Source: Pichia kudriavzevii (taxonomy: Eukaryota > Ascomycota > Pichiomycetes > Pichiales > Pichiaceae). Taken from it: 64,000 nt of DNA. The DNA is taken from the NCBI RefSeq assembly GCF_003054445.1, contig NC_042508.1:2232001-2296000 (forward strand), read 5' to 3'. Position numbers and translations under genes: made by a program. This document shows, piece after piece, positions 1-64,000 of this stretch (positions within the stretch are counted from its first letter, which is position 1; the number at the start of each line of letters is the position of its first letter). A model generated the notes under the pieces. That model was given only the letters and a program-made list of their open reading frames with translations, was not told the DNA's origin and did no database searches.

Positions 1-1252
1 GTTGCCATTTGGCATCTTTAATCGCTTGTTGATATTCATGTTGGTCTTCAGAGAAAAAGTTACCATCCATTTTGGAAGTTTTACCGTGCTGGAATCCTTT
101 GTTGCCATACTTCTTGGCTGTGCTTTTCGATAACGGCGAAGCAACAGAGAAAACATTTCCTCTGGTACGCCATTGGAAATTCTTAGCTAGATGTGGTGTA
201 ATCTTACCTGTATAAGAATTGACAGACACTGGAATACGACGTAACGTTGCACCACCACAACTTGGGCAGAAATGTTTAGGGGTATTATCCCTTGGGATTG
301 GAATTAAGGTGAAACAAGCGTGGCAACGCAACATATAGTTTCTGACTCTTTTAATTTGCAATCCAGACATTGTATTCATTAGGTTCATGCCCATCTGTAA
401 CGCAACATTTTGAGCAGCAAAATCACCTGTTGCAAGTGCACAATTAATCTGCGCTGTTTCTGGGGTATCGGCTTCAACTGTTTGAACAAGATCATCCTTA
501 GCCATGGTTGCACCCAAGTTATCAGGCGTGATCCATTCTCCATCATCATCATCGTTGCTATACTCTTCCTCTAAGTTATCATCGTTCGCTTCGGATGTTA
601 ATTGTCCAGGAAAATCTGCTAGTAATTCCTTATCTTCACCTCTTGCTAATTCTTCCTCTTTACATTTTAACGCTAGCTCTTCTTCAGCTGCCCTTGCCTT
701 TTGCTCCTCTTTAATTTGCTTTCTCGTCTTCTTCTTGTTTACAACAACTTCAAAACCATCATCATCCACCTGTTTTACATCTTCTACAATTTGGTTACTT
801 TCAACTTCGTTAATTTTTTGCGCTTCTGATTCTTTCAATCTTCTTTCCTCCCATTTCTTTCTTTCTTCCGCTATCCTCTTGGCATCTTCTTCCCTTATCT
901 CTCCTGGAAATTTTCTGAACCTTGGAATTCCGTTGTTAAGGTCGGTGTCAATTTCATAGGCCAACGCAATAATATGCAAATCGTTCTGTGACAAAACAGT
1001 AGAGTCACCTGTCAATCGTGCAAAATCAACGACTGCTTGAATGGCATCCTTCTTTGGATGTCTAACCTGCAATTTATTACCCCAAATAATCAGTTGATTT
1101 CTAACAGATTCATCCTTTAATTCGTTATACACACCTGGTGTAGTATAAAATGTTTCAGCTAACAATTGTAACTGAGAAGCTGGCTGGGTGATCAAAGGCC
1201 CAGCATCCAGAACCAAGCTCTTTACATTGCTTTTTAATCTATTTTCAACCAT
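1..1252 (-). CDS. NOB1: NOB1, 20S pre-rRNA site-D endonuclease (3' end cut by window)
   Basis: Nob1 is the PIN-domain nuclease that makes the final cut at the 3' end of 18S rRNA in cytoplasmic pre-40S particles. The frame is open from the ATG at 1252 to the window edge (417 codons; the S. cerevisiae protein is about 459). The N-terminal PIN domain shows the acidic metal-binding residues D16 (in VLDAGPLI), E44 (YNELKDE) and D91 (SQNDLHIIALA). A long charged Glu/Lys linker follows, then a C-terminal zinc ribbon C310-x2-C313-x15-C329-x2-C332 and a Lys/Gly-rich tail. The stop codon lies outside the window. It is divergent from SGT1; the shared 229 bp carries an RRPE-like element, as expected for a ribosome-biogenesis gene. 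Confidence 0.95.
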   Translation of the reverse strand, partial: MVENRLKSNVKSLVLDAGPLITQPASQLQLLAETFYTTPGVYNELKDESVRNQLIIWGNKLQVRHPKKDAIQAVVDFARLTGDSTVLSQNDLHIIALAYEIDTDLNNGIPRFRKFPGEIREEDAKRIAEERKKWEERRLKESEAQKINEVESNQIVEDVKQVDDDGFEVVVNKKKTRKQIKEEQKARAAEEELALKCKEEELARGEDKELLADFPGQLTSEANDDNLEEEYSNDDDDGEWITPDNLGATMAKDDLVQTVEADTPETAQINCALATGDFAAQNVALQMGMNLMNTMSGLQIKRVRNYMLRCHACFTLIPIPRDNTPKHFCPSCGGATLRRIPVSVNSYTGKITPHLAKNFQWRTRGNVFSVASPLSKSTAKKYGNKGFQHGKTSKMDGNFFSEDQHEYQQAIKDAKWQ

Positions 1253-1325
1253 GGTAGTGTGCTCTTTTGGCAAATGACGGTTAATAAACACAACAATCCT
1301 GGCTATATGATCAACTACAAGGTTC

Positions 1326-1336
1326 TGAAAAATTTT
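1326..1336. promoter_or_regulatory. RRPE-type element upstream of NOB1
   Basis: The 11-mer TGAAAAATTTT is an exact match to the yeast ribosomal RNA processing element consensus. It lies about 75 bp upstream of the NOB1 ATG and is followed by a long T-tract (about 1340-1355). RRPE marks ribosome-biogenesis promoters in many yeasts. Its function here is inferred. No PAC element (GCGATGAG) was seen beside it. Confidence 0.55.
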
Positions 1337-1407
1337 AGTTTTTTTTTTTTTTTTTAAAAAAAGTAAAAAAGTATAACATGAGTTTTTAGTATTTGCTACA
1401 TTAAGTG

Positions 1408-1416
1408 TGCGCCACC
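1408..1416 (+). promoter_or_regulatory. TGCGCCACC motif in the NOB1/SGT1 promoter
   Basis: A GC-rich 9-mer in otherwise AT-rich DNA, 66 bp upstream of the SGT1 ATG. The same 9-mer recurs at 5987-5995 in the ASE1/DRE2 promoter, with its 8-bp core TGCGCCAC inverted at 5958-5965. The binding factor is unknown to me. It is listed because it repeats in two divergent promoters. Confidence 0.3.
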
Positions 1417-1481
1417 TTAAAATTGAATATTAGATACTTGTAGAGTTTTAATCCACCTTGAGCACAGTCCGAAACAACGAA

Positions 1482-2660
1482 ATGGCCATTTCAGACTCAA
1501 TTTCAATAATAGAGAAACATCTTGAACAAGGTAAACTTGCAGAGGCAGAATCTGAATTATCAAAGATTCTGGATAATAACGATCAGCCATCATTCAAAGT
1601 TCTTATTCTGGAATCACAGTTGTTATTAAGGAAACAGGAGTATTTAAAATGTTCAGATGTTACTATAAAAGCATTAAGATTAGCTTACTCCAATGGGAAG
1701 AGGGAACAAATTTCGGAAAGTTTGAAAATTCTGTCGATGTTGAATTTCAGAAAAAAGGATTATGAAAACGCATTTAAATATATAGTTTATGCCATATCAT
1801 ACGATGATAGTGCAAAATCAGAGATACAGATGTTAAAGGGTGTGATTGAAAACAAGTATAGGAAGAAAATTGCACCTGGTGATACACAGTTAGGCGAAAA
1901 AGAGAGGGAGATTTTAAAAATGCCGCTCACAAAAGTGCTAGATCTGTTGTCCCCTTCGTGCTCATCAAATCTTGCTACCTCTTCCATTACAACTCTTCAT
2001 GAGTCAGAAGAAGGACAGCAACAACAACAAAAAAAGAATAAAGCGATATTAAACCCAGTTGGGAAACAAGACGTTAGATTTGATTGGTTTGATTCAGGGA
2101 GTACTGTGGAAATATCTATATATGTCAAACGAATTAACGAAAACACTGTTAAGACCAACATAACCCCAACTTCACTTGATTTATCCTTCACAGATTCTGA
2201 AAATAAGAGCTACCATTTTCAGATACCGCAGTTATATGATAGCATAAATGTTAATGAGACAAGCTATAAAGTATATGGCACAAAGCTTGCCTTAAACTTG
2301 GTTAAAAATTCCAAAAAATTATGGACTGATATTAAAAGGCTTGAGGGAGAACAAGATACCGAACTAAGCCTATTTCCGAAGGATGAACTTTCCGATCAAA
2401 CTAAAAGTGTGGCCTATCCAACCTCGTCCTCAAAAAAAATTGACTGGTCGAAATTTGAGGTTGACGATGACGAAGATGCGGAGGGTGATGGGCCTGATGC
2501 ATTCTTTAAGAAGCTATATGAGGGAGCTGATGAAAATGCGAGAAGGGCAATGATGAAGAGCTTTATTGAAAGTAACGGCACTACATTAAGTACGGACTGG
2601 GGGGAGGTTGGTAATAAAACCATTGAACCTTACAAAGATGGTAGCGATCTTGATAATTAA
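1482..2660 (+). CDS. SGT1: SGT1, Hsp90 co-chaperone for SCF and kinetochore assembly
   Basis: Sgt1 bridges Hsp90 to Skp1 and is needed for assembly of SCF ubiquitin ligases and the CBF3 kinetochore complex. The product is 392 aa from the ATG at 1482; an in-frame TTG further upstream is not a credible start. Domains in order: N-terminal TPR-like helices (about 1-125), a Gln/Lys-rich linker, a CS domain (about 197-290, beginning VRFDWFDSGSTVEISIYVKR), and a C-terminal SGS domain (about 320-390, IDWSKFEVDDDED ... DWGEV). Length and domain order match the yeast family (395 aa in S. cerevisiae). Confidence 0.95.
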   Translation: MAISDSISIIEKHLEQGKLAEAESELSKILDNNDQPSFKVLILESQLLLRKQEYLKCSDVTIKALRLAYSNGKREQISESLKILSMLNFRKKDYENAFKYIVYAISYDDSAKSEIQMLKGVIENKYRKKIAPGDTQLGEKEREILKMPLTKVLDLLSPSCSSNLATSSITTLHESEEGQQQQQKKNKAILNPVGKQDVRFDWFDSGSTVEISIYVKRINENTVKTNITPTSLDLSFTDSENKSYHFQIPQLYDSINVNETSYKVYGTKLALNLVKNSKKLWTDIKRLEGEQDTELSLFPKDELSDQTKSVAYPTSSSKKIDWSKFEVDDDEDAEGDGPDAFFKKLYEGADENARRAMMKSFIESNGTTLSTDWGEVGNKTIEPYKDGSDLDN

Positions 2661-2747
2661 TGTTATAACTAGGTAAACCTTAACATTAAATATTAGTTTC
2701 TTAATATACAGCAGTTTTGTATACATATATAATACACACTAGTAAAA

Positions 2748-5258
2748 CTAGAAAGTTTCTGAATCCAGACTTAAATTAAATTGGCTCAACATGTGGTTAT
2801 TATTTGAAAGTGGATTATTATCAGCAAAGATGGTCATTAAAGAAGGTTTGGAATTTTCTTTATTTTGAGTGGACACATCGAGTTTAACGTTTTGTTCTTC
2901 ATCAGAATATTCTAAGATTGAATCACTTAATTCCTCAACTGGAGGCTCAGATGGCGTGTCTCTGTTCGGTATTTTCAACTTAATTTCGTTATTTATGCAA
3001 TTGTCTCTATTGAATCTATTTGTAACCGTTTTCATCGGTGATCTTGTCCTTACAGATGTACGATTGTCATTTGGAGACGACATTCTCAAATTTGACGATA
3101 ATACAGAACGCTTGGCGCTAGAATTACTAATAGTTTTGCTGACTGATGATGATAGAACTGGCATGCATGGTGACTGCTTGGCCGTTTCTAGAGTATTCAT
3201 CTTGATGGAAGCACTAAGGTCTAGTTTCCTCAGTGGCGATCTTCCCCTCGAAGCAACACAATCCTTGGACAACGACTGTGGGGTGAAACGAGTATTTGTA
3301 GACGGAAGTGGGGTTGCTGTATTGGCTTGTGATTTCATTGGTGAAGTGTTTCTTGATAAAAATGGATTTGTCATTTGATTAACGTCTCTTCGGCGTATAA
3401 CTGAACGTGAGGGAGTTATCAGATCTCTTTTCTGTCGTGTAACACCCTTAGAATTCATCGTGCCCTTCTTGGTGGGTGCCACAGTGGGTGAATTGAAGTG
3501 AGAAATATTAGACCTTCTTCTTGGCAAATATTTGGATTCAATTGATTCCAGCTCTTCGATATATGGAGCTCCGTTTAGTTGAAATGTTCTTCCGTTTTGT
3601 CCTTCAAATTCTTTTATTTTGGACTTGATTTCATTTATTACAATAGGGAATTCCTTGTTTAGTTTATTTGTTGTTAGTTCCTCCATTCTTAATATTTTGA
3701 AAGCGTTTCTCTTTTTAAGTCTCGATACATCTTTCGAGGATTCCACCAGTTTCTTTTTCTCTTCTATTAAACCATTTAATGCTGATATTAACGATAAAAG
3801 AGGTTGTATAGCTTCACATTCCCTTCGTAATCTATCCAGTTCTGTCAAATGGGAGTCTAGCAGTGCTTCATCAAATAATGTTTCATCATCAACATAAAAT
3901 TCTTCAAACTTTGATCTCGCATCGCCATCATACATGAGAATATTCCAGTAACCTTCAATTTTCGATCTAGCATTGTAAATGAATTGTTTAATATTTGCCG
4001 TTTTTTCTTCTTCAAGCTGGATCAGTAAATTTTCAAAATTCATTAAAGACTCCGTGTAGAGGTTTTTATTTTCTCTTAAGAAGTCCTGAATTTCGTCTGA
4101 CTCAGGTCTTAATATTGACCACAAATGCTTTACTTTTTCAAGGTATACACTTAAAGTTTCTTGTCTAGATTCTCTAAGTTGCTGATAACTGTGAAGCTTT
4201 TCTTCGTACTCCCTGAATACAGAAGTCTTCAAACCGATATTCAGCAAGATCTTTTCATCGTCATTTATAGTTGCTGGTAAGGAAATATAATTAGACTCTT
4301 TATTGGTGTATAATTCATGATTTAGTGCCACTACCTTTTTCATCAAGCTCCTCAATGTCTGTAACTTGGTAGCTATAAACTCTTTAATTTTTAAGGTTTC
4401 CAGGTCAAGCTGTTCAATTATCATTGGATTAATCTTGTTAAAGTTTGTTTGTAGAATCGTTTTAATATCAGTCGCTCGATTTATCTGGTTGAAAAGGTTA
4501 ATATCGTCTCTGCTGGGTAGATTCTCTAAAAAATGAGAATCTTGGAATTTATAATCATCCACCAAGTCATAAAGTGAATAAAAGTGTTTTAACTTCTTAC
4601 TAAATGTTAATAGCTTCTGTGATAACACGGGTATCAATTTCAACAAATTTTCATCAATGTCTTTAGATAATGATAATAACGATAAATTTTCATTACAATA
4701 TCGTTCTAAATTATCCAGCGACTCTGACTTGTAGTCCATTATTAGTTTTCGTACTGCTGTAGTCAAAACAGACTCATCTAAGCTTTCGACTAGGGTAAAA
4801 GTCGAGGTTATTGAGAAGATCCTTGTAATGGTTTCCAAAGACTTGATAATATCATTTTTTATGCGTTCCTTCTCTAAATCTAGATCACTTATAAAATTGT
4901 CAAAGGTCATTTGCAAGGAGTGGTACCATTTTCTCAACTTCACTTCTTTATTCCCAAGTAATGACGCCAAATCACTGATCTGGTTAATTTTATTTACAAT
5001 TTCATCAATAGGTAGTTCGAATACCTCGGGTTCAACTTCAGTATTATTAAGTGTGTGTAGTTCATTTTTTAATTTTGTCGGATTATCATTCTGGTTTGCT
5101 ACTACTTGGGCATCATCTTTAACGTCGTTATCATTGTTATTATTAGTATTACTTGGTGACTGTTGAGAAGTAGCCACAAGCTGAGAAATCAAGCCCATTA
5201 GCTGTTCCTTCGATAAAGTTGAAAGTATGTCGGCGACGGATGTACTTGACTCCGACAT
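2748..5258 (-). CDS. ASE1: ASE1, anaphase spindle midzone microtubule bundler (MAP65/PRC1 family)
   Basis: Ase1 crosslinks antiparallel microtubules in the spindle midzone. The product is 836 aa from the ATG at 5258 (an upstream in-frame GTG was rejected); the S. cerevisiae protein is 885 aa. Features: a Gln/Asn-rich N-terminus; a long mostly alpha-helical rod (about 70-560) typical of MAP65 spectrin-like repeats; then a basic Ser/Pro-rich C-terminal tail with several Cdk-type SP/TP sites such as RSPMK and TPSR. A KEN box (residues 800-802) near the C-terminus fits APC/C-driven destruction at mitotic exit, which is known for Ase1. It converges with SGT1, with only 87 bp between them. Confidence 0.92.
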   Translation of the reverse strand: MSESSTSVADILSTLSKEQLMGLISQLVATSQQSPSNTNNNNDNDVKDDAQVVANQNDNPTKLKNELHTLNNTEVEPEVFELPIDEIVNKINQISDLASLLGNKEVKLRKWYHSLQMTFDNFISDLDLEKERIKNDIIKSLETITRIFSITSTFTLVESLDESVLTTAVRKLIMDYKSESLDNLERYCNENLSLLSLSKDIDENLLKLIPVLSQKLLTFSKKLKHFYSLYDLVDDYKFQDSHFLENLPSRDDINLFNQINRATDIKTILQTNFNKINPMIIEQLDLETLKIKEFIATKLQTLRSLMKKVVALNHELYTNKESNYISLPATINDDEKILLNIGLKTSVFREYEEKLHSYQQLRESRQETLSVYLEKVKHLWSILRPESDEIQDFLRENKNLYTESLMNFENLLIQLEEEKTANIKQFIYNARSKIEGYWNILMYDGDARSKFEEFYVDDETLFDEALLDSHLTELDRLRRECEAIQPLLSLISALNGLIEEKKKLVESSKDVSRLKKRNAFKILRMEELTTNKLNKEFPIVINEIKSKIKEFEGQNGRTFQLNGAPYIEELESIESKYLPRRRSNISHFNSPTVAPTKKGTMNSKGVTRQKRDLITPSRSVIRRRDVNQMTNPFLSRNTSPMKSQANTATPLPSTNTRFTPQSLSKDCVASRGRSPLRKLDLSASIKMNTLETAKQSPCMPVLSSSVSKTISNSSAKRSVLSSNLRMSSPNDNRTSVRTRSPMKTVTNRFNRDNCINNEIKLKIPNRDTPSEPPVEELSDSILEYSDEEQNVKLDVSTQNKENSKPSLMTIFADNNPLSNNNHMLSQFNLSLDSETF

Positions 5259-6372
5259 AGTTTCTGATGCCTTTTCAAATTCTGCAATCACTCCTTTCTT
5301 GTTGGACAGTCAGTTCAACAACAATATTTTAAAAGAGTAAATATGCTATTTAGTTGTTATCCAAATAGAATATTTTCACAACAAATGCGACACATACAAG
5401 TGTATCGCGATGTTTACGTTTTACCTACTTCGGAATATTTGATGGGGCTCTTCAGAAATGAAACAACACAGTGCAAAATAGATTGACTAATAGTGGAACT
5501 TCAAAGCCCTGGTTTATCATTTATTAGTTGAAAGAGCCATCTCTTACAAGGCACAAAGAAAATAGGTGTACCATCCACAGCTGCGCATTTCCACACACAA
5601 TAGCGGGAATGACAATTCTCCCTAAAGAATTTCTCACCTACTCTCTTTTGTTTCTTTTCTCTCGATTATTCCTGTCCGGAAATAGCTTGACCTTCGGCTC
5701 ATCGTTTCTCTCGGCAACAGCAAATCAACTATCAGCTACAGAACAAACTAATCGACAGTTTTTCAAAAGAATTCATTATAGGCCATGGCTTTTAGTTGTG
5801 GGAGAAGTGTTGGAGTAACAGTTTCTTCCATTTCAATAGGCAATGTGAATCTATGCGGAAACACGCCAAAATTATCTCCGCCATTACATAAAAGAGTCCG
5901 GATAGGATCCCGGATAGTTTAGCCGTATTAGGAATGTAAAATAGACTAGAAAGGCGTGTGGCGCATCTCCAAACCACGTGCTAGGCTGCGCCACCAAGCG
6001 CATATCTTCTAATTTCCCACTATCCTGGGATTCTACTAACCCGTAGAATCATGTTTAGAGATGGTTGCACCCAGGGTATACTGATTCACTATCACCTTAA
6101 AGATGCCTGGGCTATGAAAGAATTTTATTCAGTAACTGAAACAGTAGAAAAATCCATCATACCCCGAGGTTTTTGTTCCGGTTTCGCAGAGACCGAAATT
6201 TTTTTTTTCATTTTTTTTTTTCATGATTTTTAGTCATCTAGTGTAATGCAAGTTGCCACTCCGTTATCGATATTCACTTGAGGTTACGCTTGCACCTTTT
6301 TTCTCGTGGAAGTTTGAACATAGTTTTCGAATTAATCTTGTTTCAAACATTCAGCATTCAGTCATTAACAAA
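5259..6372. other. Divergent ASE1/DRE2 intergenic region, 1.1 kb
   Basis: This is long for the window. It holds three ORFs of under 100 codons (5528-5818 +, 5792-5977 -, 6051-6233 +) with no recognisable features; I do not support them as genes. It contains the E-box flanked by inverted GC-rich arms at 5958-5994 and T-tracts interrupted by C and A at about 6199-6222. No tRNA or MCB box (ACGCGT) was seen. Confidence 0.5.
5958..5994. promoter_or_regulatory. E-box CACGTG flanked by an 8-bp inverted repeat
   Basis: GTGGCGCA (5958-5965) and TGCGCCAC (5987-5994) are perfect inverted arms around a 21-bp loop that holds CCACGTG (CACGTG at 5975-5980). CACGTG is the core bound by Cbf1 and Pho4 bHLH factors. 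The arms match the motif at 1408 upstream of SGT1. It lies 379 bp upstream of the DRE2 ATG and 700 bp upstream of ASE1. Confidence 0.4.
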
Positions 6373-7473
6373 ATGTCGGTAAAAATCTTACTTCTGTTTC
6401 ATCCAACCATTGCAACTGAACCTGAAAGAATAGATGACACGAAAAACGTGCTTAGTAATGAATATTCAAACGCACAAATAACTCAGTACATTATTGATCG
6501 TGTTGCTTTGGGACAGCAGACATTAGATGACGATACATATGATGTGATATACTATTTGGCACCAAGAGAAGCATCCAAAAACGAGTTCAACAAACAATTG
6601 ACAGATTACTTGTACAAGGCATTGAAAAATGGTGGTAAATTTACCGGTTTAATTCCTGATAACTCTACAATTCTAGCAATAACAACAGGTTTTCTAATAT
6701 CGGATGACGAGAAGTCCTGGTTGAAGCCGCAGACTGAGAAATCCGCACCTGCAGTTGTATCGTTGAGGAGAACAAAGAAAAATGAAGACAAGGCCAAGAC
6801 ATTTTTACCAAGTTTTAAGAGACTCGATATTTCGAAGGACGTTAAAACCCCAGCGCCTTCGTCACCTCCTACCTCCATATCAGATAATGAGGAGAAGGTT
6901 CTAAGTGTTGAGCAGAAGAAGGCCAAATTGAATTTTCTATCTAACCTGACAAATGAGGATAATGACAATTATGGTGATGACGGGAAAGTTGATGAAGATA
7001 TCTTAGACGATGAAGCTTTGGAATTAGGGGAGATTGGTAACGTTATCACTGAGCCTGTTGATTGTAAAACGACAGGAACTAAAAGAAGAAGAGCATGTAA
7101 GGATTGCACATGTGGATTAAAGGAAATTGAAGAAGCGGAAGAACAAAGACAGAAATCAATTCAACGATCCTTGTTGAGTAAAATGGCGGCATCTGCTAGT
7201 AAAGAAGCTGAAGAAATTGAAAACAGAATCAAGTTGCGTGAAAAGGAGGAAGGGGCAAGATCCAAGGCAGAATCGACAAAGAAAAAAACAATTGTCAGGT
7301 TCACCGCTGACGATATGACTGAGATTGATTTCACAATTGAAGGTAAGACTGGTGGATGCAATTCTTGCTCTTTAGGTGATGCTTTCAGGTGTGATTCATG
7401 TCCCTTCCTTGGATTGCCGGCCTTTAAACCAGGTCAAGTTGTAACTATTGACAGTTTTGGAGAAGATATTTAA
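6373..7473 (+). CDS. DRE2: DRE2, cytosolic Fe-S cluster assembly electron-transfer protein
   Basis: Dre2 (CIAPIN1/anamorsin) takes electrons from Tah18 for cytosolic iron-sulphur assembly and for ribonucleotide reductase cofactor formation. The product is 366 aa from the ATG at 6373; the open frame extends 5' without an ATG. An N-terminal methyltransferase-like domain (about 1-125) is followed by an acidic linker. The C-terminal CIAPIN1 region has the [2Fe-2S] motif C231-x10-C242-x2-C245-x-C247 and the second motif CNSC-x7-CDSC close to the end, followed by the family signature [11 protein letters not shown]. Length is as in S. cerevisiae (348 aa). Confidence 0.95.
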
Positions 7474-7537
7474 TTTGCGATATCTAGTCGGTATGTACAA
7501 ACTTTTCTATAAATAATTAACATTTACTATTCTTTCA

Positions 7538-9220
7538 TTAATGTTTTGTTCTTATCGCTAGTTGACTGTCCAGTCGCTTGACAATATTTTCAGGTGCTAG
7601 TTCACCCTTTAAGAAGCCGTGGTTAAACTCTAGAGAAAATGGATCATGTTGTCTTAGATGGTTCTCTCTTAATATGGGCTTTGGGTATGGCAATTTATAC
7701 CTACAGCAAATATAGGATATATCAGACTGTTTTATTCTAGTTGAAATCTGAGGGTGATCCTTAAAGTAGTTATAAAGATTGGTACCATCCTCAATACAAT
7801 CTAATTTATAAAGTGCCCTAACAACTGAAATGTAGGTGTCACCGGATAGGTAAATATTTGCATCAGTCAAAATTTTCACCAATTCTATGGCTCTTGTTAT
7901 GTCACCCCTTGGATCATCTATATGTAAAAAGTATTTAACTAACCTGTCCAGTTGACTTATGTGAGTATGATGAATTTTTGATTTATAATGATCAACATTA
8001 ATAATATCCAAAGATGCATAGAATTTCTCTATCAAATTCGAAGCTGTAAGTGGCTTCATCAAGGATGTGAATCTTTCATTGAAGCAGTAATCAACAAAAG
8101 TGGATAATATTGAACTATCATGAAAGAACTTAGAAAAGGGGTGAACTTCAAATATATAAGCCGGATTTTGCGATAAAAACTTTTCGGTTTTCTGATATTT
8201 TGAAACTACTCGAATGTAAGTCTTGAATAAAGTTTTCAGCTGTGATCTATTTGGCAAGTTTTCATAAAGATACTTTGTGAATAGCAAAGATAAATCCTCC
8301 ATATATGGGTACGTTTTGCTTTGAACCAATTCTCTTCTAATATTCACTTGCTCCAAATTTCCTATAAAAACCGGCCCCTTTGAGTTAGAATCGTTTGTTA
8401 GTAGCCCTAACTCTTGAAGAAGGGAGGTTGATTTCGGATATAATTTGACAAAATATGAAAGGTATATCGAATAAGGAATGGCCTTCTGTCTATATAACAA
8501 TGCAAAAAATGTTGAGTTTAAGCTTGATATTTGTGTTTTGGACAAGTTTGGATAAACTTCCAATGTTTTGTACAATATAAGAAGATAATATTTGAATTTC
8601 TCACTAAGTGTGTAATGTTCAGATTTCAACAATTCCCTTAAGTAGATATGAACAATGTTATTCTCCACAATCTCAGATGCGGAGATCGACATGTCTTCAA
8701 AATTTTTAAACTTGGATAACTTGAATTTATATTTAGACAAATTGGAGGACGATCCTGATGAAGGAACTTTCGATTCGTATAATTTCACAAATTTATATGC
8801 TTCTCGATAACATTGATAAAATAACAATATATCAATAGTTAATAATCTCATTTTGTCGGTGTATCTGTTGAGATAAATGTTATCAATTTGAGACTCGCAT
8901 TCAGAATTAAGAATTCCACAATTCTTAATTAACACTAATCCAGTATAATTCATGAATGGTAAAAATTTCATTAGTTTGCCAATACCATGAACTCTGATGT
9001 CATTAAAGTTGATCTTATGCTTGGCAATAAGTTCATTGAAAAAAATCAGACTTTCAGTTCTGTCTAAATGCAGATGCGCTATGTTGACGTCTTTGTTGTC
9101 TTTCAGTAGATACGATACTTTATGGTCTATTGAAGACAATCCAAAAGTGGTGGTTGACAGTCGACGAACAGAGAGGACCAATCGCACTCGAAGCCCGGGC
9201 GCATATCTGTATAACAGCAT
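7538..9220 (-). CDS. Unassigned mitochondrial helical protein, possibly organelle mRNA expression factor
   Basis: 560 aa from an ATG at 9220. The first about 25 residues are rich in Arg, Leu, Ser and Thr with no acidic residue (MLLYRYAPGLRVRLVLSVRR), typical of a mitochondrial presequence. The rest is Leu/Tyr/Lys-rich and looks all-helical, with stretches resembling PPR-like helix pairs near the C-terminus (for example TRAIELVKILTDANIYLSGD at about residue 433). That is the look of fast-evolving yeast factors for mitochondrial mRNA stability or translation (Aep, Pet and Cbp types), but I cannot assign it to one. It is convergent with DRE2 (64 bp). Targeting is moderately likely; specific function unknown. 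Confidence 0.75.
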   Translation of the reverse strand: MLLYRYAPGLRVRLVLSVRRLSTTTFGLSSIDHKVSYLLKDNKDVNIAHLHLDRTESLIFFNELIAKHKINFNDIRVHGIGKLMKFLPFMNYTGLVLIKNCGILNSECESQIDNIYLNRYTDKMRLLTIDILLFYQCYREAYKFVKLYESKVPSSGSSSNLSKYKFKLSKFKNFEDMSISASEIVENNIVHIYLRELLKSEHYTLSEKFKYYLLILYKTLEVYPNLSKTQISSLNSTFFALLYRQKAIPYSIYLSYFVKLYPKSTSLLQELGLLTNDSNSKGPVFIGNLEQVNIRRELVQSKTYPYMEDLSLLFTKYLYENLPNRSQLKTLFKTYIRVVSKYQKTEKFLSQNPAYIFEVHPFSKFFHDSSILSTFVDYCFNERFTSLMKPLTASNLIEKFYASLDIINVDHYKSKIHHTHISQLDRLVKYFLHIDDPRGDITRAIELVKILTDANIYLSGDTYISVVRALYKLDCIEDGTNLYNYFKDHPQISTRIKQSDISYICCRYKLPYPKPILRENHLRQHDPFSLEFNHGFLKGELAPENIVKRLDSQLAIRTKH

Positions 9221-9450
9221 TACTTTGCAGACCAGATCCTAATGAGTACGGAAGTGGATGGTTTATGTTTCAAATGTCGGTGGTTCAGAAACTGCAGTAG
9301 TTGTAATGTGTTTCTTCGATATGTTAGGTTTACTCGTTTTATTCATGTTGAAAAATCAAAACTAGAAAATAAGAATAAAATAAATTCATCTAAAACAGAA
9401 AAATTGGAGCCTCCGCTGTATTTGAAAAGCGCCAATACCAACTTGCAAAA

Positions 9451-9515
9451 AAAATAAAATAAAATAAAATAAAATAAAATAAAATAAAATAAAATAAAAT
9501 AAAATAAAATAAAAT
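9451..9515. repeat. (AAAAT)13 microsatellite
   Basis: Thirteen uninterrupted copies of the pentamer AAAAT, preceded by an A-run and followed by AAAAA. It lies between the unassigned mitochondrial gene and KGD1, about 430 bp upstream of the KGD1 ATG. Copy number probably varies between strains. As a rigid A-rich tract it may exclude nucleosomes; that is inference. Confidence 0.95.
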
Positions 9516-9575
9516 AAAAATCCTTGAAATTGTCTTCCCCAAAATTGTCATGCCCCGCCTTTTGTGCAAACTTAT

Positions 9576-9596
9576 GTCACGTGATGTTCACGTGAC
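9576..9596. promoter_or_regulatory. Paired inverted E-boxes (Cbf1-type) upstream of KGD1
   Basis: GTCACGTGA and TCACGTGAC form a perfect inverted repeat separated by 3 bp. Each arm holds CACGTG (9578-9583 and 9589-9594), so the cores start 11 bp apart, about one helical turn. Each arm also carries the TCACGTGA/GTCACGTG context preferred by Cbf1. It is 346 bp upstream of the KGD1 ATG. In several non-Saccharomyces yeasts Cbf1 acts on respiratory and ribosomal genes; a role at KGD1 is inferred. Confidence 0.6.
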
Positions 9597-9751
9597 CTGT
9601 TCAAAGTTCCCGAAACTCCGATGGAAGAAATGAACAAAACGGGAAACTAGAAGGGGGAATTAGCGAAAGGAGGAAAAGACAAAGAGGAAAGGCAGTGAAA
9701 AGACCTTTTCCGTGTCTGCTCCGAACGGGAAAAACGAAATGGCGGGAGTTC

Positions 9752-9756
9752 CCAAT
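9752..9756 (+). promoter_or_regulatory. CCAAT box upstream of KGD1
   Basis: CCAAT lies 186 bp upstream of the KGD1 start in a GC-rich stretch. KGD1 is a known target of the Hap2/3/4/5 CCAAT complex in S. cerevisiae, and a HAP4-like gene lies in this same window at 36028. A 5-mer is weak evidence alone. Confidence 0.35.
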
Positions 9757-9941
9757 TGCGAATTCCCCGGGGGAGCTCGTCCAGTAGGGGATCTCACGTT
9801 GCAAGTGTACACAGAGGCCGTCGTGTATTTGGAACATTGTACAAACTTTAAAGGTGTCCCAGGCCCCAACATAGTGTTCCTTTGGTTTGGATTTAGCTTT
9901 TGTTCGTTTCAAACAAGTCTAATCAAGGCAAAGTCTGCACA

Positions 9942-12941
9942 ATGCTTAGATCCTTCTCCAAACAGTTCCCAAAGCACTCTGTTCTGAGAAACTCCTTCAA
10001 GTCTCTCACTGTGAAGAGATACTTAAGTCAAGACACCTTCCTTCAGGGAAATAATGCCTCATATGTTGATGAAATGTATGAAGCTTGGTTACAAGACCCT
10101 AAGTCCGTTCATATTTCCTGGGATGCTTATTTCAAAAACCTAAATGGCTCAAGACCTGCTTCTCTAGCTTATCAGGCACCTCCAACTATCATTCCAACTC
10201 CAGTTGGTTCTTTATCAATGGTTCCTGATTCAAATACTGTCCAAGGTGAAGATGTCATGACCCATTTGAAAACCCAACTACTTGTTAGAGCATATGAAGT
10301 TAGAGGTCATTTGAAGGCCACATTGGATCCTTTGCATGTCTCCTTTGGTGAATCCAAATCCCATCCTTCTCCAAAAGAATTAACTTTAGAATATTACAAC
10401 CTCTCTGAAAATGATCTTGAGAAGGAAATCACCTTAGGTCCTGGTATCTTACCAAAATTCAAAGATCATGGTATTAAATCTATGAAATTAAAGGATATCA
10501 TCAATTACTGTGAAAAAATCTATTGTTCCAACTATGGTATCGAATATATCCACATTCCTTCAAGAGAAAAATGCGATTGGTTGAGAGAAAAGATTGAAAT
10601 TCCAACTCCTTACAAGTTTTCTCCAGATCAAAAGAGACAAATTTTGGATAGATTGATGTGGGCATGTGAATTTGAAAACTTTTTATCCACTAAATATCCA
10701 AACGATAAGAGATTTGGTCTTGAAGGTGCTGAAGCGGTTATTCCTGGTATGAAAGCTTTAATCGATACAGCTGTAGAGGCCGGTGTAGAAGACGTTGTTA
10801 TCGGTATGCCACATAGAGGTAGATTGAATATGTTAACTAATGTTGTTAGAAAGCCTGCGGAAGCTATCTTTAACGAATTCTTGGGTGTTTCTCTACAAGA
10901 AGGTCAAGGTGAAGGTTCTGGTGATGTTAAGTATCATTTAGGTATGAACTACGCTAGACCAACCACTTCTGGTAAGACTGTCAACCTATCTTTAGTTGCC
11001 AACCCTTCACATTTAGAAGCTGAAGATGGTGTTGTTCTAGGTAGAGTTAGAGCTATTCAACATGCTAAGAATGATGTTGGTGAATTTAACAAGGCTTTGG
11101 GTGTTTTGTTCCATGGTGATTCTGCCGTTGCAGGTCAAGGTGTTGTTTACGAAACTTTAGGTTTAGCACACGTTCCTGCATTTGCAACTGGTGGTACTAT
11201 CCATGTTATCGTTAACAACCAAATTGGTTTCACAACTGAACCTCATCAAGCTAGATCAACTACTTATCCTTCAGATTTTGCTAAGTCCATCAATGCACCT
11301 GTTTTCCATGTTAATGCGGATGATGTCGAATCCGTCGTTTACTTGTTCAATTTAGCAGCTGAATGGAGATCCACCTTCAAGACTGATGTTGTTTTGGATG
11401 TTGTTGGTTATAGAAAGTACGGCCATAATGAAACCGATCAACCTTCATTCACTCAACCTTTAATGTATGCCGAAGTTAGTAAAAAGAAACAGGTCTTGGA
11501 TATGTATATCGAACAACTGGAAAAAGAATCAACTTTCACCCATGAAGATATTGAAGAGCATAAAAAATGGGTTTGGGATCATTTAGAAGACGCTTTCTCC
11601 AAGGCTAAAGATTACAAGCCAGAATCTAGAGAATGGTTAACTGCTCCTTGGGAAGATTTCAAATCTCCAAAGGAATTGGCTACTGAGATTTTACCAGCAT
11701 TACCAACTGGTATCTCTGAAGATGTCTTCAATAAGGTTGGTAGTGCTGTTGGTTCTTATCCAAATGATTTTGATGTCCATAGAAACTTGAAGAGAATTTT
11801 GAAAAATAGATTAAAGTCAATCGAATCTGGTGAGGGTATTGACTGGGCAACCGGTGAAGGTTTAGCTTTTGGTTCTCTATTATTAGAAGGTTACCATTGT
11901 AGAGTTATTGGTCAGGATGTTGAAAGAGGTACTTTTTCTCAAAGACATGCAGTTTTACATGACCAAACCAATAATAACCAATTTGTTCCATTGAAACACT
12001 TATCTGACGATCAAGCTGATTTTGTCATCAGTAATTCAACACTATCTGAATATGGTGTCATGTCATATGAATATGGTTACTCATTAACTTCACCAAACTA
12101 CTTTGTCCAATGGGAAGCTCAATTTGGTGACTTTGCAAACACTGCTCAAGTCGTCATTGATCAATTCATTTCTTCTGCGGAATCCAAATGGAAGCAAAGA
12201 TCAGGTATTGTTCTTTCTTTACCTCACGGTTATGACGGTCAAGGTCCAGAACACTCATCTGCCAGAATTGAGAGATACTTACAACTATGTAACGAGGATG
12301 CAAGAGGTTATCCATCTGAGGAGAAGTTAGAAAGACAATTACAAGATTGTAACATGCAAGTTTGTTATCCTACTACACCAGCGTCCTTATTTCATGTTTT
12401 AAGAAGACAAATGCATCGTCAATTTAGAAAACCTTTAATCTTAATCTTCTCTAAGCAATTGTTAAGACACCCATTAGCTAGATCTTCAAAGGAAGAATTC
12501 CTTGAAGGTACCCACTTCCAACCAATTATTGACGATGTTGAATTAGGTAAGACTATTAATGACAAGGAAGGTATTAAGAGACTCGTATTATGTTCCGGTC
12601 AAGTTTACACCGCACTACATAAGAGAAGAGCAGAACTAGAAGATAAAGAGACTGCATTCGTTAAACTCGAACAATTACATCCATTCCCATATGCACAATT
12701 GAAGGAAACCTTACAATCATATCCAAATGTTGAAGACTTTGTTTGGTGTCAAGAAGAACCTATGAATTTTGGTGCTTATTCCTATGCATTGCCAAGAATT
12801 CTTGAAACTCAAAAGGAAGCAGGTTTTACCACTCCAGTCAGATACGCTGGTAGAAACCCATCTGCTTCTATTGCAGCAGGTAACAAGAAGTTACACCATG
12901 CTGAAGAAGTTGCATTCTTGGCTGAAGTCTTTGGAAAATAA
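9942..12941 (+). CDS. KGD1: KGD1, 2-oxoglutarate dehydrogenase E1 subunit
   Basis: The thiamine-diphosphate E1 component of the mitochondrial 2-oxoglutarate dehydrogenase complex, converting 2-oxoglutarate to succinyl-CoA in the TCA cycle. The product is 999 aa from the ATG at 9942 (S. cerevisiae about 1014). The first about 30 residues are basic and Ser-rich, a mitochondrial presequence. The E1 N-terminal motif YVDEMYEAWLQDP follows, then the ThDP/Mg region (GDSAVAGQGVVYETLGLA ... VNNQIGFTT), the VVGYRKYGHNETDQP loop, the pyrimidine-binding transketolase domain (YEYGYSLTSP) and the C-terminal domain. Codon use is strongly biased (few CTG, mostly TTA/TTG and AGA), as in highly expressed genes. 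Probably glucose-repressed and respiration-induced. Confidence 0.97.
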   Translation: MLRSFSKQFPKHSVLRNSFKSLTVKRYLSQDTFLQGNNASYVDEMYEAWLQDPKSVHISWDAYFKNLNGSRPASLAYQAPPTIIPTPVGSLSMVPDSNTVQGEDVMTHLKTQLLVRAYEVRGHLKATLDPLHVSFGESKSHPSPKELTLEYYNLSENDLEKEITLGPGILPKFKDHGIKSMKLKDIINYCEKIYCSNYGIEYIHIPSREKCDWLREKIEIPTPYKFSPDQKRQILDRLMWACEFENFLSTKYPNDKRFGLEGAEAVIPGMKALIDTAVEAGVEDVVIGMPHRGRLNMLTNVVRKPAEAIFNEFLGVSLQEGQGEGSGDVKYHLGMNYARPTTSGKTVNLSLVANPSHLEAEDGVVLGRVRAIQHAKNDVGEFNKALGVLFHGDSAVAGQGVVYETLGLAHVPAFATGGTIHVIVNNQIGFTTEPHQARSTTYPSDFAKSINAPVFHVNADDVESVVYLFNLAAEWRSTFKTDVVLDVVGYRKYGHNETDQPSFTQPLMYAEVSKKKQVLDMYIEQLEKESTFTHEDIEEHKKWVWDHLEDAFSKAKDYKPESREWLTAPWEDFKSPKELATEILPALPTGISEDVFNKVGSAVGSYPNDFDVHRNLKRILKNRLKSIESGEGIDWATGEGLAFGSLLLEGYHCRVIGQDVERGTFSQRHAVLHDQTNNNQFVPLKHLSDDQADFVISNSTLSEYGVMSYEYGYSLTSPNYFVQWEAQFGDFANTAQVVIDQFISSAESKWKQRSGIVLSLPHGYDGQGPEHSSARIERYLQLCNEDARGYPSEEKLERQLQDCNMQVCYPTTPASLFHVLRRQMHRQFRKPLILIFSKQLLRHPLARSSKEEFLEGTHFQPIIDDVELGKTINDKEGIKRLVLCSGQVYTALHKRRAELEDKETAFVKLEQLHPFPYAQLKETLQSYPNVEDFVWCQEEPMNFGAYSYALPRILETQKEAGFTTPVRYAGRNPSASIAAGNKKLHHAEEVAFLAEVFGK

Positions 12942-13383
12942 GTTTAATGATTACAAATTTTATGTCTTTTTTTCAACCCATTTTCTACTTTTTTCTTTTG
13001 GTTTTCAGTGCCCTCTTTTATATAAAATTATGTTATCCTTTATTCACAATTAACCCTTTATTTATTTATCCTAATTTATACATGAGCTATGTCTACTACT
13101 TTATAAATTATTAATTAAGTAACAACTCTTTTTTCTTGGAAACAACAAACAAAAAAAGAAGAAGCAAGGAGGGAAAAATGGAGGAACAAAGATGTTTTAT
13201 GTATCCTATTTTGTTAAATTCAGATATTAGTTTGCCCTCTTTCCCTGGGCAGACTTGCTTGCAACAAAAAAAATAAAACATGGATATCTAGCTAAAGACT
13301 CTTAGAGGGTGACCTTCATACATATCCAAGTAACGTTTATCTTTGGTCTGTCAAGAGAGAAGATATAGTACAAAAATCCAACA
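12942..13383. other. KGD1 3' region and GAS4 promoter
   Basis: AT-rich 3' region with T-tracts and TTTATTTATTT-like sequence that could guide 3' end formation of KGD1, then an A/G-rich stretch (about 13140-13180). I saw no gene and no clear meiotic promoter element (URS1 or MSE) before GAS4. Confidence 0.4.
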
Positions 13384-15378
13384 ATGGGGAGCATCGTTCT
13401 GACATGGAAGTCCCTATTCCTTTGTTTTTCAACAATGTTGCATTTAATACAAGCCATGGTACATCCAATTGAGATTAAAGGAAAACATTTCTATGACTCT
13501 GTCACTAATAAGCCTGTATGTTTGTAGAATCCAACAAGATCGATCTCATCGTCGACATTGATGGCTGTCTATTCTATGATATATACTAACTTCCAATTAC
13601 CGATTTTCTTTGTACTCAGTTTTTCATTAAAGGGGTAGATTATCAACCAGGAGGAGCAAGTGGAGTAAGTGAGCAAGCAGATCCTCTTTCCAACCCTTCT
13701 GCATGTGCTCGAGATATAGCACTTTTTCAAGAGCTAGAGATTAATACAATCAGGGTCTACTCTGTAAACCCTGACTTGAATCATGATAAATGCATGACTT
13801 TGTTGGCCACGGCTGGAATATATCTTGTCTTGGATGTAAACACACCGTTAGAAGGACAACACCTAAATAGAAATGAGCCATGGACCACATATACTAGCAA
13901 TTACTTGATACATATTTACAACGTTGTTAATGAGTTTTCTGGCTACAACAATACATTAGCATTTTTTGCTGGTAACGAAATTGTTAATGATGAGATTTCG
14001 GCTACTCATTCGCCGATTTACATTAAGGCCGTCATCAGAGATTTAAAGACTTTTATAAAAGAAAGCGATATGAGGCAGATTCCCGTTGGGTACTCTGCTG
14101 CGGATGATTTATCTTATCGGATTCCTTTGGCAAAATATCTAGAGTGCTTTGAAAATGATCCAATCGAACTGGTTGATTTTTATGGTGTCAATACGTATCA
14201 GTGGTGTGGAGAACAAACGTTTTTTACTTCTGGCTATAACAAGTTGGTGAAAGATTACTATGATTATACAAAACCAATTTTTTTCTCAGAATATGGATGT
14301 AATGAGGTATTGCCAAGGGTCTTTAAAGAAGTTGGACCAATCTATTCCTCAAAGATGATCGATGTCTTTTCTGGTGGACTAGTATATGAATTTGCACAAG
14401 AGCCAAACAACTACGGGTTGGTGGATTACGATGATCTCGGGAACGTCAGATTATTGCCGGACTTTTATGCATTTAAAGAGCAAATATCAAGGGCCAAGGA
14501 TATCAAATTATCGAAGAAATTTCAACACCAAAATCAACAGTTTCTCTCTGGTAAATTGGAGAAGGAAAAAGGTAGTACAAACAAGATATGTAATCTGCAA
14601 TATGATAATTTGGATGTATCCAAAGGCCTCCCAAAATCGATAGGATCCCAACTAATAAAAAATTTTGCTGGAAAAACAAAGGGTAGTTTTGTTGCCTTAA
14701 CAGAGGAAGATTTGACAGTAATGCACAAAGTGTTTGCTCCGAATGGAAGTGTGGTATACGATTATTTAACGGTGAGAGCAGTTCCAGAACTGATTGGAGA
14801 ATCAGAAGATGTGATATCATGTATGTATCGAAAAACAACAATGAATCTGGCTTTGTAAGGTGACAGATTCGATGTAAAGAGTACCAAATGATGGGAATGA
14901 ATAAAATAGGAAAAGAACAGGGGAAGTTGGATTAAACACAAAACCAATAGAATGGAAAGAACAAATAGCATAGGTTAAAGATAGATAGGCACAATGAACA
15001 ACAGGATGACTACCTCTTAAAACTGTATAGTGAAGATTTACGGGGTAAAGGAACCAATTTATAGAAGACTGAAAAAACTCTTATTTCCAACATCGCCAAA
15101 CACTGGTTATCAAAGCATAGTTGTAAAACATGAACTTGGTCATCTAAGGGAGAGAGAAGTTCCGGTTTTCCACACATTATTTTTATGAAGTTTAATTTAG
15201 GAGGAAACATTTATGCCTGCTTACTTTATTTTCATTCTTCTCCTTCTCTGACAAATCCAGCTACCGAACGTAGTACTAACACTAGTATCCGATTGTTATA
15301 GCCACATCAAAGCTTAATCCATTTTTGTCAGTGATCTTAGGGATATCCCTTCAATCACTTTTTAGTGGTTTTTTCTGA
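13384..15378 (+). CDS. GAS4: GAS4-type GH72 beta-1,3-glucanosyltransferase, three exons (third inferred)
   Basis: Gas proteins elongate and rearrange beta-1,3-glucan; Gas4 in S. cerevisiae acts in the spore wall. Exons: 13384-13515, 13620-14820 and, as inferred here, 15302-15378, giving 469 aa (Gas4 is about 471). A signal peptide is followed by the GH72 domain with Gas4-like blocks (FFIKGVDYQPGG, DPLSNPSACARDI, INPDLNH-like VNPDLNHDKC). The acid/base is E164 (FFAGNEIVND) and the nucleophile E268 (FFSEYGCNE). There is no X8/CBM43 module, as in Gas4. If the second intron is not spliced, the frame ends at 14858 with no membrane anchor. With it spliced, the protein ends in a hydrophobic GPI-type tail (SKLNPFLSVILGISLQSLF then SGFF). 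First intron certain; second likely. Confidence 0.85.
13516..13619 (+). other. GAS4 intron 1 (104 nt)
   Basis: It starts GTATGT, has branch point TACTAAC at 13584-13590 and ends TACTCAG at 13619. Splicing joins codon 44 (P) directly to FFIKGVDYQ in phase 0, restoring the GH72 N-terminal strand. Without splicing the frame is broken, so the start upstream would be missed. Confidence 0.93.
14821..15301 (+). other. GAS4 putative intron 2 (481 nt)
   Basis: GTATGT at 14821-14826, exact TACTAAC at 15274-15280 and TTATAG ending at 15301, 21 nt after the branch point. The only nearer AG (15284-15285) is 4 nt after the branch site and too close to use. Splicing is phase 1 (T|CC, Ser) and yields a 25-residue tail with the form of a GPI-attachment signal. 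Confidence 0.65.
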
Positions 15379-15614
15379 GTATCCGTGTTGGACTAATTTG
15401 TGTTACCCTAAATAATCTAAATTTCACAAACAGCCACATCTTTGCTCCATATAAAAAATCATGATGTATTTGCCACGCGTTGCAACATACAGTTTGACAC
15501 AAGTGGTATGCATCATTGGTTCTTCCCTTTCGAGTTGTCAAAAAGCCAAATAAATTCCATATAAGATATATAACGAGTACCTATAACTACAAAAGAAGGT
15601 TCCAGGTTAATAAC

Positions 15615-16258
15615 CTAGTAAACAAAACCTAAGATTTTACCGGAGACGTGCTTTCTCTTAGCTTCTTCGTGATCCATAATACCTGCCGATGTGGTTAAAA
15701 TAACATAACCAAACTGTCTTGCTGGTAACAAGTTATCAGTCCACTTTTCAATTTCGTTAATTTTAACATTGTATCTTGGTTGGATAACACCACACTTGTT
15801 TAATCTACCGTTAAGTTGAATGACAATTTTACCTGATCTGTGATCATCAATGTACTCAAATTCTCCAATGTAACCTATGTATAACAAAAAAAAATGTGTT
15901 AGTATTGCTAGCACTGGGAAATGTCTCCAAAGACAACCTATGAGTAGACAAAAAAAGGTTATGGCTACACAACTGATGGTCGCCCATGGATTTGATCTTC
16001 CGGAAAATTAAAAGACAGCCAGCTATTGATAACAAATCAAAATCAAAAAAAGATAGAGATTTAACGAAAGCCATCCAGTTATCATTCCGGGTGTAAGTAT
16101 TAAAACATAAAATTCAAATACATACCATGCTTTTGCATAACAGTCAAGAATTTAATAATAACCTTAGATGATGGTCTAATCAAAACTTGTCTCTTACCAG
16201 ACTTTTCTGCGTTGTTAATTGCGTTTAATGCATCTGCTAAAACTGAAGTTCTTGTCAT
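15615..16258 (-). CDS. RPS22: RPS22, 40S ribosomal protein uS8, two exons
   Basis: Cytosolic small-subunit protein uS8. Exon 1 is 16258-16126 and exon 2 is 15874-15615; the spliced product is 130 aa, exactly the family length. It begins [19 protein letters not shown] and ends [11 protein letters not shown]. Splicing after 'CAT G' restores the conserved [19 protein letters not shown]. High-expression codon use. S. cerevisiae RPS22B also carries introns. It is convergent with GAS4 and divergent from TTI1. Confidence 0.97.
15875..16125 (-). other. RPS22 intron (251 nt)
   Basis: On the minus strand it starts GTATGT (16125-16120), has TACTAAC at 15904-15898 and ends CATAG at 15875, 23 nt later. 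It is long enough to host a snoRNA; the S. cerevisiae RPS22B intron hosts H/ACA snR44. I could not identify boxes with confidence here. Confidence 0.95.
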
Positions 16259-16906
16259 TTTTTTGGATTAGTTACTATTTAGATAAAAGGTTAATCAAAA
16301 GTGTTAGTATCATAGAGTTTATCCAGCGATATGATCAGGAGGGCTGATGCTTAAAGCTAGTGCCACATGAGTGTCCATAGGGAGTCATGAGCTATTGGAT
16401 TGATTATTCCAATAAATGAAAGTAGGGTATTATGAGGCCAAAATACAAAAATCAATATGCTTTACTTCACCGGAAGATAAAGATAGTGATTTTAAATATA
16501 CTGGACATGCATAATGCCTATATCATTGTAGTTATATTCAACATGAAACAGAACGGGGATATATATGAACAAGATGTATTACGTGACTCTATAGTTGTAG
16601 GAACTGCAAAAATAAGTTGTACATACAATGTGAATATGTGTTGTTGCGTTTCAATTTTTGAGGAAAAGAAACAACCGTTAGACTAAGGAGTAAAAAAAAA
16701 AAGTGGACGTCTCGCAATTTAAATGAAGAAAGAACTGCGAGCGTTTCCATCAAACACAAAAATAAAAAAAATGGAGACTTCATTTAAGGCCGGGTAATTT
16801 GGGGCACCATGGTTTTATTTGCAGATTACTTCAAAATTAGAAAGTACAACTGGACCATAGAAGGAAGGTTCCGGCACCAGAGAGTAGTCTCAGAAGGTTC
16901 TATTTC
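16259..16906. other. Divergent RPS22/TTI1 intergenic region
   Basis: 648 bp between a strongly expressed ribosomal protein gene and TTI1. ORFs at 16432-16686 (+) and 16589-16783 (-) have no recognisable features. I saw A-tracts (about 16690-16702 and 16762-16771) but no clear Rap1, Tbf1 or CACGTG site. Confidence 0.4.
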
Positions 16907-19900
16907 ATGGAAGGTGCATCTTCTATTTTTCGTAGCATCAAGCCCAAATGTGTGGAATTGGCAGAAATTACTTTGGCTAATGGCAGCTCATCATCATTGC
17001 AACGAGCAAACGCCTTAAAAGGATTAGACGATATATTGAATCAATCAATTGCATCGTACGGTGGTCCTGATCTTCAGATACCCATAAGCCTGGCGGATTA
17101 TATTATGGTTCCTCTCACAGGAATTCTGAAAAGAGAAACATTAACTGATACGGAATTAGAACACGTTCTTTCTATTATTTTTCAGCTTCTCAAGTTCTCT
17201 TGGTGTAAGCCGGGCTCCCTGTCCAATGAACTATTCAACCAGTACATTGTACTGCTAACTTTTCTGGTTGGAGGTAAACCGGGACAGTTTTCTATAAAGA
17301 AACATTCTGATGAAACATTTCAAAATGGGATCAATTGTATTCATGAATTAGTTAAGGGCGCCCTTAATGGGTTACCAGGAGGAACACAGTCTGTTCTACA
17401 CGACCAAAAATACATGCCTACTTTTGGTCATTTACTCACAATACTTCTCAATATATCAACCGATTCGCATATCCCAGCAATAAAGGTAAGTGCTCTTGAA
17501 ACAATAAATAGTTTTTTCTATTTGGTCAATGATGGTGAAATTCTATCATTATTTTTTCCCGGCACAGTTTCCACAATAGCAAAGATCATTAAGTCCAAAC
17601 CTCATTCGAATGTCATGTCACAATCTTTTCGAACTCTTTCAACTCTTGTAAATTTTGTTTTCAGCGATTTTAGTATTGGAACTGAATTAAGACGAGATGA
17701 TGCATCTTTGGAAGCACTGAAGGCCAAAATTGAATCATCAGCAGGTGATAACAATGATTTATTTGAACTGTCCCTAAAAAGAAACGTTACTATTGAAATA
17801 CCAGAACATGCCGAGCCCAAAAAAGTAAACAGGACTTTTGAGTGGTTGGAGACTACGATGGTACAATTCAACAAGGCGTTGAAGATCATTTTGAATATAG
17901 ACTTCAACAGATATGATAAGTTCTCTGTAAGAGACAGTCTGTTTGAGTTTGAAGTGAAGATGATCCGTAATTGTTTTTTATCTTGCCATGGAGTTATCCC
18001 TTTACTCTTAAGATCCTTGTCCAATGTTTGTGCGGTAGATCAGTCATTTTACACTATAGCTACGGATTCCATTTTAACATTATCAGAATTTGAACTCCTT
18101 AAATCATTGATAAAGGATATCATTACTGAAGAATTGCATGCTATGCAATATAACTTTATATCTCCGGATCCAACAAAGGCGGAAAACTCAATACGACTTC
18201 TAACTCTGCTTACACACATTCTGGATGCGTCCGGTGAAACTGACGATTCACTTACTAGTGCTATTATTCTAAAGCTTCAAGAAAACTTATCATACCTTTT
18301 TGAAATAAAAGCTTCAAAAGACATCAAAAAGGTTTCCGCTGCCAACAATAGTATAACGTCGATAGAAAGTGAAATGCTAATTATTTCAAAGTATTACGCC
18401 CTGAACTCTTTTGAGATCACAAATAAGAACAGGTTATTTGAAGGTATTTTCACGGCTAGCACGGAGGAGGTGTTAATGAAACTGATTGCAGGCATTTCAA
18501 CAAAGCTTACATCACTAAATGATTTCAACATTGTTAGTCTAGACCCTTCTCCTAAAGGTCTTATTAGAAGTTCTATTCGTACATGGATCGTTTCCCATAT
18601 GATAGTTAACACGGTTGGTGCAACCGCACAAGAACCAAGTGATTTTTTGCTACTTGATAATGATTCTACCAACAGTACGGATACGAAAGCTGAACAGGTT
18701 GTTTATGATCTAACATATTCGACATTAGAGTCGTCTCTGTCCATCCTGCAATATTGTTCAACACTGAGTACTGATTCTGCCACTCTCACTGCGTCTACTG
18801 TGATGTGTTTGAGGTCCATCAATAACTCAATCACTATTTTAGGGGATGAGTTCAAAGATGAACTGATAGATGTTTTGTATCCGGTTGTTGAATGTCTTGC
18901 CTCTTCAAACGAAGTTATTAGAGGTGAGGCGCAACTTGTTACAATTAGGATTGCAAATATGCTATATGGTGGCTCTATCAAAACGTTGCTGTATGAAAAT
19001 TCAGATTACTTGGTCGATGCGCTATCTTTCAGACTTGTGGGAGATGTGTTGACTCCAAAAGTTCCCCTCATTTTGTCTGTCCTTGTAAACTTGGGGACAA
19101 TGGATATCATATCAACGATGGATGATGTTATCCGAACCATATTTACTTTACTTGATACTTACCACTCATATACTTCATTATGTGAAGGATTCTTTTTTTT
19201 TTTTAATGAGTTGATATCCAAAGTATATGGCAGTCTGGATGACTTTGATTTTACACAACTTGAAACGGATTTGGAAGAAGACAATGTGATGACTTTCAGT
19301 ATGTGGGGACTAAAATCAGAACATGATGTTGAGGAGTTCGTTAGTAAAAAGTCTCTTCAAAACGAATACCTAGGCGATAGCGATGACGAGAAGGACATTA
19401 TTGATGAACCTGTAGAACGAAACAAATTTTTGGATATCGATAGCGATGATGAAGATGACGACGGAAGAATGTCCGTTCCGTCGATAAAAGGAAATGAAGA
19501 AGGGGAAGAAGACGATGATAAGTGGATGTCACCGCTAGATGTTAAATTATATCTCACCATATCAAACATCTTATCATATGCAGAGAGATTACTATACACA
19601 AAATCAACTTCTTTAACTATATTGCTGCTTAAAACCATTGCAAAAATAATTCCTCTACTAGCAACCCAAAAATCCAAATTTCTTCCTGCTGCAGTAAGAA
19701 TGTGGGAAATGGTCACCTATCATATTAATAAAGCAAGTGATTTCAGGATAATGAACTTATGCTTCGATGTGTTGGAGGAATTGATCAGATATGGAAACAC
19801 TTTCTTTGCCTCTAGGTTCATTGATTTTGTAAGGACAGCAAACGGTAACAAGTTCATCAGGTCTCTAATTTCTAAGCAGCTTGATGTCCTGAAAAAGTTA

Positions 19901-20149
19901 AAACAGAATGAAATGAGGACGCACCAGGTGGTATTGAATCAAACCAGCACGTCAATAAACTGGGAAACTGAAACATATAGGAGAGTAGCCAAACTTTTCG
20001 TTTATGCTCTAGGAAAGTTGGGACGCTTCATCCCTATTGATGTCGCTACATCGATTATTGGCATCACGCTACCCCTTGTTCCAAATCCGGATAACTACGG
20101 TTACTTTGATGATTTGGCTTATTTTTTAAAGGATTTTTCAGATAAATAG
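16907..20149 (+). CDS. TTI1: TTI1, Tel2-interacting protein 1 (TTT complex)
   Basis: Tti1 with Tel2 and Tti2 forms the TTT co-chaperone that matures PIKK kinases (TOR, Tel1, Mec1, Tra1). 1080 aa; S. cerevisiae Tti1 is about 1038. The N-terminus (IFRSIKPKCVELAE, then LADYIMVPLTGILK) matches the Tti1 start, which in human reads AFGVLRPVCVQL ... LQQYILFPL. The rest is HEAT-like helical solenoid. An acidic Asp/Glu/Ser loop (about 820-875) precedes the conserved C-terminal block with VRMWEMVTYHINK and LEELIRYGNTFFASRF. The start chosen is the ATG at 16907; no upstream in-frame ATG is preferable. I first considered RRP12 but the N-terminus argues against it. Confidence 0.85.
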   Translation: MEGASSIFRSIKPKCVELAEITLANGSSSSLQRANALKGLDDILNQSIASYGGPDLQIPISLADYIMVPLTGILKRETLTDTELEHVLSIIFQLLKFSWCKPGSLSNELFNQYIVLLTFLVGGKPGQFSIKKHSDETFQNGINCIHELVKGALNGLPGGTQSVLHDQKYMPTFGHLLTILLNISTDSHIPAIKVSALETINSFFYLVNDGEILSLFFPGTVSTIAKIIKSKPHSNVMSQSFRTLSTLVNFVFSDFSIGTELRRDDASLEALKAKIESSAGDNNDLFELSLKRNVTIEIPEHAEPKKVNRTFEWLETTMVQFNKALKIILNIDFNRYDKFSVRDSLFEFEVKMIRNCFLSCHGVIPLLLRSLSNVCAVDQSFYTIATDSILTLSEFELLKSLIKDIITEELHAMQYNFISPDPTKAENSIRLLTLLTHILDASGETDDSLTSAIILKLQENLSYLFEIKASKDIKKVSAANNSITSIESEMLIISKYYALNSFEITNKNRLFEGIFTASTEEVLMKLIAGISTKLTSLNDFNIVSLDPSPKGLIRSSIRTWIVSHMIVNTVGATAQEPSDFLLLDNDSTNSTDTKAEQVVYDLTYSTLESSLSILQYCSTLSTDSATLTASTVMCLRSINNSITILGDEFKDELIDVLYPVVECLASSNEVIRGEAQLVTIRIANMLYGGSIKTLLYENSDYLVDALSFRLVGDVLTPKVPLILSVLVNLGTMDIISTMDDVIRTIFTLLDTYHSYTSLCEGFFFFFNELISKVYGSLDDFDFTQLETDLEEDNVMTFSMWGLKSEHDVEEFVSKKSLQNEYLGDSDDEKDIIDEPVERNKFLDIDSDDEDDDGRMSVPSIKGNEEGEEDDDKWMSPLDVKLYLTISNILSYAERLLYTKSTSLTILLLKTIAKIIPLLATQKSKFLPAAVRMWEMVTYHINKASDFRIMNLCFDVLEELIRYGNTFFASRFIDFVRTANGNKFIRSLISKQLDVLKKLKQNEMRTHQVVLNQTSTSINWETETYRRVAKLFVYALGKLGRFIPIDVATSIIGITLPLVPNPDNYGYFDDLAYFLKDFSDK

Positions 20150-20234
20150 AAATAATGTAAATAACTGCAGTAATTTACTAAGTAGCAAGTTTTGTTTAAG
20201 CATTCGGTTTAATTAACAATAAAAAATTTTAATA

Positions 20235-20306
20235 AGGTCGTACCCGGATTCGAACCGGGGTTGGTCGGATCAAAACCGACAGTGATAACCACTACACTAT
20301 ACAACC
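20235..20306 (-). tRNA. tRNA-Gln (anticodon UUG)
   Basis: Read on the minus strand, 72 nt starting GGTTGTATAGTGTAGTGG. The acceptor stem GGTTGTA pairs with TACGACC (one G-U). The anticodon arm is CGGTTTTGATCCG with anticodon TTG; the T-arm is CCCCGGTTCGAATCCGGG. Discriminator base U, no intron. Closely similar to S. cerevisiae tRNA-Gln(UUG). Box A (TAGTGTAGTGG) and box B (GGTTCGAATCC) are intact. Confidence 0.97.
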
Positions 20307-22027
20307 TTAATGAATTTAAGTATATTTTGTTTCTTTATATTGTTCAACTTTTGACTCGGGCTTTTAAAACGCTTTCCAAAAGAATCTTGTATCTGGTTTT
20401 TCATAAATTAGAAAAATTCTTTTTGAAAACCTTTTTTTTTCGTATATTGAGTTTACTCTTTCTTTTCTTTCAGTATTATCATTACAGTGAAGTGTTGTTG
20501 GAATCATTGCTAAGATACCTAGTTAAAACTTTAACCACTAACAGTCAAAACATTTTTACTATAAGTAAATTGATGTTAATCTGATCTAATTGGACAAAAT
20601 CTCATAATTAGAAAGTCACTATATTGTATATTATATGGTCAAATTCGAATTCTTGATCCATTACAAATAGGCTTATCTTCGTGTACATTGTTTATTAAAC
20701 ATCAAATACTCTTAGAAATACCAGAAAGTTTTGTTTTTGCTAGTTTGTTTTCAAAGGGTTATTTTTATATCAACTTGATGTAGGCAGTTTAAAATAAATA
20801 TTCAAGGTATATTTAATACGTGCCAACAGTCTTTTCCAAAAAAAAAGAGAGTTTAGCACAAATGCAGTAACCATATTTTGCCCTGAATCCTCAGTCAGAA
20901 AGTTGTAGGCTTTACAAACAATGCCCACTTCTTTTATCTTTAATGAGTAAAACAACGTACAGTGTTGTGAAGCCCCATGAACGATACTTTTAGTAAAGTC
21001 ACTACTTCCCTAACCCGATAATTATGTGAACATAAAATATTTACCACCCATATCTGATACTAAGTGTAAACCGCCTGTAAAAGTGATTCTTTAATTTTGA
21101 CCTGCTCATAGGTTGTTTCTATTTTCATAGAAACATCTTGAAGGAAAAAAAAGCTCATTTACAAAACTTCCAGTTTGTATTCATTTTGCCAGTCCCTTAT
21201 GATGCAACAGTGAAAATAATAATATTCTTCTTTACTATTTTGTTCATATCATTTGCGACAATCTTGCCAAAAAGTAGATTCAATAATTTATAGAATTGGA
21301 CTCGGGATGTTTTTTTGACTTAGGTGTTACTTTACAACTAGAGGGTTTTTCTTAGGGGGGAAAGCAGCACGCATACTGAGAGGTACTTTATCTACGTTGC
21401 CTTAATGTCAATATTCTGTAGAGCCCAACTGAACTCCTTTGATAAAAAAACAAGACAAAACAAGGCGAAGTAATTGACTATAAGATTGAAAGAAAAATTC
21501 CATCTGAGAACAGGGAACGTTAAGAAATAACTTCGTAACGATAGACCTATATTTAAAAGTTTGCAATAACGGTATATAACAGGAAGACCAACCAATTTGC
21601 GCTTTTGTATTTCAACAAAAAGTTACTGGAGCATATAGCGTTTTTGGAACTGAAATAAACAAACTATTCTTGATGAAAATCGTCGTTGTTTCTTCTACAT
21701 TTCTCTGATGTTTGAATATTTCATCAATACAAGGAATCTATTGAACCGCTAAAGATACAATAACATGTTTTACTAACAGTAATCATTTTTACCACTTTGA
21801 CACACAAAACAAAATCTTGAAGCATAAAAGATTATATGTAATCATCAAGGAAGTCCCCCAAGTCCAGTGAGGTTCTAGGAAAGGTGTCATCCGCTATTAT
21901 TTTTTAAAAAAGGCAGAACAGCACACATCTTTAAACATCTGATAATTATTCTAATCGCTGTTAAGTCAATTACCGTTTAAGAGAGTAAGTAGCTGGATCA
22001 AATACCTAAAACTACTATGATTCCACT
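20307..22027. other. 1.7 kb region without a recognised gene
   Basis: AT-rich DNA between tRNA-Gln (whose 5' flank this is) and the 3' end of the C2H2 regulator gene. ORFs are all short (20261-20584 +, 20770-20955 -, 21392-21595 -) and featureless. I found no second tRNA, no paired terminal repeats, no tandem repeats and no known ncRNA motif. It could hold an unannotated ncRNA or decayed sequence; I cannot tell which. Confidence 0.45.
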
Positions 22028-24175
22028 TCATAGAGTACCAAAACCATGCCCTGATGCATAAAAAACTAGAGCATTCGTACTTTTCTTTCTATTTCTGCAT
22101 AAATCCAAGAGATTCAAAAAAAACTTAGATTTTTCTGAATTATCTTTTAAATAAACAAACTTCATGATCCGAATCAAACTATCAATGTAACCTATTTCTG
22201 GAACATTTCCGATTTTTTTAACAAAGGAGTCAATCATAGTTTTATCAAAGCTGAAATTACCACTTAATTTTTCTCTCAAGAAAAAATTTGTTTGCAAAAA
22301 TAGTCCACTTTCCACTTTTGCTAGCCAGTCGGAACTGCTTTCTGATAAATTGTTACTTCCCGGTAACTCAAATCCGTCTTCTGGTCCAAATACTCCAAAT
22401 GTGTACACAGTAAGTAACATAATAACCGACAACAGAACCTTGGATCTTTGATAAATCACATCTTCGGAAGGGGCGTAATCTAATAATGTTTTTCCATCTT
22501 CATGCAACGATGTCAAAATTTGAGAAAGAGCCCTAATTGAATATATGACTGAGGTATATGCATGTCCACTATGATCCCACTCAATGATCGCTTCTAAAGT
22601 TTTTTCGTACATTCTGGCATTTCTTTTAGAAAGTCCAATGAAAATCTGGATATCTTCTAAATTTATGGATGAAAACATCACTCCTAGAGAAAGAGTACAA
22701 TATGATAGCTCCCAAGCTAGAGAATTATAAGATTCCCTGTGTTTCGTCAAGACCCCCTCCCAAAATATTAAGGCGTCTATAGTTTGATTTCTTAAGAGGT
22801 AAACTTCACCAATACTTACTAAGGAAGACACCTCCGTCAATCGCTCTAGTTTCCTTAATATATTTACCAGTCCTGCTACTATTGCATTCATCGCAAAACA
22901 ACCGGCATTCAGAACTTCCCTTCGGTACATCTTTTTCAGCCCAGTATGTAGTGATATACCTACTAGTTCTTTTCTAAACTCAATTGGGCTTATTTGCGTG
23001 GCTTCCCATAAATGTTCAGAACAAGGAATTTTCAAAGCAGCAATGTCTCCTGGTAGTAAGTTTTCAGTGCCCATGAAAAAAGATTCTATTGTATCTACAC
23101 ATAATGCCATGAAAAACACCCTCCTCAGCGATTCTCGCAAAATCCAGTCATCTATAAAGTAATTTGTGCCAGTCTCCCCAAGATTAGGACATTGTAAATA
23201 TTCTGAGTTAATTAACGATTTCAAAACCTGAAATTTTAGTCTGTCCGATACGAAACGAGGTTCACAGAAGGTGGAGGAGTTGCTGATTTCATAAACTTCA
23301 TACAACATGGTACTTTGAATAGTGGTGAGATCTGTAATATTCAATATTTCTGGCTCTTGAAATAAAGTACAAACTTTTGCCTCAATATTTTTCATGATAA
23401 GTTTATTGTTTTCTGATTTATCATTTTTAGACGAATAAAACCCCCCCAGTAGAACTACTGCTAATAATAATACATTAGGACATGACTCGGCACAAAAAGA
23501 GGGTCGATGGAGTATGGGATACTGCGGGTGAAATATAGTCCAGTACGACTCCAAGTATTTATGTAGTAGCTCTTTGTTGAAACAGTTAGTATCTTTTAAC
23601 TGAGGGACCAAGTCGACAACTTTCTCATAGCAATCTTTCATTTCAGTGTGACCATATATACTTTCAGATTTCAGCAAAAGTAAGGAATTGGGTTCTATAC
23701 CTTCGATGTACTTTTCCATTACCAATGACGAGCTGGATTCAAAACCAATTATTGCACAAGAATTGAAGGATTTTAAGCCCCAATCTATGAGCTTACTAAT
23801 ATGAGTATTGTCTAGTTCAGCATTGAATCCTGATAGATCCATTTTACCCTGTCTGAGTTTTGGCACGTCCTCAGATTTCTTCTCCTCAATCGTGTCATCA
23901 CTTTTAATTTCGTGGTGCACTTTGTTATGACTAGGGCTCTCGTAATCGATAAATTTAGTTTCCACCTTTTTGTTATGAATCAACTCATGCTTTCGCTTAA
24001 TGTCTGACCTGGTGAATAGTCTTTTACAACCGGGATATGAACATTCAAGTGTTGGCCCGGAATGCGTAAGTTTGTGTCTTGAGAGGTGATCAGAGCGAGA
24101 GAATACTTTGTTGCAACCTCTGAAAGTGCAGAGAAATTTTTTATTATCTTGTTTCTCAACTTTCCCAGAAACCAT
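22028..24175 (-). CDS. C2H2 zinc-finger transcription factor with fungal middle-homology region
   Basis: 715 aa from the ATG at 24175. Two adjacent N-terminal C2H2 fingers: C16/C21/H34/H38 and C45/C50/H63/H67, with recognition-helix sequences RSDHLSR and RSDIKRK. A basic/charged linker follows, then a fungal transcription-factor domain (from about 195, with LESYWTIFHPQYPILHRPSF, the usual start of Fungal_trans). The layout, two C2H2 fingers plus MHR, is that of the RSF2/TDA9/ADR1-like group rather than Zn2Cys6 factors; I cannot name the orthologue. It lies in a same-strand run with the Zn2Cys6 factor and the amidase, so it may act locally. Targets unknown. Confidence 0.85.
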   Translation of the reverse strand: MVSGKVEKQDNKKFLCTFRGCNKVFSRSDHLSRHKLTHSGPTLECSYPGCKRLFTRSDIKRKHELIHNKKVETKFIDYESPSHNKVHHEIKSDDTIEEKKSEDVPKLRQGKMDLSGFNAELDNTHISKLIDWGLKSFNSCAIIGFESSSSLVMEKYIEGIEPNSLLLLKSESIYGHTEMKDCYEKVVDLVPQLKDTNCFNKELLHKYLESYWTIFHPQYPILHRPSFCAESCPNVLLLAVVLLGGFYSSKNDKSENNKLIMKNIEAKVCTLFQEPEILNITDLTTIQSTMLYEVYEISNSSTFCEPRFVSDRLKFQVLKSLINSEYLQCPNLGETGTNYFIDDWILRESLRRVFFMALCVDTIESFFMGTENLLPGDIAALKIPCSEHLWEATQISPIEFRKELVGISLHTGLKKMYRREVLNAGCFAMNAIVAGLVNILRKLERLTEVSSLVSIGEVYLLRNQTIDALIFWEGVLTKHRESYNSLAWELSYCTLSLGVMFSSINLEDIQIFIGLSKRNARMYEKTLEAIIEWDHSGHAYTSVIYSIRALSQILTSLHEDGKTLLDYAPSEDVIYQRSKVLLSVIMLLTVYTFGVFGPEDGFELPGSNNLSESSSDWLAKVESGLFLQTNFFLREKLSGNFSFDKTMIDSFVKKIGNVPEIGYIDSLIRIMKFVYLKDNSEKSKFFLNLLDLCRNRKKSTNALVFYASGHGFGTL

Positions 24176-24423
24176 ACCTCGTTCTAGATACGATATGGAA
24201 GCTCAAAACTTTTGGGGCTGATGGCCTTAGTAGACACGTATAGTACTCGATACCTTAAGACTTAAAGTTTTCCATTTACTTCTCGCTGAAAGCTAGTTTT
24301 GATAAGCGGGTGTGGATAACATTTTTCGCAAGTGTTACTGAAATTTTTAGCTTTCATTTTACGCATCGGTATGTGGATAACCAGGAAATACACATGTTTA
24401 TTTTTTTTTGAAGTTTTGTATTT
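24176..24423. other. Short promoter between the two regulator genes
   Basis: 248 bp serving as promoter of the C2H2 factor and 3' region of the Zn2Cys6 factor. It contains CGGGTGTGGATAAC and GTGGATAACC with GATAA cores (about 24310-24320 and 24370-24385). No gene. Confidence 0.35.
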
Positions 24424-26427
24424 CTATACTAATAAGATTTTCAAACATTCATTGTCCAACAAGACATCCCAACCCATAGGCCTGCATGTTTCATCTAGTT
24501 CGTACCAGGCTTTCTGAAATATTACTCGCATAGATTCAAACGCACGAACTCTAGAGACGGCCTTTAACTTATCCATTTTCAAAAGCCAGAACTGACGATG
24601 TTTTTTGGATAAGGCAACAGATCCCAAAACGGTCATGGCAAAACATAAAACAACATGCACCTGGCTTTGGAATGATAATTTTTGGAAAGCCTGATAAGCT
24701 TGTTCTGCTGCTGTTTGAATTGATTCATCATCGCATTGCATTCTGGGATAAAGTAATTTGGTAGCATAAATGTAAATTGCTTTTGACATAATCTCAGCGG
24801 CAAAACAACTTTCCAGTAACTTCTGTTGGACAGATACTGGCTCTCTTGTGTACACTCTTGCGGGCAGTATAGGGCGAATATAAAAACTGGCAGTTTTGCG
24901 AATGTGGTGGACAATGGTAGAATCCTCTGTAGACAACGGCAGACGCAATCCCAACCAACATATCTTGGCTTGCAATTCAAACATCGGCAATGCTGCACCC
25001 ACTACCGGGTGGTTCATCCAAGGCACGACACACTTGTAAATTGGATGTAACAGATATGGGCGGATTAAATCATACACAATAAATGGAGATGCGATTTCGC
25101 CAACAAGGCTTTTATCGCATGTAAAGAGCATTGTACTATAGTTGAAAATGAACGAATCAAGCATTGTTTTCTCGTAAGGCATTAACAATTCTCTTTTCTG
25201 TGTTTCCTCACCACTAATAGCAAAATAAATTTCAGAGTCTACTGAAACAATATCTGAGGGTTTTATAAAGTAGTCTGGGTCTCTAGCTACCATTGGATCT
25301 CTACCTTTCAGTTTTTTTCTAAAGGCATTGATTATTTGACAGAACTTAACTTCGTTTTCCGTACTTTGTTTCGGAATGATGGGATTAGTGACTTTGGGGT
25401 TATCTCCTAATTTTGAACTAAACGTATGTAATTCGAATTCTGGACCATCATCACTAGATGTTATACTAAGTTCATAAGTGGATTGTTGTCTTTTCTTAAG
25501 TATCCAAAATTTCATACCCTCAACAATACTTATCATGCTCAATGTATTAGTTGTCTGATTATCGTGAACATACCTCAATTTTAAATAGCTAAGCAATAGA
25601 GACAAGATGATCCATTCCTCGTTCCCAGATATATCACATGATTGAATAAAGTCAGTAAGCCCGTCAGAATACAGTCGAAACTGCTCATTTGACAATTTTT
25701 TCATTTCCAAACTCTTTGTCTCTGTCAAAAGAAATGATGCACCACAAGCAAAAAATATGCGCTGCATTATTGCATTGTTGATTCCAGGGGGAATAAAGAC
25801 AGCACCTGGTTGTAGCTTTGCATGTGTAAACTGGGGTGACACGTCTGTCATAAAACCATTTGTGAAAGCGTTGAAAAGAAAGACTTCTTTATTGGTAAGC
25901 ACAGGAAATGTTGTGAGACGTGATATTTGAGACTTAAGCACAGACGAGTTTAACTCTATAAGAACTTTTCTAAACATCGCATCTTTTACCGAATCAAATA
26001 CATCGGTCGAATCATAATAAGTCTTTTGTATGACTTTACTATTAAGATCAATACTGCTAGAGACATCACTATGTCCTTCTAATTGTCTAAAATTGCAGGT
26101 ATCAGTCGTTGCTTGGTTTGGCTTATTCAAATTCAAGGTCTCCTTATCTATAATTACTTTAGTGAGTTTGAATTCGGTATTATGTGAAAGAGATTCTTCT
26201 CCATCAGGCCATACACATAAATATGATTTTTTGAGGCAATTTTCACAAACTGGCCTTGTTCCAATGCACTTTATTCTTCTTTTGCGGCAACAAAAGCACC
26301 CTGTTCGTTTTCTTTTGGGTGATAAAGTCTGGTTTTCCGAATCTGTCAATCCTTTTATTTTCCTCTTGAAATTTGCAGCTACAAATTTTTTCTTGTTATT
26401 AGTGGTGAGTCGAAACTTATTAAACAT
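24424..26427 (-). CDS. Zn2Cys6 fungal transcription factor
   Basis: 667 aa from the ATG at 26427 (an in-frame TTG at 26439 was rejected). The N-terminal binuclear cluster is C44-x2-C47-x6-C54-x6-C61-x2-C64-x6-C71, preceded by basic SPKRKRTG and with RKRRIK between the second and third cysteines. The remainder resembles the fungal-specific TF domain 2 type (FPVLTNKEVFLFNAFTNGFMTDVSPQF), found in regulators of amino-acid and nitrogen metabolism. I do not recognise a named orthologue. It sits between the C2H2 factor and the amidase on the same strand, so control of the amidase/transporter pair is a reasonable guess but only a guess. Confidence 0.87.
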   Translation of the reverse strand: MFNKFRLTTNNKKKFVAANFKRKIKGLTDSENQTLSPKRKRTGCFCCRKRRIKCIGTRPVCENCLKKSYLCVWPDGEESLSHNTEFKLTKVIIDKETLNLNKPNQATTDTCNFRQLEGHSDVSSSIDLNSKVIQKTYYDSTDVFDSVKDAMFRKVLIELNSSVLKSQISRLTTFPVLTNKEVFLFNAFTNGFMTDVSPQFTHAKLQPGAVFIPPGINNAIMQRIFFACGASFLLTETKSLEMKKLSNEQFRLYSDGLTDFIQSCDISGNEEWIILSLLLSYLKLRYVHDNQTTNTLSMISIVEGMKFWILKKRQQSTYELSITSSDDGPEFELHTFSSKLGDNPKVTNPIIPKQSTENEVKFCQIINAFRKKLKGRDPMVARDPDYFIKPSDIVSVDSEIYFAISGEETQKRELLMPYEKTMLDSFIFNYSTMLFTCDKSLVGEIASPFIVYDLIRPYLLHPIYKCVVPWMNHPVVGAALPMFELQAKICWLGLRLPLSTEDSTIVHHIRKTASFYIRPILPARVYTREPVSVQQKLLESCFAAEIMSKAIYIYATKLLYPRMQCDDESIQTAAEQAYQAFQKLSFQSQVHVVLCFAMTVLGSVALSKKHRQFWLLKMDKLKAVSRVRAFESMRVIFQKAWYELDETCRPMGWDVLLDNECLKILLV

Positions 26428-26836
26428 GGTAGCTGTCAAATTTTCACTTTCGACTTTTGGCCTTTTTCAATACTAAATTCGATACTGAGTCCAAGTAATC
26501 TTTTTGGAAGGTTCGCCACACAGATAAGAAATTCCAAGTTCTGTTAGTTTTTTGATAAGCGCGACTGGAATTATTACACCGAAGGAGAGTTGTTGCTCAG
26601 AAGATGAAAAACTGTGTCTAGTTTACAAAATCAAAAAAACCAGTTTGTTGGGATATGTAGTAAACACAAAGCACCCTAACATGCCAAGGAATACAAAATA
26701 CAAAATAAAAAGAAATAAACCATAAATTCGGATCACCTTATCTGCTGAGTTCAATTCAACATTAATTTTCAATCTTAGATATAGACGTTCAGCTCAAAAT
26801 TAGGGCCACTGCAATGTACATAGGCATGATACCATT
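26428..26836. other. Promoter of the Zn2Cys6 gene and 3' region of the amidase
   Basis: 409 bp, AT-rich, with repeated AATACAAAATACAAAATAAAA near 26690-26710. No gene seen. Confidence 0.4.
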
Positions 26837-28504
26837 TTAAGCCCGGACAATCTCTTCAATAACTTGACTAGCTTTGATAAGTTCCTCATCAAACCATCTT
26901 CTACCTGTCAACTGTAAATTTATAGGTGCACCTTGGAAAAGAGATGCATCATTGTATAGCTTGTATTCATAATTTTCCATTTCGTTTCTTGCGACATATG
27001 AGGTGTCTGGGTTGTCCAATTTGACGTCACAACTTAGACCAGTTGGGAAAACAACGTTCGGAAAATCCAATATATTCCACATGCTAGTGTAGCCCCAATA
27101 ATGACAAGTTTCAGGAAGAGGAGCAACAGATACATATGATGGGGAGATAATAAAGTCTATATCCAATGCCTTCATTTGTTCTAAAACTTTATTTCTAGTT
27201 TGGTCTCTAAAGCCGGCATCCTTTTGATACTCAACCACAGATTGACCATCAAATCCACATCCAACGTTCAATTGATATTGACTCAATTTGACAATAGGCT
27301 CACCCGACAAACCTAGAAGATCCAGTTGGCCTTTGTTGCCGTCTGCATTATAAGCGTTACTAGCAGCAAGTGCACACTCTCTTGCATTGATGGGTTCCCA
27401 CTTGATTACCTTCGCTCCTGTTTCTGACAATCGTTTAGCAGCATGTTCTAGACCTCTTATAATAGGTGGTGTTGGTTTTACATAGCCATCATCGTAACAG
27501 ATTGCAACTTTCAGTTGTGAAGGCTCTGGGAGTGGAACATCTCTCCAAGGTAAAGGAACTAAAGTTGCGTCTTTCTCCCAAGGTTTTGCACCAACTTCCA
27601 CTTTCATGAAAAGCTCCAGATCCTGTGCAGATCTAGCCATGGGTCCTAAAACACAGTTAACGGTTTCTTGTAACTTGTTAGAATGTGGGACCATTGGTGT
27701 CATTGGAATTCTTTTTTGAGTTGGTCTCAGGCCCCAAACACCACAGAAAGCGGCTGGGGATCTAATGGAGCCACCAATATCGGAGCCAACACCAAAGGCA
27801 GAACCTTTCATTGCCGCAATAGCACCTTCTCCAGAGGAAGATCCGCCTGTTGTCAAGTTAGTGTTTCTTGGGTTTTTTGCGAGACCGGTAATATTATTTT
27901 TCGAACATAAATGCATCAACATTTGCGGTTCAGTTGTTCTAATATAGAAAACAGCACCTGCATTGTACAGAATCTGGACACAATCATTTGTTTCTGTTGA
28001 TATATTTTCAATTAGACCAACATAACCACCATGCGTAACCTTCCCCTTGATATCATAATGCTCCTTTAAAGACACAGGAACACCATGTAGTGGGCCTACA
28101 GTTTTTCCGTTTTTCTGGAAATACTCGTCAAGCTCTTCAGCACGTTTCAAACCTTCTTTGACAAACATCTGCATAGCACAATTAGTCAGTTGATGTGCAG
28201 CTGTTGCTCTCTTTGCATATGCCTTAAAAACCTCAACAGAACTGTACACACCAGAAGCAATAGCCTTGACCAAATCAACTGCCTTTAGATCAGTAAGTTC
28301 GATTTCCTTCTTTGTCATAATTTTTTCAGGGATTGAAGTGACGTCTATACCGTTTTTTTTGGGGATTAATTCCTCTGGTAGTTTGAATTCTTTTAAGATA
28401 CCATCTTGTAATTCCTTCTTGTATTTTTTAACTTTTGGGATAAATGTAGCATAGAGTTCCGGATTTTGAGGATCCTTTTCGAGTGAATTTTCCGGAATTG
28501 TCAT
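26837..28504 (-). CDS. Amidase-signature hydrolase (AMD2-like)
   Basis: 555 aa from the ATG at 28504 (an upstream TTG in frame was rejected). The amidase-signature domain has the Ser-cisSer-Lys triad K147 (VPVSLKEHY), S222 (TTGGSSSGEGA) and S246 (SDIGGSIRSP). The spacing 147/222/246 equals that of FAAH (142/217/241). Length and sequence resemble S. cerevisiae Amd2 and fungal acetamidases, so it probably releases ammonia from a small or aromatic amide; the substrate cannot be read from sequence. It shares a 689 bp promoter with a HOL1-like transporter, rich in GATA sites, which suggests nitrogen-source control. A TATA-like sequence lies at about 28592-28600. Confidence 0.92.
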   Translation of the reverse strand: MTIPENSLEKDPQNPELYATFIPKVKKYKKELQDGILKEFKLPEELIPKKNGIDVTSIPEKIMTKKEIELTDLKAVDLVKAIASGVYSSVEVFKAYAKRATAAHQLTNCAMQMFVKEGLKRAEELDEYFQKNGKTVGPLHGVPVSLKEHYDIKGKVTHGGYVGLIENISTETNDCVQILYNAGAVFYIRTTEPQMLMHLCSKNNITGLAKNPRNTNLTTGGSSSGEGAIAAMKGSAFGVGSDIGGSIRSPAAFCGVWGLRPTQKRIPMTPMVPHSNKLQETVNCVLGPMARSAQDLELFMKVEVGAKPWEKDATLVPLPWRDVPLPEPSQLKVAICYDDGYVKPTPPIIRGLEHAAKRLSETGAKVIKWEPINARECALAASNAYNADGNKGQLDLLGLSGEPIVKLSQYQLNVGCGFDGQSVVEYQKDAGFRDQTRNKVLEQMKALDIDFIISPSYVSVAPLPETCHYWGYTSMWNILDFPNVVFPTGLSCDVKLDNPDTSYVARNEMENYEYKLYNDASLFQGAPINLQLTGRRWFDEELIKASQVIEEIVRA

Positions 28505-28800
28505 GGAGTCTTTTGTTTTGAGTAACAATAGTCTTAAAGTTTTGCTGTTGTAAGTAGAAGCTGTTTATTTTATGCTTGATAAAAGGGGGCTCTTATATAT
28601 GCGAAAACATGGGGGCAATTCTCTAAATGCAATATACTGAAAGGGTGAATCTGTGATACTACAATATCCAAAATGTTCTATCATTGGCTAAAAGGAAAGC
28701 ACTGTGTGTTCTTCTTATCAGTTGATAATACCAAATTCTTTAAAATCCGCAAAGTATCACTACAGCGTCCAAAGTATCTCCAGTTCCATCTTTATCGCTT

Positions 28801-28902
28801 CGCCTATTGGCGTATTATTTCCTAATATGGAATACTATTTTTGTCAGAGCTCGCCTATAACTTGAAACTGCCTGATATGGAATTTTTCTTGCATATTAGG
28901 CG
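28801..28902. repeat. Degenerate about 50-bp tandem repeat with MADS-box (CArG) cores
   Basis: Each copy has CGCCTAT followed about 20 bp later by CCT(A/G)ATATGGAAT: first copy 28801 and 28821, second 28852 and 28871. CCTAATATGG (28821-28830) is a perfect CC(A/T)6GG box with the TTTCC/GGAAT flanks liked by Mcm1; the second (28871-28880) has one change. The box starts are exactly 50 bp apart. A third, inverted TAGGCG is at 28897-28902. Confidence 0.6.
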
Positions 28903-29151
28903 AAAATGTCGAACCGTCGGAATTAGAGTCCCGATAAGAAGAGTTTTAGTTTACTCTAATTTGAAGACAATCCCGATTACCAAAGACATGACTGTAGTCG
29001 GCTATTGTCAGTGGAATTCTTATCAGTGGACCATCTTGGTTGTTTTGTTGTAAAGATTTGATGAATTGATAACACTCATAGAATTTTTGGTTTTTTTATA
29101 AAAGCCCAACCCCTTCTTTGTTGGACCCCGGTGGAGATATCTAAATAATTA

Positions 29152-29157
29152 ATGTGA
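29152..29157 (+). promoter_or_regulatory. Start-stop uORF (ATG TGA) before the transporter
   Basis: ATG directly followed by TGA, 36 nt before the transporter ATG and about 55 bp downstream of its TATA box, so it may lie in the mRNA leader. A second tiny uORF, M-N-stop at 29061-29069, is upstream of the TATA box and probably not transcribed from it. Confidence 0.35.
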
Positions 29158-29193
29158 TAAGAAGACAAACTACACTAATCGTAGAGGGAGACT

Positions 29194-30906
29194 ATGAGTA
29201 GTATTATTTTAGAGAAACAAGATCAGGTTGGTGTTTACGTTGACTCTTCACAAGATTCAGTGAATGGTGCTGAGAAATCGGAGATCGACTTTTCGGTGAT
29301 TCCAGGTACATCAAATCTAGTTGAGAACGATGAAGTTGTTTTAATCCCAACACCTTCAGACGATCCCAACGATCCATTAAACTGGTCAAGGAAAAGAAAA
29401 TGGCTACAGATGTTTTGTATCATCTTATACTGCTATGGAGGTTCTATTCCTGGATGCTGTATTTACTCAATCACTCCAAACATTGCAGCGGATCCAAATG
29501 TCAACTTATCGGTGGCTAATATCACCGCAGGTACGGGTTATTCGTTTTTGTTTCTTGGTTTAGGAAACCTTTTTTGGTTACCTATTGCACAACAGTACGG
29601 CAAACGTCCTGTTTACTTGCTTGGAATGCTTGGTGTTATTGCATTTAATATTTGGCAACCATGGATTACCAACAATGGACAATGGATTGCGTCTAAAATT
29701 ATGAATGGATTTTTCTACAGCACTATTGAATCATTGCCTGAAATAACTGTTACTGATATGTACTTTGAACACGAGAGAGCAACTTACATGGGTATCTACG
29801 GTGCCGCATTGTTTAGCTCCAATTACGCAGCTCCAATGCTTGCTGGCTTTGTCAATGACGCTTTGGGGTGGAAATGGACCATTATTATTGCGGTTATATT
29901 TACCGCCGTTTGTTTTGTTGCAATGTTTTTCTTACTTGAGGAGACTAACTATGATCGGAAATTGAGAGTTAAAAAGGATGTGGACGGTACTGTCGTCAGT
30001 GCAATAACTTCCAATAATAACGGGCAGAATGATGAAATCAAGCCAATACTCTCACATATTAATTCTGCTAAACAGCATTTGGGTAATCAGACAGTTTTAA
30101 TTGATGATCAACTTCCAGTTGAATATCCACCAGAGAAAACATTTGTTCAAAAGTTGTCTTTGACCTCTGGTATAAGGAAAGATTTTCATTTGTTTGACTA
30201 TATGGTTGCTCCATTATACATGGTTAGATACCCCGTGGTTTTGTGGTCTGGATTTTTATATGGTGCATCACTTTTCTGGTATACGGTTTTAAATGCAACG
30301 GAAGCGGTCATTTTAGGGGCAAAGCCATATAACTTTTCACCAGCTATGTGCGGATTAGCTTATCTCTCACCAGTTATTTTTGTTGGATTGATTTACCCAT
30401 ATGCAGGCTGGTCCACTGATTGGATCAAAATTTTCATTGCAAAGAAACATGGTGGTGTATCGCAAGCAGAAGATAGATTGTGGGTTTTAGTAGTTTATAT
30501 GATTCTAGGTCCTGCCTCTTTGATCTTGTGGGGTGTTGGTGCAAGCAAAGGTATCCATTGGTTTGGTATAATTGTTGGTTTGGGTTTACAAGCTGGTCTA
30601 TGTATTGTTGGATGCATTTCATCGGTTACGTATACTTTGGACACGTATCCGGAAATGGGAGTTCCCGCAATCACAGTGTTAGTTATCATTAGAAATACAA
30701 TGAATTTTGCAATGGGATATGGTATCACGCCTTTTATTGACAACATGGGCGTTCAAAACTGCTTTATTATTTCTGCTTTTATTTGCTTATTCTGTATCGC
30801 AACCTTCTTTGTTATGGTATACACCGGAAAATACTGGAGAAACAGATTAAAGAATAGCTACTGGAAACTAGTTGTCTCATACCGTGAAAAGGGTATTGCT
30901 CATTGA
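29194..30906 (+). CDS. HOL1-like MFS transporter (DHA1 family)
   Basis: 570 aa membrane protein with about 12 hydrophobic segments and a long hydrophilic central loop (about 255-330). The N-terminal tail ends VLIPTPSDDPNDPLNWSRKRKW, a hallmark of the DHA1 group; the motifs YGKRPVYLLG, EETNYDR, AEDRLWV and GPASLILWGVG match S. cerevisiae Hol1 positions. Hol1 moves polyamines, histidinol and other cations across the plasma membrane. Substrate here is inferred at family level only. It is divergent from the amidase, suggesting uptake of a nitrogenous substrate or export of a product. Confidence 0.88.
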   Translation: MSSIILEKQDQVGVYVDSSQDSVNGAEKSEIDFSVIPGTSNLVENDEVVLIPTPSDDPNDPLNWSRKRKWLQMFCIILYCYGGSIPGCCIYSITPNIAADPNVNLSVANITAGTGYSFLFLGLGNLFWLPIAQQYGKRPVYLLGMLGVIAFNIWQPWITNNGQWIASKIMNGFFYSTIESLPEITVTDMYFEHERATYMGIYGAALFSSNYAAPMLAGFVNDALGWKWTIIIAVIFTAVCFVAMFFLLEETNYDRKLRVKKDVDGTVVSAITSNNNGQNDEIKPILSHINSAKQHLGNQTVLIDDQLPVEYPPEKTFVQKLSLTSGIRKDFHLFDYMVAPLYMVRYPVVLWSGFLYGASLFWYTVLNATEAVILGAKPYNFSPAMCGLAYLSPVIFVGLIYPYAGWSTDWIKIFIAKKHGGVSQAEDRLWVLVVYMILGPASLILWGVGASKGIHWFGIIVGLGLQAGLCIVGCISSVTYTLDTYPEMGVPAITVLVIIRNTMNFAMGYGITPFIDNMGVQNCFIISAFICLFCIATFFVMVYTGKYWRNRLKNSYWKLVVSYREKGIAH

Positions 30907-31291
30907 TAACCTTCGATGAGTATCACAGGAAGGATCTCGTAAACAGTCAATTTTTCTTTGCGGAACATAATATATTATTCAATCTGTCAAGTATTTCATA
31001 AAAGAAAAGCCGTCCACAAAAATAAAATAACACACCCGTGCACCACCAAGTCTCCCTAGTAGAACAGCTGAGCCTTTTTGTGCCTGGTGGTGATTGTTTG
31101 TTTACATTTTTTCTCGAAAGGGAAGGAGAGTTTTTAGTTATGGACAAAGAAAAGGGGATTTCTTTTATTATATCGATGCATGTCGAATGTACGTAATTGG
31201 AGAGCAGCTAGGGAAGATTCAATGCATGCAAACTTTACCGGTGATTTGCTGAACAATTTTCTTCTTGTTCTTCTTTTTTCATCTCTGTGAA
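30907..31291. other. Promoter region of the sirtuin gene
   Basis: 385 bp between the transporter stop and the sirtuin start. It has two TGCATG-containing motifs (about 31177 and 31223) and a T-rich end. No MCB box and no gene. Confidence 0.35.
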
Positions 31292-32788
31292 ATGTGTGGG
31301 CCTTTGAATTTCTTGTGGGAGGTCATCTCAAGAGTTGCCATGAGTACAAAAATCGAAAGTCGAATAAACGAGAAACCAGTTGGGACGACGAAAAATGAAA
31401 ACAACAAGATTCCGAAAATGAAGAAAGTGACAAAGGTGACAAAGGTGACAAAGGTGACAAAACCTAAGACATCAAGAAAAAAGATTTTGGAATCACCCTT
31501 GAAGAAAACAGCCTTACCAGTCCTAGAGGTGGAGAAAAGTATTAAACTGAATGCCCAACAGCTCAGGGAGAGGATCGACAAGTTAGCCACTGAATTTGAA
31601 GATAACAAGGGGATAAAATATCTCAACTTAAAGGAGTTTGAAGAATGTGAGAGCATTCAAAAGGATATTCTTCAATGTATAAATAAATCACGGAAAATAG
31701 CCATCTTGACGGGTGCGGGTATAAGCTGTAACGCAGGGATACCCGACTTCCGATCTGACAATGGGTTATACAATAAGAAGCTCAATGAGCGCAATGTCAG
31801 GATAAAAATGAAGGGGAAAGACATGTTTGATGTATCTGTTTATCGATCATTGGAAACAGTTGAGATATTTAACAATTTCATCTATGAGCTTTATCAGCAA
31901 GTTTTGCAATGTAAACCTACTAGGACACACGAATTTATTAGAAAACTAAATGACAAGAACAAACTGATCAAATGCTATACTCAAAATATCGATGGTTTAG
32001 AGAGAAACTGTGGATTACGAACAGAATTCGATTGTAAAGATTGGAACAATAGTGACGTTATTCAACTCCATGGTGATCTACATCAATTATGCTGTAATTC
32101 CTGCAAGTTCAGTTACCAGTGGAATGAGATCTATGATGAAAAAGGTAATGTTAAGTTTGAGAGAACATGTGCAAACGAGGAACCTGCCAGCGACATTGGT
32201 AGTGGAGAAGAAAATGATGACTTGCTAATATTTTCACAAACCACCAATATGAGCGACAGTCAAAATTCGATTTTCTCAAAAAAGGGGGAAAATGATAGTA
32301 TGAGTAGTGTCTGTGAAATGGATACCAAGGAAAAGTGGGATGATAACCATAAGAGCAACTTGATTGAATGTCCGAAATGTGTCAATAATTACGAAAACAA
32401 AATGAGGTTGGGGAAGAGATGTCTTGAATCAAGTATTGGGATAATTAGACCAAATATAGTTTTGTATGGGGAAGAACATCCCTATTCAGAGACATTTGCC
32501 AAGAATTTAAATAAGGATTTGAATAAGAAACCCAATATTCTCTTAATTTTCGGAACGAGTTTAAAAGTGGAAGGTGTTAAAAACTTAGTTAGGAAGATGA
32601 GTAAGAAGATTCATGAGAATGACAAAGGCATGGTCATTTTGGTCAACAAAGACCCCATCAGTCAGTCATCATGGAAAAACTATATTGACTTCCAGGTAGT
32701 GAGTGACTGTGATGCCTTTTGTGAATTAATTGAGAGCAAACTACCCAATATATTTGGAAATATTGTATCGAGCGAATCACGGAGATAA
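31292..32788 (+). CDS. HST3: HST3-like sirtuin, NAD-dependent histone deacetylase
   Basis: 498 aa from the ATG at 31292; the ATG at 31340 (483 aa) is an alternative start. Hst3/Hst4 remove acetyl from H3K56 in the nucleus. Sirtuin core: NAD-binding ILTGAGISCNAGIPDFRS, YTQNIDGLE, the catalytic histidine H260 in VIQLHGDLH, zinc cysteines CCNSC and later CPKC, then IRPNIVLYGEEHP and GTSLKVEGVK. The blocks KPTRTHEFIRKL and SKKIHENDKGMVILVNKDPI are closest to Hst3. Odd features: an about 150-residue N-terminal extension with four VTK repeats, an acidic insertion of roughly 80 residues between the zinc pairs, and no C-terminal tail like the one carrying the Hst3 phosphodegron in S. cerevisiae. Confidence 0.88.
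   Translation: MCGPLNFLWEVISRVAMSTKIESRINEKPVGTTKNENNKIPKMKKVTKVTKVTKVTKPKTSRKKILESPLKKTALPVLEVEKSIKLNAQQLRERIDKLATEFEDNKGIKYLNLKEFEECESIQKDILQCINKSRKIAILTGAGISCNAGIPDFRSDNGLYNKKLNERNVRIKMKGKDMFDVSVYRSLETVEIFNNFIYELYQQVLQCKPTRTHEFIRKLNDKNKLIKCYTQNIDGLERNCGLRTEFDCKDWNNSDVIQLHGDLHQLCCNSCKFSYQWNEIYDEKGNVKFERTCANEEPASDIGSGEENDDLLIFSQTTNMSDSQNSIFSKKGENDSMSSVCEMDTKEKWDDNHKSNLIECPKCVNNYENKMRLGKRCLESSIGIIRPNIVLYGEEHPYSETFAKNLNKDLNKKPNILLIFGTSLKVEGVKNLVRKMSKKIHENDKGMVILVNKDPISQSSWKNYIDFQVVSDCDAFCELIESKLPNIFGNIVSSESRR
31427..31462 (+). repeat. Four in-frame 9-bp repeats (VTK x4) in the sirtuin gene
   Basis: GTGACAAAG occurs four times in a row, the last ending in A, encoding VTKVTKVTKVTK. An in-frame minisatellite of this kind can change copy number without breaking the frame. 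Confidence 0.9.
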
Positions 32789-32973
32789 TGCGAAAAACGA
32801 AAACAAAAAAAAAATGTTTTTTACGTCTTTTTTTTTTCTTTTCTATTTTGTTGCTAGTGTTGTGCCTAGTGGGATTTCTTCTTTGATGCCGAGTCAGGTA
32901 AATATATATGTGTATCTTTTCTAAGCGAGTAATAATCTACATTTGAGTAATAAGACTGAAGCAGTAGGTTCCA

Positions 32974-33660
32974 ATGGATGAGTTTGAGGAGAACAAAAAG
33001 CGGCTAGAGTACCAACAAAAAATTATATTCAGTAATGTCCTAGTGACAAGAGAAGATTTGAATAGCAACATCAAACAGCAGTACCAGTCGAAACTGATTG
33101 GCAAGTTCGACAGTTCGTGTTACGAGAGAAACATTGGGCAGTTTCGGGAAGACCATTTCGAGGAGGAGGTTGCAGATTTAGACACAGTGGGTGTTGAGGT
33201 GAGACGAGGCTGCGAGAAGGTCCAACTACAAGGTAAGGAAGCGAAGGGTGTAGATTTGGATGTCTGTATTGGATGCCATAATGTACTCGTGTGCGGGATC
33301 AACATGAGAGTTCGAATTAGCTATGAGGGGAAGACCAAAAGGGAGAGGAAAAAAAGGGTGAAGTCTAATGACTGCGATAAGAGGAGGAGCCTTATTATGA
33401 CATGCCTTTGTTGTGGAACCGAAATAATTGTCAATGATGTACTTGAAAGGAGGGGGCTTAAACGGAGAAGGTCTGATAGATTGCTGCCCCTTAACACGTT
33501 ACCACTTGGAGGTAGTTTCAATGTGAAGGAGCCGGTTCCGGTTAAGAAGGCCAAGAAACGAAAGAAAAACGCCAGTGGACTAAGTGCGCTACTAGAGCGG
33601 AAACAAGCACAGGAGTCACAGAGAAGCTCTGGATTTGGACTCGAGGATCTCTTCAAATGA
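32974..33660 (+). CDS. SNM1: SNM1, RNase MRP-specific protein subunit
   Basis: Snm1 binds the MRP RNA and distinguishes RNase MRP (5.8S rRNA processing, cyclin mRNA decay) from RNase P. The product is 228 aa from an ATG at 32974 (198 aa in S. cerevisiae). Paired zinc cysteines CIGC (about residue 97) and CLCC (about 145) match the Rpr2/Snm1 zinc fold. The C-terminal tail KKRKKNASGLSALLERKQ ... SGFGLEDLFK closely parallels the S. cerevisiae ending (KKRKLNSLTNLLSKRNQ ... SLSLESFMKS). The N-terminus is helical. Unusually rich in Arg/Lys/Glu. The assignment rests on remembered sequence and should be checked by alignment. Confidence 0.8.
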   Translation: MDEFEENKKRLEYQQKIIFSNVLVTREDLNSNIKQQYQSKLIGKFDSSCYERNIGQFREDHFEEEVADLDTVGVEVRRGCEKVQLQGKEAKGVDLDVCIGCHNVLVCGINMRVRISYEGKTKRERKKRVKSNDCDKRRSLIMTCLCCGTEIIVNDVLERRGLKRRRSDRLLPLNTLPLGGSFNVKEPVPVKKAKKRKKNASGLSALLERKQAQESQRSSGFGLEDLFK

Positions 33661-34320
33661 GTGTAGGACCCAACTATGGCTTTGGAGGAGTTGTTATCAT
33701 GGAAGGGAAGGGCTCTGTAGAGTGTCTAATGCAAATTGGGACTACTGTGTATGCTACTGTGTGCTCTCTGTACAATAAGCTTGCCAAGAGAGGCTATTGT
33801 TGTATACACAACTGGAGAAGGTGATTGTCACTGTAATGTACTGATTGGTGGAAACTGTACAGTGCTGAAGAGGATGGAGGAGGATACAGGTTACACCACA
33901 TGGGTCAGAGGGGATAAACCGAGTGAAACATAGACTTCTACTGTATTCTACCAATCGGGATGGCTGCAGTTGTGTAGCAGATGCAAGACAACAGGACAGG
34001 GATGGGAGCAGGAGAAGGATATGACGCAACGCATGGGGAAAACATGTCGGTGTGTAAGATGAGGCAAAAATTATCACCATAACCATTACTATTACTATAA
34101 CCGTTGCTATAGCCAATCGATATAGCTATTACAATTATTATAATCATGATTGTTTCCATCCGCTCACAGGGTGCACGCACTACCGGGTCTTTGGTTTGGG
34201 GGTTTTAATTTAAAACGGCGTCCATTCACGGCATTGGCTGACAATACCGTCATCAATGCGAGTGGTGAAGATAAGGGGATCAAATAGCCCTTCCTCTTAC
34301 TTCTCCCAAACACCATACAC

Positions 34321-34404
34321 CGTAAACTATACACCGTAAACTATACACCGTAAGCTATACACCGTAAGCTATACACCGTAAGCTATACACCGTAAGCTAT
34401 ACAC
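34321..34404. repeat. Six-copy 14-bp tandem repeat
   Basis: Unit CGTAA(A/G)CTATACAC, six contiguous copies; the first two have A and the last four G at position 6. The flanks continue the pattern partly (ATACAC before, TGTACAC after). No spacers, so not a CRISPR-like array. Each unit junction creates TACACCG. Confidence 0.95.
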
Positions 34405-35030
34405 TGTACACAAACAACATTAACTACAAAACAGATCGGGCTCTGCCCATCTGTAGGAATGTATAATAAACACTCCGGAAGGGGAGATTATTATAGTATG
34501 CATGCAAGGTGTAACTTTAATTGACCTCTTAATCTTGAACAATTTTTTCTACAGGAAACATACCACCACCATTATTGTCGTCATTATAGACTATTGTGGA
34601 ATTACCGATACTGTATTGTGTTTACTAATTGTGAGTCACCGTAAAGACAAACTAGGGACATGGGGTCTTGGGCAAAAAAAAAAAAAAATACAAATCAACT
34701 CTATTGTCTGGAAACAGGTTTGGTGACCTCCCCACAACCGAAATGTCGAAAAACTTCGGGGCATATTCTTCAAAAGAGGGAAAAAAAAAAATCAAAAACT
34801 TGAAAATATAGCGCGGGCTCGGATCACGGTACGAAAAATTAGTTGGAATTGACCGAGTCTTACAATGTTATTGTTGCTACACGGAGCTGAAAATTTTATA
34901 AAATAAGGGAAATCAAACACAGACCCCGACCGCGTTCCGGTATTCTACGGCAGATAGATCAGTTGCCCTCCCCTTCTCCGATTTCAATTTCCGTTTTTTT
35001 TTTCGTCATTTTTTTAGGAGGAAATTGTAT

Positions 35031-35100
35031 GTTTTAGTGTGTTTTAGTGTGCTTTAATGTGTTTTAGTGTGTTTTAATGTGCTTTAGTATTTTTCAGTGC
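35031..35100. repeat. 10-bp imperfect tandem repeat (GTTTTAGTGT)
   Basis: Seven units in exact 10-bp register: GTTTTAGTGT twice, then variants with GCTTTAATGT, GTTTTAATGT, GCTTTAGTAT and TTTTCAGTGC. The T-tracts recur about once per DNA helical turn, a pattern associated with curvature. Confidence 0.85.
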
Positions 35101-35150
35101 GTTTTTTTTTCCTTTTTTTTTTCCCCCTATTACTATAAACGTTGCCTTAT

Positions 35151-35180
35151 TCCATTTCATTCCATTTCGTTCCATTCCGT
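35151..35180. repeat. 10-bp tandem repeat (TCCATTTCAT/GT)
   Basis: Three contiguous units, TCCATTTCAT, TCCATTTCGT and TCCATTCCGT, with a partial fourth further on (GCCATTCCATTT at about 35203). Same 10-bp period as the neighbouring array. Confidence 0.7.
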
Positions 35181-35814
35181 TCTCTAATTTTATGCCATTC
35201 CATTTAACTTTCCCCGTTTGGCTTTCTAATTTGCAGTTTGTGATTATCATCTTATTTTGGTTGCATCTTTATAGAATAGATTGACTGGTTTCTCTCTTTC
35301 TTCTCTTTTGCTTTTCAGTTGTATCTATCTAGAACAAACACTTCCACTCCAACAGTGGTGCAACATTCTATCAAGGAGAGAAGAAAGTAAAAAATAAAAT
35401 AAAAAGTCTCAGCTTACACCCCCCCCTCCCCTTACCGTTCTCTCTCGCATCTACAATCATATATTATACGATACTTTTCAGCCTTTGCACCCTACCGGCT
35501 TCAACAAATAAAAATTTTTACTAGTTTTATTTTTTTTTTCCTTCTAGTTTCACGTTTTCCGGTTCTCTAACCTTCCATTGGGCTAATCGAGGAAGATCAT
35601 TATTTAAAACGAAAACTACAAGAATTGATAGCGTCACATTGAAATTGAAATCATATTCATCATAATACCGAGAGATTCTATTTGATCCCCTTCTAACCCA
35701 CTCCATAGACTCGCCCCACATTGTTTATTACTTTGTTATTTGTGTACCATTGTCTCTCTCATTCATTCTGCATTCCGTCTCTTTGACCCCATCATCCATT
35801 CTTCTCTCAATTAC

Positions 35815-35901
35815 ATGTATGCTTACCTCTCTCCACCAAAAAAAAATAATATAATATTCCATTGTTTTTACTATTATCATTGCTATTATAAACGTCTTTA
35901 A
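35815..35901 (+). promoter_or_regulatory. Overlapping uORFs in the HAP4-like leader
   Basis: One ATG at 35815 opens a 28-codon frame ending TAA at 35901. A second ATG at 35819 opens an 11-codon frame ending at 35854. No ATG follows until the main start at 36028. S. cerevisiae HAP4 also has uORFs in a long leader. Whether these lie in the mRNA depends on the transcription start, which I cannot see. Confidence 0.4.
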
Positions 35902-36027
35902 TTTATCTTTTTCAGCTGCTTTTAATTGACACCTATATTCAACAAGAAGAAAAAAAAGAATAGAAAATATTTATTTGAATACACAAACACCACTTCATTC
36001 TTATAGACAAAAAGTATTCTCTCAATA

Positions 36028-37833
36028 ATGACTACTCCTACTATGAAAAAAATCGACAACCATCAAAATACTCATCATATACCCACATCCGCATTCCCCC
36101 CCGTGAACAACCTTCCACTCGAATTGAAGGATCCAATAAGAATCACAACCAGCAAAAACTGGGTATTGCCGCCAAGACCAAAACCCGGTCGTAAGCCGTT
36201 AAGTGAAGAACACGATCATGGAAATAGTTGTACCAATACCAACTTCTTAAGACCTGCTCACAGTGAAAGAAAAACAACTAAACAAACTCTCTCCATGAAT
36301 AGAACTAACTCGATATCTAAATCATCAGTGGCAAATATCAACTCATCCATTGCATCCTCTCCAAATATCCAATCTCCGATTTCACCATCTATACCAACTC
36401 CATCTCCAACTCCCGATATGCTCTCTCCCGAAACAGAGGCCGTGGCCAATTTGTCCAAAAGCCACCCAAATTGTTCAGCCACGTTGAAGAGGGATAAGAA
36501 ATCCCCAAACAAGAGATCCTCTTGTAATAACAAAAAGAAGACGAACAATGTTTCTTTCAACAACAAAATGATTGAAATCGATTGTTCTGTAGTTCATAAT
36601 CCTTCAAAGAGAGAAATACTGAAAATTAACGAAGAAAACTACTATTTGAAGCTGGAAGTGATTAGATTGGTTTCCACTTTGAAGAATTTAAGAGAAGAGG
36701 TACAGCCCATCCTTGAAAAACGTAAACAAAAACCAATTATCCCCCAATCAATGGGGAAGAAATCCGTCTCCAAGAAGCCTACAACTTTGTCTTCAAACGC
36801 TGCGGGTACTAAACAAATCAAGGGACAAGACGAAGTCATGAAACCATCTAGTATCAAGGAAGAAAAGAAACCAAACTCTTCATTGAATACATCTTTAGAG
36901 ACTACTTTAGTAATGGATCCAGACAAACAAGTGTCGAGTAAAGCAAATCCTTCCTGCAAACAATTATGCCCCAAGAAAAGATCTCACGATGAAGATATCA
37001 ATGATTTGATTGTATCTTTGATTGACTTAAATCATTCCCAGACTATATCGGATAATTCCACCACGAATAACGCTATAACAACAGATTCTACAGCTACAAA
37101 TCAAACGAAACCTATTCCTACTTCCTTGGATGATAAAACCAATGAGATGAACTTTAGTACTGCTGCTAGGGATCCAGCAAAGACAAGCGTCTCTGAAGAA
37201 CAAAACCTAGGTAAAGCTACAAGGACATCTAGCTTATTAGAAAAACAAGTTAAAATGAAGTCTCCTAGTTCCTATGACGAGTTTATGACTGTTCCACAGC
37301 AATCCATGTCTGATTTTGAGAACCCTTTCAGTTATGAAGAAGACGATTTCGATCTGCTATCCACTGTGTCAACAACACCAAGCACCTTGTTTTCCCTTTC
37401 TTTGTGTGCAACTAATGATACTATCGACTCCTTTCACAACAACCATGGTCATCTCTCATCAGTCAATTGTGTCGAGAGTATAGACGAATTGCCACCCTTT
37501 GATCTATTGTCTTTACCCAATGAGGATAACCTGTTTTCTGGGAGTTTGGATGTTCACATTAACTATGATCAACAACTTCAATCAAAATCACAAAACAAGA
37601 AGCTTAATACATTTGATACTATCAACTCAAATTTTGCCGAATATGAGGGTAAAGAAGTGGGTAGCTTGGATTTGATGAGTCCTGACACAACTCTCAGTAA
37701 TGCACATAATAGTGGTGATATCTTCAATGATCATAACGATGATGAAATGATGGACTTCATGTATATGGATCCTATTATCGACGTTGAAACTGATTTCGAA
37801 AACTTTGTCAATGGTAGGGCGTCTGTCCTCTAA
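36028..37833 (+). CDS. HAP4: HAP4-like activator of respiratory genes, with bZIP-like segment
   Basis: 601 aa. Hap4 is the activating subunit that joins the CCAAT-bound Hap2/3/5 complex to induce respiration genes. The diagnostic N-terminal motif SKNWVLPPRPKPGRKP sits at residues 42-57 and is nearly identical to the Hap2/3/5-contact motif of S. cerevisiae Hap4. Unlike Saccharomyces Hap4, it also has a basic patch (about 154-171, KRDKKSPNKRSSCNNKKK) followed by a heptad-like helix (about 193-230), the bZIP arrangement reported for Hap4 proteins of other yeasts and filamentous fungi. Ser/Thr/Asn-rich middle; acidic-hydrophobic C-terminus (DDEMMDFMYMDPIIDVETDF) likely activating. Preceded by an exceptionally long regulatory region. 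Confidence 0.88.
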   Translation: MTTPTMKKIDNHQNTHHIPTSAFPPVNNLPLELKDPIRITTSKNWVLPPRPKPGRKPLSEEHDHGNSCTNTNFLRPAHSERKTTKQTLSMNRTNSISKSSVANINSSIASSPNIQSPISPSIPTPSPTPDMLSPETEAVANLSKSHPNCSATLKRDKKSPNKRSSCNNKKKTNNVSFNNKMIEIDCSVVHNPSKREILKINEENYYLKLEVIRLVSTLKNLREEVQPILEKRKQKPIIPQSMGKKSVSKKPTTLSSNAAGTKQIKGQDEVMKPSSIKEEKKPNSSLNTSLETTLVMDPDKQVSSKANPSCKQLCPKKRSHDEDINDLIVSLIDLNHSQTISDNSTTNNAITTDSTATNQTKPIPTSLDDKTNEMNFSTAARDPAKTSVSEEQNLGKATRTSSLLEKQVKMKSPSSYDEFMTVPQQSMSDFENPFSYEEDDFDLLSTVSTTPSTLFSLSLCATNDTIDSFHNNHGHLSSVNCVESIDELPPFDLLSLPNEDNLFSGSLDVHINYDQQLQSKSQNKKLNTFDTINSNFAEYEGKEVGSLDLMSPDTTLSNAHNSGDIFNDHNDDEMMDFMYMDPIIDVETDFENFVNGRASVL

Positions 37834-38235
37834 CGATCTTCTATAATGTATCTTTATAACGCAGCGTAACGACTATTAATGAAACAAACATTCACACAGC
37901 CAGCGGGAGAATGGAAAGTTGCCTATCAGGATATTTTCGAATTTCCTTTTTTTTTTAATTTCTCAATCTGTTTATTTTTTTATACTTTATTTTATTTTTT
38001 TTGCTCTGTAATCAATTAATTACTGTCCTGGGCTTAACCACGTGGATCGTCTTGATTGTTGGCATCTGATCTTTTACATTGCATTGTTAACAAATTGCTG
38101 AAAGGAAAAAAGCGTTGAGTATACTACAACTTCTCTATTGGATATAAGAAAAAGAATTTCCTACTATTTCCATCACATTCTTATTAAAACTTCATTTTAC
38201 CACTTATACCCCAACTCAGTGTATAGTAGTGACCG
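37834..38235. other. PHO81 promoter region
   Basis: 402 bp: HAP4-like 3' region with long T-tracts (about 37947-38000), then the PHO81 promoter with a CACGTGG site. No gene. Confidence 0.45.
38039..38045 (+). promoter_or_regulatory. Pho4-type site CACGTGG upstream of PHO81
   Basis: CACGTGG, the high-affinity Pho4 core, sits 191 bp upstream of the PHO81 ATG. PHO81 is itself phosphate-regulated through Pho4 in S. cerevisiae, so a conserved feedback site is plausible. Cbf1 could also bind it. Confidence 0.5.
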
Positions 38236-41200
38236 ATGAAGTTTGGTAAATATTTGGCAGCCAGGCAGCTAGAATTGCCTGAATATTCACCATATTTCAT
38301 TAACTACAAACAGTTGAAAAAATTGATTAATGCCTTAACGCAAGATAATGTAAGTACGTTAAAGGCTAAGAATGGTTCCTTCTTCTTCAGATTGGAGAGA
38401 GAATTGGAGAAAGTCAACCAATTCTATCTTGAGAAAGAGTCGGAATTGAGGTTTAGGTTAGATTTGTTGGTTGAAAAGAAGAATAAATCGATGGACCACC
38501 TAATCTCTAAAAAGTCAATTACTTTTATATCCTTATATGATGGGTTTAAGAAATTTTCAAAAGACTTGGATAGATTAGAACAGTTTGTGGAATTGAATGA
38601 AACAGGATTTACAAAAGTTTTGAAGAAATGGGACAAGAGGTCGAAATCTTGTACTAAAGAATTATATCTTACAACAACGGTGAATGTCCAGCCTATTTTC
38701 CATCAGAATCAAATCGTCGAATTAAGCGATTTAGTTGCTAACAACTTGATGGAATTGGAATCAATATCTGATGGCGATAAATCTTTCATTAGGTACGAGG
38801 CTAAGAATAGGAAGGACGATTCTGACACTTGCAACTGTATCGAGAATGAAAATACAAATCCTGTTGTTGATAATGGAAGTGCCGAAAATGATGATTTCGG
38901 TTCATCCGATCAGTTGTATACCGATTTCTATGAAATCACACTACAGAATGCAAATTTACCAACTAAGGAACAGATGCTAAACTTAAAAGAGTGGTCAAAC
39001 CAAATCATCTCAAAGTTAAACGTGGATACGAAAAAGTATACTTTTTCAAAAGTCTTCATGCTTTTAATCCGTAACTTACAAATACCCGATGATTCAGTAT
39101 TACAGTTTTATGAATTTTTTAAAGAGTTTATCGATCTGAAATTCATCGATGATATAAATAAGCGAACTTGTCTCATTGAAGTTTCCACTTGTCAACATAG
39201 TAGAAACGAAGTTCTTCAAATATGTCTTGATTCAGAGGTTGATCCTTCGATCAAAGATATCACAGGTAGAACCTGTTTACATTATCTAACAGAAAACGGT
39301 AGGGATGATATGCTAGTTACTATCTTGTCCTTTTTCAAAGACAAATGGAACCTCTCACAGATTATCGATATCCAAGATAATGATTCGATATCTCCCCTTT
39401 TATTGGCAATTATAAATAACCATGTTTCGTCGGTGCAAATATTATTAGACTTTGGCGCAAACGGATTTCCAAAACAAAATGTTGAAACACCGATGTACCT
39501 GCCTTTAAATGTTGCCTGTAAATTTGGTAACTTGGAAATAGTCAAATTACTATTGCTTCAGTATGGAGCAACAGAATCCGCTAGAAAAGAAAACTTATTG
39601 ACTAACTCTTTCCAATGTAATGCAGAGGGTTTATTGCCTTTACATATAGTCGCCTCTTCGGGGAATAGTGATCTAGTGCCACTACTACTAAAATACGGTG
39701 CAGATATTAATCAAATTGATAAATTGAACAAATGGTCATCAATCTTCTATTCAGTGTTTAGTAATGATGAGAAAATGACTAAAACACTTATAGAGTATGG
39801 TGCTGATTTTACTTTGAAGGATGAAGATGGTAGAAACCCCTTATACTATGCAATATGGGAAGGTAATATATCAGTTTTTAACGTCCTATTAGAATCCATG
39901 AGAAGCCATCCCTTTCTAAATGGTAAACTAAGTGAGAGGAATCTTTCAAAGTCTAAAATTCAAGTGTCATCATTGACTCTAAGTATGAATACCAATGTGG
40001 ATCAATTTATTGACTTAAACAACCTCGATACAATTCCAGAATTATCGTTACCACCTCCTATTATCCCGCTTAGAAAGTATGGCCATAATTTCCTCGAAAA
40101 GAAAATATTCCTCAAGCTTTCATTTTACACAAATAGGTATTCGGTAAAATTGAATCCAAACGTGTTCATGGCGTCCATGCCTGGTAGAATAACAATTAGT
40201 AACAATGATTTGATTCCTCGAAATATCATGTTACCAGTTTTGGACAATGACAAAGTAGTAACATTTCAATTGGAAGGTATAGATGACGAGACGTTTGGTA
40301 TTGATTTTGAGTTGTTTCCGACCTTCGGTACCAGATTATTAGCAAAGGCGACATTGACATCCTCAATTCTAAAGTCAGAATACCCAGGTTTGGGTATGAG
40401 GAATATAGGTTATCTAGAGTTACCATTGCTTGATGTTAGGTTGAGAACAATAGGCTCTTTGCGGTTTACTTATGAATTAATTTATCCGTATTCAGGTAAA
40501 CCATTGGAGATTTCAATGCACGATACATATTGGAAATTATCGTCTATTGATAATGAAAATGACAAGGTGAAGGAGAAAAATGAAGATTGTCACCTCGCAT
40601 CTTTTGTCACCAGTTCTTCTCTCAATGGGGAGTACTATGGTATAAATGTCTGTCTATTACATGACGGTACTCCCATTGTTTGTCCCAGGGCATACATCCA
40701 GCCAATTGAGGGTGTTAAATTGCCAATTTCTATGTTTATGTTTGAACAGGTCAGAACAATGGTTTATGAAAGTGAAGACCATTATCTTAGAACTAGAGAG
40801 AAGTTACAGAATATAACGTTGGATGAGTTGAAAAAAGAGTTTAATGAAATCATAAGCCATGCTTATTTACCGCTTGAAGAATTTCTAGCGATTATTAACC
40901 ATCAATTGCCTCTTAACCTTGACATATTTTATCCATCAATTTATGAGCTGGCAAATTGTGATTTGAGAGAATTTGCTTATACTTCCAATAAAAGAATAAA
41001 TGCCGATGATCATAATCCTATGCACTCGACGAACAACTTGAACTATTTTGTGGATTCCATATTAAATGATATTTTCAATCATGTCAGATACTTGCGAAAC
41101 AATAACATCTCAAATTCAAGCCGGAAGCTGATGATTTCTTCTAATAACCCCAACGTTTGTACTCTTTTCAACTGGAAGCAACCTAACTACCCGGTGTTTT

Positions 41201-41724
41201 ACAACCTGAATGGCATAAAGTATAATAGGAGTGATAAACTATTTTATAGTTGCACCGCAAACGGTATTTCGAAAGGCGAGAAAAACGACACCAACAAGAG
41301 TATAGGAAATTATGGTGAACATACTACGAACAAAATATCAATAGATAATATTGATTCGATCAACAAAGATTCGACAGAATATATTAATTTGCTAGACTAT
41401 GATGACAAATTAACAAGGTCAATCAAGGCAGCCATAAATTATGTGTGCGCAAACAACTTACTTGGTATCACAGTTCCTGAGCGTATACTTAGCTTATGTC
41501 CTGAAATCGTCACATCAATTAGATCGAAAGGACTAATATTGGTTGCTACTAAGGACTGCTGTGACGATTCAATTCTTTCCAAACATGAGTATTTCCCAAG
41601 TAGTTGCGAGGACATTAATGATTTAGATGAAGAAATCAAACATCTTGAAGTTGCGAGCGACATAGTACCGAATGGCCATCGTTCAAACAATGTCACAACT
41701 TTTAGTGATTCTATAGACATGTAA
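38236..41724 (+). CDS. PHO81: PHO81, CDK inhibitor of the phosphate pathway (SPX-ankyrin-GDPD-like)
   Basis: Pho81 inhibits Pho80-Pho85 on phosphate starvation, freeing Pho4. The product is 1162 aa (S. cerevisiae 1178). N-terminal SPX domain: MKFGKYLAARQLELPEYSPYFINYKQLKKLI, with the basic inositol-pyrophosphate surface in KKSITFISLYDGFKKF. Six or so ankyrin repeats span about 330-550 (for example GRTCLHYLTENGRDDML and GLLPLHIVASSGNSDLVPLLLKYGADINQ). The C-terminal third is a degenerate glycerophosphodiester phosphodiesterase-like domain lacking an obvious catalytic HRG motif, as is usual for Pho81. Confidence 0.96.
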   Translation: MKFGKYLAARQLELPEYSPYFINYKQLKKLINALTQDNVSTLKAKNGSFFFRLERELEKVNQFYLEKESELRFRLDLLVEKKNKSMDHLISKKSITFISLYDGFKKFSKDLDRLEQFVELNETGFTKVLKKWDKRSKSCTKELYLTTTVNVQPIFHQNQIVELSDLVANNLMELESISDGDKSFIRYEAKNRKDDSDTCNCIENENTNPVVDNGSAENDDFGSSDQLYTDFYEITLQNANLPTKEQMLNLKEWSNQIISKLNVDTKKYTFSKVFMLLIRNLQIPDDSVLQFYEFFKEFIDLKFIDDINKRTCLIEVSTCQHSRNEVLQICLDSEVDPSIKDITGRTCLHYLTENGRDDMLVTILSFFKDKWNLSQIIDIQDNDSISPLLLAIINNHVSSVQILLDFGANGFPKQNVETPMYLPLNVACKFGNLEIVKLLLLQYGATESARKENLLTNSFQCNAEGLLPLHIVASSGNSDLVPLLLKYGADINQIDKLNKWSSIFYSVFSNDEKMTKTLIEYGADFTLKDEDGRNPLYYAIWEGNISVFNVLLESMRSHPFLNGKLSERNLSKSKIQVSSLTLSMNTNVDQFIDLNNLDTIPELSLPPPIIPLRKYGHNFLEKKIFLKLSFYTNRYSVKLNPNVFMASMPGRITISNNDLIPRNIMLPVLDNDKVVTFQLEGIDDETFGIDFELFPTFGTRLLAKATLTSSILKSEYPGLGMRNIGYLELPLLDVRLRTIGSLRFTYELIYPYSGKPLEISMHDTYWKLSSIDNENDKVKEKNEDCHLASFVTSSSLNGEYYGINVCLLHDGTPIVCPRAYIQPIEGVKLPISMFMFEQVRTMVYESEDHYLRTREKLQNITLDELKKEFNEIISHAYLPLEEFLAIINHQLPLNLDIFYPSIYELANCDLREFAYTSNKRINADDHNPMHSTNNLNYFVDSILNDIFNHVRYLRNNNISNSSRKLMISSNNPNVCTLFNWKQPNYPVFYNLNGIKYNRSDKLFYSCTANGISKGEKNDTNKSIGNYGEHTTNKISIDNIDSINKDSTEYINLLDYDDKLTRSIKAAINYVCANNLLGITVPERILSLCPEIVTSIRSKGLILVATKDCCDDSILSKHEYFPSSCEDINDLDEEIKHLEVASDIVPNGHRSNNVTTFSDSIDM

Positions 41725-42131
41725 CAACTTGACGGTTTTGTGTAGTTTGTTCTTTACTAGTTTTGAAAAAAAAAAAAATAAGACCACCCAATGAAACCAA
41801 ACGCAACTGGCTTAGACCTTCCAAATAAGGAAACTGAATATTATTATCTACAGGATCAGGACATAGTGAGTCTGCGTATTATGCGGAGGCTCAACCCATT
41901 TCGACTAAACTACTCGATCAGGAAGATTAAGCGAAATTTGGACTTGTGATTTAATACCAACCAGCAACAGCTACTCCTGAATCGTACCAGAGGATCGTGT
42001 ATAAAAAGAAGGATTGAACCTCTAGTTAGAAGTTACCAAATGTACCGGATGTACATAACATTGGTTATTAATCATCACAACACAAAACATATTAAAGTCT
42101 CCAAGAGAGAAGGAACAAAAGACTTGACACA
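41725..42131. other. Promoter of the aminotransferase gene
   Basis: 407 bp. An A-run follows PHO81 (41766-41779). A near-palindrome, TCTGCGTATTATGCGGA, at 41871-41887 (six of eight pairs match) could be a dimeric regulator site. A TATA box (TATAAAAAG) is at 42000-42008. No gene. Confidence 0.45.
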
Positions 42132-43550
42132 ATGGTAGCTAGTACAGTACAAGATTCTCAAGTTTTTCAAAGAGTAATCTCCGAAAAGTCCCCAATCCTA
42201 ACTAAAGCAAACGGGATGTACATCACTGTTGAAGATCCAGTCAGTGGGGAGCAAAAGGAAATTATCGATGCCATGACAGGTGCGGCAGTGGGTTCCCTTG
42301 GTCATCAGGATGCTGAGATCGTTCAAGCTATGTGTGATGCTGCGAAGACTTCCAACTATTCATTTGGTATTTATCTTGGAAACCGTGCCAGTGAAGAGCT
42401 CTCTTCTTTTATTATAGAACATTCCCCTAAAGATCATTTTGCATCTTGTTTATGGGTTGGTTCTGGATCTGAAGCCAACGAAAACGCAATGAAGATTGCC
42501 AAACAATATCATCTTGAAAAAGGTGATAGCAAAAGATATAAGTTTATTTCAAGATTAAACTCTTACCATGGTTTCACGATCGGCTCTTTGTCCATTGGTG
42601 ATGGTATTAGAAAAGCAGAATTTAAAGATATTCTATTGTCTGAAGATCAAACACCAAAGGTTTCAGCATGTTACCCATACAGAGGTATCAAAGGAGGTAT
42701 GACAGAAGAAGATTATACTAAAGAATTGCTTGACGAACTTGAGCAGAAGTTTATTGAATCGGACCCCAACACTGTCGCTGCAGTTTACTTAGAAACCGTT
42801 GGGGGTTCGAGTTTTGGAACATGTTTACCACCAAAAGGTTATCTTGATGGCGTGAAAAGAATATGTGATAAATATGGTGCATTATTCTGCCTTGACGAGG
42901 TCATGGTAGGTTTAGGTAGAAATGGTAAATATCATTGTTATGAATCATTCATGTCACCTGGATTAGGTCCTGATTTAATGACAGTCGGTAAAACCATCGG
43001 GTCCGGTTATGTTACACTTGCTGGTGTTTTAATCTCACCAAAAGTTAAGGATGCGGTTGTTGCTGGTTCTAATGCCTCCAACGGTGCACAGACATACCAT
43101 TGCCATGAATTCAACTGCAAAGTTGGTTTGGAAGTCCAGAAGAAGCTCTGGAGGGAAGATTACTTCAGCAAGGGTGCTAAAGTAGGTAGATACATGATGG
43201 AACAAATCAAAGAAAGGACCAAGAGTTTCAAGACCGCCGGTGATGTGAGGGGTTTGCCATTGTTTTTCTCTGTCGAGCTATGTGACCCAGTAACAAAACA
43301 ACCGCTTCCACCATCATACAAATACGCTTACAAGGTTCAAGATAAATGCTTCGAAAAGGGAATCACTACAATGGGATTCCAAGGGACCGCCGGTTCCACT
43401 ACCGATGCTGATGGTAAAATTGTTGGACTTGGAGATCATATCAGTCTTGCCCCAGCATACATCATCACTCAAAAAGAAGGTGAGCTTATTGTGGATGCCT
43501 TTGTTAGTGCACTAGCTGAAGCTGAAGCTGAATATTTTGCCTCTATATAA
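42132..43550 (+). CDS. Class III PLP-dependent aminotransferase
   Basis: 472 aa. Family features: GSGSEAN phosphate-binding loop (110-116), aromatic YHG (145-147) that stacks on PLP, D255 of CLDEVMVGLGRNGKY contacting the pyridine nitrogen, and the Schiff-base lysine K287 in MTVGKTIGSGY. The usual GKGLGGGY form is replaced by GKTIGSGY. No mitochondrial presequence or C-terminal SKL is evident, so probably cytosolic. It differs from ornithine, acetylornithine and GABA transaminases that I would recognise. It belongs with poorly characterised fungal omega-type aminotransferases; substrate unknown. Confidence 0.88.
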   Translation: MVASTVQDSQVFQRVISEKSPILTKANGMYITVEDPVSGEQKEIIDAMTGAAVGSLGHQDAEIVQAMCDAAKTSNYSFGIYLGNRASEELSSFIIEHSPKDHFASCLWVGSGSEANENAMKIAKQYHLEKGDSKRYKFISRLNSYHGFTIGSLSIGDGIRKAEFKDILLSEDQTPKVSACYPYRGIKGGMTEEDYTKELLDELEQKFIESDPNTVAAVYLETVGGSSFGTCLPPKGYLDGVKRICDKYGALFCLDEVMVGLGRNGKYHCYESFMSPGLGPDLMTVGKTIGSGYVTLAGVLISPKVKDAVVAGSNASNGAQTYHCHEFNCKVGLEVQKKLWREDYFSKGAKVGRYMMEQIKERTKSFKTAGDVRGLPLFFSVELCDPVTKQPLPPSYKYAYKVQDKCFEKGITTMGFQGTAGSTTDADGKIVGLGDHISLAPAYIITQKEGELIVDAFVSALAEAEAEYFASI

Positions 43551-43823
43551 ATGTTTCTGTAATTTGTTTGTTATTGATTAGTGTCTAGGTAATTGAAGAG
43601 AAAAAAAAACATGGCAAATTCGGCTTGCCTTCTCCGATGAACTTTCGAGAATCTCGTACATTTGTGGGAAACGGCCCGTTTCCTGAATTTTTCACAAGCG
43701 TGTTAAATGCTTAACTTTATTGATCAAAACCGTGATAACACCTAACTAAAGGACAGGTAGAGCCACCCGGACAGGCACTTATTTCAGCGGAGGGCAAATA
43801 AACCTCTAAATACAATAGAAAAA

Positions 43824-44864
43824 ATGACCAGCAACACCACAACAGAAAAAATCAAAATGATCCCCGGAATTACAGGCGATATTGAGTATAAAGACCCTTT
43901 ATTCACTATGCCTTCAATATTAGGGCCATATAAGGTGGCATTGTTATCTTATGCCTCATCGATGATATCGACCACCTGCGGATTCCCATTGGATTCCATA
44001 AAGACGAGAATGCAGATCCATACATATCCAACGGCTTTAAACTGTCTCAAAGCAACGATACTAAACGAGGGATTCCGTGGGTTATTCAGAGGTTTAGCCG
44101 TACCATTATTTTCTACCTCGTTGACACGTTCACTGACTGTGTCAATCTATACAAACTGCAAACCGATGGTTTCCTCAATAGTACCTTCCTTTGACATTGT
44201 AAGTATAGAAAACCAAGAAACTAAGCGGTTTATACAGAATTATCCGGTTTCCTTCCTCTCTGGAGTGTGTGCCGGTGCTTTGATTTCATTATTTGCTTGT
44301 CCTTTTGAATTAACTAAGATATTTCAGCAAATTGTCCTGGTTGTCAATAGAGATGGTAATTTCATGAAGGAAAAAAGCAAGCTTCCAACTAGAGTCGTGG
44401 AGATTGCAAGAAATATAGTAAAGTATGAAGGATTAAAGGGACTGTATTCAGGATATAGATTTCATGTCGTTAGAGATGGGTTTAGTGCTGGTATCTTTTA
44501 TAGCGTCTATGAAACGGTAAAACTAACTTTGCAGGCAAAACTGAATCAATCTAAAGCTCTCAGTGACAAAGAAAAGTCAAGTTTGGGAGCTTTGTGTGTT
44601 CCGTTATCCGGTGCTATTTCAGGTAGCTTGTCATGGGTACTTGTGTATCCCATAGATACCGTTAAGGCTAATTACCAAAAGGATGTCTTACGAAATATCA
44701 TTAGGGCAAAAATGGGCCTGTCAAAATTGGAAATCAAGCCTAAGAAAATCGAATATTTTAATAGAGAAATGTACAAAGGTTTTGGACCATCTATTACAAG
44801 ATCAGTAGGTGTTACTATGATATTTTTTTCTGCATTTGAATATTTCATGAAAAACATTGCATGA
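43824..44864 (+). CDS. Mitochondrial carrier family protein, substrate unassigned
   Basis: 346 aa with three repeats of the solute-carrier family: GFPLDSIKTRMQ (about 53), ACPFELTKIFQQ (about 166) and VYPIDTVKANYQ (about 277), each ending a first transmembrane helix, followed by G-x-GLxxG-like loops (GFRGLFRGL, GLKGLYSGY). The N-terminus (about 1-35) is longer than usual. The second signature has TKI rather than K-x-R. It may correspond to the little-studied S. cerevisiae carrier YFR045W, but I cannot confirm this. It is probably an inner-membrane antiporter. Confidence 0.85.
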   Translation: MTSNTTTEKIKMIPGITGDIEYKDPLFTMPSILGPYKVALLSYASSMISTTCGFPLDSIKTRMQIHTYPTALNCLKATILNEGFRGLFRGLAVPLFSTSLTRSLTVSIYTNCKPMVSSIVPSFDIVSIENQETKRFIQNYPVSFLSGVCAGALISLFACPFELTKIFQQIVLVVNRDGNFMKEKSKLPTRVVEIARNIVKYEGLKGLYSGYRFHVVRDGFSAGIFYSVYETVKLTLQAKLNQSKALSDKEKSSLGALCVPLSGAISGSLSWVLVYPIDTVKANYQKDVLRNIIRAKMGLSKLEIKPKKIEYFNREMYKGFGPSITRSVGVTMIFFSAFEYFMKNIA

Positions 44865-45101
44865 ATTTAATCCATAAAGTCTTGAAATTTCTCTATTAGT
44901 TTTTATTGACCTTTCTTCTTTCATTCTACTTGTATTTATTTTCCAACATACTTATTTATTCGTAAGCTTGGAGTGAATCCTAATATATTCTTTTCAAACT
45001 TCCCTGCTATATAGATATACAGTTCTCTAAATTTTCGAGAAATTTTTGGGCACGCTGCCTATATCACAAAACAGCTATACACATCATCTAATGTTCCTAG
45101 T

Positions 45102-46805
45102 TTACTTTTTGTGCTTTTTGGCTGGCTTTGATTTCTCTTGTTCCAGCTTTCTTTTGAGTATGTTCTTCAAAAACTTATCATCATCAATTGTAATGTACCT
45201 GTTATTGCCATCCTCATTTTTCGGTGGAAATTTTCCATCAATCACATCTCTTAAACATTGCGCTTCATTGAAAAGGACAACATCTGCTAGTTCCTTTTTA
45301 GTAAATGCTCCAGCTTTTTCGGGAAGGTTATAAGTGCCGTCAATTATATGGGTTGGATACTCTGAGAGCCTTAACTTGATTAGCTCTTCCAAATAGTCTT
45401 TTACCGATTTCGTGATAAATGAGTTTCTCTCTATCAGCTGGTAAGATTTCAGAATTGTTCGATTTATCAAGGCTAAAAGTTCAGGTGATGGTTTCCTTTC
45501 GATAGATTTTGTAATCTTTTTAAACCATTTTTCATCTGATTGACCGGCTTGCAAGATTGAAGTTAGAATTTGAAGTAGAAGTACAACGTCAATCAAAACC
45601 TCACCATTAGCATATATCTCATATCTTTCCGATATGATTGTTGAATCAGATTCTCTCATCATTTCCTCGTCGAGATACTCAGATTCTGCGATGGTTTCAA
45701 TAATACATTCAATCAAGTGACTTGCCTGTGGCTCCTTAATACATTCAATCTTCGTTGAGAAAAGCCCTTCAAAATACACTTTGATAGAACTAAGAAGAAG
45801 TTCTGCAAACTCAAATTTTGAGGAAGGTAGTTCAACGTATCCATACTTGCGTAATATTTCGGAATTGGGTAATTCACCGTATATGTTAAAAATTTGTTCG
45901 CCTTTTGGAATGTCCTTGTCTGCAACCATGACAAGCTTTGTTTTTTCGTACTTTAAGGTTGCATTGAAGTGTGATGTGTTTGAATTGAGTGTGTCTGCCA
46001 ATGGTACCATTGACTTGAAATATGTGTCTTCATATACCGGGTCAACTGCTTCATCGAGGTCTTCATCAACACTTAATTCATCATCTTCATCTTCAGTATG
46101 ATGGTGATTTATTTCATGATGTGCGTCCTCACAATGATGGTCATCCATGATTATTGTTTCATGACTCTCTTTTTCGTTTACTTCCTCTTCTTCAGCGTCC
46201 TCTTGTTCTACAGTTTCAATTTCTTCTGGATGATCTACATCAAATGAATAGCTCATAATTAAACTTGCAACAATGTGGAACCTCTCTAAAGTTAAAAATT
46301 CTGCTAATTGAGGCAGTTTCAATTTATTTGGTATTACATTACCAATTAGGATTGCATACATTTGCTCAGCAGCATCCTTACCAATTCTACCCAAAACACC
46401 AGATGGTTTTAAAAGTTGCAACTCTTCGTCATTCCAAAACATAAGGCTGGAGTAATTCTCCCTGTTAAGAGGTAAGACGTTGAAGTAGTGGTAAAACTTG
46501 GATTTCTCACCGAGAAACCACTCATAGGCAACACAGGCAATCAATGCTTGCCATTGGTTCAAAGCGTACAACTCAGCCTTGTTCTCAGATCGCAGCTGCG
46601 TTAATGCTGCATTATCAATATTCAAGATATGGTCTCTTGAAAGTTCAAATAGTATTTCACCCTTTTTAATGTTGTCTGTAGCTATCAAACCACGACCTTC
46701 ACCAGATTTCCTCAAGTCGGCGACTTCAAATTTCGAAGAAACGCTAGAAAACTGTTTTTGCACCCAATTAACAAAATTCTCAGTTTCCTTATCAAAGTCG
46801 GACAT
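45102..46805 (-). CDS. RKM4: RKM4-type SET-domain ribosomal lysine methyltransferase
   Basis: 567 aa from the ATG at 46805 (the frame extends 5' to 46946 but the body aligns from MSDFDKETENFVNWVQ). Rkm4 monomethylates ribosomal protein eL42. Features: split SET domain beginning ADLRKSGEGRGLIATDNIKKGEILFELSRDHIL and ending LADTLNSNTSHFNATLKYE ... GEQIFNIYGELPNSEILRKYGYVE, followed by a Rubisco-LSMT substrate-binding helical domain. A Glu/Asp/His-rich insertion (about residues 200-255) interrupts the SET fold, making the protein longer than Rkm4 (494 aa). Lysine-rich C-terminus (SKPAKKHKK). Rkm4 rather than Rkm3 is likely, not certain. Confidence 0.82.
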   Translation of the reverse strand: MSDFDKETENFVNWVQKQFSSVSSKFEVADLRKSGEGRGLIATDNIKKGEILFELSRDHILNIDNAALTQLRSENKAELYALNQWQALIACVAYEWFLGEKSKFYHYFNVLPLNRENYSSLMFWNDEELQLLKPSGVLGRIGKDAAEQMYAILIGNVIPNKLKLPQLAEFLTLERFHIVASLIMSYSFDVDHPEEIETVEQEDAEEEEVNEKESHETIIMDDHHCEDAHHEINHHHTEDEDDELSVDEDLDEAVDPVYEDTYFKSMVPLADTLNSNTSHFNATLKYEKTKLVMVADKDIPKGEQIFNIYGELPNSEILRKYGYVELPSSKFEFAELLLSSIKVYFEGLFSTKIECIKEPQASHLIECIIETIAESEYLDEEMMRESDSTIISERYEIYANGEVLIDVVLLLQILTSILQAGQSDEKWFKKITKSIERKPSPELLALINRTILKSYQLIERNSFITKSVKDYLEELIKLRLSEYPTHIIDGTYNLPEKAGAFTKKELADVVLFNEAQCLRDVIDGKFPPKNEDGNNRYITIDDDKFLKNILKRKLEQEKSKPAKKHKK

Positions 46806-47113
46806 GATTAAGGTTGCTTCACAGGAAACCAGAAGGGTATATATTTGAAAGAAAGTCAAATTCGGGTGAAAAAAGAAGTGAAAAATTTCAACTAAAAAAA
46901 AAAATTGTGTTTGGCTTTTTGATAGACAAAAAAGTTGAGCCTCCATGGATTCATATTTCTGGAACCTTCTCTGTCTCGATCAGTGAGCAAAAACCTATTT
47001 TCTTTAAAAATGGAAGGCTTCTGTAGGAATAGACCATCTTGAAAAGCAAAGTTGTTATTGTTGGCGTCTTCTGGTCTACACCAAACTACTCTTTAATTGA
47101 ACTAGTATCTACA
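46806..47113. other. Divergent RKM4/STI1 promoter
   Basis: 308 bp, A-rich near 46890-46905, with a perfect heat-shock element nearer STI1. No gene. Confidence 0.45.
46957..46969 (+). promoter_or_regulatory. Heat-shock element upstream of STI1
   Basis: TTC-TG-GAA-CC-TTC: three perfect alternating nTTCn/nGAAn units, the minimal strong Hsf1 site, 145 bp upstream of the STI1 start. STI1 is a known heat-inducible Hsf1 target in yeast. Confidence 0.75.
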
Positions 47114-48859
47114 ATGTCCACAGAAGAATATAAGGCTAAGGGTAACGACGCATTCCGTCAAAAAAACTTCCAAGAAGCAATTGATTATTTTACAAAGGCA
47201 ATAGAAGCCTCTGAAACATCAAACCATGTTCTATACTCAAACAGATCTGCTTGTTACGCTTCTTTGCATAAATATGACGATGCCTTAAATGATGCAAATG
47301 AGTGTGTGAAAATCAACCCAACATGGGCAAAAGGTTACAATAGAGTTGGTGCCGCAGAGTTTGGTCTAGGTAAATACGAGGAAGCAATCAATGCTTATAA
47401 CAAAGCGCTTGAAATCGAGCCAACTAACGCAATGGCAAAGGAAGGTCTTACTTCAGCCAGTCAAGCAAAGGAGTCTGCCTCCAGTCCAAATGTAAATGAT
47501 ATGTTCGGCAAGTTTACTGATCCACAATTGATTAACAAATTGAAGGTTAACCCTAAAACAGCGGAAATGATGAAGGATCCTTCCCTTGTTGAAAAAGTCA
47601 GAAAAATGCAAACAGATCCTCAATCCGTTGCCCAAGATATGATGTCTGATCCAAGATTAATGACCGTTGTAACTACTATTTTGGGTATTGATTTGCAGCA
47701 ACCACCTAATGGCGGTGCTGGTGCACCTTCTTCATTTGACAATGATGTACAAATGAAGGATGCAGAACCAGCATCAGCAGCTGCAGATGAAAGTCCAGCG
47801 CCAAAGAAGGAAGAAACAAAACCAAAGGCAGCAGAAAAACCTAAGGAGGAGCCAGTTTCTTCTGAAAAGGAGCTAGCAGATTCCTACAAAGCACAAGCTA
47901 ATACCTTGTATAAGCAAAAGAAATTTGATGAAGCTATTGAATTGTACAACAAGGCTTGGGAAACCTATAAAGATATTACTTATTTGAACAACAGAGCAGC
48001 CGCGGAGTTTGAGAAGGGTGATTACGATGCTTCTATTCAAACCTGCCTAACTGCTGTAGACGAAGGTAGAGAAATGAGGGCAAACTATCAACTTGTTGCA
48101 AAATCTTTTGCCAGAATCGGTAACTGCTACGTGAAAAAGGACGATTTGAAGAAAGCAATCGAATATTACGAGAAATCATTGACCGAACATAGAAATGCAG
48201 ACACCCTTAAAAAATTAAGGGCAGCTGAGAAGGAATTGAAAGATAGGGAAGCTCGTGCATATATTGACAAAGATAAAGCTGAAGAAGCGAGATTGAAAGG
48301 TAAGGAATACTTTACTCAAGGCGATTGGCCTAATGCAGTTAAGGCGTACGCCGAAATGATCAAGAGGGATCCTAGTGATGCTAGGGGATACTCAAACAGA
48401 GCTGCTGCTTTGGCTAAATTGATGTCTTTTCCAGACGCTATCAGAGATTGTGATGAGGCAATCAAGTTAGATCCTACTTTTATTAGAGCATACATCAGGA
48501 AGGCCAATGCTCAACTAGCAATGAAAGAATACAAGCCATGTATCGACACACTATACGAAGCTAAGGATGCAGAAATGAAGAATGGAAACAACCCTGCAAC
48601 TTTGAGGGAAATTGAAGGATTATTGCAAAAGGCTCTAAGTCAAAGATTCGAACCATTAGAGGGTGAAACATATGAACAGTCTGTTGCAAGGTTCCAAAAG
48701 GACCCAGAAGTTGTTGAAATTCTTCAAGATCCTGTTATGAATACCATTTTACAACAAGCCCAAGGTAACCCAGCTGCACTACAGGAACACATGAAGAATC
48801 CTGAAGTTTACAAGAAGATTCTTATTTTGATGGCTGCTGGTATTATCAGGACCCGTTAA
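47114..48859 (+). CDS. STI1: STI1, Hsp70-Hsp90 organising co-chaperone (Hop)
   Basis: Sti1 hands clients from Hsp70 to Hsp90 and inhibits the Hsp90 ATPase. The product is 581 aa from the ATG at 47114 (589 in S. cerevisiae); the frame extends upstream without a better start. Domains: TPR1 (about 1-110, STEEYKAKGNDAFRQKNF), DP1 (about 130-195, FGKFTDPQLINKLKVNPKT ... DPRLMTVVTTILG), a charged Ala/Pro/Lys linker, TPR2A (about 255-370), TPR2B (about 385-510) and DP2 (about 525-581, VARFQKDPEVVEILQDPVM ... GIIRTR). Codon use suggests good expression. A perfect heat-shock element precedes it. Confidence 0.97.
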   Translation: MSTEEYKAKGNDAFRQKNFQEAIDYFTKAIEASETSNHVLYSNRSACYASLHKYDDALNDANECVKINPTWAKGYNRVGAAEFGLGKYEEAINAYNKALEIEPTNAMAKEGLTSASQAKESASSPNVNDMFGKFTDPQLINKLKVNPKTAEMMKDPSLVEKVRKMQTDPQSVAQDMMSDPRLMTVVTTILGIDLQQPPNGGAGAPSSFDNDVQMKDAEPASAAADESPAPKKEETKPKAAEKPKEEPVSSEKELADSYKAQANTLYKQKKFDEAIELYNKAWETYKDITYLNNRAAAEFEKGDYDASIQTCLTAVDEGREMRANYQLVAKSFARIGNCYVKKDDLKKAIEYYEKSLTEHRNADTLKKLRAAEKELKDREARAYIDKDKAEEARLKGKEYFTQGDWPNAVKAYAEMIKRDPSDARGYSNRAAALAKLMSFPDAIRDCDEAIKLDPTFIRAYIRKANAQLAMKEYKPCIDTLYEAKDAEMKNGNNPATLREIEGLLQKALSQRFEPLEGETYEQSVARFQKDPEVVEILQDPVMNTILQQAQGNPAALQEHMKNPEVYKKILILMAAGIIRTR

Positions 48860-49131
48860 TTCTATTAACTTATAGTAGCTTATTTTTACTTTTCTCAATT
48901 ACTTGTTTAATTTAATATGATCTTTTAGTTAATAACGTCTGTTGATGGTGTAGAAGTGTAAAAAAAAAAGTTTGGGGTGCGGACGAATGTTCATTTTTTC
49001 TGCGTCCGCTTTTTATTGTCTGAAGTTCGCAGTCATGAAATTGAAGGCCAGGCTATCAATCAAACTATGGCGAAGGGCTATCTAACAGAAGGATAAACAC
49101 TGCCACTCTATCTATTAAAAACAGTAGTAGT

Positions 49132-50961
49132 ATGGAGCAACAACATCCACAGCAACCGCAATCGCAATCGCAACACCCACACCCCCAGCAACATTATCAC
49201 CATACCCATCATCAAGATCATGGTGGTGCTGGTTCACAGAAAGAGTCAAATAGGATTGGGAAGTACCAGATAGTCAAAACACTAGGTGAAGGTTCTTTTG
49301 GTAAAGTCAAGCTTGCATATCATACAACAACTGGACAGAGAGTTGCATTGAAAATAATTAACCGGAAGACTCTTGCCAAATCGGATATGCAAGGAAGAAT
49401 TGAACGTGAGATTTCCTACTTAAGATTACTAAACCATCCACATATCATCAAGTTATACGATGTTATCAAATCCAAGGAGGAAATCATTATGGTCATTGAA
49501 TATGCAGGGAAAGAATTGTTTGAGTACATTGTTCAAAATGGACGTATGAAAGATCAGCAAGCAAGAAGATTCTTTCAACAAATAATCGCCGCTATTGATT
49601 ATTGTCATAGTCATAAGATTGTCCACCGAGACTTAAAGCCTGAAAATTTACTTCTCGATGACCAACTAAATATCAAAATTGCAGATTTCGGCTTGTCCAA
49701 TATTATGAGTGATGGTAATTTCTTGAAAACCAGTTGTGGTTCACCAAACTATGCTGCACCTGAAGTGATTTCTGGTAAATTATATGCGGGTCCGGAAGTG
49801 GATGTATGGTCCTGTGGGGTGATTTTATATGTGATGTTATGTGGTAGATTGCCATTTGATGATGAATCTATTCCGGCATTATTTAAAAAAATCAGTAATG
49901 GTGTTTACACATTACCCCACGACCTATCTTCCGGGGCTAAGAATTTACTGACTAGGATGTTGGTGGTCAATCCATTGAACAGAATTACAATTCATGAGAT
50001 TATGGAGGATGAATGGTTTAGCGTTGACCTCCCTGACTACTTGAAACATTCTGCGATGGTCGAAGACAGAGTTTTAACGACCGACGATATAGACGAGGAT
50101 GTCATTTTTGCACTTTCCTCTACGATGGGTTACAGCAGAGACGAAATCATTGAAGCTATCAAAATAGGTAAGGTTCCCGAAACTGAGGAAATTTTGGATA
50201 GTTATGAGTTAATGCGTAAAAATACAGGACTTGTCAGGACAATGAAAAACGAACGCTTAGAAAAGGAAACAGCGGGATTCCGGGTGGGGGACTCCTACAC
50301 CCAGCCCCTGGACCAATTTTCATCACAACAATCCGGTATTTCACAACAGTTTGCGTCTGATCCAAGGTATACTCGTAATCAATCGGAGGAATGGCGACTA
50401 GCTGCTGGAGTTGAGCAACAGCCATCCATCAATAATGCACCTAACTCAACGATAGCAATTTTGCCTTCTTCTTTACCCCAGATTCATAAGGCTTATATGT
50501 TGCAATCATATCCAGAGCTTGCCAATGTTCAACCTGTCACACCAAAAAAATCGAAAACAAGATGGCATTTCGGTATCAGATCTCGATCATACCCTCTTGA
50601 CGTTATGGGTGAAATATACCGTGCTTTAAAGAATTTAGGGGCAGAATGGCAACGCCCAAGTGAAGAAGAGCTATGGACAATCAAGGTGAGATGGAGATAT
50701 GCCCCAAATGAGGAGGGTTCCACCATCCAAGACCCTAGTGTTCCTGATATGATGAAGATGCAGATCCAGTTATTCCAGCTCGAACCCAATAACTATCTTG
50801 TAGATTTTAAGTTTGACGGATGGGAAAGCAAGAATGGATCTACATCATCAGGCTCTGAAAATAGCCAGGATGACGAGCTTGTATCGTCATTTTCTGCATA
50901 TCCATTTCTTCACCTTTCGACCAGATTGATTATGGAGCTAGCAGTTAATAGTCAAGGATAG
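49132..50961 (+). CDS. SNF1: SNF1, AMP-activated protein kinase catalytic subunit
   Basis: 609 aa (S. cerevisiae 633). Snf1 drives glucose derepression and energy-stress responses. The Gln/His/Pro-rich N-tail (1-40) is a broken version of the poly-His tract of S. cerevisiae Snf1. Kinase domain about 44-295: glycine loop GEGSFG (52-57), K74 (VALKII), HRD 165-167, DFG 185-187, activation-loop T200 in LKTSCGSPNYAAPE. Autoinhibitory UBA-like region about 330-385 and C-terminal regulatory/KA1 region (KTRWHFGIRSRSYPLDVMGEIYRAL ... STRLIMELA). T200 is the expected site for Sak1/Tos3/Elm1-type kinases. Confidence 0.97.
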   Translation: MEQQHPQQPQSQSQHPHPQQHYHHTHHQDHGGAGSQKESNRIGKYQIVKTLGEGSFGKVKLAYHTTTGQRVALKIINRKTLAKSDMQGRIEREISYLRLLNHPHIIKLYDVIKSKEEIIMVIEYAGKELFEYIVQNGRMKDQQARRFFQQIIAAIDYCHSHKIVHRDLKPENLLLDDQLNIKIADFGLSNIMSDGNFLKTSCGSPNYAAPEVISGKLYAGPEVDVWSCGVILYVMLCGRLPFDDESIPALFKKISNGVYTLPHDLSSGAKNLLTRMLVVNPLNRITIHEIMEDEWFSVDLPDYLKHSAMVEDRVLTTDDIDEDVIFALSSTMGYSRDEIIEAIKIGKVPETEEILDSYELMRKNTGLVRTMKNERLEKETAGFRVGDSYTQPLDQFSSQQSGISQQFASDPRYTRNQSEEWRLAAGVEQQPSINNAPNSTIAILPSSLPQIHKAYMLQSYPELANVQPVTPKKSKTRWHFGIRSRSYPLDVMGEIYRALKNLGAEWQRPSEEELWTIKVRWRYAPNEEGSTIQDPSVPDMMKMQIQLFQLEPNNYLVDFKFDGWESKNGSTSSGSENSQDDELVSSFSAYPFLHLSTRLIMELAVNSQG

Positions 50962-51331
50962 GTAACCTACCCTCTCCTAATATATAGATATTCACATATT
51001 TCTATAAGTATATATCTTTCTGCCAGGTAGTTTTTTCATAACTTTATTTAATTTTCAAAGCACCCGATCTTCTAATTGATATATTACAGCATCTCTTGCA
51101 TGCGGATGCTATACTGACTTTTTCCAGAAAGAACCCTCGCATGCATTATAAAAATTGAGAAATTGCTTTAAGGGGTTTGCTAATGCATCTTAGTGCAATA
51201 GCAAGTTAGTGCGGTATTGACAATAGGCCATTTTTCTTCATGTAGGTAGGGGTCCAACGTCTGTTTCTTCCATGTAGCAGCAACAGCAGCAGCATCTTCT
51301 ACACAAATAAGCATCCCTTAACTGACTAATA
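50962..51331. other. Promoter of the Usp-domain gene
   Basis: 370 bp; CGCATGCATT-like motifs (about 51096-51106 and 51140) and a CAG-rich stretch (CAGCAACAGCAGCAGCA, about 51279) just before the gene. No gene. Confidence 0.4.
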
Positions 51332-53779
51332 ATGAGCAAGAATACAGTTGATGATTACTTTTCAATGACCCGGAACAACCGGGATGGAGCATTGAGTCCC
51401 TACAGCACCAACGGATTATATCCCAGCTTATCATGGGGTGATACTCCCGAATTTGCTGGTTTAACCAAGACCAAATCACACACGGGGAAAATAGTTTACA
51501 AGAGTGCCAACATGAGCAGATCTCAAGCTGATACTAAAGTTTATCCTTACCACACTGTCCATCTAACTGTTGCGCCCCCTGAGAAATTGAGACCTCTTAC
51601 ACCTGAGGATGTATTAGTGAAAACAACAGGTAAATGTCTCGATTGCAGTAGTATCAGTGGAGCCAAGTGTATTCATTTTGCTCAAGATAACTATACACAT
51701 GATGGTATATTACTTCAATCTCCTGGAGGGAGGAAAGATGTACCATTAAAGTCTATCCTATTGAAGAAGGATAAAAAATCTCTTATTGATTCCAAGTTTT
51801 CAAATTCTGTTGGTTTCGATACAGTCAACTTGAAGTACTCTGATGATTTAAGTAACTATCCCTCTTCAGCTTTTAGCTGTAGTGATAACGACGATTTAGA
51901 TGATGACAAACTATTCAATAACGATGAAATGAGTCGTGGTAGAGCTTCTGGAAGAATACCACTGAATCGCACTACATCAAGGTCTCCGAGTCGAAGTTTA
52001 AGTCCTGGTAGTAAGTCGCCAAACAGGATACAGAATCTGGATAACTTCACTCCGATTCAAGATCACAGTTATAAGAACTTTTTCACATTGAGATACCCTA
52101 CACAGCCGATAATTACTCATGACGCATGTACACTAACAAGGAAACACAAGTTATTCGATGATATGTATGCTGGTAGGTTAAAATATGTGCAGCCAAAAAT
52201 GCAGAACCGGGTGATCTTATGCTATGTTAGCGGAAGGAAACATACTTGGGTTGGGATCGATTGGGCGTGCAACCAACTCCTGGAAGATGGAGATACTATA
52301 GTGATTTTTGCATCAATAAAAAATCCGGGCAGATCCTTAACGAGATTTCAGCGTAGAAATAGTGATGTTGCCGTTGTTTCAAACATAACGGAAAATAAAA
52401 TTAGAAACTCCCCAGAATATGCCAAAGCAGCAACAGAAAATATAATGAAATATGCCTTATCGGTTGTGAATCCAGATAGAATTGTTAAGATTACGGTTGA
52501 GTTGGCAGTTGGGACGACGAATGATGTTTTTGAGGATATGTTTGATTTATACCAACCGTCGTTACTGGTAACCGGTTCTAAGCCAGGAAAAACAGCACCA
52601 ACCAAAGCTTGGTCAACAAAGAGGTTATCCGATAAGGTAGTTTCATACTCCCCTATACCAACAATCATTGTATCTCCCATCAATATGGGATTATTTGAGA
52701 AGAAGTTGTTCAAAGTGATGGATAAAAGGATGTCACAGATGGAGAAGGATCGGCACATGGAAGATGATGAGATCCTTAAAGAATTAGATGACGTTGGAAC
52801 CTACAGTTTGGAAGACCAAAAGGCTTACATTAAACAAACGGGTTTGAATGATGTTTTTATAATGAAAGAGCTGCAATCAGCAATAGACGAATTGGATAAA
52901 CATGTCAAAAGTCTAAAAAAGAGTGACAGTGGTAGTACCAGTGAAGAAGAAGAAGAAGAAGATGTGGATAGAAAGGGAGGTGAAGATAAAGAAGTAGAAG
53001 ATGAAGAAGTAGAAGATGAAAGTAGTTCAATAGATTCACGCGATCATAGGTTTGACAACAGGTCTAGTTTATCACGAACGTTATCACAAAACATGTCAAG
53101 TGACAACGAGGACAGTGAGGAGAATGAAAGTGAGAACGATGATTTAAGTGTTGATTCTGAAGCACCACCTGCATATGTAGCTAGTCCAACCAACACCCCA
53201 TCATTCAAATTAAAGAGGCTAGAGCTGGAGACACAAGTGAAAATCTACAAGGAGATATCCAAAATTAAATCTACACCGCTCAATGAAGACACTTTCAAGC
53301 ATTTTTTGAGTGTTGTTTCTGATTCCGCACACGAGTACGGTATCCAGTTGGCGGAATCAGCAAAGATGGGTGCAGAAGAGTCCAAGTTGGTTCGTACATT
53401 AACTGGTGCTCCAGAGCAGTTAGTAAAGAAAAAGAGTATGGTCAGTGTTAATACTCGTCAGGAGGATGATTTTGAAGAGAAGTTACGGAAATACAGGCAG
53501 CAAAAGAGACTGGAAAAACAGCAACCAAGTGCCAAGGGTAAACCTTTGAAAGTACCAAAGGTGAATGTAGAAAGTCCAAGTCCGACAAACAGTTCCAGAA
53601 GCAGTAATTTTCTGCAAAAGATGAAAAGCTCATCGTCTGTTAAATCGGGCCCTGCTTCCTCTGTGAATGATGGTATTCCAATAGACTCATCTCCAGGAGT
53701 TGACCAGAATCTCAAAGAAGACAAGAAGGGCAAAAAGAAGAAAAGAAAGGGGTTTTTCTCTAGTCTGTTTGGCAAATAG
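51332..53779 (+). CDS. Universal-stress-protein (UspA) domain protein with charged C-terminal half
   Basis: 815 aa. A Usp-type alpha/beta domain (about 290-450) reads RVILCYVSGRKHTWVGIDWACNQLL, EDGDTIVIFASI, PSLLVTGSKPG and PIPTIIVSP, in Usp order, though the ATP-loop is not the canonical G-x2-G-x9-G(S/T). The N-terminal half is Ser/Asn-rich with RS/SP motifs. After the domain comes an acidic Glu/Asp/Ser run (about 535-620), then a basic coiled segment. The extreme C-terminus is KKGKKKKRKGFFSSLFGK, a polybasic plus aromatic patch that could bind membranes. Fungal Usp proteins of this size are little studied. Composition matches neighbours, so no sign of recent transfer. Function unknown. Confidence 0.82.
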   Translation: MSKNTVDDYFSMTRNNRDGALSPYSTNGLYPSLSWGDTPEFAGLTKTKSHTGKIVYKSANMSRSQADTKVYPYHTVHLTVAPPEKLRPLTPEDVLVKTTGKCLDCSSISGAKCIHFAQDNYTHDGILLQSPGGRKDVPLKSILLKKDKKSLIDSKFSNSVGFDTVNLKYSDDLSNYPSSAFSCSDNDDLDDDKLFNNDEMSRGRASGRIPLNRTTSRSPSRSLSPGSKSPNRIQNLDNFTPIQDHSYKNFFTLRYPTQPIITHDACTLTRKHKLFDDMYAGRLKYVQPKMQNRVILCYVSGRKHTWVGIDWACNQLLEDGDTIVIFASIKNPGRSLTRFQRRNSDVAVVSNITENKIRNSPEYAKAATENIMKYALSVVNPDRIVKITVELAVGTTNDVFEDMFDLYQPSLLVTGSKPGKTAPTKAWSTKRLSDKVVSYSPIPTIIVSPINMGLFEKKLFKVMDKRMSQMEKDRHMEDDEILKELDDVGTYSLEDQKAYIKQTGLNDVFIMKELQSAIDELDKHVKSLKKSDSGSTSEEEEEEDVDRKGGEDKEVEDEEVEDESSSIDSRDHRFDNRSSLSRTLSQNMSSDNEDSEENESENDDLSVDSEAPPAYVASPTNTPSFKLKRLELETQVKIYKEISKIKSTPLNEDTFKHFLSVVSDSAHEYGIQLAESAKMGAEESKLVRTLTGAPEQLVKKKSMVSVNTRQEDDFEEKLRKYRQQKRLEKQQPSAKGKPLKVPKVNVESPSPTNSSRSSNFLQKMKSSSSVKSGPASSVNDGIPIDSSPGVDQNLKEDKKGKKKKRKGFFSSLFGK

Positions 53780-53996
53780 CTTTTGTGTATCCTGAGTAAG
53801 TAAATGCATGTAACTTAGTAGTGATTTTGCTTTTGGAGGGTGGGGGCTCAACATTTCTCGGTTGAATTTATGAAAGTCGCACAACGTGGGAGGGTCAGTT
53901 TTGGCAAGCCAGTGTGCAGAAGAAGATGCATTCCTTTAGATGACCATTGGTTTTTGAATTCATTTGCATACAAACTAAGAACACGGGAAATAGCAA

Positions 53997-56174
53997 ATGG
54001 AAGGTTTTGGAAGCAAGCTTTGGGATAAAATCCAATCGCAGGGATTAGCAATGGCCGGAAGTCTAGCGGACGAAACTGGCCACGATCTGCGGGCGCCTGG
54101 TTGTTCCGAGAAAGCTACATCTCCAAGGCAGGGAGACAATTCAGATTCCATTAGAAAAGATACATCTGCATCAGGGATAGATAGTACGACTGATTTTTTA
54201 GGCTCTTTTTTTACCACAAGAGATACACCTAAGGGTACCAATACCAAACTGGAAGAACCAGGCGTATCTCACCCCAACAAGAAAGACACATCAAGGCTAA
54301 ACGAACCGCCTAAAATGAAAAAGTCCAAATCTGCCTTTGGCTTCTTAGAGGATACGACCAGTAGCTACACTGATAAATTCATCGAAAGATTTATATCGAT
54401 GGCAATTCCTACAACTACTACCTCAAGTAAGCGTGAGCTTGATAGGATATTAAATAGAATAGAGATGCAAAAAACCAGACCTCCACTGAGTGTACAAACG
54501 ATGTCAAGAAACTCCATTCTTTTACTACAGAGACTTTCTTTACCATTTGAAGCTCTAGATTTAATAATCAACATTTTAAATTGGGAAACGCCTATTGTTA
54601 CCATAACGACAATGCTATTTTTAACCCTGTGCTTACTCAAACCAATAAATTTCCTAACATTACCCATATTCTACGTTTGCTTTGAAATTATTATTCCAGC
54701 TTATATGGTTCAGAACCCCAACACTGATGAGAGCATGGATGGTTGGGAAACTGAGTTACCCAAACCAGTCAATCAGTTTTCTAGAGAGTTCTTACTCAAT
54801 GTGACTGATCTTCAAAACCATATGCTGTTATACGTTAATGCCTGGGACTTTATCAATGCATGGTGTTGGAAGCTTTTTTATTTTAAGGATGAACTGTTAT
54901 CTTGGTTTATATTTGTTGTCTTATTGTTTTGGGGGGTTTTTATGCAAATATTCGGAGCCAGTATAATCACATTTTGTTTTCCAGTTATCAAGGTTTTAGC
55001 AGTTGTAATGTCTTGGGGTGTTATAATTGCACTGCATCCTAAAAACAGAGTAAAACTTCTAGAAACATTTTACAGTGAAGAGTTACGTTTGAAAATAGTT
55101 AGCTTATTGAACCATTATGAGTCCAATATAATTAGTGATTTGGATTTAACTACAGATAAAATGGAGATAAGAGAAATTGAAATTTTTGAACTACAAGTGT
55201 TCAATGAGGAAACTAGGACATGGCAATTTGTGTGTTTCTCTCCTGACAACTACCCTCCGAACAGCCACATCAGGCAGAATAAAATTCCTATAAATGGTAC
55301 GCTCTTATTGGATTCTGTTTTACCACCTAAGGGATGGAAATTCATCAATTTGTCAGAGAACGACAACAAGATTCCTGTTTTATCCAAACATAAAACCGAG
55401 GTACTGAGTCAAAAAGAGGAGAATACAAGAGGGATGTACTTAGACCACGATAAGAGGAAACAAGCAAAGGAGAAGAAAAGAATGTTGAGGCGTCAAAGAA
55501 GACAACAAAGGCGGCATGGAAAAACCGATACCAATCAAGTACTACTGAAAGTTCCCGTTGAGCCTAAGCAATCAAGTATACAACATCGAAGAGTCAGTAA
55601 CGATTTTCACAATGTTATGATTGATCCTCGACTTGTTGATAATTATCTGATTGAGCAGCTGGAAACCGGCATAAAATACGAAGGCTGGTATATTGATCTA
55701 TGCCCCAAAACTTGGGTACAAGACTATTATTTACAGGATGTTTTCGAGGTTGATGACGACACCAAATGGGTGTATGATTTAGTTGTGATGGGAAATGGAA
55801 TTGATGCACTTTCTGCTGGTTTAGGGATTCCTAAAACAAAACTCCGTAAGTCCAGAGGTGATGTGAGAAGGCGTAGGTGGGTACGTTATGCGGTGCGTGA
55901 TATAGTTCGGGGAGTCCAGACTGATTTCACAGAACAAAACAGTGATGATAAACATGGTGATAATGCGTCTATTTTTTCAGATGAAGAGGAGGATAGTGAA
56001 AATGGATACAGCTTCAGTGATGATATTGATTATACTGATATTGAGGATAATAGTGGGGTCGGTGAAGAAAATGTCACAGCAGCTTTACCAGATACATCAT
56101 TGGTGTCAACTGTAGCTGAATCGCCGGAAACGGAAAAAATCGTGAACCCCGGCGCTGAAAAATTAAAAAAATGA
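53997..56174 (+). CDS. PEX24/PEX28-type peroxisomal membrane peroxin (dysferlin domain)
   Basis: 725 aa integral membrane protein. DysF-containing peroxins control peroxisome number and contacts with other membranes. The N-terminal block TDKFIERFISMAIP ... PPLSVQTMSRNS is typical of the Pex24/Pex28/Pex29 branch rather than Pex30-32. Hydrophobic segments lie at about 185-238 and about 300-346. Split dysferlin domain: DysFN at about 391 (EIFELQVFNEETRTWQ ... PPKGWKFI) and DysFC at about 555-600 (YEGWYIDLCPKTWVQDYY). A basic stretch of Lys/Arg/Gln (about 480-505) separates them, and an acidic tail ends the protein. Longer than S. cerevisiae Pex28 (579 aa) mainly through the tails. Confidence 0.85.
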   Translation: MEGFGSKLWDKIQSQGLAMAGSLADETGHDLRAPGCSEKATSPRQGDNSDSIRKDTSASGIDSTTDFLGSFFTTRDTPKGTNTKLEEPGVSHPNKKDTSRLNEPPKMKKSKSAFGFLEDTTSSYTDKFIERFISMAIPTTTTSSKRELDRILNRIEMQKTRPPLSVQTMSRNSILLLQRLSLPFEALDLIINILNWETPIVTITTMLFLTLCLLKPINFLTLPIFYVCFEIIIPAYMVQNPNTDESMDGWETELPKPVNQFSREFLLNVTDLQNHMLLYVNAWDFINAWCWKLFYFKDELLSWFIFVVLLFWGVFMQIFGASIITFCFPVIKVLAVVMSWGVIIALHPKNRVKLLETFYSEELRLKIVSLLNHYESNIISDLDLTTDKMEIREIEIFELQVFNEETRTWQFVCFSPDNYPPNSHIRQNKIPINGTLLLDSVLPPKGWKFINLSENDNKIPVLSKHKTEVLSQKEENTRGMYLDHDKRKQAKEKKRMLRRQRRQQRRHGKTDTNQVLLKVPVEPKQSSIQHRRVSNDFHNVMIDPRLVDNYLIEQLETGIKYEGWYIDLCPKTWVQDYYLQDVFEVDDDTKWVYDLVVMGNGIDALSAGLGIPKTKLRKSRGDVRRRRWVRYAVRDIVRGVQTDFTEQNSDDKHGDNASIFSDEEEDSENGYSFSDDIDYTDIEDNSGVGEENVTAALPDTSLVSTVAESPETEKIVNPGAEKLKK

Positions 56175-56291
56175 GGAAGTGAGAATTCATGGCAACTTCA
56201 ATAGATTAATAGTCACACATTTTCCTAATTATCTCTTTAAGTATATTCACAGAATTACGTTCAAGTTAGGTTCTAAAATTAATGCAAAAGT

Positions 56292-57173
56292 ATGGGAGCA
56301 CCGGTAAAGAAACCAGATCCTTTTCATTCTTTTATTGCCGGTGGTGTTGCCGGCGCAATTGAAGGTGTAGTCACCTACCCATTTGAGTTTGCGAAAACTC
56401 GTTTACAACTAGTGGACAAGTCAAGTAAGATGTCAAGAAATCCTTTGGTGCTTATCTATACTGTTGCGAAAACACAAGGAGTAAGTGCATTATATGTTGG
56501 CTGTCCTGCATTTGTCGTTGGGAATACAGCCAAGGCTTCTGTACGATTCCTTGGATTTGATGCCATTAAAAGAGTCCTAGCTGATAAGGATGGTAAGCTA
56601 TCTGGACCAAGGGGTGTTATTGCAGGTCTCGGTGCTGGTTTATTAGAAAGTGTTTTGGCTGTCACTCCAGCGGAAGCAATCAAGACAGCAAAAATAGATG
56701 ACAAACAGAGTTTGAAACCAAAATACCAAGATGGCGTACGTGGTACGTTTCGTTTAATCAAGGATCTTGGGGTTAAAGGCTTGTATTCTGGTTTGCTACC
56801 AGTGGCTATGAGGCAAGGTGCAAACTCTGCAGTTCGTTTAGGATCATATTCAAAAATTAAAGGTGTTTTGCAGGACTGGAGCAATACTCCAAGAGATAAG
56901 CCATTAAGCTCGGGTATGACTTTCCTATTGGGTGCATTTGCTGGTATTGTGACTGTATACACAACCATGCCAATTGATACAGTCAAGACAAGAATGCAAT
57001 CCTTAGATGCCACTAAACAATATTCAAGTACTTTGAATTGTTTCGTTAAGATCTTCAGGAATGAAGGACTAATGACATTTTGGAAAGGAGCAACACCAAG
57101 GTTGGGAAGGTTGATTTTGAGTGGTGGTATAGTTTTCACAATTTATGAAAAAATGCTGGTTGTTCTTGCCTAA
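56292..57173 (+). CDS. CTP1: CTP1, mitochondrial citrate transport protein
   Basis: 293 aa (299 in S. cerevisiae). Ctp1 exchanges mitochondrial citrate for malate or other tricarboxylates, feeding cytosolic acetyl-CoA. Three carrier signatures: TYPFEFAKTRLQ (about 29), VTPAEAIKTAKIDDKQ (about 125) and TMPIDTVKTRMQ (about 223). The second, with AEAIKTAKIDD, is the citrate-carrier form. Opens GAPVKKPDPFHSFIAGGVAGAIEG. An out-of-frame ATG at 56282 lies 10 nt before the start and overlaps it; if in the mRNA it would lower translation. Confidence 0.95.
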   Translation: MGAPVKKPDPFHSFIAGGVAGAIEGVVTYPFEFAKTRLQLVDKSSKMSRNPLVLIYTVAKTQGVSALYVGCPAFVVGNTAKASVRFLGFDAIKRVLADKDGKLSGPRGVIAGLGAGLLESVLAVTPAEAIKTAKIDDKQSLKPKYQDGVRGTFRLIKDLGVKGLYSGLLPVAMRQGANSAVRLGSYSKIKGVLQDWSNTPRDKPLSSGMTFLLGAFAGIVTVYTTMPIDTVKTRMQSLDATKQYSSTLNCFVKIFRNEGLMTFWKGATPRLGRLILSGGIVFTIYEKMLVVLA

Positions 57174-57352
57174 CTTTGAGTTTAATCCGTCCACGTAAAA
57201 GTGACCAATTGCTTTCACATTGATATTTATGATGATGCATTAATTAAAAGTACTTGTCATGTCTGACATAAAACGACTGTAATTCAATTAAAGAATGGTA
57301 TAAAAGTGTATACATATATTTATATAAATATACAACCTATTGCAAACTTAAG

Positions 57353-58318
57353 CTAGACTCTTTGGAATGCATTTTCGGATATAGTTGGGTTAGTGGTCAT
57401 TTCAATCCCCTGCGAGTGAACATCAGCATCATCACCAACTGTATTGTCATTATGATTATGGTTGTCATTTCCACTTTCTACTTGGGATGCCGCTGACGCT
57501 ACATTATTTGAAGGAAACATAATAGAATACTCTAGCCTTTTGACTTTAATAAAGTCCCAGCAAGCCTTCATGATGATTAGTCCACCCAGTGCAAAGAGAA
57601 AGTATGATAAAAACGGAATGCCTTTCAGAGTTCCCTTTATTTGGTGCTGAAACTCCCCGTGGGTACTAAGGGATGAATGAAATTCGTCAACAGAACCAAC
57701 CATAATAGGATTATCCACAGTCGCATCAATCATGGTCGGATCAACAGGTTCTACTCTCCCCATTGTTGTATCAACTAAATTCTTATCAATATCTATTGGC
57801 AGTGAAACAAATGCCAAGTTGATGATGGTTATTCCAAGTCCAACCTGTGATCCATTCTTAGCGGCATGTGAAGTATGTAGCAAGTAAGTGATTACAAATC
57901 CTAAAAACTGGAATAAGACACTCACCAGTATACTCCAAAGAAAATTGAGAACATTACCTACCGGTATCCCATCAATATATATTTCGTCGAATTCAGACAT
58001 TACCGAAGTTTCCCAGTAGGGCGGAGAGGGATCATGTGCTGCCTCGGAATATGATGGCAAAACATCTGTAACGACTGTGGAATTGACATGTGGTTTTGCA
58101 GACAAGTTACTGAAAACACCATCGTTGGTCTCGCCCACGTGCACAACGTGTCCATCGATGGTCCTAGTACGTGATGGATCACTATTTTCTCCTGTGGACA
58201 CAATATTGTATCTGTTGTTGGGGTTGATAAACCTCAGCATAGGTGCATTATTGTAAACATTATTAATACCGTCACGCCCCCTATCTAGAAGAGATTGAAT
58301 TCTTTCTTGTAATACCAT
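57353..58318 (-). CDS. BSD2: BSD2, Rsp5 ubiquitin-ligase adaptor (Ndfip family)
   Basis: 321 aa, the same length as S. cerevisiae Bsd2. Bsd2 sits in Golgi/endosome membranes and recruits Rsp5 to sort cargo such as Smf metal transporters to the vacuole. The cytosolic N-terminus carries an LPSY motif (87-90) and a PSPPYW patch (97-102) as WW-domain ligands. Three hydrophobic segments: about 123-146, about 159-176 and about 236-256, with GIPVGNVLNFLWSILVSVLF typical of the family. Asn/His/Asp-rich C-tail. Convergent with CTP1. Confidence 0.87.
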   Translation of the reverse strand: MVLQERIQSLLDRGRDGINNVYNNAPMLRFINPNNRYNIVSTGENSDPSRTRTIDGHVVHVGETNDGVFSNLSAKPHVNSTVVTDVLPSYSEAAHDPSPPYWETSVMSEFDEIYIDGIPVGNVLNFLWSILVSVLFQFLGFVITYLLHTSHAAKNGSQVGLGITIINLAFVSLPIDIDKNLVDTTMGRVEPVDPTMIDATVDNPIMVGSVDEFHSSLSTHGEFQHQIKGTLKGIPFLSYFLFALGGLIIMKACWDFIKVKRLEYSIMFPSNNVASAASQVESGNDNHNHNDNTVGDDADVHSQGIEMTTNPTISENAFQRV

Positions 58319-58451
58319 GGTGGTCAGCGATTATATTTCAATATTCACTTAAGAGGCTTGGATAACAAAGAACAAAATATACATTCTATATGTGGAAATA
58401 TAGGCATCCTCAGAAACTGAAACTAAAGAAAAAAAAAACATGAGAATGCAA

Positions 58452-61205
58452 TTAGCGCCATCCGAAACGGAAACATACCAAGAGTGATTTCTCTGGAACG
58501 ACGGAGTTTCTGATTTCGGCAGAGTTTTCAGTAGAATCACGACTGACAACCCCAAGAATCTTGGGATTCGGGCTGGACATTGCTAAACTTTCCGATACCT
58601 CGGTCTTGACCGCACCTGATGAGATGGAATGTCCATCAGGGTTGGACTCTGGAGACACGGTGCCAACGTCCGCATTAGACGAGATGTCGGGCTTGCCTGA
58701 TTCTGGGAGATCCACTATACGAACGGTAGATGTAAGAGTTTCACCACGCATACGTCGAGAGCGTACGTGTACAATCCACTCTCTAGTTTTTTGCTGTTGT
58801 CGGCGAATGACCTTCATAATACGCTTGTTATGTTCGTCATTTTCCCGTATTTTAGCAATTTGTTCTTTGGGGATGCCAATTTCAATCGGCATGTTGATAA
58901 ATTCACTTACTGGTCTTTCACCATCATCGTTGATTGTAACACCGCCAGGAAATATCCCTGTCGGTAAAGGCGTCCTAAACGTCTTTGGCATAGAAGTCAA
59001 ATCTGGCAAAACAAATCCACCTCTACGGCCCGTTCTAGTAGCACCCCTCTTTTTACGCCTCGATTCTCTCTCCCTCTCCTTGATAATTCTTTCAAAGTTA
59101 TCAATAGAAAGCTCGGTAATATAAGGAGTAAAATCAGATAGTAGATATCTAGGCATGATCACACTATTAGCTTCAATTCCCGACCTTAAATATTCCTTTA
59201 AGTCTTCGCTAACGATGTTGGATCCATCGAATTTGTACCCAATCATAAACAAACTTTTGATATATATTTGTGACTGTTCTCTAATGGAATGGGCAATTGC
59301 TGTTTTAAACTCACCGGGAAGTGAAAACTCGGCACATAATGTTTCTGCAAAATCTTCAGGGTCGTTTTCCTCGTTCATCAAGTCCCAATCAAACCGATCA
59401 ACCAGCTGGTTGTTGGCTATGGTAATATCGAGATTGATGGGAAATCTTAGATCAAGGGCTGGATTTACTACCAACGGATGGACATCACTGATTTGATCTT
59501 TGACGCTTTCCACAATTTTTTGATGAATGTTACCTACAGTTCTATCTATCCTGTAGTCTCTAATCAATTCATTAACAAAAGTGTTTAATGTATCGTCATC
59601 CTCGTTTGCATTCCAAACAAATGTGTCATTCAGTTTAAATCCATCTCTGTCGACATCAAACTCTAACCTGATAGGAACATAGTTTGGCTGTTCGGTAATT
59701 ATTCGGTCATTGGCCTCCCCCAATGGTTCATTCAGGTAAGGAACTTTCGAATTTTGAGGAAAAATAAAGTTGATTCTATCATCTGTAAAACCATTTCCAT
59801 ATCCACTATAACCATCACCCCACATGTAATTAGTTAATCCATTTTGTTCAGGTGCGAGTTTCATTGATTGCATTCTAGCTGCCTTTACTTGTTGATAAAA
59901 CTTCAAATCTCGGAAAATCCTCTGAAAAAGCTTACCATTAGTACCGATTTTGTCGTTAATCCCATGCGGGTTTTCCTTCATCACTTTGGCAATTGCTGAT
60001 GAATATTCTAGATATGATTTATCTTTACTGATGATATCTTCATACTTTTTTAACTCTGCGCTAGGCTCCTTTCCCTCTTGTTTTAGCTTTTCAGACCATT
60101 CATGAAGATTGCTTAACACGGTAGTGTAGTTTTCACTATTTACTATTTCATCGTCATCTTCTTCTTTTTCTTCTTCTTCTCGGCCTCCTTGTTCTACTGC
60201 ATTTTTGGATGATAGAAAAGTGTTCAATTCAGCGGGTGACTGGAAATTTTCGGCAGGTTGTTTTGCAGGTATGCTTTCAAAAGATGTCTGCCTTTGTTTT
60301 ATATCATTTGGGGCATGGGCCCCTGATAATGCTTTCTTTTTCGGACCTTTCTTCTGTAATGGTTTGTTGGGCAATTTATCCTTCAGAGATGTCTCCAGTC
60401 CTGCGTTCATCATATTCAGAGGACTTGCTTGCTGTTGACTTGAATTCACTGTACCTGTTGTCTTACTATTGAAAGTATCCTGGTATTGCAACATCTGTTG
60501 TTGGGTCTGATGCGTAGAAGCTTTAGACTCTGGTTTAGTGTTTTGCTGCATTGCTGTGTTTACAAGGCTTTGTTGCAGAGCTGCTTGATTTTGATTTGGT
60601 TGATGTAAGGGTGACTGAGTAAATTGTTCTTGCATATTAGGAGAATTAAATTGTGTCCCATTATCTTTGTAGCCAGTCATTTGACCATGATTCTTCTGAG
60701 ACAAAGGTTGTTGTTGTTGTTGTTGTTGCTGCTGCTGCTGCTGCTGTTGCATCCTTTGTAAATGTATTCTTCTTTGCTGCTCTACTTGGAGTAAAAACTG
60801 GCGTAATTGTGGATTCTTAGCAATAACAGCATTACGTTGTTCAGGACTCATTTTCATCAAATGTTGTAGCACATGCTGTGCAGACAAACCCGGCTTCCCT
60901 GTGGGAGGATGGATACTAGGTGTCTGTGCCATATTATTGTTAATGCCACGGTTTGGGTTACCGCTATTGGGATTGTTAATTGTGTGCCCGTTAGTGTTCG
61001 CATCCACATTCGTCTGCATATTTGCACTAGACCCATGGGGCAGTCCTGAATTAGTTTGGTCACTATTGCCTATTTGCATGTTTCCAGATGCATTGCCTGC
61101 AGAATCTCCTGTAGAATTTCCTGTACCATTCATTTCCACCCTAGTACTCTTGGCAGCTTCCCAAGTATCCTTCTTTGCAAGAAGAATCCAAAGGAAAGAA
61201 AACAT
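58452..61205 (-). CDS. SNF5: SNF5, SWI/SNF chromatin-remodelling core subunit
   Basis: 917 aa from the ATG at 61205; the ATG at 61133 (MNGTGNSTGDSAGN, 893 aa) may be the true start, because the extra 24 residues are hydrophobic/basic and another out-of-frame ATG (61209) overlaps the first. Snf5 (SMARCB1) contacts the nucleosome acidic patch. N-terminal half Asn/Gln-rich with an uninterrupted Q14 run (CAA/CAG mix, 60708-60749). The C-terminal SNF5 domain has two repeats (VPIRLEFDVDRDGFKLNDTFVWN ... and DLRFPINLDITIANNQLVDRFDWDL ...), then an Arg-rich RERESRRKKRGATRTGRRGG. The Gln-rich N-terminus favours Snf5 over the RSC subunit Sfh1. Confidence 0.92.
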   Translation of the reverse strand: MFSFLWILLAKKDTWEAAKSTRVEMNGTGNSTGDSAGNASGNMQIGNSDQTNSGLPHGSSANMQTNVDANTNGHTINNPNSGNPNRGINNNMAQTPSIHPPTGKPGLSAQHVLQHLMKMSPEQRNAVIAKNPQLRQFLLQVEQQRRIHLQRMQQQQQQQQQQQQQQPLSQKNHGQMTGYKDNGTQFNSPNMQEQFTQSPLHQPNQNQAALQQSLVNTAMQQNTKPESKASTHQTQQQMLQYQDTFNSKTTGTVNSSQQQASPLNMMNAGLETSLKDKLPNKPLQKKGPKKKALSGAHAPNDIKQRQTSFESIPAKQPAENFQSPAELNTFLSSKNAVEQGGREEEEKEEDDDEIVNSENYTTVLSNLHEWSEKLKQEGKEPSAELKKYEDIISKDKSYLEYSSAIAKVMKENPHGINDKIGTNGKLFQRIFRDLKFYQQVKAARMQSMKLAPEQNGLTNYMWGDGYSGYGNGFTDDRINFIFPQNSKVPYLNEPLGEANDRIITEQPNYVPIRLEFDVDRDGFKLNDTFVWNANEDDDTLNTFVNELIRDYRIDRTVGNIHQKIVESVKDQISDVHPLVVNPALDLRFPINLDITIANNQLVDRFDWDLMNEENDPEDFAETLCAEFSLPGEFKTAIAHSIREQSQIYIKSLFMIGYKFDGSNIVSEDLKEYLRSGIEANSVIMPRYLLSDFTPYITELSIDNFERIIKERERESRRKKRGATRTGRRGGFVLPDLTSMPKTFRTPLPTGIFPGGVTINDDGERPVSEFINMPIEIGIPKEQIAKIRENDEHNKRIMKVIRRQQQKTREWIVHVRSRRMRGETLTSTVRIVDLPESGKPDISSNADVGTVSPESNPDGHSISSGAVKTEVSESLAMSSPNPKILGVVSRDSTENSAEIRNSVVPEKSLLVCFRFGWR

Positions 61206-61360
61206 TCATTATGGGAGGGCTAAAAAAAAAACAAAGTGAAACTGAGAGTCGTGAAGGTACCTAATTAGGCATTTCTCACTGCGGTTGAATGCCCCGATGA
61301 TAGTTTGGTACATTTGAACTGTTGGATTTACAACCATTATATATACTACAACTATAACTC

Positions 61361-63355
61361 TTATTCTAGATCGTCCTCTGATTCCATACCTTCATCAATA
61401 GTTTCAGCGATGTACTGCTCATTTTCTGTATCCGAGTCTGTAAGATCTTTCTCCAACATATCTACATCTTCTTCATCTTCAATATATTCAACGTCTTCCT
61501 CTACCAACTCATCGTTATCAATAGTGCCGTTGGTTTCAAGATTTTCAACTTCTCTTATAACAGCCGCCTTAGTGGCAACCAAAGAAAGGCTTCCTTTCAA
61601 TTCCAAAAGTCTATTCATATTACCAGCTCTCTTCTTCATACTCAGAGCGAGTAAGCCTAATCTGCGACGTAAATCGGCGTTCCCATTAGAACTTCCTATT
61701 AGGTAAGTGCCATGAAAAACCAAAACGTATCTTATCCATGTCGTTAAGTTAATACTAGAATTACCTAAACCTAAGTCAGCACCTTCGTTAGTATTTTTGA
61801 ATTTGTTTTTATATACAAGTTCTGCTAATTTATCTAATATCTTCAATACTGTGTGTTGTTCAAGTTGTGAGATGGTAGATTTTACCACATTTTCATCGGT
61901 TGCAGTGTTGATAATGCTATCAAATAGTGAGCTATCGTTATTACGCAATGCTTGAGAAATGTTAGTTGTCAATGTACCGACTTGGAAACCAAATTTTGTT
62001 TGTTCATTTACTTTGGATCTCTTTTTTTTCAATGACTTGTCGTTTAGAGCATTGGTACTCTTATCTAAACGAGTGACGAGTGTACTGAAATCGTCCCCAA
62101 TATCATCTTCATCGTCTTCAGCATTTTCTTGTGGGCTGTCTGTGTCTTGAATTGAAATTGGATCAAGATCAATATAATTATCACCTGTCCGAATAGTAAA
62201 ATTTTGACTATTTTCGGAATAATTCTTCAGTGATGCCTTATCTTGGGTTCTCAATTTTAAAGCGTCCACAGAAGATTTCTTCCTGGCTATTTTGATTTCC
62301 AGTTGATCTATAGGATTGACAAACCAGTTAAATCTGTCCAAGACAAAGAAGTTTTCATTTTGTAGATAAGAAATTATCAGGTTATCATGATCAAAAATCA
62401 TATTGTCAACTTTAGTAAACAAACCGGAAACGTCTTCAGCCACTTTCAAAATACTGTTGTATTGTATACTTTTGACAGCATTAGCAGCTCTTCTTCTCCT
62501 TTTTGAAGCTGTCGAAGAAGACGAAGAGGATGATAATGATGATGATGATAAAATCTGTTCCAAGGGTTCTGAAAATAGTTCAACGAATCCATCTTGGTCA
62601 ATAGCTGCCAAAAGACTCTTCTTCTTGTGTTTCACTAGGCTGAATTTGATAACAGGTGCGTTCATAACAAAAATGCAAGTGGTTTTCAAGTGATTCAAAT
62701 CGACTACGTTGATAAACCTATCGTTAGTGGATGATATCAGTAAATAATCATCATATACTTGGAAGCAGTTTGTTTTCTCCACAAACAAGTTCAAAGATCC
62801 AACAATTGTTTTCGACCCCAAATCAAACTGGTATAGCGAGTTTGACATTAGGTATATTCTCTCATTGGATTGTGGGGATAATGCCATTTTGCTAATGGTT
62901 TCGGTCAATTCGGCTATCACAAAATTTGACAACAGGTCCAGCTTAGCATCTTCATGGGCAGAATATTTGTCAAACGTATATCTGTAAAATCTATTGGACG
63001 TGTCCATCAAATATAGTTGGCTTGTAGTTGCATCAAAGACAGCACATGCACAAGATGCATTGCTTGAGGAAACAATCAAGTCCACGTGTTGAGAAATCTT
63101 GGTTAGATCGTTCGAATCAAATAAGTCAAAATACGGTTTGTTTTCATACATCACAATAAAGTAGCTCTCATCCAGCCATACAATAGTTGACGGAATAGAC
63201 GTGTTGTCCAAAGCTAACGGTGCCAAGGAATCTGCATTTGAGTTGTTCAATGGCTGATATTTCAAAACAGGAGTATCCAATGAAACATTGGTAAAAGCAA
63301 TACCCTTGAGCGGGATACCACTAAACTCAGAAGTAATTAAAGAGTTAGACGCCAT
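61361..63355 (-). CDS. UTP9: UTP9, t-UTP subunit of the small-subunit processome
   Basis: 664 aa (575 in S. cerevisiae). Utp9 belongs to the t-UTP/UtpA complex that binds early pre-18S rRNA and supports rDNA transcription in the nucleolus. An N-terminal beta-propeller-like region (about 1-340) has weak WD-type repeats. A Ser/Arg run (SSSLSSSSSSST then KRRRRAA) lies near 270-295. The C-terminal Utp12-type helical domain (about 470-610) holds TTWIRYVLVFHGTYLIG and LRRRLGLLALSMKKRAGNMNRLLELKGSL. The protein ends in an acidic tail. Upstream A/T tracts include an RRPE-like TGAAATTTTTT on its strand (63465-63455). Confidence 0.85.
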   Translation of the reverse strand: MASNSLITSEFSGIPLKGIAFTNVSLDTPVLKYQPLNNSNADSLAPLALDNTSIPSTIVWLDESYFIVMYENKPYFDLFDSNDLTKISQHVDLIVSSSNASCACAVFDATTSQLYLMDTSNRFYRYTFDKYSAHEDAKLDLLSNFVIAELTETISKMALSPQSNERIYLMSNSLYQFDLGSKTIVGSLNLFVEKTNCFQVYDDYLLISSTNDRFINVVDLNHLKTTCIFVMNAPVIKFSLVKHKKKSLLAAIDQDGFVELFSEPLEQILSSSSLSSSSSSSTASKRRRRAANAVKSIQYNSILKVAEDVSGLFTKVDNMIFDHDNLIISYLQNENFFVLDRFNWFVNPIDQLEIKIARKKSSVDALKLRTQDKASLKNYSENSQNFTIRTGDNYIDLDPISIQDTDSPQENAEDDEDDIGDDFSTLVTRLDKSTNALNDKSLKKKRSKVNEQTKFGFQVGTLTTNISQALRNNDSSLFDSIINTATDENVVKSTISQLEQHTVLKILDKLAELVYKNKFKNTNEGADLGLGNSSINLTTWIRYVLVFHGTYLIGSSNGNADLRRRLGLLALSMKKRAGNMNRLLELKGSLSLVATKAAVIREVENLETNGTIDNDELVEEDVEYIEDEEDVDMLEKDLTDSDTENEQYIAETIDEGMESEDDLE

Positions 63356-63770
63356 GGTTAGTCTATTGTTCCGTGAAAAACCAGTTGATATCTCTCTTGG
63401 TTAACTATAAATGTACTTTACATACACCTTCTATATAGGAAAAAAAATTTAATTAAAAAATTTCAGTGAAAAAAAAAATTGAAAGTATGAGAAAAGCGAA
63501 ATCATTTAGGAGAGAGAAAAAAAAACTGTTCAAGTATAAATAAACAAGGAAATCTTCCACCGATTGGGGAGGCACGCCTAAATCTGTTAGATAGAAGCTT
63601 TGATTCTTTTTTTGGTTTGTTTTGATTTAATTCTGGATCTTTAATATTTAATTTGATTTTGTTTAATTTAGTCTATTCAACTCTAATTCAAGTCTAATTC
63701 AAGTGCGCTTTTTGTTTCTACTGTCCTGGTTTTTTTCTCTCCCCATTAATCATACTAAAGAAATCTGTTG
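63356..63770. other. Divergent UTP9/NCB2 promoter
   Basis: 415 bp with several A-tracts (63440-63447, 63470-63478, 63520-63527), an RRPE-like sequence near UTP9 and a direct repeat CTAATTCAAGT twice at about 63680-63705 near NCB2. No gene. Confidence 0.45.
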
Positions 63771-64000
63771 ATGTCGGATACAGAAGATCTTTCCTTGCCT
63801 CGTGCTACAGTTCAGAAGATACTCTCAGAGATATTGCCGAATGACATATCTTTCACAAAAGAAGCTAGAGAAGCTTTAATTGAATGTTGCATCAACTTCA
63901 TAATGATAGTTGCTACAGAATCAAATGACATTGCAGAACAAGATTTGAAGAAAACGATATCGACGGATCATGTCATACGAGCAATTGATACTCTAGGGTT
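63771..64000 (+). CDS. NCB2: NCB2, negative cofactor 2 beta (DR1), 5' part only
   Basis: 76 complete codons from the ATG at 63771, running off the window. NC2 beta pairs with Bur6 through histone folds and binds TBP on promoter DNA to block TFIIB. Seen: MSDTEDLSLPRATVQKILSE, FTKEAREALIECCINFIMIV and KKTISTDHVIRAIDTL, matching S. cerevisiae Ncb2 (LPKATVQKMISEIL ... EFIMILSS ... KKTIAPEHVIKAL). S. cerevisiae NCB2 has an intron close to the start; none is seen here in the visible part. Confidence 0.93.
   Translation, partial: MSDTEDLSLPRATVQKILSEILPNDISFTKEAREALIECCINFIMIVATESNDIAEQDLKKTISTDHVIRAIDTLG

What the first reader, a model, noticed from the sequence alone, without database searches (positions are those of the whole stretch)
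14821..15378. Hidden second intron gives GAS4 a GPI anchor
Seen: the open frame ends at 14858 with no membrane anchor, odd for a Gas protein. But GTATGT lies at 14821, exact TACTAAC at 15274-15280, and the first usable AG ends at 15301. Splicing in phase 1 adds 25 residues, a small-residue start then a hydrophobic tail, ending at TGA 15376-15378. The total becomes 469 aa against about 471 in S. cerevisiae Gas4, whose own C-terminus is also a short hydrophobic tail. Plain ORF callers would give a soluble truncated enzyme. If introns 1 and 2 are both real, splicing could also gate a sporulation gene.
Basis: partly seen in the sequence, partly recalled or inferred. Interest (0 to 1): 0.75.

Follow-up and report, generated by a model that had tools for sequence, protein, structure and literature searches.

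The report
Hidden intron restores yeast enzyme's anchor
A yeast cell-wall enzyme gene very probably has a second, overlooked intron near its end whose removal adds the tail that ties the protein to the cell surface, and related yeasts seem to share it, so their listed proteins may be cut short too.

Summary
Confirmed: GTATGT 14821, TACTAAC 15274-15280, TAG ending 15301, TGA 15376-15378; splicing gives 469 aa. Best evidence is comparative. In 14 Pichia-type homologues plus this gene, 15 of 15 rows read [C/G][E/K/M][Y/F/W/S/stop] at one column, in eight variants, each encodable as N|GT(A/G)AGT or N|GTATGT, a shared phase-1 donor. That group was picked after seeing the tails; in a C-terminal search picked without it, 15 of 19 hits fit, 3 run into hydrophobic tails, 1 ends early. 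The four other GAS loci found here have in-frame hydrophobic tails. Exon 3 cuts a 756-nt convergent gap to 236 nt. Chance joining of donor, branch site and tail is roughly 5e-6 (from, post hoc). No transcript was seen and no relative's DNA was available, so splicing, codons and relatives' last exons are inferred. Sporulation gating found no support. Eight of 14 Pichia-type relatives have 45-280-codon read-through tails, so a retained-intron isoform is possible. Ordinary machinery; apparently a widespread missed exon.

The parts
13384..13515 (+). GAS4 exon 1 (44 codons, signal peptide by eye)
   Evidence: Translation; the unspliced frame stops at 13527.
13516..13619 (+). Intron 1, 104 nt: GTATGT, TACTAAC 13584-13590, CAG; phase 0
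   Evidence: joins KP|FFIKG as in uninterrupted homologues; P0003, P0005, P0016, P0068 and P0089 read Q just before FFIKG, FFIQG or FYIKG, as a CAG acceptor would give.
13620..14820 (+). Exon 2: most of the GH72 catalytic domain and the C-terminal domain
   Evidence: PF03198 E 1.6e-131 over residues 22-335 of the spliced protein; model of the exon-2 frame pLDDT 82.5, pTM 0.85, pLDDT under 50 from exon-2 residue 392; junction codon is exon-2 residue 401.
14821..15301 (+). Intron 2, 481 nt, phase 1
   Evidence: donor inferred to be shared with Pichia-type and Ogataea-type relatives; no Rfam match in it and no unusual folding, z 0.13.
14821..14826 (+). 5' splice site GTATGT
14820..14858 (+). Read-through tail CMYRKTTMNLAL and stop if intron 2 is kept (12 residues)
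15274..15280 (+). Branch site TACTAAC (branch A 15279)
   Evidence: 22 nt from the acceptor.
15299..15301 (+). 3' splice site TAG
   Evidence: First YAG that is not within 6 nt of the branch A.
15329..15331 (+). Possible alternative 3' splice site CAG, in frame (459 aa, shorter hydrophobic tail)
15302..15378 (+). Exon 3: rest of the junction codon, then TSKLNPFLSVILGISLQSLFSGFF and stop; GPI-type signal
   Evidence: Best 13-residue Kyte-Doolittle mean 1.92, above 12 of the 69 homologues scored as having a hydrophobic C-terminus.

Best explanation
The gene is the GAS4-type GH72 beta-1,3-glucanosyltransferase of a Pichia kudriavzevii-like yeast and has three exons. The spliceosome removes a second intron (14821-15301) that interrupts a codon just after the folded enzyme. 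Exon 3 then supplies the GPI-attachment signal: small omega-site residues (S/S/T/S), a short polar spacer and a hydrophobic end; GPI transamidase would cleave it and anchor the enzyme at the plasma membrane or wall. The phase-1 terminal intron is probably inherited within Pichiaceae and perhaps older; gene models stop inside it. Shown: the sequence elements, the frame, the tail and the protein-level pattern in relatives. Inferred: that splicing occurs, that the tail is used, and that relatives have a matching last exon.
For: Consensus donor and branch site, 22-nt branch-to-acceptor spacing. Pichia-type rows 15 of 15 (14 relatives and this gene) fit N|GT(A/G)AGT or GTATGT at one column, with 8 variants; the next column, the conserved GK[YF] motif, has 13 of 15 with 2 variants. 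Ogataea-type proteins 5 of 5: P0007 in the same column, P0008, P0010, P0018 and P0020 one column over. Because these groups were picked after seeing the tails, two counts chosen otherwise: of the 19 hits of the C-terminal search 15 fit, 3 have hydrophobic tails (P0016, P0034, P0118) and P0038 ends early; of the 25 listed proteins at 60% identity or more, 18 fit, 2 have hydrophobic tails, 1 (P0012) fits only with GTACGT and 4 (P0004, P0031, P0035, P0038) show neither. A donor-compatible triple lies in the last 13 residues of 25 of 63 homologues without a hydrophobic C-terminus against 3 of 69 with one (Fisher 4e-7, kinship not corrected); 7 of 132 end exactly in [CRSG][KEM]-stop, all among the 63. 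The four other GH72 loci found in the genome have in-frame hydrophobic ends. The model's ordered part ends about 10 residues before the junction. The convergent gap to RPS22 is 756 nt unspliced (1 of 26 sampled gaps is larger) and 236 nt with exon 3. Neighbouring RPS22 uses the same GTATGT/TACTAAC signals and its intron holds a snR44 match.
Against: No RNA evidence. No DNA of related yeasts could be fetched, so their codons, branch sites and last exons are unseen, and that their records are unspliced readings is itself inferred. By eye 39 of the 63 proteins without a hydrophobic end show the strict donor reading, 7 more (Candida-clade type) would need GTACGT, and 17 show neither, among them Ambrosiozyma P0004, Komagataella P0035 and Wickerhamomyces-like P0126. 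A GH72 protein can lack the signal naturally (S. pombe gas2p, PMC2987803). The tail is moderate: its hydrophobic core contains S, Q and G. Motif pairing alone is about twice the null mean over 254 kb and within the null's range. Eight of 14 Pichia-type relatives stay open for 45-280 codons past the donor, so in those species the read-through may be real protein. PMC8476143 (one passage) infers substantial secondary intron gain in P. kudriavzevii, which speaks against assuming great age.
Confidence: 0.88

Rival explanations
1. Intron 2 is real but alternatively used: splicing gives the GPI-anchored enzyme, retention a secreted enzyme with a short or charged tail, and the balance is biologically meaningful.
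For: Read-through tails in 8 of 14 Pichia-type relatives are 45-280 codons, where about 3.6% would reach 45 codons by chance at GC 0.35; six of the eight are 23-42% Lys+Arg, and P0001 and P0002 share a NENGVDK stretch. TFB3 introns of seven Candida-clade species stay open when retained, and spliced and unspliced mRNAs were found in three of them (PMC3338533, passages seen).
Against: In this genome the retained tail is 12 residues; the long tails give no match to the intron region better than E 0.045, and that one is on the other strand. Purine-rich DNA can stay open without selection; the first 260 nt of this intron are 66-68% purine.
Confidence: 0.2
2. The gene truly encodes a soluble 456-aa enzyme; the donor, branch site and hydrophobic frame are coincidence or a relic.
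For: S. pombe gas2p apparently lacks the signal (PMC2987803); C. albicans PHR3, called the GAS4 orthologue, is described as lacking an identifiable GPI site (PMC5753161, passages seen); four hydrophobic frame ends lie in this region.
Against: Chance product about 5e-6 and the donor-compatible column in 15 of 15 Pichia-type rows. The PHR3 description may rest on the same kind of gene model.
Confidence: 0.06
3. C-x-Y is a conserved protein motif at the start of a variable C-terminal tail, not a splice site; the gene in this genome lost its longer tail.
For: Six of 14 Pichia-type relatives read C[E/K]YC, and 11 of 19 Candida-clade-like proteins read [C/G/S][T/M][Y or stop] near there (by eye); Komagataella P0035 has a Lys-rich tail and no anchor.
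Against: In the Pichia- and Ogataea-type rows the first position varies C/G/S/R, the second E/K/M, the third Y/F/W/L/S/stop, always inside the donor-compatible set; a protein motif would hardly end in a stop right there, as in P0009, P0022, P0024, P0033, P0119, P0123 and P0132.
Confidence: 0.05

Closest known systems
Saccharomyces cerevisiae Gas4 (P0069 cluster)
   Same: Same family and length class (471 against 469 aa), 52% identity to exon 2, hydrophobic C-terminus.
   Different: The S. cerevisiae gene has no intron before the tail (recalled; only its protein was seen here).
Candida albicans PHR3 (called the GAS4 orthologue)
   Same: PMC5753161 (passages seen) calls it the only PHR gene with an intron and the one whose protein lacks an identifiable GPI site: the same anomaly.
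   Different: Candida-clade relatives listed here have other tails, several ending in a similar amphipathic stretch, so the read-through may be real there; PHR3 itself was not fetched.
TFB3 intron of the Candida clade
   Same: Phase-1 yeast intron whose retention can be translated (PMC3338533, passages).
   Different: At the 5' end of the gene and open in frame throughout; here the intron is terminal and retention truncates.
Schizosaccharomyces pombe gas2p
   Different: There the authors checked the C-terminal region against a frameshift or sequencing error; here an intron would account for the lack.

Membership tests
GH72 / GAS4-type glucanosyltransferase | PF03198 domain over its cut-off | tested here: met
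   438.7 bits, cut-off 25.9
GH72 / GAS4-type glucanosyltransferase | Closest to GAS4 rather than to the other paralogues | tested here: inconclusive
   By names only: many of the 120 listed hits are named Gas4, a few gel2 or GAS1; no tree was built
GH72 / GAS4-type glucanosyltransferase | Transglycosylase activity | not testable with these tools
   Needs an assay
Yeast spliceosomal intron | GTATGT donor, TACTAAC branch site, YAG acceptor at usual spacing | tested here: met
Yeast spliceosomal intron | Position conserved in orthologues | tested here: met
   Protein-level inference only: 15 of 15 Pichia-type rows including this gene, 5 of 5 Ogataea-type; 15 of the 19 hits
Yeast spliceosomal intron | Spliced RNA | not testable with these tools
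   No reads available
GPI-anchored protein | N-terminal signal peptide | tested here: inconclusive
   Hydrophobic N-terminus MGSIVLTWKSLFLCFSTMLHLIQA by eye; no predictor run
GPI-anchored protein | Small omega-site residues, spacer, hydrophobic end | tested here: met
   Crude score 1.92, above 12 of 69 homologue tails scored hydrophobic; no dedicated predictor was available
Meiosis-regulated intron (Mer1 type) | Mer1 enhancer in the intron (motif recalled) | tested here: not met
   Absent from both introns

The most novel reading that the evidence does not exclude
The terminal intron of GAS4 is an ancient budding-yeast switch: where it is spliced the enzyme is GPI-anchored, where it is retained the same enzyme is released or held in the wall by a charged tail. 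Lineages have fixed different outcomes: uninterrupted anchor in Saccharomycetaceae and Brettanomyces-like species, translated read-through in the Candida clade, both forms in part of Pichia.
Probability: 0.15. Interest if true: 0.75.

Novelty: new member of a known kind. Interest (0 to 1): 0.5.

Why it matters
If true it corrects a cell-wall enzyme's topology in several annotated yeasts, suggests why GAS4-type proteins (perhaps including the described anomaly of Candida albicans PHR3) seem to lack an anchor, and shows that a whole terminal exon can be missed again and again because it is tiny and lies behind a long intron. The charged read-through tails make a soluble-versus-anchored switch directly testable.

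Tried and rejected
Motif statistics alone were too weak to decide. Intron RNA structure: no signal, z 0.13. An RNA gene in GAS4 intron 2: no Rfam match at E up to 1 (the only hit in 13300-16800 was snR44 in RPS22). Sporulation control: no MSE or URS1 (recalled consensuses) in 12942-13383, no Mer1 enhancer. Another acceptor: of 21 AG sites from 15285 to 15661 only those ending 15301, 15331 and 15340 lead into the hydrophobic frame. A decayed copy of the relatives' long tails in this intron: nothing better than E 0.045. DNA of relatives: viral contigs gave no relative, genome contigs one bacterial GH72-like locus (L026, 33% identity), not used. A wider alignment that adds eight Wickerhamomyces/Cyberlindnera-like rows gave 24 of 28 at the column, but some of those rows fit there through an unrelated SEY stretch, so I do not use that count. 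Papers: ten searches listed none that, from titles, abstract starts and the passages read, describes a terminal intron in GAS4; most subscription papers are not held, and Ragni et al. 2007 was not held. Passages of PMC8476143 and PMC8567612 show no GAS4. PMC5010203 (passages) concerns another paralogue and mentions GAS4 only in passing.

Full report
WHAT THE SEQUENCE SHOWS. The genome holding the window has 10.79 Mb in 5 contigs, and a PF03198 search returned five GH72 loci; from size and content I infer Pichia kudriavzevii, but no call names it. On the + strand the GAS4-type gene has exon 1 at 13384-13515, a 104-nt intron 1 (GTATGT, TACTAAC, CAG) and exon 2 from 13620. Read on without splicing, exon 2 ends at 14858 with CMYRKTTMNLAL. 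The codon TGT is also T|GT of GTATGT at 14821. TACTAAC lies at 15274-15280 and TAG ends at 15301, 22 nt from the branch A. The join gives ..EDVIS-STSKLNPFLSVILGISLQSLFSGFF-stop, 469 aa in all.

IS IT MORE THAN CHANCE? In 254 kb of this genome (the window plus 19 readable 10-kb stretches of 20 fetched), donor/branch/acceptor combinations within 1 kb number 8 against a mean of 3.68 in 25 Markov runs (maximum 9), and 6 against 1.0 in the window. That alone decides nothing. A hydrophobic C-terminus of suitable length follows 222 of 12,336 YAG sites and a stricter GPI-like one 30 of 12,336. About 0.9% for GTATGT in the last 38 nt, 3% for a branch site in range (3.68 of 123) and 1.8% for the tail give about 5e-6, a rough post hoc figure that assumes independence.

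THE COMPARATIVE TEST. Three protein searches gave 132 different listed homologues; of 3,565 and 3,695 significant hits in the two full-length searches only the best 120 each are shown, and one search listed all of its 19. Many look like readings without splicing (they begin or end where an intron would), which makes them informative. In 14 Pichia-type proteins the end of the conserved domain reads SCEY, SCKY, SCKW, SCKF, SCKS, SCK-stop or SGKY, and in this gene SCMY. At that column 15 of 15 rows fit [CRSG][KEM][FLSYCW or stop], in eight variants. These are residues that N|GTGAGT, N|GTAAGT and N|GTATGT can encode in phase 1. The next column is the conserved GK[YF] motif (13 of 15 rows, 2 variants). 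Past the site the tails run from 2 to 280 codons, and among those of 20 residues or more only P0001 and P0002 matched each other at E below 0.01. Ogataea-type proteins P0007, P0008, P0010, P0018 and P0020 read NGKY, NSKF, NRKF, NRKL and NRKL, the first in the same column and four one column over.

A CAUTION AND TWO LESS BIASED COUNTS. I formed the Pichia-type group after seeing the tails, so 15 of 15 is not blind. One search covered only residues 300-469: of its 19 hits 15 fit the donor reading, 3 run into hydrophobic tails (P0016, P0034, P0118) and P0038 ends early. Of the 25 proteins listed at 60% identity or more, 18 fit, 2 have hydrophobic tails (P0016, P0108), P0012 fits only with GTACGT, and P0004, P0031 (a partial record), P0035 and P0038 show neither.

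BEYOND PICHIACEAE. By eye, and mostly without a firm column alignment, the same reading fits 7 of 8 Wickerhamomyces/Cyberlindnera-like proteins (P0022 ends GE-stop, P0024 and P0132 SK-stop, P0123 GK-stop, P0028 CKF, P0032 GEY, P0039 SKY; P0126 does not), 7 of 7 Hanseniaspora-like proteins without a hydrophobic end (CMY, SMY, SMF, SM-stop), and single proteins of Saccharomycodes (RMY), Pachysolen (GMY) and Ascoidea (GE-stop). Groups follow names where given and otherwise resemblance, not a tree. Of 19 Candida-clade-like proteins 4 fit strictly (M) and 7 would need GTACGT. In total 39 of 63 homologues without a hydrophobic end fit strictly, 7 in the relaxed way and 17 not at all. As a blunt test, a donor-compatible triple lies within the last 13 residues of 25 of 63 proteins without a hydrophobic end and 3 of 69 with one (Fisher 4e-7, not corrected for kinship). 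One of the 69, P0043, is a Pichia-type read-through that only scores as hydrophobic. Serine in SCKS could also be AGY, and E, K and the first-position residues have codons that would not make a donor; without DNA this stays an inference. The great age of the intron is therefore open, the more so as PMC8476143 (one passage) infers secondary intron gain in P. kudriavzevii.

WHERE THE INTRON SITS. AlphaFold2 on the exon-2 frame (pLDDT 82.5, pTM 0.85) has pLDDT under 50 at residues 392-412. The junction codon is residue 401, in a flexible stretch about 10 residues past the ordered part, where a GPI signal is expected. The four other GH72 genes found in the genome carry in-frame hydrophobic ends, with crude scores 1.86-2.75 against 1.92 for exon 3. 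Several Pichiaceae-like homologues run straight into hydrophobic tails (P0013, P0016, P0034, P0108).

GENOMIC CONTEXT. The next gene, RPS22 on the - strand, ends at 15615. The gap from the unspliced GAS4 stop is 756 nt, larger than 25 of 26 sampled convergent gaps (median 110); with exon 3 it is 236 nt. RPS22 has its own GTATGT/TACTAAC intron containing a snR44 match (37.3 bits, gathering 33), a useful positive control for the splice signals.

HOW IT PROBABLY WORKS. Most likely the intron is simply removed and the enzyme is GPI-anchored like its paralogues. Rival: regulated retention. Open read-through tails of 45-280 codons in 8 of 14 Pichia-type relatives, six of them 23-42% Lys+Arg, and a shared NENGVDK stretch in P0001 and P0002 suggest that in some species the retained form is translated, as argued for TFB3 introns in the Candida clade (PMC3338533, passages). 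In this genome retention would give a soluble enzyme with a 12-residue tail. No sporulation-specific element was found, which is weak evidence.

LITERATURE. PMC5753161 (passages) calls Candida albicans PHR3 the GAS4 orthologue, the only PHR gene with an intron, and without an identifiable GPI site: the same anomaly. PMC2987803 (passages) is a warning: S. pombe gas2p apparently lacks the signal, and the authors checked against a frameshift or sequencing error. PMC5849708 (passages) names I. orientalis GAS4 among genes up-regulated under ethanol stress, so test data may exist.

VERDICT. It is a new instance of a known kind (a missed terminal exon), but one that seems widespread in budding yeasts.

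Noticed in passing
15615-16258, - strand: RPS22 with an intron that contains a snR44 H/ACA snoRNA match (window 15954-16092).
   Followed up: partly
16275-16626, - strand: GTATGT...TACTAAC...TAG just upstream of the RPS22 start: a possible 5'UTR intron, 352 nt.
   Followed up: no
P0008, P0010 (Ogataea thermomethanolica, O. philodendri records): Listed proteins fuse RPS22-like sequence to GAS4 exon 2, probably a gene-model error at GAS4 intron 1; it suggests the two genes are neighbours there too.
   Followed up: no
P0001, P0002, P0006, P0011, P0014, P0017, P0023, P0029: Long open read-through tails past the inferred donor, six of the eight Lys/Arg-rich.
   Followed up: partly
P0040, P0044, P0045, P0048, P0089, P0092, P0102, P0114: Candida-clade-like GAS4 proteins share an amphipathic C-terminal stretch (like FHKVxDxVKxFxxxLF) instead of a GPI tail.
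   Followed up: no
14821-15080: First 260 nt of intron 2 are 66-68% purine on the coding strand.
   Followed up: partly
5225-6058: Another GTATGT/TACTAAC/TAG combination, 834 nt, not examined.
   Followed up: no
20149-22028: Long convergent gap of 1878 nt between ORFs of at least 150 aa.
   Followed up: no
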